Of a stretch of 33,541 bases of DNA, positions 1 through 33,541 are shown in pieces (positions within the stretch are counted from its first letter, which is position 1; each line of letters starts with the position of its first letter). The notes beneath the pieces are model-generated. The model saw only the letters and a list, made by a program, of their open reading frames with translations, was not told the DNA's origin and made no database searches. The stretch covers positions 1-33,541 of the forward strand of contig CACXIR010000003.1 in the NCBI GenBank assembly GCA_902767785.1. The letters are read 5' to 3'. Source of the DNA: Fibrobacter succinogenes (lineage in GTDB: Bacteria > Fibrobacterota > Fibrobacteria > Fibrobacterales > Fibrobacteraceae). Both the position numbers and the translations under genes were made by a program.

Positions 1-1032
1 AAGCCATTCCACCATGTGGGCTACCTGCAAGACGCCTGGAAGTTGACTCCTGATTTGTTGCTGCAGTACGGACTTCGCTTCAACTACCAGACGGCGGCAG
101 AACATTTCGGCGTGGAACCCCGCACCTCTTTGACCATCAATCTGGACAACACCAAGACCATTGAGCTGTATGGCGGCTATTACCTGCAATACCTGAATTC
201 CATTATTTATACCGACCAGGAAACTCTGAACGAATTCTACTACCCGGCAACTACTACCACCAAGGGCAAGCATATCAAACCCGCCTCGTCGTGGCTTGCC
301 GCCATCGAATACAGTCAGCGTGAAATCTTTGATGACTACGATGCTACTGTGGGCGTTTATTACAAGACTCAGAACAACCTGAATACCTTCGTGACACAGA
401 TGGACAGTACCGACGAGGAAGAATCCGATGAATTTGTGATTGCAGACTATTTCGGCACCGCCGAAGCCTATTCCTTTGGTTACGAACTTTCGCTCCGCAA
501 GGATAAGGGCTGGCTATTTGGAGGTATCAACTGGAGCCAAAGCATTAGTGTTATGCGCAGCAACGATGGCACCAAGGCCTATTTCCCCAGCTGGCATCAG
601 CCTTATGCGGTCAAGATGGACTTGGGTATAAACTGGAAGGGCGACGAAGACGCTCTTTGGAAACACAAGGTCAAGGGCCGCTATTTCCGCAGTTCCGTAA
701 TGCTCAAGTATTCGGCGGGCATGCCCATTAGCGAATACAAGGGATACTACTTCGCCGAAGAAATCGGGAACCAGCAGTATAACGACGATATCGTGGTGCT
801 GCCGGGTAGCCGCAATGCGGGCCGCCAAACGGACTACTTCCGGGTGGACGTGAAGCTGATCGACATCGGCCGCGAAAACAAGTGGAATTTCAGCTGGACC
901 ATCATCAACCTGACCGACCACGAGAACATGTTCTATACCTTCTACGATACCAGCAAGAACCCGCCGGAAAAGACTTCTATTACGCAGTTCCCCTTTTTAC
1001 CGATTATGCTGAGCTATGAGTACTATTTCTAG
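1..1032 (+). CDS. TonB-dependent receptor, C-terminal part (5' truncated by window)
   Basis: The reading frame is open from the first base, so the gene starts upstream of the window; only about 343 C-terminal residues are present. The sequence alternates aromatic and polar residues as in outer-membrane beta-barrel strands (GYLQDAWKLTPDLLLQYGLR, DYFRVDVKLIDIG, WTIINLTDHENMFYTFY). It ends in LSYEYYF, with the terminal Phe typical of barrels inserted by the BAM complex. TonB-dependent receptors import large or scarce substrates such as siderophores, vitamins or glycans across the outer membrane, using energy from TonB/ExbB/ExbD. The plug domain and TonB box are not visible, so the substrate cannot be guessed. 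The 3' end overlaps the following lipoprotein gene by 17 nt, implying a common transcript. A different 22-strand barrel is possible but less likely. Confidence 0.8.
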   Translation, partial: KPFHHVGYLQDAWKLTPDLLLQYGLRFNYQTAAEHFGVEPRTSLTINLDNTKTIELYGGYYLQYLNSIIYTDQETLNEFYYPATTTTKGKHIKPASSWLAAIEYSQREIFDDYDATVGVYYKTQNNLNTFVTQMDSTDEEESDEFVIADYFGTAEAYSFGYELSLRKDKGWLFGGINWSQSISVMRSNDGTKAYFPSWHQPYAVKMDLGINWKGDEDALWKHKVKGRYFRSSVMLKYSAGMPISEYKGYYFAEEIGNQQYNDDIVVLPGSRNAGRQTDYFRVDVKLIDIGRENKWNFSWTIINLTDHENMFYTFYDTSKNPPEKTSITQFPFLPIMLSYEYYF

Positions 1033-2632
1033 AGTGATTAACGGTTGGTGGTTGGTGCTTGGGGCGTTCCTCGCCGCTTGCGGGGATTTCCACGGACCAT
1101 GGGATTTCTATCCCGAAGAGCGGGAAGTCTATACCGGCATTTACACCTACGGCTATGTGCAGGCTAATGGTAGCACCAACATCTGTTTTTCGAAGGTCTA
1201 CGAGCTGGATGAAACGTCTTCTCCGACATTTGCTTTCTATGACAGCGCCCGCGTTACGGTGAAGGGCCGGTTCAGCAATCAGGGGAACACGGTGGACACC
1301 GCTCTCGCCCTCGTTCCTACATCGGCCAAGCCCAACTGCTTCGAAGGGCCCCTCGAAGGAATTTCCGGGGAATCCTACGCCATGAACGCCTACTTTGAAT
1401 GGGACAGTGCGGGGCATTCGGTCAAGACGACTTACACGGCAGAGGCGAAGATCCCGAAGCCGGTTAAAGTCAAGGGCGTCAACATGCCCCAGCAGGACGG
1501 TAGTTACAAGTGGAGCGAATACAAGGGCTACAAAGACGAAAACGACACCACGCCCATGCGGGTAAAATACCTGGAATTCCCTATGGACATGGAATTTTTC
1601 AAGGTGGCCTTGGATTACGACAAGTCTATTGGCGGCGTACTGATTCTTTTGACTTACAACATCGACAATGACGAGCCTTTGAATACCACGCTCAACAACA
1701 TGTTCAAGGGGTTTGCGAAAAAGGACTCCATGGGCTATCGGGGAATATCCGTACACAACCCCCTGGAAAATACGGTGAAGGGCGGCTATTCCGAAAACTC
1801 CACCATTGCCGGCATACACATGCTAGATACGCTTTACGGCACTGGCATGATGCTGCCTCTAGGCGAATTCTACATGGATTTCTACGCTACAGACAGTGCC
1901 TATATCGATTATGTGGACAAGGTAAAGGCATCTCAGGAAGATTCGCGAATTATTCCGGAATCCAACATCAAAAACGGCATGGGCGTGTTTACGGGCATTG
2001 CCAAGACCCGGGTCAATATTTTTGTGGAAGGCGATGGCGTTTCCCTTAGGCATGTGGCTTATAGGAACTGCAAAGATACCGAAGGCGACAATTCCAAGGG
2101 TTGGGATTCCAAGGCCTGCAGGCTTTACCAAGACGTCTTTTGTGCGGGAATCGAGAAGTGGGGCGACCTGCAATCTGCAAACGCGTCGGCCTACAAATTC
2201 TACACCGATTCCGTACCGCATTATGGAATGAAGGAATGCTATGCCTCCCAGGTCAAGGCTGCCATGATGCTGGATACTACAAAATGGTCCCTCTTCTTGC
2301 CTGATTCCATGCCCGATAAGGATAGGAACAATGCCTACTCTGACGGCCTTAAGCGTTATTGCGTGGCCAGCAATTTTAAGAGCAACAAGATTGCAAACTG
2401 CAAGTCTCTTGCCGAACAGTGCCTTGAAAGCCCTGAGAAAAACAATTGCAAAGAATACCTTTGGCTGTGGTGTGCCGACCGCAACTGGGATATTGGCGAA
2501 AACGGCTATGAGCAGTGTCGCAGCGCCCTGGTGAGCCGTTATTACCTAGAAAAACAAAAATCCCCCGTCTTGGCGAGGGAGGTTGAGGTTATCTGTAAGC
2601 AGGACAAGCCTGCGATTTGCAAGAATTGGTGA
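1016..2632 (+). CDS. Cys-rich lipoprotein of unknown function, coupled to a TonB-dependent receptor
   Basis: A protein of 538 residues with a short N-terminus, a hydrophobic stretch and a lipobox LAAC (Cys22), so it is predicted to be a lipid-anchored envelope protein. The middle is beta-rich and shows no family I recognise. The last ~190 residues hold many Cys in short-spaced patterns (for example KANCKSLAEQC-like spacing, NNCKEYLWLWC and QCRSAL), suggesting a disulfide-stabilised helical module. The start codon lies inside the 3' end of the receptor gene (17 nt overlap), so translation is probably coupled and the product may work with that receptor as a surface or periplasmic accessory. The signal-peptide codons (1033-1058) look like the GGTTGGTGG-type low-complexity repeat seen between genes elsewhere in the window. 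Coding status is well supported; function is unknown. Confidence 0.8.
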   Translation: MSTISRVINGWWLVLGAFLAACGDFHGPWDFYPEEREVYTGIYTYGYVQANGSTNICFSKVYELDETSSPTFAFYDSARVTVKGRFSNQGNTVDTALALVPTSAKPNCFEGPLEGISGESYAMNAYFEWDSAGHSVKTTYTAEAKIPKPVKVKGVNMPQQDGSYKWSEYKGYKDENDTTPMRVKYLEFPMDMEFFKVALDYDKSIGGVLILLTYNIDNDEPLNTTLNNMFKGFAKKDSMGYRGISVHNPLENTVKGGYSENSTIAGIHMLDTLYGTGMMLPLGEFYMDFYATDSAYIDYVDKVKASQEDSRIIPESNIKNGMGVFTGIAKTRVNIFVEGDGVSLRHVAYRNCKDTEGDNSKGWDSKACRLYQDVFCAGIEKWGDLQSANASAYKFYTDSVPHYGMKECYASQVKAAMMLDTTKWSLFLPDSMPDKDRNNAYSDGLKRYCVASNFKSNKIANCKSLAEQCLESPEKNNCKEYLWLWCADRNWDIGENGYEQCRSALVSRYYLEKQKSPVLAREVEVICKQDKPAICKNW

Positions 2633-2639
2633 ACGGTCT

Positions 2640-2775
2640 ACACCAGGTCCCAGCCGCCGAAACCGCGGATGTCGGCGACACCACCGGCAAAAGGCGGGTA
2701 AGCAGTTTGGGCGAGGTGAATGATACCGCCCCTTTCGCTGCGGGACACAAAGTTAGGCCGTGCGATGCTAGATAA
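2640..2775 (-). other. Coding-like minus-strand remnant or intergenic repeat
   Basis: On the minus strand this stretch reads as a short peptide tail ending FGGWDLV-stop, with G/C-rich third positions like the neighbouring genes. No plausible start codon with a ribosome binding site or full-length domain accompanies it. It may be the relic of a gene end, a small protein, or a dispersed intergenic repeat. I do not recognise the sequence. Confidence 0.25.
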
Positions 2776-2897
2776 TCTTGATTGTTTGGTGAAAATGGAT
2801 GGATTGGCTGCATTTTGCCGTATCGAAACGGCCATGCGGGGAGTTTCTTTTTTTGTATTTTATGGAAGGATGAGCATTTAAAAACAGGAGACCTGCT

Positions 2898-3599
2898 ATG
2901 CAGTCAAGACTCAAAGAAGCAGTTGTGCTCGCTATTGCCATTCTTGGGCTGGGCGCTTTCCTCTATTGCGCCATGATCCACGTGAAGGACCGGGACCGCG
3001 TAGTGTTTGTGCGGGGGCTTGCTGAGCGTGAAGTCCCGGCCGATTATGTAATATGGCCCATCGTGTTCAAGGAAGCGGGCAACGACCTTTCGGCTCTGTA
3101 CGAGACGGTCCAGGCCAAGACCCAGGCTTTGGAAAAGTTCCTCCAGGATAACGGGGTCGCCCAAGAAGAAATTACCAAGGCATCCCCGGACATTGCGGAC
3201 GCCCAGAGCGAACTCTACGCCAGCGAAAAACGACCTTTCCGTTACGTTGTGACCATGTCGCTTACGGTGGCCTCCAAGAATGTGGGCAAGGTTCGCGAAC
3301 TCATGGGCAAGCAGGGCGAACTCTTGAAACAGGGAATTGCCTTTAGCGAGGGGGATTACCGCTACCGCAAGATTTACAGTTTTAACGGCCTGAATGCCAT
3401 CAAGCCCGAGATGATTGAAGAGGCCAACAAGGACGCCCGTGCTGCTGCCGAAAAATTCGCCAAGGATTCCAGGAGCAAACTGGGTAAAATCAAGACGGCA
3501 ACTCAGGGGCTGTTCTCTATCGAGGACCGCGACGAAAATACGCCCTTTGTCAAGAAGGTTCGTGTGGTCACCAACGTGCAGTATTTCTTGGAAGACTAG
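2898..3599 (+). CDS. SIMPL-domain (DUF541) periplasmic protein
   Basis: A protein of 233 residues with one N-terminal membrane segment (residues ~8-27, AVVLAIAILGLGAFLYCAMI) that can act as signal anchor. The remainder matches the SIMPL/DUF541 pattern: VFVRGLAEREVPADYVIW near the start, a helix with KTQALEKFLQDNGV, then ITKASPDI and a C-terminal strand VTNVQYFLED. SIMPL proteins (E. coli YggE, BP26) are periplasmic or membrane-tethered and form ring oligomers in some cases; their biochemical role is unsettled and has been linked to oxidative stress. The start is supported by AGGAG about 8 nt upstream (2885-2889). It leads a three-gene run with the nitrilase-like and NUDIX genes (gaps 26 and 5 nt). 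Confidence 0.85.
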   Translation: MQSRLKEAVVLAIAILGLGAFLYCAMIHVKDRDRVVFVRGLAEREVPADYVIWPIVFKEAGNDLSALYETVQAKTQALEKFLQDNGVAQEEITKASPDIADAQSELYASEKRPFRYVVTMSLTVASKNVGKVRELMGKQGELLKQGIAFSEGDYRYRKIYSFNGLNAIKPEMIEEANKDARAAAEKFAKDSRSKLGKIKTATQGLFSIEDRDENTPFVKKVRVVTNVQYFLED

Positions 3600-3625
3600 G
3601 TCGTACACTATTCTGGTAAGGGCTT

Positions 3626-5023
3626 ATGCAGAATATCTATAACAATGTGGCGGACCTTTGTTCCTTTGTTATCCGTTCCTGTACAGAGGATTTTTTCGTC
3701 AAGTACAGTTGCATTTCTCCTGCTGAAAGGGAAAGGGCCGCCACAATCGTGCAGGCCGAGGTGGGGGAACTTTTTCAAGAAACCCCTCTTGGACCTTCCC
3801 GCTACAAAATCCGCCAGATTGAGCCCCAGGATTTGACGGAAGATTTTTTTGCCAGGCTTGAAAAACTGTCGGAGCGGCTAAAAAGCGAAAAGGATTTTTT
3901 TGGCGTTGCAGGCCTAATTCAGATTCTTGATGAAAGTTTGGAAACCATGCTGGTGGCCAAAATCAAGGAGTTCGAAGAAGACGATTTTTCTGTGGTGCTG
4001 AATGGCAACCGCGAAACTACGGGAATAGGGCTTTTGCCCCGCTGTTCTTGCGTGTGGGAGCGTACCCACCGCATGTCCCATAGTTACAACCGCATGGACA
4101 ATTTCTTGTTCAACATGCTCCTGATGGAAAACACCATTTTGGGAGAGCTGATAGACAAACATATTTTCTTGAAGCGGGACCTCTTTACGGAGTTTGCCAA
4201 AACCAGGCGGCTTAAGATAGCGGCAACACCCTTAAGGCTTGAAAAGCAGTTTGAGGCCGTTCCCTACGACCACGAAAACATCCAGTATTTCAAGATTCGC
4301 TATACAGAATCGGATTTCAGCAAGAGTAACGAACTCATCTGGAAAAAGATTACCACCGCCGCCGACAACCGTGCCGACATCGTGGTGTTTCCCGAAATGC
4401 TTGGCAACCCAGAAATGGTAGATTATGTTTCGGGTAAGTTGAAGGCCCTTTCTCCAGAGGAGACGAAAAATATTCCTTCCCTGATTATTCTGCCCTCTTT
4501 CTGGGAAAAAAATCACAATAGCGTTACCATCTTGGACAAGTTCGGCAACGTGATTTGTAAGCAGGGCAAGCAGAACCCCTTCCGCTCCGAAAGGGAAGGC
4601 TCTGGCCGCTTAGAAGGTATTTTTGCCAACCTGGTCATCAACATTTTCCACTTCCAGGGAATAGGCAGGCTTGCCATCCTTATATGCAAGGACTTTTTGA
4701 CTACCAAGTATTTGGAACAGCTCATGCGTTGTTTCAAGCTGACCCTGATTGTGGTGCCTTCGTTCTCAACGGGTTCCTACGATTTCCGCAGGTCCTTTGA
4801 CCTGTGTGCCCATGATGATTGCAATGTGGTGTGGATAAACACCTGCGCCGCCATCAGGAAGGGCAAAGAGGCCAACTTTGAAAGTGTGGGCTATGTGCGC
4901 AAGAGGGTTTCCCGCAACGACGACGAATCCCAGATGCTGAGCAAAATGACTATTTGCGATGGAGCCTTCGAGGGCAAGTGTAACCACGACTGTCTTTTCT
5001 ACGAGACTATTCAAGGAGTGTAA
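3626..5023 (+). CDS. Carbon-nitrogen hydrolase (nitrilase superfamily) with a novel N-terminal domain
   Basis: A protein of 465 residues. Residues ~196-455 form a nitrilase-fold domain: the catalytic Glu in VVFPEML (Glu257), Lys in the KQGKQNPF segment (Lys312 or Lys315) and nucleophile Cys in AILICKDF (Cys354), followed by LIVVPSFS and VVWINTCAA strands. This superfamily hydrolyses or condenses nonpeptide C-N bonds (amides, nitriles, carbamoyl groups, glutamine in NAD synthetase). Residues 1-195 are not part of the usual domain; they look mostly helical, contain several Cys, and are unknown to me. No signal peptide, so cytosolic. The NUDIX gene follows after 5 nt, suggesting co-expression. 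The triad is intact, so it is probably an active enzyme; the substrate cannot be inferred. Confidence 0.8.
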   Translation: MQNIYNNVADLCSFVIRSCTEDFFVKYSCISPAERERAATIVQAEVGELFQETPLGPSRYKIRQIEPQDLTEDFFARLEKLSERLKSEKDFFGVAGLIQILDESLETMLVAKIKEFEEDDFSVVLNGNRETTGIGLLPRCSCVWERTHRMSHSYNRMDNFLFNMLLMENTILGELIDKHIFLKRDLFTEFAKTRRLKIAATPLRLEKQFEAVPYDHENIQYFKIRYTESDFSKSNELIWKKITTAADNRADIVVFPEMLGNPEMVDYVSGKLKALSPEETKNIPSLIILPSFWEKNHNSVTILDKFGNVICKQGKQNPFRSEREGSGRLEGIFANLVINIFHFQGIGRLAILICKDFLTTKYLEQLMRCFKLTLIVVPSFSTGSYDFRRSFDLCAHDDCNVVWINTCAAIRKGKEANFESVGYVRKRVSRNDDESQMLSKMTICDGAFEGKCNHDCLFYETIQGV

Positions 5024-5028
5024 GGGTT

Positions 5029-5589
5029 ATGGAATTTGAAGGGCTGGAAAAAGTTCATTCGGGAAAGTTCATTACCCGCTACAACATCCATTACAGGGCG
5101 CCCAGCGGAAAGCCCATCACCTACGAGATGATCAGCCGCAACCCGAACCTTTCTGATTTGGAGTCGCTGCACCACCACGGGGTAAATGCAGTGGTCATGA
5201 TTGTGCACGACGAGTCTGGTGAGAAACTCCTGCTGTGCAAAGAATTCCGCATGGCGGTAGGAGAGCAGGTGGTCAATTTCCCTGCGGGCCTTATTGACAA
5301 GGGCGAAACGGTGGAACAGGCCGCTGCCCGCGAACTGCGGGAAGAGACGGGCTTGGAACTGTTACGCATCAAGGAAATTTGGAAGGAAAGCTATTCTGCC
5401 ATCGGCTTTGCCGACGAACTCAACGTGGTGGTAGAGGGCGTTGCGGTTGGGCAGTTTAGGCCCAGCGATTCCGAGCGTGAAGAAATCGACGCCGCTTGGT
5501 ACACTAAAGAAGAAGTGCGTCAACTGCTAAAGACGGAACATTTTGCCGCCAGGACGCAATCCTATTGTATTCTGTGGAGCAGAACTTAG
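5029..5589 (+). CDS. NUDIX hydrolase, ADP-ribose pyrophosphatase-like
   Basis: A protein of 186 residues carrying a complete Nudix box: G87, E93, then RELREETG (residues 101-108), fitting GX5EX7REUXEEXGU. The box is preceded by KEFRMAVGEQVVNFPAGLID, which resembles the strand and PAG segment of ADP-ribose and NDP-sugar pyrophosphatases. Such enzymes cleave ADP-ribose or related nucleoside diphosphate derivatives to two monophosphates in the cytosol with Mg2+ bound by the box glutamates. It starts 5 nt after the nitrilase-like gene. Its 3' end overlaps the stop of the convergent FISUMP lipoprotein gene by 4 nt. The family is clear; the exact substrate is inferred from the PAG context only. Confidence 0.88.
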   Translation: MEFEGLEKVHSGKFITRYNIHYRAPSGKPITYEMISRNPNLSDLESLHHHGVNAVVMIVHDESGEKLLLCKEFRMAVGEQVVNFPAGLIDKGETVEQAAARELREETGLELLRIKEIWKESYSAIGFADELNVVVEGVAVGQFRPSDSEREEIDAAWYTKEEVRQLLKTEHFAARTQSYCILWSRT

Positions 5590-6359
5590 GCTTTCTCCTT
5601 AACGCAGCGAATATAGGCCCACCTGTCTGGTGGATCTCCAGCAGAAATCGCATGTAATGGGTAAAGGAGCCAAATTTTAAAAGCCATCCATATAATACCT
5701 CGATTCATCCAATAGGCCGCATATTCCCCTTCTTCCTCAAATTTAGTGCTCTTTATGCCGATAGCGCCTCCCCCCAATAGCACGTTGAAACTATAGGGGT
5801 CGTTTTCCATTTCAGGATATGATTCGTCGACGATGGATGCAAGTAGTTTGTCCCACTCTTTTTTTGTCGGCATCCTCCAGCCCGCGGGGCATGCTTTTTC
5901 GACGCTTTTGTAACCGTAGAGCCTTCCGTATTTTTTGCACTTTTCTGGATTGTCGTCGTAACAGCGGCTAATATCAAGTTCATAGTTCAGGTTTTCGGCC
6001 ATCCAGGTCAAAGTGTCAATTTTTACCGTTTTGTAGACCTTCCCGTCGCGTTCGTCCTTAAGGGAATCCCTTACAACCGTACTAGGGTCCACTGGATCGC
6101 CGCTACCACCAAAGTCCGAAACCCACTCACCGTCTTCGCAGGCGTAAGTATCAAAGATGGTGTCCCGAGGCACCTTGTACAACTGGCCCTCTTTTTCAGC
6201 GGTGCATTCGCCGGCTTCCTCTATGGACTTTAGTATTTCAATGCCGTCGATGTCATTGCTGCTGGAACTGTCGTCGGAGCATGCAGTAAACAGGAACCCG
6301 GAAAGGGCGGCTATTAAAGCGGCACGGCTTGCATTACGAAAGGAAATGGTTCTGGACAT
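5586..6359 (-). CDS. FISUMP-domain lipoprotein
   Basis: A protein of 257 residues with an N-terminal signal peptide and lipobox FTAC (Cys27), followed by a Ser/Asp linker (SDDSSSSNDIDG). Residues ~35-75 resemble the short Cys-containing modules common before FISUMP domains (CTAEKEGQLYKV ... YACEDGEWV). Residues ~100-257 form the FISUMP domain (TIGR02145): GKVYKTVKIDTLTWMAENLN, CYDDNPEKCKKYGRLYG, and CPAGWRMPTKKEWDKLL. The domain is expanded in Fibrobacter; its function is not established, though it is secreted. Transcribed convergently to the NUDIX gene (4 nt overlap) and divergently from the TonB2-like cluster. A minus-strand TATATT lies about 20 nt upstream, with GAGGTG just before the start. 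Confidence 0.88.
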   Translation of the reverse strand: MSRTISFRNASRAALIAALSGFLFTACSDDSSSSNDIDGIEILKSIEEAGECTAEKEGQLYKVPRDTIFDTYACEDGEWVSDFGGSGDPVDPSTVVRDSLKDERDGKVYKTVKIDTLTWMAENLNYELDISRCYDDNPEKCKKYGRLYGYKSVEKACPAGWRMPTKKEWDKLLASIVDESYPEMENDPYSFNVLLGGGAIGIKSTKFEEEGEYAAYWMNRGIIWMAFKIWLLYPLHAISAGDPPDRWAYIRCVKEKA

Positions 6360-6377
6360 CTTTACACCTCAAGGGTA

Positions 6378-6383
6378 AATATA
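6378..6383 (-). promoter_or_regulatory. Candidate -10/-7 element TATATT for the FISUMP lipoprotein
   Basis: TATATT on the minus strand, 18 nt upstream of the start codon at 6359. It matches the element seen before several other genes of the window. No convincing upstream (-33/-35) box was found. Confidence 0.4.
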
Positions 6384-6487
6384 GAAAATGGGCAAAAATT
6401 GAATATTTCCTGTGCAGCGGTGACATTTTTTACGGGGTCGGGTGTTTCAAATATGTAATTTTGGTGAGCCACTTATTGCGTAATGTT

Positions 6488-7324
6488 ATGAAAAGACTGA
6501 GATTTTTGCCCTTGGCGCTTCTGGTAATGCTGCTTTCGGGGTTGGCTTTTGCTGACTACGACTCCGAAATTCGCGACCTGAAGTTGGAAAAGGAAAAACT
6601 GAATTCCGAAATCAAGAAATTGAACAGGCAAATCGCCTCTACGGATTCAATGCTCCGTGCCGACGATACTCGCTACAAGACATTGCAGAACCGCTACAAG
6701 GCGGATACGGAACGCCGCCGTGCAGAAATCGACAGCTTGAACGCTAAGATTCATGCGGTGGCTGCTCAGCTGCAAGAGGAGCGGAACAAGCAGGCTCATG
6801 CCAAGAATAGGAGCGACAACGTTGCCGCTAAACGCAAGGCCCTGCGTTCCACGCTAGTTTCCCTTTGCAAGCAGTTGGAACGTCAGGTGGCTTTGACGGT
6901 GCCTTGGGAGCTGGAAGGCAGGCTAGATCGCGTGCGATCCCTGACCCGTGATATTGAAAGCGGAAACGCTTCTGAAGAGGAGGGCTTCTCTCGCTTTAAG
7001 GCCATTGTCCAGCAAGAAATCAAGTTCGGTGACGAGGTCGCCATCATGAATACGCCCCTTACCCGCAAGAACGGCGAATTGATTAACGCCCAAGTACTTC
7101 GCGTTGGGAACCAGTGGATGGTCTACAGCGACGAAAACGGCACCGTTTACGGGAATCTGGTCCGTAAAGAACAGAGGGGCAAGATTACCTACGAGTGGAA
7201 TGAGAACTTGGAATTGTGGGAACGTGAGGTTATCCGTTACGCCATTGACGTGAAGCTTGCCAAGAAGCCCCCGCAGATCATTGCCATGCCTGTAACCCTT
7301 TCTGTGGTAGGAGGCGTGAAATGA
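6488..7324 (+). CDS. DUF3450-like periplasmic coiled-coil protein (TonB2 cluster)
   Basis: Starting at 6488 gives 278 residues with a clear signal peptide (FLPLALLVMLLSGLAFADYD); the longer open frame from 6329 lacks support because it would put that peptide internally. Residues ~22-110 are a long coiled coil (EIRDLKLEKEKLNSEIKKLN ...). The C-terminal half has GELINAQVLRVGNQWMVYSD and ends in IDVKLAKKPPQIIAMPV, resembling the end of DUF3450 proteins, which are periplasmic partners encoded beside TtpC in Vibrio TonB2 clusters. It overlaps the next gene by 4 nt (ATGA), so translation is coupled. Its C-terminal region resembles the middle of the next protein, suggesting an old duplication. No strong ribosome binding site is seen. 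The DUF3450 assignment rests on pattern and context. Confidence 0.72.
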   Translation: MKRLRFLPLALLVMLLSGLAFADYDSEIRDLKLEKEKLNSEIKKLNRQIASTDSMLRADDTRYKTLQNRYKADTERRRAEIDSLNAKIHAVAAQLQEERNKQAHAKNRSDNVAAKRKALRSTLVSLCKQLERQVALTVPWELEGRLDRVRSLTRDIESGNASEEEGFSRFKAIVQQEIKFGDEVAIMNTPLTRKNGELINAQVLRVGNQWMVYSDENGTVYGNLVRKEQRGKITYEWNENLELWEREVIRYAIDVKLAKKPPQIIAMPVTLSVVGGVK

Positions 7325-8847
7325 AAAAAATACTCTTGGTAACGTTACTGTTCGCAGCCAGTGCTGCTTTTGCTTCCAGGTCCAGCGATGCAGAAGAACA
7401 GGCCCGCGTTCGGGATTCCCTAAAGCAGGTGGAACTGCAGAATTTACAGCGTGAGGTGGAATCCTTGACCCGCATACGCCTGCAAAAGGCGGATTCCCTC
7501 GAGAAGTTGGAGGCTGCCCACTGGAGCAAGCGTTACGCCGAATCCAAGATGACGGAAGAACACCAGGTGGCGACCCGTGAACTGGATGGCCGGTATTCCA
7601 AGCTTTCTACGGACTTGGGGCGCGTAAGCGAAGAGGTGCAGTCCAGCAAGTCCGTGACCGCTGAGGCAGAAGAAAATGCTAAAGCCGAAGAGGATTCCTT
7701 TGAGTCTTTCAACACCCAGGTCAGGCTTTCCATAGACAAGTCCTTGGAAGAGGTGACGGGGGATTATCCCGTGGGCATGGACCAGCGTTTGATTTCTTTG
7801 AAGAAGTCGCAAAAAGATGCCGGCAAGAAAAATCCCAACACCATGGGCGCCGTACGCGGTTATGCACTAGACCTGTTGAATCGTCACGAATTGACCTATA
7901 CCCAGTCCTTTGGCACCGTAAAAACTCAAGTGGGAAACCGCCCCGACGTGAACGTCTACCGCCTGCGTCTGGGAACAGTGTTCCTGGGCGAAGCTGCTAC
8001 CGACAATGGCGAAATTCAGGCCCTGCTCCGTACCGGTGCCCTGCAGGGCAAACGCTACGAATGGAATTCTACCCTCCCCAAGGACATGAATGACGTTATC
8101 CGCACGGCAATTAATAGTGCCTATTCGGGACTTTCAAAGTCCAGTACGGTGACGGTGGACATTCCCATGGACGTTCTCCAGAACAAGGCTATCCGCAATG
8201 CCATTACCGGAAAAGAGCAGGGTTCTTTGGGCAAGCGCTTCATGGACTGGTTCAAGAAGGGTGGCATTGTGATGTATCCCCTTTCACTAGTAGCCCTTTT
8301 TGCCCTACTCCTTGCGTTGGAAAGGTTCATTGTTCTTAGCCGTCGTGGGCATTTGGGCAGGCGTTTTGCAAAACGCTTGGAGCAACTGCTTCAGGGTTCC
8401 CGTTTCGAGGAGGCAGCAAACCTTTGCCTCCGCTACGATACCAGCCTTGCCATGGTGCTTTTTGCTGTGCTGAATAAGGCGGGGGAAACTCGCGAGGCTG
8501 CGGAACGCTCCCTGCAAGAGGCGTTGCTCCGCGAACAGCCCAAATTGGAACGCCGCATGGGGCTTTTGGCCGCCATGGGCACTATCGCACCCTTGCTTGG
8601 ACTTTTGGGAACGGTGACAGGCATTATCACTTTGTTTACCGTCATTACCGAGGTGGGAACCAACGATGCTCGCGTGCTTGCCGGCGGTATTTCCGAAGCC
8701 CTGGTGACCACGGAAACGGGCCTTGTCATTGCTATTCCGGTTATGATTATTCACGGCCTTCTGAGTGAAAAAATCGAGAAGGTTACTAGCGAAATGTATG
8801 TCCAGAGCACCGCGCTCTTGAATCGTATTTTCGGGAAGGACGCCTAG
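7321..8847 (+). CDS. TtpC-like MotA/TolQ/ExbB proton-channel protein with periplasmic coiled coil
   Basis: A protein of 508 residues. Residues 1-19 are a signal peptide (ILLVTLLFAASAAFASR); ~22-130 form a coiled coil; ~170-290 form a DUF3450-like module (NVYRLRLGTVFLGE ... IPMDVLQ). From ~305 it is a MotA/TolQ/ExbB protein: first membrane helix MYPLSLVALFALLLALERFI, cytosolic helices with LERRMGLLAAMGTIAPLLGL, the channel helix LGTVTGIITLFTVI, and GISEALVTTETGLVIAIPVM. This architecture is that of TtpC, a fourth inner-membrane component required by the Vibrio TonB2 system; it probably couples proton flow to a periplasmic extension. It ends 5 nt before the exbB gene. A plain ExbB would be about half this length, so the N-terminal extension is decisive. 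Confidence 0.82.
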   Translation: MKKILLVTLLFAASAAFASRSSDAEEQARVRDSLKQVELQNLQREVESLTRIRLQKADSLEKLEAAHWSKRYAESKMTEEHQVATRELDGRYSKLSTDLGRVSEEVQSSKSVTAEAEENAKAEEDSFESFNTQVRLSIDKSLEEVTGDYPVGMDQRLISLKKSQKDAGKKNPNTMGAVRGYALDLLNRHELTYTQSFGTVKTQVGNRPDVNVYRLRLGTVFLGEAATDNGEIQALLRTGALQGKRYEWNSTLPKDMNDVIRTAINSAYSGLSKSSTVTVDIPMDVLQNKAIRNAITGKEQGSLGKRFMDWFKKGGIVMYPLSLVALFALLLALERFIVLSRRGHLGRRFAKRLEQLLQGSRFEEAANLCLRYDTSLAMVLFAVLNKAGETREAAERSLQEALLREQPKLERRMGLLAAMGTIAPLLGLLGTVTGIITLFTVITEVGTNDARVLAGGISEALVTTETGLVIAIPVMIIHGLLSEKIEKVTSEMYVQSTALLNRIFGKDA

Positions 8848-8852
8848 CCGGC

Positions 8853-9488
8853 ATGAGCAACTCCTTTTACATATTCGTAGAATCCTTGCGGAACACCTAC
8901 CAGGCTGGCGGCGTGGTGATGCTTCCCATATTGCTGTCGGGAGTTGTGGGCTTTTACTTTTTGTATTCGGGTTGGATGCGCATTGGTAGCGACTTTTTCC
9001 GCCGGGACATCAACAAGGTGGTCAACCGCATGAGTCAGGACCTGAATAGCGGAGCGGAAAAGGCGGAACAGCGCCTGCGTAAGCGTGGCGGCCTGTTGTC
9101 TAGGGAATTGCGCTACGCCTTGGATGTGGCAATGGAAACTCCGGAAGTTTTCCGCGACTACATGCAGGTGCGGATCATGAAAACCATCCGCTACATGGAG
9201 CAGGGAAACCACATTGTCTCGGTGATGGCTGCTGCCGCCCCACTGCTTGGTTTGTTGGGAACGGTTACGGGCATGGTTTCCACCTTCAACGTGATTACGC
9301 TGTACGGGAACCAGAATCCGGTGCTTATGGCAGACGGCATTTCAGAAGCATTGATTTCTACCCAGAGCGGGCTTTTGGTGGCTTTTCCCTTGACCCTTTT
9401 AAAACAGCGATTGGACGAGCGGATTGACACCTTGCGGCAGAATATGGAACTGGGCGCCACCGTGATAGAGAATCACTATGGAATTTAA
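8853..9488 (+). CDS. exbB: ExbB-type proton channel subunit
   Basis: A protein of 211 residues with three membrane helices: VVMLPILLSGVVGFYFLYSG (~20-40), SVMAAAAPLLGLLGTVTGMV (~120-145), and ISEALISTQSGLLVAFPLTL (~165-185). The AAPLLGLLGTVTGM and TQSGLLVA motifs are hallmarks of the MotA/TolQ/ExbB channel family. With ExbD it forms the inner-membrane proton channel that energises TonB. It lies 5 nt after the TtpC-like gene and overlaps exbD by 11 nt, so the channel subunits are translationally coupled. Two ExbB-family proteins in one cluster is the TonB2 arrangement. TolQ is an alternative name, but the neighbouring tonB gene favours ExbB. Confidence 0.88.
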   Translation: MSNSFYIFVESLRNTYQAGGVVMLPILLSGVVGFYFLYSGWMRIGSDFFRRDINKVVNRMSQDLNSGAEKAEQRLRKRGGLLSRELRYALDVAMETPEVFRDYMQVRIMKTIRYMEQGNHIVSVMAAAAPLLGLLGTVTGMVSTFNVITLYGNQNPVLMADGISEALISTQSGLLVAFPLTLLKQRLDERIDTLRQNMELGATVIENHYGI

Positions 9489-9882
9489 CTTGCCAAGAAA
9501 AAAGCAGAAGGATATGGGCATCGAGATGGGCCCCTTGATGGACATCGTGTTCATCCTGCTTATCTTTTTCGTGGTAACGTCTTCTTTTACCCGCGAAACT
9601 GGCGTGGATGTAACCAAGCCTCAGGCTCAAACGGCAAGTCAGTTGGAAAAAGAAAACTTGCTCATTGCCATTACCCGGGAGGGGACCATCCACATGAACG
9701 AGCGTCAGGTGGATTTGGCAAGCCTTCAGGATATTTTAAAGCAGTCTTTGGCAAAGGCTCCAGACCGTGAGGCTGTCGTAATCGCCGACAAGGGTGCAGA
9801 AACGGGCGTGCTGGTGCAGGTGATAGACATGTGCAACTTGGCCGGCGTCAAGAAGGTTTCCATTGCCGCCCAGGCAGAGTGA
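9478..9882 (+). CDS. exbD: ExbD/TolR-type biopolymer transport protein
   Basis: A protein of 134 residues with a basic cytosolic start (NLPRKKQKDMG), one membrane helix MDIVFILLIFFVVTSSF carrying the conserved proton-carrying Asp (Asp22 in PLMDIVF), and a periplasmic domain of alternating strands and helices (LLIAITREGTIHMNERQV ... DREAVVIADKGAETG). It pairs with ExbB to convert the proton motive force into movement of TonB. The start overlaps the exbB stop by 11 nt. The region after it, before tonB, holds low-complexity and palindromic repeats, so tonB may be partly uncoupled from it. Confidence 0.9.
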   Translation: MEFNLPRKKQKDMGIEMGPLMDIVFILLIFFVVTSSFTRETGVDVTKPQAQTASQLEKENLLIAITREGTIHMNERQVDLASLQDILKQSLAKAPDREAVVIADKGAETGVLVQVIDMCNLAGVKKVSIAAQAE

Positions 9883-9884
9883 AG

Positions 9885-9924
9885 TCAGTGTGAAGTGTGT
9901 AATGTGTAGTGTGTGATGAATGTA
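9885..9924 (+). repeat. GT-rich low-complexity repeat (GTGTGTAGTGTG type)
   Basis: Imperfect reiterations of GTGTGTAATGTGTAGTGTG between exbD and tonB. A similar tract, AGTGTGTAGTGTGGAATGTG, lies at 22591-22624 before the trmH-like gene. It is non-coding and in both cases sits directly after a stop codon. Confidence 0.6.
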
Positions 9925-9929
9925 AATAC

Positions 9930-9957
9930 GTCATCCTGAGGCGTAGCCGAAGGATCC
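9930..9957. repeat. Palindromic intergenic element with GTCATCCTGAG core
   Basis: The stem is ATCCT (9933-9937) with AGGAT (9951-9955), a symmetric GA/GA internal loop, then GGC/GCC closing a GTA loop. Another element beginning GTCATCCT lies at 13364-13387, and a truncated copy at 13442-13451. This looks like a small dispersed palindromic repeat located inside the exbD-tonB gap. Confidence 0.6.
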
Positions 9958-9976
9958 AGGCCTGAAGTTTTTAAAT

Positions 9977-10624
9977 ATGCGTAAGATTCTAAAGAAAACC
10001 TTCAAGCGTTTCACAGTCCTGCTTGCTGCAGTGCTGTCTAGTTTGTTGCTTGTTTTTTCCGTGACTCTTGCCAACATGTTCTTGACCGGTAAAATCTTCC
10101 ACGAAATAAAGTACACCAAGACCGAGGTGGCGGTAAAAAAAGTGGAAGAAATGGAAAAGAAGGTGGAAAAGAAAAAGCCCGCCCGCAAGCCGGAACGCCA
10201 AAAGACTACATCCCGCACGCCCAAGGCGGGGCCGCGGCTCGCCATGAACTTGGGGGTTGCCTCGGGTACGGCGGGAGCCGCCATCAACGAGGAACTGGTG
10301 GCCGATTTTCGGGGAGGTTCCCTTTCTAGCGAAAAAGGCGATGTGGACAAGAGGCCCGAAAGCAGGACCATGCCGGATTTCCAGGTGCCTACCCAAATCA
10401 GGGACCGTGAAGTAGACGCCACCTTGCGTCTGAGCTTTTGCGTAGATGTGGGCGGCCGCGCCTACGACATCCGTGTGGTGGAGGAATCCCCTGCGGGTTC
10501 TGGCCTTGCTGCCGCCGGCCGCGAAGCGCTTGGCCGTATGACCTTCGCTCCTGCCGAAAAAGGCGGCAAGGCGGTGGCGTTCTGCGGAATGGAACAACCT
10601 TTTGAAGTGAAGTTCAAGGACTAG
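9977..10624 (+). CDS. tonB: TonB-family energy transducer
   Basis: A protein of 215 residues: basic N-terminus (MRKILKKTFKRF), one membrane anchor (residues ~12-35, VLLAAVLSSLLLVFSVTLAN), a Lys/Glu/Pro-rich periplasmic spacer (KVEEMEKKVEKKKPARKPER), a low-complexity linker, and a C-terminal TonB domain from ~145 (VDATLRLSFCVDVGGRAYDI ... GREALGRMTFAPA). TonB spans the periplasm and pulls on the plug of outer-membrane receptors. The spacer is short and the protein is nearer the size of Vibrio TonB2 than E. coli TonB. Cys155 and Cys203 in the C-terminal domain could form a disulfide, which is unusual. It is followed after 3 nt by a TPR gene. The start has no clear Shine-Dalgarno sequence. Confidence 0.85.
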   Translation: MRKILKKTFKRFTVLLAAVLSSLLLVFSVTLANMFLTGKIFHEIKYTKTEVAVKKVEEMEKKVEKKKPARKPERQKTTSRTPKAGPRLAMNLGVASGTAGAAINEELVADFRGGSLSSEKGDVDKRPESRTMPDFQVPTQIRDREVDATLRLSFCVDVGGRAYDIRVVEESPAGSGLAAAGREALGRMTFAPAEKGGKAVAFCGMEQPFEVKFKD

Positions 10625-10627
10625 CTC

Positions 10628-11659
10628 ATGCGTTTTGCCAACTGTTTCTTGCCTGCTGTCCTTTGCTTTGCCACATTCTCTTTTGCGGTACAGTCCTACT
10701 ACGACATTATGGAGCGGGCTAACGACCTTTACCGCAAGGGAAAATTCAGCCAGGCCATAATCCTTTACCAAAAGGCGGTAGACCGCGGTGCCGATCCTAG
10801 CGCCATCAGTTTCAATATCGCCAACAGTTACTACCAGATGGAAAAATACCCGGAGGCTGCTGCAGCCTACCGCAAGGCGGTGGATTATACCAACGGGAGT
10901 TTCGCCCCTGCGGTGTTCAACATGGCCAGCGTGTATTTCCGCTTAAAGCAATATCCGGAGTGCATCGCCGCCTACCACAGGGCGTTAAAATTAGAACCCT
11001 CCAATGTCTCGGGCTGGCTGTACCTTGGGGAAGCCTATAGCAAGGTGGGCGACAAGGTGGGAGCTTTGCGGGCTATTGAAAAAGCCTACGAGCTGGACAA
11101 GGCTGACATCAGCATCGTCTATCAACTTTCAGAGGCCAACATCGCCTTGGGCGATTTTGATAGGGCAGAAGCCGTAGTGCGAGAAGGCTATGCCGCCCAC
11201 CCCGAAGAGGTGGATTTTCTGGTGTACCTGGGTGATGTTTTCCGTTTGAACAAGCAATACGAGGAAAGCGCCGCCAGCTACCGCGAAGCCTTGGGCATTA
11301 AGCCTGACGATGTGAACGTGATGTACAAGCTGGCGGATGTTCTGGTGGAAGACAATAAGACCTTTATCGCCATGGATGTCTTGAACAGCATTTTGCAGAT
11401 AAAGCCTGGTTTTTCCGATGCCGCCATTTTCCTCGGGAATCTGGCATACGACACCAAGTTCCTGGACCGTGCTGAGTCCGCCTATGAACTTGCCGCCAAG
11501 AGCGGGAACCCCGAAGCCATTTATGGATTCAAGAATATGGCATACGACGCCCTGGCCCAAAAACGCAATTCCGAGGCCCAGCGTCTTTTGTTGTTGGCGC
11601 AAAAATACTACCCCAATGACCAGTCCCTAAAGGCGGATCTGTTGGAATTGGGGCTGTAG
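10628..11659 (+). CDS. Periplasmic TPR-repeat protein (TonB2 cluster)
   Basis: A protein of 343 residues with a signal peptide (CFLPAVLCFATFSFAVQS) and a run of about eight tetratricopeptide repeats, for example ANDLYRKGKFSQAIILYQKA, VFNMASVYFRLKQYPECIAA and GWLYLGEAYSKVGDKVGALR. TPRs form a superhelical protein-binding surface. A TPR protein is the usual last member of TonB2/TtpC clusters, where it probably organises the periplasmic complex. It begins 3 nt after tonB and ends 4 nt before the convergent permease gene. The TPR assignment is secure; its role is inferred from gene order. Confidence 0.85.
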   Translation: MRFANCFLPAVLCFATFSFAVQSYYDIMERANDLYRKGKFSQAIILYQKAVDRGADPSAISFNIANSYYQMEKYPEAAAAYRKAVDYTNGSFAPAVFNMASVYFRLKQYPECIAAYHRALKLEPSNVSGWLYLGEAYSKVGDKVGALRAIEKAYELDKADISIVYQLSEANIALGDFDRAEAVVREGYAAHPEEVDFLVYLGDVFRLNKQYEESAASYREALGIKPDDVNVMYKLADVLVEDNKTFIAMDVLNSILQIKPGFSDAAIFLGNLAYDTKFLDRAESAYELAAKSGNPEAIYGFKNMAYDALAQKRNSEAQRLLLLAQKYYPNDQSLKADLLELGL

Positions 11660-11663
11660 CTTA

Positions 11664-13346
11664 CTACAATACCGTGTAAAGCAATATGGCGAGTACTTGC
11701 CCGCTTAAAATACGGAGCAGCATGGTGAGCGGATAGACGGAGGCGTACCCGATGTTCACCGCTTCGCTGTCCGCCTGGCTGTTAGCAAAGGCCAGGGCCG
11801 GCGGGTCCGTGGTTGCACCAGCAAGCACGCCGCAGAGCGAAAGGTAGTTTACCTTGAAAACCAAGTGTCCGATAACTGCCATGATGGCGATGGGCAAGAA
11901 GGTGATGAGTGTGGCAAGTCCCATGTAGTAAAGTCCGCTTCCGTGCAGCAGCACGTCGAAGAACTTGATGCCTGCATTGAGGCCTACGCAGCTGAGGAAG
12001 AGCGTCAGCCCGAATTCTCTAAGCATCAGGTTGGCACTGTTGGCCATGAAAAAGTTCAGCGGTCCAATTTTGCGCTTACGGCTAAGCAAGATGGCCACAA
12101 TCAGCGGACCGCCGGCGAGACCCAGCTTTAGCGGGGTGGGCATCCCTGGGAGGGCTATGGGAATGCTTCCGACAATCACTCCCAGGAAGATGCCCAGGAA
12201 CGCAGGCAATATTTCCGGGTGGTCCAGGGCGGTGAGGGAGTTGCCTAGTTTTTTCGCGACGATGTCCAGGCCCGAGGCGGGGCCCACGATTTTCAGCTTG
12301 TCGGCAAACTTGATGCGCAAATCCAGACGGCCCGTAAACTTGAACCCGCTCCGGGTCACGCGACTTACGGTCACGCCAAAGCGTTCCGCTAGAGCCAAGG
12401 ATCCGATGGTACGGCCCAGTATTTTCTTGTTGGTCACAAGCACGGTCCTCACCTGGATGGGTTCCGTATTCTTGGCGGGAATGGCGGTGATGGGTGTGTC
12501 CAGGCGCTTGCCGATAATCTTTTCCATGGCGGCTACGGCCTCGGGCATGCCTACGATGTGCACCTTGTCGCCTTTCTCGATGACAGTCTTTCCGTTGGGG
12601 GTAAAGATGTTTTCGCCCCGCAGGAGTCGGGTCACCACCACGCCGCTAGAAATCAGGTCGGGGATTTCTTTCAGCATGATTCCGTACAGGTTCTGGTTAT
12701 CTACCGTAAGGCTGCAGGATTCGATTTCCTTGCTGGTGGCGGCGATTTCGTCGGCGTAGTCGGTTGCCGCCTTGGCGGGGTCCTGCCGGAACACGAGCCG
12801 CACGAGCAGCATTACGAGAATAATTCCGATGACGCCGAAGGGGTAGGCCACCGCATACCCGATTCCTGTCAGGGATGTATCTACGCCGGCGGCGGCAAAT
12901 GCGGAATTGGCGGCTCCCAACGAGGGCGTGTTGGTCACAGCACCGCAGAGCATGCCGATAAGCACAGGCACGTTGTCGTGCATGCTGGTAAAGAAGTAAA
13001 GGCAGAGGGTCACGATAACGCCCAGGAGCACAATCCCCACAGAAAGAATGTTCAGCACCAGTCCGTGCCTACGGATAGAATCCATGAAGCCTGGGCCCAC
13101 CTGCATGCCGATGGTATAGACGAACAGGATAAGGCCGAATTCCTGGATAAAATGGAGTACATTTCCTTCGACGCGGAGCCCCAAGTGCCCAAGCAAGATG
13201 CCCACAAAGAGCGCTCCTGCACCGCCAAGGCTAATGCCCTTGACCTTGATTTTTCCGACCATGAGGCCGACTGCCGCCGTGAGGGCAATCGCCACAACTT
13301 GTTGCCCTACCGAGGGCTGGGTGAATAGATTGATAAGCCAGGTCAT
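11664..13346 (-). CDS. YidE/YbjL (AspT-family) putative transporter with RCK_C domains
   Basis: A protein of 560 residues built from two membrane halves around a cytosolic core. N-terminal helices (residues ~15-190) include GLILFVYTIGMQVGPGF and the cluster GAVTNTPSLGAANSAFA; the C-terminal half repeats the pattern with LTLFLSCVGLNAGIKFF and GATTDPPALAFANSQA. This is the duplicated AspT-type fold of the aspartate:alanine exchanger family. Residues ~205-290 and ~295-380 hold two TrkA-C/RCK_C modules, seen in LRGENIFTPNGKTVIEKGDKVHIVG and GSLALAERFGVTVSRVTR, that may sense a ligand. The substrate is unknown: AspT itself exchanges aspartate and alanine, while YidE/YbjL are uncharacterised. It is convergent with the TPR gene. 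No clear ribosome binding site is seen. Confidence 0.85.
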   Translation of the reverse strand: MTWLINLFTQPSVGQQVVAIALTAAVGLMVGKIKVKGISLGGAGALFVGILLGHLGLRVEGNVLHFIQEFGLILFVYTIGMQVGPGFMDSIRRHGLVLNILSVGIVLLGVIVTLCLYFFTSMHDNVPVLIGMLCGAVTNTPSLGAANSAFAAAGVDTSLTGIGYAVAYPFGVIGIILVMLLVRLVFRQDPAKAATDYADEIAATSKEIESCSLTVDNQNLYGIMLKEIPDLISSGVVVTRLLRGENIFTPNGKTVIEKGDKVHIVGMPEAVAAMEKIIGKRLDTPITAIPAKNTEPIQVRTVLVTNKKILGRTIGSLALAERFGVTVSRVTRSGFKFTGRLDLRIKFADKLKIVGPASGLDIVAKKLGNSLTALDHPEILPAFLGIFLGVIVGSIPIALPGMPTPLKLGLAGGPLIVAILLSRKRKIGPLNFFMANSANLMLREFGLTLFLSCVGLNAGIKFFDVLLHGSGLYYMGLATLITFLPIAIMAVIGHLVFKVNYLSLCGVLAGATTDPPALAFANSQADSEAVNIGYASVYPLTMLLRILSGQVLAILLYTVL

Positions 13347-13363
13347 TGTTTTTTTTGGAGCAT

Positions 13364-13387
13364 GTCATCCTCGCGAAGGCGAGGATC
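13364..13387. repeat. Palindromic GTCATCCT element with 8-bp perfect stem
   Basis: ATCCTCGC (13367-13374), GAAG loop, GCGAGGAT (13379-13386). It belongs to the same family as the element at 9930-9957 and lies upstream of the permease gene. No T-run follows on either strand, so a terminator is less likely than a dispersed repeat. Confidence 0.6.
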
Positions 13388-13400
13388 TGCTTGAGGAAAA

Positions 13401-13424
13401 AGTGGTCAGTGATTAGTGGTTAGG
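13401..13424 (+). repeat. Low-complexity GTGGTTAGTGG-type repeat
   Basis: Imperfect reiterations of AGTGGTCAGTGATTAGTGGT between the permease and a FISUMP gene. Related in style to the GGTTGGTGGTTGG codons at 1041-1056. Confidence 0.5.
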
Positions 13425-13451
13425 TTGTAAGTCACAAGACGTGTCATCCTG

Positions 13452-13490
13452 AAAAATAACAACTAACTCCACCGGAGGGGTGTAGTTATT
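13452..13490 (-). terminator. Probable Rho-independent terminator of the FISUMP lipoprotein
   Basis: Read on the minus strand, AATAAC pairs with GTTATT, enclosing a CTCC/GGAG hairpin, and is followed by TTTTTC. The stem starts at the stop codon of the lipoprotein gene. Confidence 0.55.
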
Positions 13491-14052
13491 TCTTGATGCA
13501 GCGGACGGAGGCAAAAATGTTCTTGTTGAAGTGTTCGTAGGCGATTCCGGAGTCGGTAATGCGGACAAGGTAAGCCCTGGAATCGTCATAGCTGTCGCTT
13601 GTCCAGAAACTGGCGCTTACGCCCTTGTCGGCGAAGTTTCCGTCGTAGTACTTGAATCCGGCGAAGAGGGCGTTAAAACCGTTGGCGTTTTTGAGTGCGG
13701 CGGGTTCGCTTGTGCCGAAGGCCACCTTGAAATCTTCTACGGTGGGGAGTGCCCAACCTGTGGGGCATACGTTACCCGATGCGGAGGCGAAAGTGTACAG
13801 GCGTCCGTCCGTATTGCAGTTGTCGTGGTTGTTGGCGTAGCACACGCTTGAATCCGGAGTAAACACGTCCAGGTTTTCGGCCATCCAGGTCTTTCCGCCC
13901 AGAGTTGCGGTCTTGTAGGTCTTTTCGGGGCAGGCGAGGGTGTGGCCGGCCTCGTTGTAGGCGCAGTTCCGGTTGTCGTTGCAGGCGGTAAAGACAACGG
14001 CGGTGAATGCGACGAGGGCTGTGGTGGCAAGTGTTTTAAGAACCGATTTCAT
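13486..14052 (-). CDS. FISUMP-domain lipoprotein
   Basis: Starting at 14052 gives 188 residues with signal peptide and lipobox FTAC (Cys24); the longer open frame from 14145 is rejected because AAAGGAG lies directly upstream of 14052 and the signal peptide then sits at the N-terminus. Residues ~45-188 form the FISUMP domain: KTYKTATLGGKTWMAENLD, CYANNHDNCNTDGRLYTF, CPTGWALPTVEDF, and the end FASVRCIKK. It is nearly all domain, shorter than the other copy in the window. Predicted surface or periplasmic lipoprotein; the function of the domain is not established. It has its own minus-strand TATCTTTG promoter-like element and a terminator, so it is likely monocistronic. Confidence 0.9.
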   Translation of the reverse strand: MKSVLKTLATTALVAFTAVVFTACNDNRNCAYNEAGHTLACPEKTYKTATLGGKTWMAENLDVFTPDSSVCYANNHDNCNTDGRLYTFASASGNVCPTGWALPTVEDFKVAFGTSEPAALKNANGFNALFAGFKYYDGNFADKGVSASFWTSDSYDDSRAYLVRITDSGIAYEHFNKNIFASVRCIKK

Positions 14053-14097
14053 GAGAACTCCTTTGAATGTGCCTTGGGGCTTTTTTGTTTTCGGTGA

Positions 14098-14105
14098 CAA
14101 AGATA
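14098..14105 (-). promoter_or_regulatory. Candidate promoter element TATCTTTG for the FISUMP lipoprotein
   Basis: On the minus strand, 46 nt upstream of the start codon. It fits the TAnnTTTG form of the Bacteroidota -7 element. The -33 partner is not evident. Confidence 0.4.
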
Positions 14106-14216
14106 AAACATGATTTTGATATTGACTAATAAATAATTTTTTCATTTTTAATCACTTTTTTTGATGATTTTTCTAAAAATCCTTGTTTAACCCTTCTGTA
14201 TCCTGATTTTATTGTT

Positions 14217-14224
14217 TATATTTG
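14217..14224 (+). promoter_or_regulatory. Candidate promoter element TATATTTG for the LysR gene
   Basis: Located 34 nt upstream of the LysR start in an AT-rich stretch. It fits TAnnTTTG and the TATATT element seen repeatedly in the window. Confidence 0.45.
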
Positions 14225-14258
14225 TGTTATAAAAATTTTTGATGAATCGGAGTTTGTT

Positions 14259-15149
14259 ATGGAGCTGACCCATATCAAGTACTTTTTGGAAGTGGCCCGT
14301 ACCGAGCATGTGACCCAGAGCGCCAAGAACCTTTGCATTGTGCAGCCCGCGCTGACTCACGCCATCCATAAGCTAGAAGACGAACTGGGCGTCAAGCTTT
14401 TCAAGTCCAGCGGCCGTAACATCAAGCTTACCGAAGCGGGAGACTACTTCTACAAAAAGGTGAAGCCCCTTTACGAAGACATCGAGGCCCTGCCCGCCCG
14501 TCTCCGTGCCAAGTCCGACAAGCAGGCCATTACCGTGAGCCTCAAGGTCCTGGCGGCTTCTTCCTTTGTGACCAATGCGGTTATCCAGTACAAGAAAGAC
14601 GCTCCGGCGCTTCGTTTCTATCTAGTGCAGAAAGAGGAATCGTCTTTGTACGACATTTCCATCCAGACTTTCGCCAACTACCGCCCGCAGGAAAATCCCG
14701 ACGAAGAGGTTTTTGTCTGTTCCGAGAACATCTACCTTGCTGTACCCAATACGGCGGAATACAAGAAGCGCGACAGCATTTCGCTGCATGAACTGGGCGA
14801 CACCAACTTTATCGGCCTTTACGGTTCCAAGCAGCTCCACACCATCTGCGAGGATTACTGCAACCGCATTGGTTTCCAGGCCCACCTGATTTTCGAAAGC
14901 GACAACGCCCTTATGGTAAAAGACGCCATCGCGGGCGGCCTGGGCGTGGGATTCTGGCCCGAGTTCTCTTGGGGCAAGGTGGACAACCGCAGAATCAAGC
15001 TCTTGAAGATTACCGATATCGAATTCAAGCGCGATATCGTGGTGACGCTCCTCCGTGGCAAGCAGGACAATTCCCACATCGAGGGCTTCTACAAGTTTCT
15101 GGTGAACCAGCTGAAGCGTTCCGCCGGCCGCAAAAAGGAACAGCAGTAG
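14259..15149 (+). CDS. LysR-family transcriptional regulator
   Basis: A protein of 296 residues. Residues 1-60 form the LysR winged helix-turn-helix (MELTHIKYFLEVARTEHVTQ, SAKNLCIVQPALTHAIHKLE, ELGVKLF), followed by a linker helix and a periplasmic-binding-protein-like effector domain from ~90 (TVSLKVLAASSFVTNAVIQY ... VKDAIAGGLGVGFWPEFSW). It binds DNA as a dimer or tetramer and responds to a small ligand that cannot be deduced. The start is supported by CGGAG 7-11 nt upstream. Unlike most LysR genes it is not divergent from its neighbour; it reads straight into an acyltransferase gene 1 nt away, so the two are co-transcribed. The effector domain resembles the CysB/CynR type in general form only. 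Confidence 0.9.
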   Translation: MELTHIKYFLEVARTEHVTQSAKNLCIVQPALTHAIHKLEDELGVKLFKSSGRNIKLTEAGDYFYKKVKPLYEDIEALPARLRAKSDKQAITVSLKVLAASSFVTNAVIQYKKDAPALRFYLVQKEESSLYDISIQTFANYRPQENPDEEVFVCSENIYLAVPNTAEYKKRDSISLHELGDTNFIGLYGSKQLHTICEDYCNRIGFQAHLIFESDNALMVKDAIAGGLGVGFWPEFSWGKVDNRRIKLLKITDIEFKRDIVVTLLRGKQDNSHIEGFYKFLVNQLKRSAGRKKEQQ

Positions 15150-15150
15150 C

Positions 15151-16308
15151 GTGACCAAGCCCAACTACTTTCCCGCTATTGACGGGCTTAGGCTTTTGGC
15201 CAGCGTGAACATCGTGATGCTCCACCTGGGCAGTTCCAGCGCATTGAACTACATGCACGACTGGAAATGGCTCATGCCCATCATCAGCGCCCCTGCTTTT
15301 GCGGCGGGCATCTTCTACGTGTTTGCGGGGTTCCTGTTTGCAAGCAAGTTTAGCGATCCGGAACGCCGTATTCCCGTTATCCCCTTCATGTTTGCCCGCA
15401 TCGCGAAGCTCTATCGCCTGCATTTTTTCATGACGATATTGATGTTCGTGGTGCTAGTCTTCAAGTTCAGTGGCTACGCTCATTTGCCGGGTCTCTCTGA
15501 AATAGGCGATTGCGCCTCAGCGGGCCTTGCCAAGATGACGCACCCTTGGCGGAGCCTGCTCTTGCACCTTTCCCTCACCTGGTCCATTGTGCCTGACTTG
15601 GGAATGAAACTGAATGAACCTTCCTGGTCCTTGACCAGTTTCTTCATGTGCTATGCCATTACGCCCTGGTTCAGCCGCTGGCTTTTCCGCCAGCAGTACC
15701 GTACGCTATGGGTGCTGTTCGGCACGCTGTTCATTCCGGGAATCCTGTGGGCGGTTTTCTTTGGCGCTTCTGACAACCTGTGGTTCAGCGGTTACGAGGC
15801 CAAGTACCGATTCTTCCACATTTTTGCCCCGGTCCGTATTTTCGAATACCTGTTCGGAATGGTGCTTTTCCGGCTATACAGCGAGGGTGGCTTTAATTTC
15901 CTCAAGAAGAAGTTTGCAAGCGGCATTGCCCAGGCGGTGACTCTTGCCGCCATATACGGGAGCCTGTTCTTGCTTCGGCCCGAATGGAACCCCGGCGTGA
16001 ACTACTTCTTCCATCACAGCTTGCCCATTCTGCTCTACGGGCTGTTCCTGCTTTCGCTGCTCAACGGCACGGGCTTTGCGGCCAGGTTCTTCTGCATCCC
16101 GCTGGTCCGCAAGGTGGGCCGCGCAAGCTTTTACCCCTACCTGATTCACCTGCCGATTATCACTATTGCCTGGGGGTTGTGTAACCTGAACAAGCCCTTG
16201 AATACCCTGATTCTGATGGTCTTTATCTATACCATCAGCACGTTGTACATGGAATTCAAGACCTGGCGCCGCAAGCGAGCGAAAGCGAAAATGGCTGCGG
16301 TCTCTTGA
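15151..16308 (+). CDS. Membrane acyltransferase, family 3 (OafA/YrhL-like)
   Basis: A protein of 385 residues, GTG start one base after the LysR stop. The N-terminus has the family signature IDGLRLLASVNIVMLHL (the H of the R...H pair), then FYVFAGFLFA and EPSWSLTSFFMCYAITPWF. About ten hydrophobic helices follow, ending with a Lys/Arg-rich tail (WRRKRAKAK). Family 3 enzymes sit in the inner membrane and transfer acetyl or other acyl groups to sugars of O-antigen, capsule or exported glycans. There is no SGNH domain, so the acceptor is probably presented directly in the membrane. Coupling to the LysR gene suggests that regulator controls it. The acceptor is unknown. Confidence 0.85.
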   Translation: MTKPNYFPAIDGLRLLASVNIVMLHLGSSSALNYMHDWKWLMPIISAPAFAAGIFYVFAGFLFASKFSDPERRIPVIPFMFARIAKLYRLHFFMTILMFVVLVFKFSGYAHLPGLSEIGDCASAGLAKMTHPWRSLLLHLSLTWSIVPDLGMKLNEPSWSLTSFFMCYAITPWFSRWLFRQQYRTLWVLFGTLFIPGILWAVFFGASDNLWFSGYEAKYRFFHIFAPVRIFEYLFGMVLFRLYSEGGFNFLKKKFASGIAQAVTLAAIYGSLFLLRPEWNPGVNYFFHHSLPILLYGLFLLSLLNGTGFAARFFCIPLVRKVGRASFYPYLIHLPIITIAWGLCNLNKPLNTLILMVFIYTISTLYMEFKTWRRKRAKAKMAAVS

Positions 16309-16351
16309 CCCCTGGTCATTCCGTGCATTGGTTTTCCTGCCTTTAAAATTG

Positions 16352-16357
16352 TATATT
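16352..16357 (+). promoter_or_regulatory. Candidate -10/-7 element TATATT for batA
   Basis: TTGTATATT occurs 10 nt upstream of the batA start. A transcription start 6-8 nt downstream would leave almost no leader. The same TTGTATATT precedes batB. Confidence 0.4.
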
Positions 16358-16367
16358 ATTCGGCGAA

Positions 16368-17471
16368 ATGGATATCGGTTCGTTACATTTTCAGAATCCT
16401 GAATTTTTCTGGCTGCTCCTTTTTGTCCCAGTATTGATTGGACTGTACATTTACCGTCAGCAGCGACGCAAGAGTACCATCAAGTTCCCGGCCCTTGCCA
16501 TTGCGAAAAAGGCATCCCCCAGTCATCGGGTTCGCATGCGCCACATTGTGCCGGCTTTGCGTTTGGCCGCTCTCTGCTGCTTTATCGTGGCCCTTGCACG
16601 CCCCCAGAATGCTACCGAGGTGGAATACACCAACACCGATGGCGTAGACATTATGCTGGTGCTGGACGTTTCGGGTTCCATGGGGACCCTTGATATGCTG
16701 ACTCGTGCAGAACAAGTGAAGCTTGGGGTGATGAATGCGGAACGGATTCTCAAGTCTGGCGATTACTGGAAATACAGCCGTATGGGCTACGCCCAGCAGG
16801 TGATTGCGGAGTTTATCCAGAAAAGGCATAGTGACCGTATAGGCCTTTCTGCCTTTGGGGCCCGTGCGGTAACCCAGTGTCCTCTTACGCTGGATTATGG
16901 ATCCCTGCTGGAAATTTTAGCTATTACGGATGATTTGGCCCATGATTCTATTATGGGAAGTCGCACCGCCATTGGTGACGGCTTGATGAACGCTTTGGCC
17001 CGCCTCCAAAAATCCAAGGCCAAGTCTCGTGTGGTGGTGCTTCTGACCGACGGCAAGGACAATGCCAGCGTCATCTCGCCGGTTCGTGCCGCCGAAGTGG
17101 CACAGTCCTTGGGCGTGAAGGTCTATACGGTGGGCGTAGGCAAGCGCAAGGGCAAGATCCTTTCTTTCCAACAGAATCCTTGGACCGGCGAAATTTCTTG
17201 GGGCGAGCGGGATATCACTCCTGAAGAGGGCATTGATGAGAACACCCTCAAGGCGGTAGCCCAAAAGACCGGTGGCAAGTTCTACCGGGCTGAGAACAAG
17301 GAACAACTTGAAGAGATTTATTCCGAAATCGATCAGTTGGAAAAGACCGAGATCGAGACGGTAGCTTACGCACGCTATGCCGAAAAGTTCTACCCCTGGC
17401 TGTTGCTGGGGGCCTGCCTGATCCTTTTGGAATTGATTCTTGCCAATACCCGCTTTGTGCGGATTCCGTAG
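16368..17471 (+). CDS. batA: BatA-like von Willebrand factor A membrane protein
   Basis: A protein of 367 residues. N-terminal anchor PEFFWLLLFVPVLIGLYIY (~11-29), second helix VPALRLAALCCFIVALARPQ (~61-80), periplasmic or cytosolic-face VWA domain ~90-310, and a C-terminal helix YPWLLLGACLILLELILA. The metal-binding (MIDAS) residues are complete: DVSGS (Asp100, Ser102, Ser104), Thr200 in GSRTAIG and Asp228 in LLTDGKD. Compared with typical BatA, about 20-25 extra residues lie between DVSGSM and the AEFIQKRHSDRIGL helix. Bat proteins are linked to aerotolerance and envelope stress in Bacteroides and Leptospira, usually in operons with a MoxR ATPase, which is absent here. An inverted gene separates it from batB. 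Confidence 0.8.
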   Translation: MDIGSLHFQNPEFFWLLLFVPVLIGLYIYRQQRRKSTIKFPALAIAKKASPSHRVRMRHIVPALRLAALCCFIVALARPQNATEVEYTNTDGVDIMLVLDVSGSMGTLDMLTRAEQVKLGVMNAERILKSGDYWKYSRMGYAQQVIAEFIQKRHSDRIGLSAFGARAVTQCPLTLDYGSLLEILAITDDLAHDSIMGSRTAIGDGLMNALARLQKSKAKSRVVVLLTDGKDNASVISPVRAAEVAQSLGVKVYTVGVGKRKGKILSFQQNPWTGEISWGERDITPEEGIDENTLKAVAQKTGGKFYRAENKEQLEEIYSEIDQLEKTEIETVAYARYAEKFYPWLLLGACLILLELILANTRFVRIP

Positions 17472-17476
17472 CGTAG

Positions 17477-17494
17477 CCGCTATTATGCTAGCGG
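17477..17494. terminator. Terminator-like hairpin between converging batA and the GGDEF-like gene
   Basis: CCGCTA-TTATGC-TAGCGG, a perfect 6-bp stem with 6-nt loop just after the batA stop and covering the stop of the opposing gene. There is no T-run on either side, so termination is uncertain. Confidence 0.35.
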
Positions 17495-18601
17495 GGTAGG
17501 CGGCTTGATGCAGTTGCCGCGGGAATAGTCCAGCATGGCGTCGATGGTCTTGGTTTCGGGGGTGCCGAATTCGGCACAGTAGATGCTGAAGGTAATGGGC
17601 CAGGGGCCCTGTGCAAGTTCGCTGTTGTCCTTGCTTTCTTTTGTCAGCTTGTTCGTGAACGCTTCTATTTCGGAGTAGTCGTTGCACTCGCAAACCACGG
17701 CAAAGGAATTCTTGCCATAACGGGCTAGGAATATGCCTCTAGTAGAGCACTGTTGACGCAAAAAAATGGCCATTTTCCGCAGGGCGATAAGGCCAGATTC
17801 CTTGCCCAGCTTTTTCACCATTATCTTGAAGTGGTCCACCTCTATGTCTATAAAGAAAAGCCTTTTGGCAGGGTTCTGGCTTTGGGTGATTCTTTCAAGG
17901 TAGTGTGAAAGTTTATTGGTGTTATTAAGCCCGGTAACGGTATCCACGGAAATACGTTGGGACATTCCCTGGAAGTGGAGGAATAGGATGATGATTACAA
18001 AGGCGGGGGAGGTAATGGGCATTTCCATGTATTTTGCTTGGGCTGCAAGGGAGAATAGCGGAAGCAGCATGGCAAAGGAAAGAATATAGAGGTAACGCCG
18101 GTGAATCTTGTTTTTGGTCTTGCGTGCATGGGTGGTGCTCAGTATGCCTGCCGCGGCGATGTACAGGATAGAGAGAATGTTCAGGAGTATCCACACTAGG
18201 GGGTAGATTTCGTTTGATCCGTCGGACAGGTGGATAAGGGTTTCGACAATGGCAAAGACGCTGACCAAGACGCTGGGGACGATAATTAGGGCCAGCCATT
18301 TCTTTTGGTTGGAACTGTTGTCTGATACGCCGTGGAACATGGTTAGGAACCAGGAGCACCCCATGGATATGCAAGAAATAATTTTAAGGCAGTTTATGAT
18401 TCGGATGGCGGGTACGTGCGCCGGGGGGACTAGTCGCCCGATTGTGTTCAGCACACAAAACAGTATGGAAAATTCCACCAGCCGTTGGAACGAATGGTAT
18501 GACCGGTGCATAAGCGCCATTTGCCTATTATTGTAGTGCACCATAAGCAGCACGAGGACGCTTATGATGTCAATCTCGACTATGTAGGCGACGGTTCCCA
18601 T
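17483..18601 (-). CDS. Membrane protein with degenerate GGDEF domain
   Basis: A protein of 372 residues. Residues 1-~215 contain about six to seven hydrophobic helices (VEIDIISVLVLLMVHY, FSILFCVLNTIGRLV, LALIIVPSVLVSVFAIVETL, LVWILLNILSILYIAAAGIL). From ~225 it resembles a diguanylate cyclase: VDTVTGLNNTNKLSHYLERI is the DxLTGLxNR segment and FFIDIEVDHFKIMVKKLG the DIDxFKxxND segment. The signature loop is RYGKNSF instead of RGGDEF, and the GH...GD Mg/nucleotide residues are changed, so catalysis is unlikely. It may be a receptor or protein-interaction module. It is inverted between the two bat genes. A minus-strand TATATT lies 27 nt upstream, with AAGGAA as a likely ribosome binding site. 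Confidence 0.78.
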   Translation of the reverse strand: MGTVAYIVEIDIISVLVLLMVHYNNRQMALMHRSYHSFQRLVEFSILFCVLNTIGRLVPPAHVPAIRIINCLKIISCISMGCSWFLTMFHGVSDNSSNQKKWLALIIVPSVLVSVFAIVETLIHLSDGSNEIYPLVWILLNILSILYIAAAGILSTTHARKTKNKIHRRYLYILSFAMLLPLFSLAAQAKYMEMPITSPAFVIIILFLHFQGMSQRISVDTVTGLNNTNKLSHYLERITQSQNPAKRLFFIDIEVDHFKIMVKKLGKESGLIALRKMAIFLRQQCSTRGIFLARYGKNSFAVVCECNDYSEIEAFTNKLTKESKDNSELAQGPWPITFSIYCAEFGTPETKTIDAMLDYSRGNCIKPPTPLA

Positions 18602-18627
18602 ACCCTCTGTTTCCTTACTGCAAGAAA

Positions 18628-18633
18628 AATATA
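18628..18633 (-). promoter_or_regulatory. Candidate -10/-7 element TATATT for the GGDEF-like gene
   Basis: Minus-strand GTATATTTTTC, 27 nt upstream of the start codon in the divergent intergenic region shared with batB. Confidence 0.4.
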
Positions 18634-18734
18634 CTTTTTTTTTAAGAAAGCCTGCGGTTTTTTGTAAAAATTACATTTTTGCGGATTTTTGAAGAAAAAG
18701 AGCAAAAAAGTAGGGCGAAAATACCCTATTTTTG

Positions 18735-18740
18735 TATATT
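18735..18740 (+). promoter_or_regulatory. Candidate -10/-7 element TATATT for batB
   Basis: TTGTATATT, 45 nt upstream of the batB start and directly upstream of a leader hairpin. A TAGGG...CCCTA-TTTTT hairpin (18712-18733) lies just before it. Confidence 0.45.
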
Positions 18741-18751
18741 CATGTTGCTTT

Positions 18752-18769
18752 CGGGGGTCGGTTCCCCCG
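18752..18769 (+). promoter_or_regulatory. Leader hairpin before batB
   Basis: CGGGGG-TCGGTT-CCCCCG, a perfect 6-bp GC stem in the predicted leader, 4 nt upstream of the GGAGGAG ribosome binding site (18774-18780). It may affect translation or mRNA stability. Confidence 0.45.
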
Positions 18770-18784
18770 TTACCGGAGGAGTTC

Positions 18785-19813
18785 ATGCGTTTTGCGGAAC
18801 CGAACTTTTTGTGGGGACTTTTCACCCTGCCGCTGTTCGCCCTGCTGTTCTATTATGCTTTTTACCGTCGTAAAAAGTTGTCCCGCCGCTTTGTCTCCCT
18901 TTCCATGTTGCCCAAGCTTGCCACTAGCGTTTCTCCCTGGAAAAGGTTCCTAAAAGTTCTGTTGCTGCTCTTGGCCATCGCATTTTTGTTTGTGGCCTTG
19001 GCAAGGCCCCAGTGGGGCCACAAGTTGGAACATGTGGAGCGCCGTGGCTTGGACCTAGTGCTTTTGCAGGACATTTCCCTTTCCATGTTGGCCGAAGACA
19101 TCAAGCCCAATCGACTTATCCGCAGCCGTCATGAAATTTCCGCCTTCCTGGAATCCTTGACGGGGGACCGTGTAGGGTTGGTGGCGTTTAGCGGCGAGGC
19201 ACAGGTGATGGTGCCGCTCACTTTGGATTACGGCACGGTGCAAATGATGCTCCGCGAACTGGAGCCGGGTTGGCTTATGCCGGGTACCAATTTGGAGCAG
19301 GCTATTCGCAAGGGAATGAGTTTGTTCAAAAATTCTGGCGGTGCTGGAAAATATTCCGTGATGGTCTTGATGAGCGACGGCGAGGAGTTGGAAGATGCCG
19401 CCGTCAATGCGGCCAAGGAAGCTGCCGAGATGGGAATCAAGATTTACACCGTGGGCATTGGCTCCCGTGAAGGCGTCCCCATTCCCGTAAAAACCAAGAA
19501 TGGGGAGGTGGCCTACAAAAAGGATATGCAGGGAAACATCGTGACCACCCGCCTGGAAGACGGCACCCTGCAAGAAATCGCAAGCGTTACGGGTGGACTT
19601 TATTTTTACGCCAGTCCCGGAGAGTTCCAGTTGCAAAAAGTGCTGGCAGAAATTGCCACCCTCGAAAAGAAGGAACAGCAGAGCGACCGTTTTGAAAACT
19701 ACCAGGACCGTTACCAGGTGTTCCTGGGGCTTGCGGCACTTTTGTTCTTGCTAGAGGCGTTGGTGTCCGAACGAGGCCGCCACCGCAAGCACGAGGCCGG
19801 CCGCTTTAGTTAA
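18785..19813 (+). CDS. batB: BatB-like von Willebrand factor A membrane protein
   Basis: The start at 18785 (342 residues) is chosen because GGAGGAG lies 4-10 nt upstream and the N-terminus then matches the Bat pattern MRFAEPNFLWGLFTLPLFAL; the longer frame from 18689 would begin before the promoter. Second helix FLKVLLLLLAIAFLFVALARP (~55-75), VWA domain ~85-290 with a complete MIDAS: DISLS (Asp96, Ser98, Ser100), Thr168 in PGTNL and Asp198 in LMSDGEE. The C-terminal helix is FLGLAALLFLLEALV. It has the standard BatB spacing between MIDAS elements, unlike the neighbouring batA. VWA domains bind proteins through the metal site; partners are probably other Bat proteins. Confidence 0.8.
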   Translation: MRFAEPNFLWGLFTLPLFALLFYYAFYRRKKLSRRFVSLSMLPKLATSVSPWKRFLKVLLLLLAIAFLFVALARPQWGHKLEHVERRGLDLVLLQDISLSMLAEDIKPNRLIRSRHEISAFLESLTGDRVGLVAFSGEAQVMVPLTLDYGTVQMMLRELEPGWLMPGTNLEQAIRKGMSLFKNSGGAGKYSVMVLMSDGEELEDAAVNAAKEAAEMGIKIYTVGIGSREGVPIPVKTKNGEVAYKKDMQGNIVTTRLEDGTLQEIASVTGGLYFYASPGEFQLQKVLAEIATLEKKEQQSDRFENYQDRYQVFLGLAALLFLLEALVSERGRHRKHEAGRFS

Positions 19814-19845
19814 TTGTTTCGCCCCAAAAACAAGGTACAAAAAAA

Positions 19846-19914
19846 GCCCTTCGGGTGGGTATGTCTCTCTTGGAGACGGGCGGCACTCCATGGGAGGCCG
19901 AAATAGAATCCACC
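19846..19914 (+). ncRNA. Candidate structured RNA or leader, three-way-junction fold
   Basis: Pairings readable in the sequence: GGTGG (19854-19858) with CCACC (19910-19914) as closing stem; GTCTC (19863-19867) with GAGAC (19873-19877); and GGC-A-CTCC-ATG-GGAG-GCC (19882-19899). GCCC (19846-19849) could alternatively pair with GGGC (19878-19881). It lies in the 205-nt gap between batB and the M16-like gene. On the minus strand it ends in AAGGGC-TTTTTTT, so a minus-strand terminator is an alternative. It matches no riboswitch class I can recall. Confidence 0.3.
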
Positions 19915-20005
19915 GGAAAGGCTATGTGTACAATATACAATCAAAAAAGGGAACAAACCAAATATTTTTTAAAAATGCTAGTCCAACTTGGAACATGGGA
20001 AAAAC

Positions 20006-20011
20006 TATATT
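20006..20011 (+). promoter_or_regulatory. Candidate -10/-7 element TATATT for the M16-like gene
   Basis: TATATT begins 13 nt upstream of the chosen start; if used, the transcript would be nearly leaderless. If translation instead starts at 19995 this element would be inside the gene. Confidence 0.3.
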
Positions 20012-20018
20012 GTTCCTG

Positions 20019-21566
20019 ATGCATAAGAATACCAAGTTATTGACCGCCATGTTGGGCGGAATCGCCTTTGCCGCCTGCTCTCAAGGGCCGGCGCCTGCGG
20101 TGGACAAGTCCGCTGCCGCTCCCAAGGATTCCACGGTTGCTGCTTTGCCGGCCCCGGAAAGTGACTCTGCCGCCACCGCCTCAAGCGTTCCCAGCAGTTA
20201 CAAGGACATCCAGTTTCCCGAATACCAATATGTGGCCCCATACCCCAAGGATTACCGCGTAGAAATTGCAGATGGCATTACGGGCTACATCGTTAGCGAC
20301 CGCAGTCTGCCCTTGGTGAATTTTTCTGTCTATTTTGAGAACCCCAGGGTCCCCGCCGCCCTCAAGGACGAGGCTGCCTTCGAAATGCTGGGGTCCATGT
20401 TCCGCCGTGGTGGCGGTGGCGGCATGACCCCTACCGCATTGGATGATTCCTTGGAATTTATCAGCGCAGGGTTTAGTTCTTCTGCGGGAATTTGGACGGC
20501 CTCCTTCGGTATCGACTGCCTTTCTAAAGATTTTATCCCTATGATGGAATTGGCAAGGAAGGTACTCTTGGCTCCCGCCTTTGACAAAGACCAGTTGGAA
20601 ATCGTCAAGGCGAATTACGCTACCGCTTATGAGCAGCGCTACGATACTCCGGCCAAGGTGCTTTCTGCTTTGAAAGCAAAGGTGAACTACGCGCCCAACC
20701 CCCGCATTTGGGATGCCACAGGCGAGGAATACAAGAAGGTTTCCGATGTGGACTTAAAGCGCCTGGCGCAGGGGGCGTACAATTCCAGCCGGATTATATT
20801 CGCCCTCTCTGGCGATGTGGACAGGGATTCTTCGGTGCAGATGCTCAAGGAATTTTTTGCGGAATGGAAGAAGGATACGGCTTCCGTTTCCCTCAAGGCA
20901 TCCGCAGGTTCATACGCCGCTCCCGCCCCCCTTTCTTACGTTCGCAAACCTGGGGTCTACGTGGTGGACAAGGATATCTCCCAGGCGAACATTTCTATCA
21001 ACCAGCCCTTTGTCAAGCGCCCTCATGCAGATTACTACCCTACGGCAGTCGCCAGCTTTATTTTGGGGGGCGGGAGCTTTACTAGCCGCCTCATGAACCG
21101 CGTTCGCAGTGACGAGGGCCTGGCCTACAGCGTCTATAGCACGGTGGGCAACGACTACCGCGATACCGCCATGACCACCATTGCCTTGCAGACCAAGGTG
21201 GAGTCCGTGGATTTCGCCTTGAAGCTTGTGTTTGAAGAAGTGGAAAAACTTGCGAAGGAAGGCCCCACGGGAGAGGAACTGGAGCAAGCGAAAAAAGCCC
21301 TGGTGGAAAGCCTCCCCAGCCTGTTCGATTCTCCTTCTGCCACCGCCGCCATTTTTGCAAAAGATGAACTGCTTGGCAAATCCCAGGACCATTACCTGGA
21401 TTACGTGAAAGAGATAAACGCTGTGACCGTCGAGCAGGTCAAGGCCATGATTGCAAAGTATTTCAGCCGGGACAAGATGACCATTTCCATTGTGGGTCCC
21501 GTAGCAAAGTTTGAATCCCTGAAACCCTTTACGGTTGTTCCACAGGATAGTTTGGAATTCCGGTAG
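20019..21566 (+). CDS. M16-family (insulinase-like) lipoprotein lacking the zinc motif
   Basis: Starting at 20019 gives 515 residues with signal peptide and lipobox FAAC (Cys20); starts at 19995 or 19890 are possible but lengthen the peptide without support. After an Ala/Ser/Pro linker, residues ~75-290 and ~300-505 are the two halves of an M16B fold. The zinc motif HxxEH expected in the first half is absent: the equivalent segment reads LKDEAAFEMLGSMFRRGGGG. The second half keeps the conserved FTSRLMNRVRSDEGLAYSVY with its Arg and Tyr. In M16B pairs one subunit is catalytic and the other is not, so this is probably the non-catalytic subunit, envelope anchored. No catalytic partner is encoded in the window. 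It abuts the next gene directly. Confidence 0.8.
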   Translation: MHKNTKLLTAMLGGIAFAACSQGPAPAVDKSAAAPKDSTVAALPAPESDSAATASSVPSSYKDIQFPEYQYVAPYPKDYRVEIADGITGYIVSDRSLPLVNFSVYFENPRVPAALKDEAAFEMLGSMFRRGGGGGMTPTALDDSLEFISAGFSSSAGIWTASFGIDCLSKDFIPMMELARKVLLAPAFDKDQLEIVKANYATAYEQRYDTPAKVLSALKAKVNYAPNPRIWDATGEEYKKVSDVDLKRLAQGAYNSSRIIFALSGDVDRDSSVQMLKEFFAEWKKDTASVSLKASAGSYAAPAPLSYVRKPGVYVVDKDISQANISINQPFVKRPHADYYPTAVASFILGGGSFTSRLMNRVRSDEGLAYSVYSTVGNDYRDTAMTTIALQTKVESVDFALKLVFEEVEKLAKEGPTGEELEQAKKALVESLPSLFDSPSATAAIFAKDELLGKSQDHYLDYVKEINAVTVEQVKAMIAKYFSRDKMTISIVGPVAKFESLKPFTVVPQDSLEFR

Positions 21567-22589
21567 TTGCTGAAGGTTGCCGTGCGTTGTCGTTTTGCCA
21601 TTGTCTTGATGCTTGTAGCCCTCTTGTGCGAGGGGGCTGTTGCGCAGGATGCCCGTCGGGATTCCCTGATGCGTGCCCGCGGCAAGGCCATTATGGTGGA
21701 CAAGGCGGGCGGCGAAGATGGTTTCCGTTCCCTTTGTTCGGGAGTCAAGGCGTGTCTGGGCATTGACTATGGTTTTTGTACCGAGGCGGATCAGAAGCCT
21801 TGGCCCAAGGTGAAGTACAACGACGAGTATTGTGCCCCCTTCAAGGAGATTACCAAGCGGGGCCTCCCTGCCGATCCGAATGTCGTGGGTGCCACTGAAA
21901 TCTATTCCAGGCTGGGCCGGCAGTATCGTGTCATTTACGAGAACAAGGGGACTATCCCTCTTGGTGCCGATGTCATTAGCTACCTTTTTGACAACATGCC
22001 CTTTACGGCGGAACTTATTAACGCCTACTTGGGAACCAACTACAAGCTGGAGTACACCAGCAAGGACAGGCGGTTCTTTTCGGGCAGCAATGGCCGCAGC
22101 CTTTCAGGGGAATTCTATTGGGCCTTGCAAGATAGTGCCGGCCAGAAACTGGGCATGAGGAACGTATTCTTTGGTTACGGGCATGCTCACGTCCTCAAGT
22201 GGGCTTTGCATGGAACGGCGGTGGCTTACCTGGATATGGATCCTGTTTCAAACAAGGAAATTAGGTACAAGTTGACGGCTATCGTTTTCCCTGGGAATTC
22301 TGTTTTGAATTCCATTATGCAGATGCGGGTGTTCAAGAGCGTTGTGGGCGACAAGATCGACCACATTGTCCGCGACATCAAGAAGTCTTCGGGGGAATAC
22401 GTCAAGGGCAACAAGGAGCCCATGCTCAAGAGTGCTTCCCTCAAGTCCATGGAAAATGTCCAGTACATATTGGACTTTGAGAATGTGGTGAATGGCGCGA
22501 CCTGGAAACTGGGTGATTTTGAGAAGTTGCAAAAGCAACGTCAGCAGGCCAAGGAAGTCCCTATTCCCCTGCAGGTGAAAGAGCGGTGA
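21567..22589 (+). CDS. Secreted protein of unknown function
   Basis: An open frame of 340 residues starting with TTG immediately after the M16-like stop; a GTG at 21582 is an equally good start. Either gives a signal peptide (FAIVLMLVALLCEGAVAQDA, cleavage likely after AVA). The mature part has an early Cys pair region (SLCSGVKACLGIDYGFC), a central segment with FYWALQDSAGQKLGMRNVFF and GYGHAHVLKWALHG, and a Gln/Lys-rich end. I do not recognise a family. Codon use matches its neighbours, and the zero-nt junction suggests it is translated together with the M16-like lipoprotein, so it may act in the same periplasmic process. Confidence 0.7.
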   Translation: MLKVAVRCRFAIVLMLVALLCEGAVAQDARRDSLMRARGKAIMVDKAGGEDGFRSLCSGVKACLGIDYGFCTEADQKPWPKVKYNDEYCAPFKEITKRGLPADPNVVGATEIYSRLGRQYRVIYENKGTIPLGADVISYLFDNMPFTAELINAYLGTNYKLEYTSKDRRFFSGSNGRSLSGEFYWALQDSAGQKLGMRNVFFGYGHAHVLKWALHGTAVAYLDMDPVSNKEIRYKLTAIVFPGNSVLNSIMQMRVFKSVVGDKIDHIVRDIKKSSGEYVKGNKEPMLKSASLKSMENVQYILDFENVVNGATWKLGDFEKLQKQRQQAKEVPIPLQVKER

Positions 22590-22590
22590 G

Positions 22591-22624
22591 AGATGTGGAG
22601 TGTGTAGTGTGGAATGTGAAATGG
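22591..22624 (+). repeat. GT-rich low-complexity repeat (GTGTGTAGTGTG type)
   Basis: GATGTGGAGTGTGTAGTGTG followed by GAATGTGAAATGG, similar to 9885-9924. It lies between the unknown secreted protein and the trmH-like gene. Confidence 0.55.
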
Positions 22625-22651
22625 CTGAGAGAAGTTTAGGAGAAGATTAAA

Positions 22652-23308
22652 ATGAGCGAAAAGGAAAGTCTGGAAAGTTTGCTGTCTCGCGTGACGGACC
22701 GCCGTCGGGAGCTTTTGACCCAGGTGGTGAACCGCCGCACCCGTCACTTTTGCATGGTGTTGGAAGACCTGTTCGACCCTCATAACATTTCTGCTGTTAT
22801 TCGCACTGCTGAAGTGTTCGGCCTGCAGGACGTGCACGTGATAGAAGAGGACAACGCCTACAGCGTGAACAAGTCAATTTTGAAGGGTTCCTACAAGTGG
22901 ATGTCCATTTACCTGTACAAGAAGCGGATGCTCTGCATGGAAAAACTCCGTGCCAAGGGATACAAGATTGCGGTAGCCAGCACCAACACCACTAATTCCG
23001 TTTTGGACTTGGATTTAAGCCAGCCTACCGCTTTTTACCTAGGGAGCGAATTTCACGGGAACCACCCTGACACCCTGGCCCACGCCGATTACGAGTTCAA
23101 GTTGCCCCAATACGGCATTACCGAGTCTATGAACGTGTCGGTGGCAGGCGGCGTGCTCATGACCTACCTGGACGTGTTCATGCAAAAAGAGGGCCGGGAA
23201 AAGTTCGAATTGCCCCCTGCCGAGCGGGATGCCCTGCTGTACGACTGGCTGGATCGCCATGTGAACGGCATCGAAAACAATAGCCCCATAGTGCGGGTGG
23301 AAGGGTAA
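22652..23308 (+). CDS. trmH: TrmH-type (SPOUT) tRNA 2'-O-methyltransferase
   Basis: A protein of 218 residues with the three SpoU/TrmH motifs: NISAVIRTAEVFG (Asn45, Arg51), FYLGSEFHG (Glu133) and ITESMNVSVAGGVLM (Ser159, Asn161), which form the knotted S-adenosylmethionine site. The N-terminal helical part (ESLLSRVTDRRRELLTQVVN) and C-terminal tail resemble TrmH, which makes Gm18 in tRNA, more than the rRNA enzyme RlmB, which has an extra N-terminal L30e-like domain. AGGAGA at 22638-22643 supports the start. It is flanked by a repeat upstream and a strong hairpin downstream, so it is probably a single-gene unit. The exact target nucleotide is inferred from family resemblance. Confidence 0.83.
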   Translation: MSEKESLESLLSRVTDRRRELLTQVVNRRTRHFCMVLEDLFDPHNISAVIRTAEVFGLQDVHVIEEDNAYSVNKSILKGSYKWMSIYLYKKRMLCMEKLRAKGYKIAVASTNTTNSVLDLDLSQPTAFYLGSEFHGNHPDTLAHADYEFKLPQYGITESMNVSVAGGVLMTYLDVFMQKEGREKFELPPAERDALLYDWLDRHVNGIENNSPIVRVEG

Positions 23309-23313
23309 AATCG

Positions 23314-23355
23314 GGGAAAATGGCTCCAAAAGCCCCGTTTTGGGGCTGATTTCCC
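23314..23355 (+). terminator. Terminator-like hairpin after trmH
   Basis: The inner stem is AGCCCC-GTTTT-GGGGCT (23331-23347). The outer arms GGGAAAAT (23314-23321) and ATTTCCC (23349-23355) can extend it. No T-run follows, so it may be a stability or boundary element. Confidence 0.45.
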
Positions 23356-23392
23356 TAAAGTCCCTGCCATAATATGCTATTTTACAGCTGAA

Positions 23393-24301
23393 ATGAAGAA
23401 GAATTCTGCACTTTATTTTTCTGTTGGCCTGGTTGTCCTGCTGGCCATTGTCATTCTTGTGTTTGGAATGTTCTTCTTGAACGAGAAGGACCCTCGCGAA
23501 ACTTTTAACACCTTCCACCTTCGTTTTACCCAGGTCAGCACCCTCGTTCTGGACGACCCCGTTAAGGTCAACGGCGTCAAACTGGGCAAGGTGGAGAGCA
23601 TTGAACTTGCCGGGCACCGTGTGGTGGTGACCATCCGCCTTCGCACCGACGTGAAAATCCCCAAGGATTCCGAGATCAGGGTGCAGAACATCGGTATCAT
23701 GGGCGAACGTCAGATAGGCATGATTCTTGGTGATTCTGAGGAGTATTTCGCTCCGGGGGACACCATTACGGGCCAGTTTGATGCGGGTATCGCCGAGGCC
23801 CTCGGTCTGGCGGGTGAAGTTTGCGACAGCACCAAGGTTTTGCTGGAATCGGTAAAGAGGGCCTTGAAGGGTACCATTGCCAGCGAGGATTTCCAGGATA
23901 GGTTCAATACTCTGCTTGTGAAGGCGGAAACACTGGAAGACCGCTTGATGGAACTTGTGAATTCTACGGATCCCGAGCTTAAGAAGAGCCTGGCTGGTCT
24001 GAATGAGGTGACAATCAAGGTGGGCAACCTGGTGGAAGGCGTCAAACCGCCTATCGACAACCTGTTTGCCAACACCGATGTGGTTATTGGAAATGCCAAC
24101 AACCTGATTGCGGAGCTGGAGGGCGTTACCAAGCATTTGGACGAACTCATCGCCAAGGTCCAGTCCAAGGAAAATACAGTGGGCGCATTGCTTTCCGACC
24201 GCACATTGCATGACGACCTGGTCAAAACGGTCCATTCGGCAGACAGCCTGTTCCGTGTAATCCTGCACGATGGACTCGATGTCAATGTGGATATTTTCTG
24301 A
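23393..24301 (+). CDS. MCE/MlaD-family lipid-transport protein
   Basis: A protein of 302 residues with one N-terminal membrane anchor (ALYFSVGLVVLLAIVILVFGMFF) and an MCE domain at ~38-120 (FTQVSTLVLDDPVKVNGVKL, GKVESIEL, IPKDSEIRVQNIGIMGERQI). The remainder is a long helical region with NLVEGVKPPIDNLFANTDVV and ELEGVTKHLDELIAKVQ. MlaD forms a hexameric ring that guides phospholipid between membranes, driven by MlaE/MlaF; those genes are not in the window. The C-terminal helices are longer than in E. coli MlaD and resemble proteins whose helices make a periplasm-spanning tube. It starts the run towards ptsH (6 nt gap). Confidence 0.85.
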   Translation: MKKNSALYFSVGLVVLLAIVILVFGMFFLNEKDPRETFNTFHLRFTQVSTLVLDDPVKVNGVKLGKVESIELAGHRVVVTIRLRTDVKIPKDSEIRVQNIGIMGERQIGMILGDSEEYFAPGDTITGQFDAGIAEALGLAGEVCDSTKVLLESVKRALKGTIASEDFQDRFNTLLVKAETLEDRLMELVNSTDPELKKSLAGLNEVTIKVGNLVEGVKPPIDNLFANTDVVIGNANNLIAELEGVTKHLDELIAKVQSKENTVGALLSDRTLHDDLVKTVHSADSLFRVILHDGLDVNVDIF

Positions 24302-24307
24302 GGATTT

Positions 24308-24580
24308 ATGGTAGTAAAGACTCTTAAAGTTACCAACAAGCTAGGCGTCCATGCACGTCCCGCAGGAATGATTGTGGACATAACGGGCCCAGCCAAGAGC
24401 GACGTTTCTATTGTCTTCGAAGGTTCGAAGGCAAATGCCAAGAGCATCCTCAATGTGATGATGCTGGCAATCCCCTTTGGTTCCGAAGTGAAATTCGAAG
24501 TGGAAGGGGAGGACGAGGAACTGGTCGTGCAAAAGTTGGAGCAGTTGTTCCATGACAACTTCAACGAAGAAGCAGGCTAA
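24308..24580 (+). CDS. ptsH: Phosphocarrier protein HPr
   Basis: A protein of 90 residues with the active-site GVHARPAG (His15, phosphorylated by enzyme I) and the regulatory Ser46 in AKSILNVMMLAI, with standard HPr length and numbering. GAGG lies 5-8 nt upstream of the start. HPr accepts phosphate from PEP via enzyme I and passes it to EII transporters or to regulators. Ser46 suggests that HPr kinase/phosphorylase may act on it; no hprK or EII gene is in the window. The coding region overlaps ptsI by 29 nt, so the two are translationally coupled. Identification is firm. Confidence 0.95.
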   Translation: MVVKTLKVTNKLGVHARPAGMIVDITGPAKSDVSIVFEGSKANAKSILNVMMLAIPFGSEVKFEVEGEDEELVVQKLEQLFHDNFNEEAG

Positions 24581-26387
24581 GGGTTCGTCAAGTTCCAAGA
24601 ACTCCAAAAAACCATTACGCATTGTACTGGTAGGTGTGCCTGCATCGCCGGGCTTTGCCATGGGGAAGGTTTTCCCCGTAACTAACCGCGAAATTTCTGT
24701 TGTAGAAGAGACCATCCCCGAAAGTCGGGTGACGGTAGAAGAGCAGCTCTTTTTGAAGGCGGTGAGCAAGACCGCCAAAGAAATCAACCAGATTCGGGAA
24801 ATTTCCGAAGCCCGTACCGGGGTGCAGGACAGCTTGATTTTTGCAACCCACCTGATGATTTTGCAGGATCCGGGACTGGTGAATGGAGTCCTGGAGAGGA
24901 TCCAGAAAAAACGCAAGAACGCCCGCTGGGCGGTTCACGTGGTGCTGGGCAACTACATCGAGAAATTCGAGAAAATCAATTCCCCCGCCATGCGGGATAA
25001 GGCGGCGGACCTGCGGGACTTGTATAACCGCTTGATGGCCGCCATGGAAGATTCCGGACCCGTTCTGGAGGACGAAGTCTTGCAGGACGGCGTGGTGCTT
25101 ACGGCCCACGAGGTAATGCCCAGCATGCTGATTTCCCTGAAGCCAGGCCAGGTAGGCGCCCTGGTGATGGATACGGGCGGCCGCACCAGCCACGTGGCCA
25201 TCTTGGCCCGTTCGCTTCAGATTCCGGCAGTGTCTGGCCTTAGGAATGTTGCTGCCCAGGCAAAGGCGGGCGACACCATCATCGTGGATGGTGCGGGCGG
25301 CATGGTCATCGTCAATCCCGACGAAGAGGACATCCGCAAGTTCCGGGAAAGGCAAGAGGTATTTGAAAGGCAGCGCCGGGAACTGTTTACCATGCGCCGT
25401 CTGGAACCCATGACCCGCGATGGCAAGTACATTACGCTCCACGCCAACATCGAACTGCCTTCCGAGGCAGAAAAGGTGATGGACTACGGCGCCACGGGCA
25501 TAGGCCTTTACCGTTCAGAGTTCTTGTTCTTTAGAAAAGATTTGCCCACCATGGAAGAGCAGAAGGAAGCCTATGGGCAGATCCTTTCTACCATGGCTCC
25601 CTGTCCGGTAACGATCCGTACTTTGGATGCGGGTGGCGACAAATTGGTGCCTGGAGTTTCTGCAGTAAACGAATCCAACCCCTTTATGGGTTGGCGCAGT
25701 ATTCGTGTTTGCCTGGATAGGCAAGACATTTTCTGCGATCAGCTGAAGGCCCTTTTGCTGGCCAATACCCAAGGCAACTTGCGGATATTGTTGCCCATGA
25801 TTTCGGGCCTTGGGGAACTGCGCCGCGCCAAGGAGTGCATTAAGCGTTGTGCCGATGAATTGAAAGCCCAAGGTTTTGATTGTGGCGAGGTGAAGATTGG
25901 CGCCATGATAGAGGTACCCGCAGCGGTAATGCTTGTGGATTTGATTGCAAAGGAAGTGGACTTCTTTAGCATCGGTACCAACGACCTGATACAGTTTACC
26001 TTGGCGGTGGACCGCACCAACGAATTGATTACGGACATGTTCCAGCCCCATCACCCTGCTGTACTGAACATGATAAGCCAGGTGGTTATGGCAGCCCATA
26101 GGGAAGGAATCCCTGTGGCAGTTTGCGGTGAAATGAGTGCGGACCCCATGAGCATCCTTTTGCTGGTAGGCCTCGGGGTAGACGAACTTTCCATGACGCC
26201 TTGGAGCGTTATGGCCACCAAGAAGATTATCCGTTCCATCAACTTCGAAGATGTCCGTGAGACGGTGTTGACCGTGTTGCAGATGGACGATGCGGATAGC
26301 GTTAACGCGTTCTTGCACAAGAAATACGCGCAGACCATTACGGACTTGGGCATTTCCAGCTTTGTGGGGCAGGTAGATGGGAAATAA
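24552..26387 (+). CDS. ptsI: Phosphoenolpyruvate-protein phosphotransferase (PTS enzyme I)
   Basis: A protein of 611 residues with all enzyme I landmarks: start of the fold at ~30 (VPASPGFAMGKVF), phosphorylated His214 in GGRTSHVAILARS, PEP-binding TGIGLYRSEFLFF and GWRSIRVCLDR, IGTNDLIQFTLAVDR, and the catalytic Cys525 in VAVCGEMSADP. It transfers phosphate from PEP to HPr His15. The start overlaps ptsH by 29 nt and adds ~20 Ser/Lys-rich residues not seen in typical enzyme I, so either the extension is real or a downstream non-ATG start is used. It overlaps the next gene by 11 nt. It is the standard enzyme I; the longer PtsP form has an extra GAF domain not present here. Confidence 0.95.
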   Translation: MTTSTKKQAKGSSSSKNSKKPLRIVLVGVPASPGFAMGKVFPVTNREISVVEETIPESRVTVEEQLFLKAVSKTAKEINQIREISEARTGVQDSLIFATHLMILQDPGLVNGVLERIQKKRKNARWAVHVVLGNYIEKFEKINSPAMRDKAADLRDLYNRLMAAMEDSGPVLEDEVLQDGVVLTAHEVMPSMLISLKPGQVGALVMDTGGRTSHVAILARSLQIPAVSGLRNVAAQAKAGDTIIVDGAGGMVIVNPDEEDIRKFRERQEVFERQRRELFTMRRLEPMTRDGKYITLHANIELPSEAEKVMDYGATGIGLYRSEFLFFRKDLPTMEEQKEAYGQILSTMAPCPVTIRTLDAGGDKLVPGVSAVNESNPFMGWRSIRVCLDRQDIFCDQLKALLLANTQGNLRILLPMISGLGELRRAKECIKRCADELKAQGFDCGEVKIGAMIEVPAAVMLVDLIAKEVDFFSIGTNDLIQFTLAVDRTNELITDMFQPHHPAVLNMISQVVMAAHREGIPVAVCGEMSADPMSILLLVGLGVDELSMTPWSVMATKKIIRSINFEDVRETVLTVLQMDDADSVNAFLHKKYAQTITDLGISSFVGQVDGK

Positions 26388-28773
26388 GTTTTTTTCCTTC
26401 GTCCTTGCCTGCAGTGTTTTTTCCTTCGCGGATTCTGTAACTGTATCTTCTAGTGCTGCAACTGCGGCTGTGCCTAGTGCTGCTACTTCTTCCAGCGTGG
26501 CAGCCCCTGCGGCGGATTCTGCCAAGCCCGCCTCCGTTACCGCCAGCGACAACCTTATTGCTACGGTTCCTTTGGATGACCCCTATGTGGAACTGGAAAA
26601 GATTCCTTCCAAGGAATTCCAGAACCTGGTCATCCGTGCGGAACGTTCCCGCTTGGCGAGTCTGGACACTTCCCTCCCTAAGAATGTTCGGGATTTTGCT
26701 CGTGCGGCCAACTACTTTTACAGGGAATCTTGGGACAGCGCTTATTTGGCTTATGATTCCCTGCGTTCTAGGGATTCTGTTTTGGAGAAGAGCGTCATTT
26801 TGCGTATGGCGCATACCCGCTTTATACAAAAAGACTACGCTAAAATGCGGGAAGTTCTGGCCCTTGGCAAAAAGTTTTCCAAAGACGCCGACTTTGACAA
26901 GTCCGCCTCTCGTATGTGCATTGAGGCCGCTATGGCGGACTCTTCCTTGAGCGATGTGGCCCATTCCGATTCATTGAAGGTTTTCTTGGACAAGTACCCC
27001 AAGGGGGAAGATGCCGCCGTTCTAAAGTATCGCTACGCCCAGTATCAAGAGCAGTTTAAGCAGCTTGTGCAGGCAAAGAAACTTTATATGCAGCTGCTAG
27101 CAAGCTCTACAGTTTACAAGGACTCTGCTTTTGCTGCCATACGCCGCTTGCGCAAGGTCCAGGGCACCCCAGAGAGCTTGCCCGAAAAGATTGCCTATGC
27201 CCGGATGGCCTGTGCCAAGGACGAGGCTTCCACCTGCTTGGTGCTACTAGATTCTATTGCCATTTTGGATTCTGTAGCTTTGGCTAAAAATCCTTCTGCT
27301 GCAGTGCCTGCTTCAGAAGATTCCTTGCAAAAACTGCTACGCCCCAGCACTCTGGATATGGATACCCGCATTGCTTTGTGGGAAAAGCGTGCGGTGACCC
27401 TAAGGAACCTGAAGCGCGATGACGAATCCATTGCCCAGTTCCGCTTTTTGCTGGATTCCGTGGAGGCAAAGCCCTTGTGGATGCAGTCCATTTTGAAGCT
27501 GTACCGCAACAATGCAAAAAAATATGCACGGGAAATAAAGACTACCGATTCCCTGCTCCAGGACGTGAGCCAGTTCAGCAAGGAAAACGCCAACAACCTG
27601 TGGATTAAGGGTTTTGAATACGAGCAAAACCAAAAGTACGACAGTGCCATCGTCTGTTTCAAGAAACTTTCCCACCGCAGGTTCAAGAACAATGTTAAAC
27701 GCCAGTGGGCCAAGTTCCGCATAGGCTTTGTGTACTTTAAACAAGAGAAGTGGGAAGAGGCGGTGGCCGCCTTTATAGACGCCGCCAAGGAACCCTTCCT
27801 CTGGAGTGGCAGCGGCGCTCGCATGTTCTTGGGCGATGCCTACATGAAACTGGGCAAGGATTCCTTGGCCCGCGAGGCTTATCTGGACTGCATTAGGGAT
27901 TTCCCGCTGGCCTATTATGCTCACCGCAGCCGTCTAAAGCTTGCGGAATACAAGCTGATGGACGAGAAGGACATTCCCTATGCCCATGGGGTAGCCATGT
28001 CTCCTGAAGAGACTTTGGCGTGGATCCGCGCTTCCCAGAAGTTGGGCAAGCCAGACACCACTTACAATCCGGCCAGGTACCAGCGGATAAAGGACCTGTT
28101 CTTGTACGGCTTTAGCGACCAGGCCTTTGCCTTGTACGACGAAGTGCGCCGCAAGAACTACAAGCGCCTGGATTTCCTCTACGAATACGGAAAGCTGTTT
28201 TACGATGTGGGGGAGGTGGCCTCGGGCTACCGCCTGGCAAGGCAGTTCCAGAACAACATGGACCGCCGCCGCTTTATGGCCCCCCCTATAGACGTGCTTC
28301 ATTACCTTTATCCCATCCCTTTCAAGGACCAGGTGAAGTTCCATTCTGGATTCCGCATAGACCCCTTCTTCGTGTATAGCGTCATGCGGCAGGAATCCAT
28401 ATTCAACTTCGAGATTGCCTCGCCTGTAGGCGCCCGCGGGCTGCTGCAGATTATGCCTGCTACCGGCAAGATGGTGGCTGCCAAGGAGGGCATTCCCGAC
28501 TTTGATCCCGATTTGCTGTATAACCCCTACATGAACATCCGTCTGGGAATCCGCTACCTGGTGGATTTGAAGGCGGAATATAACGATGACTACATGTACG
28601 TGTTGGGCAACTACAATGCAGGCCCCAAGCCCACTAGGCGCTGGCAAAAAGAGGGCGAGGGCAAGCACTGGGATATTCGTGCCGAAGAAATCAGTTATTG
28701 GGAAACTCGCGACTACGTAAAGCGGGTCATGGGCAATTACTGGATTTATCAAGAAATTTACGACGGGATTTAA
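26377..28773 (+). CDS. Soluble lytic transglycosylase (Slt70-like)
   Basis: A protein of 798 residues. Signal peptide MGNKFFSFVLACSVFSFADS, then an Ala/Ser-rich linker. Residues ~70-640 are helical repeats (AKKLYMQLLASSTVY, KFRIGFVYFKQEKWEEAVAA, LGDAYMKLGKDSLAREAYLD), like the superhelical U-domain of Slt70 with TPR-like units. Residues ~655-790 are the SLT lysozyme-like domain: VYSVMRQESIF (catalytic Glu673), ASPVGARGLLQIMPATG, IRLGIRYLVDL and VLGNYNAGP. It cleaves the glycan strand of peptidoglycan to 1,6-anhydro-muropeptides in the periplasm. It is overlapped by ptsI by 11 nt and followed after 3 nt by a permease gene. Slt70 is about 645 residues, so this one is longer by its linker and repeats. 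Confidence 0.88.
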   Translation: MGNKFFSFVLACSVFSFADSVTVSSSAATAAVPSAATSSSVAAPAADSAKPASVTASDNLIATVPLDDPYVELEKIPSKEFQNLVIRAERSRLASLDTSLPKNVRDFARAANYFYRESWDSAYLAYDSLRSRDSVLEKSVILRMAHTRFIQKDYAKMREVLALGKKFSKDADFDKSASRMCIEAAMADSSLSDVAHSDSLKVFLDKYPKGEDAAVLKYRYAQYQEQFKQLVQAKKLYMQLLASSTVYKDSAFAAIRRLRKVQGTPESLPEKIAYARMACAKDEASTCLVLLDSIAILDSVALAKNPSAAVPASEDSLQKLLRPSTLDMDTRIALWEKRAVTLRNLKRDDESIAQFRFLLDSVEAKPLWMQSILKLYRNNAKKYAREIKTTDSLLQDVSQFSKENANNLWIKGFEYEQNQKYDSAIVCFKKLSHRRFKNNVKRQWAKFRIGFVYFKQEKWEEAVAAFIDAAKEPFLWSGSGARMFLGDAYMKLGKDSLAREAYLDCIRDFPLAYYAHRSRLKLAEYKLMDEKDIPYAHGVAMSPEETLAWIRASQKLGKPDTTYNPARYQRIKDLFLYGFSDQAFALYDEVRRKNYKRLDFLYEYGKLFYDVGEVASGYRLARQFQNNMDRRRFMAPPIDVLHYLYPIPFKDQVKFHSGFRIDPFFVYSVMRQESIFNFEIASPVGARGLLQIMPATGKMVAAKEGIPDFDPDLLYNPYMNIRLGIRYLVDLKAEYNDDYMYVLGNYNAGPKPTRRWQKEGEGKHWDIRAEEISYWETRDYVKRVMGNYWIYQEIYDGI

Positions 28774-28776
28774 TCC

Positions 28777-29619
28777 ATGCTGTTCCTACTCCTCACCATA
28801 GGTCCCGCGTTCCTTTTTGCTTGCGGAAACATCCTGGAAAAATCCGGGGTTTCTACCGTTGGCAAGCGTACCGGCGGAACGTCCCACCCTTGGGAGTTTT
28901 TCAAGGGCGTGATAACCAACAAGTTCTGGTGGCTGGGAATCAGCTGCTCTGGTCTTGCTACGTTGGGCTACTACATTGCCATGGCACGCTATGACCTTTC
29001 CCAGGTGCAGCCCATGATGGTCTTGAACCCGGTGCTTACGGCCTTGATGGGATTCTGTATCCTAAAAGAAGCTCTCACCAAGCGCATTGTGGTGGCTATC
29101 TGTTTTGTGGTGGCAGGGCTTCTTTATTCCGTGGAGAACCTGGGGGAATCTACGGCGGTGCAGGATGTCGGAATGCTTTGGGCTTATGCCGGCGGGCTTT
29201 GTGCGGTTACGTTGTTTGCACACTTGTTTGTAAAAGACCGGGAAATGGTGGATTCCCTGATTATGGGCGTAGGCTTTGGGCTTTCGGCAGCATTTTACAA
29301 GAGCCTGGCCATGGATTTTGACCTGGACCATATCGAAGTATCGTCGGTGGCCAGCTTGCTATTGGATTTCAGGACCCTGGGCTACATTGCCACTTATGGC
29401 ATAGCGTTCCTCTATTCCCAGGTTTCTTTCTCCCGAGGCCGTGCCCTGTTCATTATTCCCTTCAGCGCAGCGGTGGGTGCTGCTGTTCCTACGCTTGCTG
29501 GGGCCTTGGTATTTTCGGAAGCCTTCCCAGTAGGGAAAATCATTTCTGTGACCCTGGTTTTGGTGGGTGCAGCATTGTTTGTGGTCCGCAGGCCTAGGCG
29601 AAATGGCCGAAAAGGCTAA
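28777..29619 (+). CDS. EamA/DMT-family permease
   Basis: A protein of 280 residues with about ten hydrophobic helices in two repeated halves, e.g. FLLLTIGPAFLFACGNILEK, MMVLNPVLTALMGFCILKEA, IVVAICFVVAGLLYSVENL, FIIPFSAAVGAAVPTLAGAL and IISVTLVLVGAALFVVRRP. The LNPVLTALMGFCILKEALTKR segment matches the ...P......ll..E.l end of an EamA half. DMT permeases export or import small metabolites; the substrate cannot be told. It follows the lytic transglycosylase by 3 nt and ends 86 nt before the large lipoprotein. A basic tail (RRPRRNGRKG) ends the protein. Confidence 0.78.
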   Translation: MLFLLLTIGPAFLFACGNILEKSGVSTVGKRTGGTSHPWEFFKGVITNKFWWLGISCSGLATLGYYIAMARYDLSQVQPMMVLNPVLTALMGFCILKEALTKRIVVAICFVVAGLLYSVENLGESTAVQDVGMLWAYAGGLCAVTLFAHLFVKDREMVDSLIMGVGFGLSAAFYKSLAMDFDLDHIEVSSVASLLLDFRTLGYIATYGIAFLYSQVSFSRGRALFIIPFSAAVGAAVPTLAGALVFSEAFPVGKIISVTLVLVGAALFVVRRPRRNGRKG

Positions 29620-29669
29620 ATCTTTGTAAAAAGTTGCAAATTACCGACAACCGAATGACTTTTCGGCCA
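29604..29669. repeat. 11-bp perfect inverted repeat at the end of the EamA gene
   Basis: TGGCCGAAAAG (29604-29614) and CTTTTCGGCCA (29659-29669) are perfect inverted copies, 44 nt apart. The left arm is in the final codons of the permease gene, and the right arm sits just upstream of the TATATTTG element. Confidence 0.45.
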
Positions 29670-29678
29670 CTTCGGATA

Positions 29679-29686
29679 TATATTTG
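29679..29686 (+). promoter_or_regulatory. Candidate promoter element TATATTTG for the CotH lipoprotein
   Basis: Fits TAnnTTTG and lies 20 nt upstream of the start codon at 29706. AGGGGG (29693-29698) is the likely ribosome binding site. Confidence 0.45.
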
Positions 29687-29705
29687 AAAGACTAGGGGGC
29701 TAATC

Positions 29706-32495
29706 ATGGCTGTTTGTAAAAGAAAGAATAGGACTTTTTTTGCCTTATGCTTGCCGCTGGCTTTTGGTCTGTGGGCATGCTCCTCGGATAATTCCACCAA
29801 GGTGGAGGCAAAATGCCTTGATTGCCCTGAAGAAGATGCCTCGTCGGCGCAGGACTCTTCAAAAACACTGTTGTCCAAATTGATTTTTTCGGAAGTAGAT
29901 CCGGTAAATATTTCTTACGAAGACCATGAGGGCGGCGATGCTGGCTGGGTGGAAATATACAACCCGCTGGATTCGCAAGTAAACTTGAAAGGGTATTCTC
30001 TTTCTGATTCCAGGTCAAACCTTAGAAAATGGGTTTTTGGCAATGCAATAGTAAAGCCCAAGTCGCATTTGCTGGTATTCCTTTCGGGCAAAGACTACAA
30101 GGACCTGGTTCCCCCATCGGATTCTGTTAGCATCGCGGGCAGCGGGTGCTGGACATGGACCGATGCCCAGAATACCCCTGTAGCAGGAAACAGCACCGTT
30201 GAAAAGTTGCCGGGCAAGTCGAACATTTGCTTTAAGGAAAATGGAAACCAAAAGTTCGGTGGAGTCATGCAGTATGGAGAGAATGCTGCATTGGGGTGGC
30301 ATTCCATCTCTTTCTTTGTTGGGACCAAGAGTTCCAACAAAAGCGATGTAACGGATATTAGCAAGGCCAACGAGTTACTGCTTACCGGTTACATTGCCAA
30401 GAATTGCCTGTTCCTTTTGCGTTTGGCTCAGCCGGATGTAGACGATTGGAAAGGTTGGTCGAAAAAGATAAGGGGAACAGGAGATTCTTCTACTACTTAT
30501 CATATAATCCTCCCTACGGGAACGAATTTTCCAGATCTTAAAAACATTTATGGGACCCGTTTTTCCCCAGAAGATAACGAGTTCAAGCCCGTATCCTTCA
30601 AAATCGATTCGTACATAGCACGGAATCGGGGGCATGAACCCCATGCCAATTTCAAAATGTCAAAGAAGGGTGGAACCCTGTTTTTGGCGGACAATGGCGA
30701 GGCCATATTGGATTCGGTGACTTATCCTGAATCGCCTGCGGGAAAGTCTTGGTCAAGGAATATGGAATCAGGAAAATATGACGGAGTGTGGGGCTTTGCC
30801 GACGCTAGCCCGTTGGAATATACGCCTGCATCTGTTGTTCCGCGTCAGGCAGCCGCTCCCTCCCAGAATTTGCCAGCTTCCGGTTTTTATTCCAAGTCCT
30901 TTACGGTACACTTTGACGAAAAACAGAAAGTCCGTTGTGCGCAGGGAGGTTATGCCCCTACAGCAGCCTCAAACTTGACGACGGATGTGACTATTAGCAA
31001 AACAACGACGCTTCGTTGTGCGTCTTTTGAATCCGGAGCCTTGCCTAGCAATGTGGAGACGCGAACCTATGTGTTCGAATCCCGCCCAGCTACACCTGTG
31101 GTTTTCCTTTCGGCAGACCCCAAATCTTTGTTTGATCCCGATACCGGCATATATATGGACGGACCAAGAATACAGAAAAAAGAACCCCATTATGGAGCCA
31201 ACTACTGGGAAGATCGGGAAATACCCGTGTTTGTGGAACTGCTTGAAAAGGGAGCGAGTACTCCGGCATTTGCCAAGGATGCCGGTTATCAGATTTTTGG
31301 AAACTACAGTCGCGCTAACACCAAGAAATCGGTGGCTATCGTGTTCCGTGAAAAATACGGGGACAAACGTTTGGAATACCCCTTGTTCCCGGATTTCCCG
31401 AACTTGAAAAAGTTCAAGGTGTTCCTCCTTAGGAACAATGGCGGCAACTTTGGCGCCGACTACATTCGAGACCGGTTGTGCAGCTCCGTAACCGAAGGAC
31501 TTGGCGTGGATTACCAGCGGGGTCGCGGTGTAGTGGTCTATTACAATGGCGATTATTACGGAATATACAGCATTCGCGAACGATCCACGGAATATTATTT
31601 TGAAACTCATTATGGTTTGGATCCAGACGAGGTGGATTTGCTAAAGGCGGACAATTCGGCAACAGCCGGGTCCTCTACGGATTATGTAGCCATGATGAAT
31701 TCCCTTGAGACCCAACACCTGGATTCAAAACAGAATTACAACAAGGTGGCCGAACAAATAGATGTAGACAACTTTATCAACTACGTTCATTCGGAACTAT
31801 TCATGAATAACAGGGACTGGCCTGCCAACAATCTGAAAAAATGGCGAGGAAACAATCCCAAAACAAAGTGGAAATGGTTCATATACGACATGGATTTCGG
31901 TTTTGGAAACGAGTATAGCGAATTTAAGAACAACATCTTTGAATTCGCCACTGCGGAAGATGGCGATGATTGGCCCAATGGACCTGCCTCTACATTGTTG
32001 CTGCGGCGCCTTTTGGAAAATGCAGATTTCAAGGCGGCATTCATCAACCGTTTCCCGGCACTGCTTGCCATGAACTTTGAAAAATCCAGACTTTTGTCCC
32101 GCATCAATGCCATGATGTCCGAAATAGAGTCGGAAATTTCTAGAGACCAAAAACGTTGGGGCCATAATGCTTCGTACATGAGCAGCCAGCTTGATAAAAT
32201 GAAAACTTTCGCCAGTACGCGGCAAGGTGTTATTTTGTCTGAAATCACGGAATATTTTGGCTTGGGCGATACGGTGCATGTAACCCTTTCTGTGCAGGGT
32301 TCCGGGAAGATTTTGGTGCATGGATTGCCGTTGGATCGCTCGTCCTTGACCATCCCCTTCTTTGAGGGAACCCCTGTTACCTTGACGGTTCAGGAGAATG
32401 GCGGGACCTTTACGGGATGGAGCGATAAAGTCACGGATAAAACCAGGACTATAAAGCCGGAAGAAGTCAGCTCATTGACGGCGATTTTCAAGTGA
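29706..32495 (+). CDS. Large lipoprotein with lamin-tail, chitobiase-C-like and CotH-kinase-like regions
   Basis: A protein of 929 residues. Signal peptide with lipobox-like GLWAC (Cys25). Residues ~60-180 resemble a lamin-tail domain ([41 protein letters not shown]). Residues ~385-470 resemble a chitobiase/hexosaminidase C-terminal domain ([29 protein letters not shown]). Residues ~490-830 match CotH kinase-like proteins: [51 protein letters not shown] and [16 protein letters not shown]-terminal ~80-residue beta region ([18 protein letters not shown]) resembles bacterial repeat domains. CotH is an atypical protein kinase of Bacillus spore coats; homologues in Gram-negative surface proteins are of unknown target. 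AGGGGG supports the start. Monocistronic by its own promoter-like TATATTTG. Confidence 0.85.
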
Positions 32496-32496
32496 A

Positions 32497-32519
32497 TATG
32501 GGCGGCCGGTCCGCATATT
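32497..32519 (+). terminator. Imperfect palindrome after the CotH lipoprotein
   Basis: ATAT and GCGG at the left pair with CCGC and ATAT at the right around a CCGGT loop, with a GG bulge. It is directly after the stop codon. There is no T-run; terminator or operator is possible. Confidence 0.3.
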
Positions 32520-32536
32520 TGCTAAATTCTTCTATT

Positions 32537-33541
32537 ATGAGCTTCAACACCAAGATTCTTTGTATTGGTGCGGGCTATGTCGGTGGCCCCACCATGACCG
32601 TCATTGCTGACAAATGTCCCGATGTGAAGGTAACCGTGGTCGACATCAACCAGGCTCGCATCGATGCCTGGAATAGCGACAGCCTTCCGATTTTTGAACC
32701 CGGCCTAGACGACGTGGTAAAACGTGCTCGCGGCAGGAACCTTTTCTTCAGTACGGATATCCCCGCAGCTATTAAGGAAGCGGATATTATTTTCGTCTCC
32801 GTGAACACCCCGACCAAGACATTCGGTCATGGTGCCGGCAAGGCTTCCGATTTGCAGTATTGGGAAAAGACGGCTCGAAACATTCTGGAAATTGCCGACG
32901 AAGGCAAGATTATTGTTGAAAAGTCTACGCTGCCTGTTCGTACGGCTGCTGCCATGGAACGTATCTTGAATAGCAATGACAAGGGCCTGCATTTCGAAGT
33001 GCTCTCTAACCCCGAGTTCCTTGCCGAAGGTACTGCCATCAAGGACCTGTTTGAACCGGACCGCGTGCTTATCGGGTCCCACCAGACGGAATCGGGTTTG
33101 GCCGCTTGCCAGAAGCTGGTGGATGTGTATGCCCACTGGGTTCCTCGTGACCGCATCCTTACCACGAACCTCTGGAGTTCCGAACTGACCAAGCTTACCG
33201 CCAACGCCTTCCTGGCACAGCGTATCAGCTCCATCAACTCTATCAGCGCCCTTTGCGAAAAGACGGGTGCCGACGTGGACGAGGTGGCCTACGTGATGGG
33301 CAAGGACACCCGCATTGGCCCGAAGTTCCTCAAGGCCTCTATCGGCTTTGGTGGAAGCTGCTTTAAGAAGGACATTTTGAACCTGGTGTACCTGTGCGGC
33401 TATTACGGCAAAGCCCCCGGTCCCATCGACCAGGGCATCATGCAGAAGGTCGTGGGCGACGGCGAGGTCCTGCCGCCCGATGTGGCGCCCGGTTCGCTGG
33501 TCACCACGACATATGACGAAGTCGCCGACGAAATCGGCGAT
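32537..33541 (+). CDS. ugd: UDP-glucose 6-dehydrogenase, 3' end aberrant and cut by window
   Basis: The frame is open from 32537 to the window end (335 codons). Residues 1-~289 are a UDP-glucose dehydrogenase very close to the animal/plant type: NAD-binding GAGYVG (11-16), [70 protein letters not shown] and the catalytic [10 protein letters not shown] (Cys275). It oxidises UDP-glucose to UDP-glucuronate for polysaccharide synthesis. From about residue 290 the sequence no longer follows the family: LCGYYG should continue LPEVA..., but reads [17 protein letters not shown], which resembles a carboxyltransferase. No strong ribosome binding site is seen; CATATTTG lies about 20 nt upstream. Confidence 0.85.
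33398..33541 (+). other. Out-of-family tail resembling an OadA/PycB carboxyltransferase segment
   Basis: Residues ~288-335 read [20 protein letters not shown], then [10 protein letters not shown] and DEVADEIGD. In oxaloacetate decarboxylase alpha and pyruvate carboxylase B subunits, a YGK-PGPID segment followed by V-GDE and an Asp/Glu-rich helix joins the carboxyltransferase to the biotinyl part. G+C here is about 64% against about 55% in a 60-nt sample upstream (my counts). The frame is continuous across the switch. Assembly chimera is the simplest explanation; a real fusion is possible. Confidence 0.6.

Follow-up and report, generated by a model that had tools for sequence, protein, structure and literature searches.

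At positions 6488-11659 of the window, i.e., the whole 33,541-nucleotide stretch of Fibrobacter succinogenes DNA that we analyzed, lies a six-gene TonB motor of the TtpC type. Two further genes upstream encode a TonB-dependent receptor and a lipoprotein. We consider it probable that all eight derive from one ancestral operon encoding a dedicated import unit, made up of a motor, a receptor and the receptor's lid. A sequence-only reading of this DNA had recognized the TonB2-like set, proposed that it is widely spread and suggested a role connected with cellulose. The first two points stood, while the cellulose role is not supported. The six genes are indeed where that reading placed them, but the conserved unit is larger, as it also includes the receptor fragment and the lipoprotein gene (Table 1).

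Table 1. Features of the putative motor-receptor-lid locus, in window coordinates.
Feature	Position	Strand	Evidence or remark
TonB-dependent receptor, C-terminal barrel (5' part lost at contig start)	1-1032	+	PF00593, 30.5 bits, above cut-off
Cys-rich lipoprotein, DUF4249-like, probable receptor lid	1016-2632	+	overlaps receptor gene by 17 bp
Four interposed genes: SIMPL/DUF541 (+), 465-aa protein (+), NUDIX (+), FISUMP protein (-)	2898-6359		
TtpB, secreted DUF3450 protein (signal peptide, coiled coil, C-terminal domain)	6488-7324	+	PF11932, 75.9 bits, E 3.8e-21
TtpC, long ExbB	7321-8847	+	PF01618 MotA_ExbB, only residues 379-492 of 508, E 8.7e-32
ExbB, second channel protein	8853-9488	+	PF01618 MotA_ExbB, E 2.9e-27
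ExbD	9478-9882	+	PF02472, 104.9 bits, E 4.2e-30
Divergent TonB	9977-10624	+	PF03544 TonB_C, 24.6 bits, exactly the cut-off, E 3.5e-5
TtpD-like periplasmic TPR protein	10628-11659	+	TPR_2, E 1.9e-34; conserved as last gene

All six motor proteins match named Pfam families in the order originally claimed: searches with the DUF3450, MotA_ExbB, ExbD, TonB_C (only at its cut-off) and TPR profiles each gave a match. The first gene encodes a DUF3450 protein, and the N-terminal half of the second shows homology to DUF3450 and can be aligned with TtpC; the lack of both would have refuted the sequence-only reading. Intergenic gaps across the six plus-strand genes are -4, 5, -11, 94 and 3 bp, and the order, ttpB-ttpC-exbB-exbD-tonB-ttpD, is that of the Vibrio TonB2/TonB3 operon. 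This order is not due to chance, because it is conserved in other genomes. The host genome assembly comprises 2.53 Mb in 177 contigs and is 88% complete. In Vibrio, TtpB, TtpC and TtpD are essential.

TtpB, read from the ATG at 6488, has a signal-peptide-like N-terminus. TtpC consists of a signal peptide, a 113-residue helix, a DUF3450-like beta domain and a three-helix ExbB channel. Its AlphaFold model (mean pLDDT 82) places the helix at residues 35-147, which we estimate would be roughly 17 nm long if straight, and the beta domain at 195-249, in addition to the three-helix channel. The channel part matches TolQ and ExbB structures (Foldseek), and the periplasmic N-terminus can be aligned with that of gammaproteobacterial TtpC. 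In a profile comparison, TtpB and the N-terminal half of TtpC proved homologous (Prob 99.4). The possibility that this similarity is an artefact of the coiled coils was ruled out by repeating the comparison with the coil removed (Prob 98.3) and by controls, in which unrelated coiled-coil and TPR proteins gave a Prob below 12. Judged by its sequence, TtpB is a free copy of the periplasmic half of TtpC; a sequence search of solved structures gave no match for TtpB. DUF3450 was noted earlier as an N-terminal extension of ExbB-like proteins (PMC12505986). A comparable arrangement is seen in Serratia ExbB-Sm, which works with HasB and also has a signal peptide and a periplasmic N-terminal extension (PMC9008036). 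However, the ExbB-Sm extension is about 50 residues long and Ala/Pro-rich, while that of the Fibrobacter TtpC is about 280 residues long and contains a coiled coil and a DUF3450-like domain; in addition, the Fibrobacter cluster has a second, ordinary ExbB.

In both channel proteins, a pair of pore threonines is found 33 residues apart (T431/T464 in TtpC and T137/T170 in ExbB, the latter conserved), the same spacing as T148/T181 of E. coli ExbB. The essential aspartate of ExbD (PMC6778125), here D22, is invariant in 69 cluster members. Because the threonine pairs and this aspartate are kept, both TtpC and ExbB look like working channel proteins. The sequences also fit the proposal that the set has two proteins of the channel and two of the periplasmic scaffold, which may form a joint complex.

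The same genome contains a second complete, paralogous cluster on contig C112, whose TPR gene appears as two separate frames in the assembly. We refer to clusters of the window type as W and to clusters of the C112 type as Q. Across 20 regions of eleven further genomes, the six-gene order is kept except at contig ends and in short fragments, and each region can be assigned to W or Q. Of 151 Fibrobacterota genomes, 137 have DUF3450 matches; within the genus Fibrobacter, 78 of 80 genomes encode a close W-type ExbD. In a tree of TtpC, the nearest relatives of the window protein are from Fibrobacter, and W forms one clade (100/98) within a Fibrobacterota clade (99/95) that also includes one long-branched spirochaete MAG. 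Horizontal transfer from Vibrio is ruled out by this tree. Sequences labelled Q appear in two places, so Q outside the Fibrobacteraceae may comprise more than one lineage.

The sequence-only reading had further supposed that such clusters are broadly distributed, and the same gene order does recur in several phyla. Among 80 loci sampled from genome contigs, a long TtpC was present at 68. If contig ends and missed ORFs are taken into account, the cluster is complete or nearly so in Desulfobacterota, Planctomycetota, Verrucomicrobiota, Krumholzibacteriota, Campylobacterota, Gammaproteobacteria and Nitrosomonas, and partial in Spirochaetota and Kiritimatiellota. One paper restricts ttpB, ttpC and ttpD to vibrios and some marine bacteria (PMC10734418); given clusters in so many phyla, this statement is too narrow. 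TonB-dependent receptors are present in all 38 tested genomes with such clusters. In other phyla, a receptor gene is often close to the cluster as well: 13 of the 19 large same-strand neighbour genes tested encode receptors.

The receptor is cut by the start of the window, but its family is well represented. Orthologues occur in 80 of 80 Fibrobacter genomes and at full length have about 850 amino acids and a Plug domain. Just ahead of the plug, in the N-terminal part that lies outside the window, the family has a conserved LKKVVVQ-like segment (peptide TELKKVVVQLRRRPKR), which is likely the TonB box. A Plug search had suggested that the genome has only one receptor; this idea was dropped, since the window begins with a cut receptor. 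The genome holds at least one further receptor (C74), which could be a client of either motor.

In relatives, too, the lipoprotein gene adjoins the receptor gene. Twelve cysteines, among them the lipobox Cys22, are invariant across 18 lipoprotein sequences. DUF4249 is the only profile matched repeatedly by this family, with 13 of the 18 members matching, all below the cut-off (the best at 28.2 versus 28.5 bits). Bacteroidota have a similar arrangement in BT2172-BT2173, where a receptor gene lies beside a DUF4249-type gene, and disrupting either partner of Bacteroides DUF4249-transporter pairs has similar consequences (PMC11003636). By analogy, the Fibrobacter lipoprotein may act as a lid on its receptor. 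However, it is longer than BT2173, has the 12 invariant cysteines and scores weakly against DUF4249, and the Fibrobacter pair is next to its own six-gene TonB motor. BT2173 itself is found only in Bacteroidetes according to STRING, as cited in PMC11003636.

Receptor, lid and motor genes remain close to each other in most genomes. Among 81 receptor loci, 65 lie upstream of a W-type ExbD gene on the same contig and strand at a distance of at most 20 kb (median 5.3 kb), and 43 of the 81 lie within 6.5 kb. At 14 of the remaining loci, receptor and motor are on separate contigs, frequently in assemblies that are fragmented; at the other 2, they are far apart on a single contig. Eleven further loci of the genus have both lid and TtpB genes; at 9 of them, the lid gene overlaps the TtpB gene or stops no more than about 90 bp from it, the exceptions being L130 and L134. 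At L143-L146, which stand for a different genus, an order-level family, a class-level family and a second class, the order receptor-lipoprotein-TtpB is kept, as it is at L048. Within the window, four genes separate the lid from the motor; most relatives lack these genes between lipoprotein and TtpB, while one close relative, L130, has the first three as well. Proteins with FISUMP domains are encoded in the window. Receptor and motor are far apart in G045 and G053, and in G134 neither receptor nor lid was seen upstream of the cluster. Because these three genomes and the interposed genes in the window break the linkage, co-transcription of receptor and motor is not universal. Nevertheless, the gene set follows one receptor and its lid in the majority of Fibrobacter genomes and in remote relatives, so it seems to be a motor and importer kept for private use and not a power source for the cell at large.

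The TonB protein of the window cluster is divergent in sequence. Its predicted structure has an N-terminal transmembrane helix, a periplasmic linker and the TonB C-terminal fold, and the C-terminal domain matches TonB domains in the PDB (Foldseek), best of all FoxA-bound TonB (6i97_D; TM 0.89 on target). All 10 W-type TonB sequences, drawn from the genus, other families and another class, have cysteines at positions -60 and -12 from the C-terminus, a pair found in none of the other TonBs in the compared set. In these 10 sequences, the YP motif keeps its proline, but V, P, L or M stands in place of the tyrosine. The window protein's pair, Cys155 and Cys203, maps to two long strands of the modelled TonB domain, the first and the last, where the two residues could form a disulfide. 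Inspection by eye gave no clear match to the D-box motif (PMC10907165) in either TonB type.

These observations bear on whether the motor might instead be a general-purpose TonB2-like energiser for all receptors, with the linked receptor as one client that has stayed close by history. Vibrio TonB2 does serve the uptake of several siderophores (PMC6957404), Fibrobacter genomes encode about 1-6 Plug-domain receptors, and the fold of the window TonB is standard. However, we regard this explanation as unlikely, given that linkage to a single receptor family extends across the phylum, that the divergent TonB C-terminal domain is restricted to W clusters and that a second, canonical TonB is encoded in the same genome (C112). 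Moreover, no match to the receptor or lipoprotein was found directly upstream of Q clusters, although the flanks searched were mostly 1-2 kb and a more distant receptor is possible. Tentatively, and at somewhat short of even confidence, we also propose that this is a one-motor-one-receptor TonB system that predates the divergence of the Fibrobacterota classes, with a disulfide-stabilised TonB that co-evolved with a single receptor and lid and is insulated from the canonical TonB.

The simplest reading of the locus is a unit for import that carries its own motor. The ancestral operon would have had the order receptor-lid-TtpB-TtpC-ExbB-ExbD-TonB-TtpD. ExbB and TtpC would form proton channels around ExbD, and proton flow would drive movement of TonB. 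The C-terminal domain of TonB would then pull the TonB box of the linked receptor, thereby opening the plug, and a ligand held under the lipoprotein lid would pass into the periplasm. The TPR protein and the long coils of the DUF3450 regions in TtpC and TtpB may together provide a periplasmic scaffold that reaches from the motor to the outer membrane. Transport could in principle run outward, or the barrel could serve a surface process (secretion or adhesion), as proposed for Oar/PopC in Myxococcus (PMC6434023). A TonB-dependent transporter required for secretion is thus on record, and the lipoprotein here is large and Cys-rich. However, DUF4249 proteins are reported as transporter partners in Bacteroides (PMC11003636), and no secretion genes are consistently linked in relatives, so an outward role seems very improbable. 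If the import unit is as we propose, it points to a conserved nutrient in Fibrobacter, a genus with few TonB-dependent receptors.

The closest known counterpart is the Vibrio TonB2/TonB3 system, which has the same six families in the same order and a homologous TtpC, and the TonB3 operon also starts with an outer-membrane receptor gene (PMC6957404). However, the Fibrobacter TtpC is on a separate deep branch, the receptor is accompanied by a DUF4249-like lipoprotein, and the TonB has the cysteine pair and lacks the YP tyrosine. In Vibrio, iron/Fur regulation applies to TonB2 only; at the Fibrobacter cluster, we found no Fur box of the E. coli type within 3 mismatches, but the Fur box of Fibrobacter may differ from that type. 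The six-gene system of Vibrio (PMC6957404), DUF3450 extensions and receptor-DUF4249 pairs were already known. Within the literature that we searched, the following are new: Fibrobacterota possess the system in two ancient copies, it is widely spread, TtpB and TtpC are explicitly recognized as homologous, receptor, lipoprotein and motor genes form a conserved unit, and its TonB has a cysteine pair. These results correct the notion that ttp genes are confined to vibrios and marine bacteria. They also provide a defined system for asking what TtpB, TtpC and TtpD add, and how several TonBs stay separate in one cell.

It remains to consider whether the motor drives cellodextrin uptake and is induced on cellulose. 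The host genus is cellulolytic, and tonB1b and tonB2 of Teredinibacter are required for growth on cellulose (PMC10734418). However, conservation of the receptor and motor extends across the whole phylum and takes in a separate class, and proteomic data point to another cluster, so we think there is little chance that this explanation is correct. In strain S85, the TonB proteins raised on cellulose are FSU_2400-2403, which by gene content match an Agl/Glt-like cluster, while the TtpC-type proteins FSU_0431/0435 were slightly lower on cellulose (PMC6851124). The proteome data are not fully consistent, as a 2015 study detected FSU_0431/0435 in one cellulose treatment only. By mass and pI, the two properties compared, FSU_0431/0435 are closer to Q- than to W-type proteins (PMC4619616), and they appear to belong to the paralogous cluster. 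The Agl/Glt-type cluster shares the MotA/ExbB and ExbD families and a TonB-like protein with the TtpC-type motor, but has two ExbD proteins and lacks DUF3450 and TtpC. Homologues of Glt/Agl have been reported in Fibrobacteres (PMC3169522), and the genome studied here has such an ExbB-ExbD-ExbD-TonB cluster on contig C70.

Cobalamin-related large genes adjoin the TtpC clusters of two deltaproteobacterial loci (L054:154-3276 and L075:3305-5335; CobN, and CbiZ with a periplasmic binding domain), which is a hint of B12-type substrates at those two loci. In the host genome, the receptor and lipoprotein pair on contig C74 recalls the BtuB-BtuG pairs of Bacteroides, and the lipoprotein, judged by eye, looks propeller-like. 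The C70 cluster resembles the Agl/Glt type, and by gene-content comparison it matches the cellulose-raised FSU_2400-2403 of strain S85. At another W-type cluster (L147, genome G134, contig C106), the 8 kb upstream contain neither a receptor nor a lipoprotein.

Features in the window and on other host-genome contigs
Feature	Location	Strand	Context
465-aa protein	window 3626-5023
FISUMP (Fib_succ_major) protein	window 5586-6359	minus	one side of motor cluster
FISUMP (Fib_succ_major) protein	window 13486-14145	minus	other side of motor cluster
TPR-ExbB-ExbD-ExbD-TonB-like cluster	C70, L007:4562-9207		upstream of mreB/mreC
BtuB-like receptor, then 416-aa lipoprotein	C74, L009:6335-9674

Among the loci examined, the 465-aa protein adjoins the operon only in the close relative L130. 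It has no Pfam match at E 1e-5, and its C-terminal part appears nitrilase-like by eye. In the paralogous second cluster, the TPR gene is split into two ORFs (L004:418-1388) and is a single frame in relatives: either an assembly error or a pseudogene.

Alignment of the DUF4249-like lipoprotein family (window 1016-2632) revealed 12 invariant cysteines. The host is an anaerobe, and this number is striking for a surface lipoprotein.
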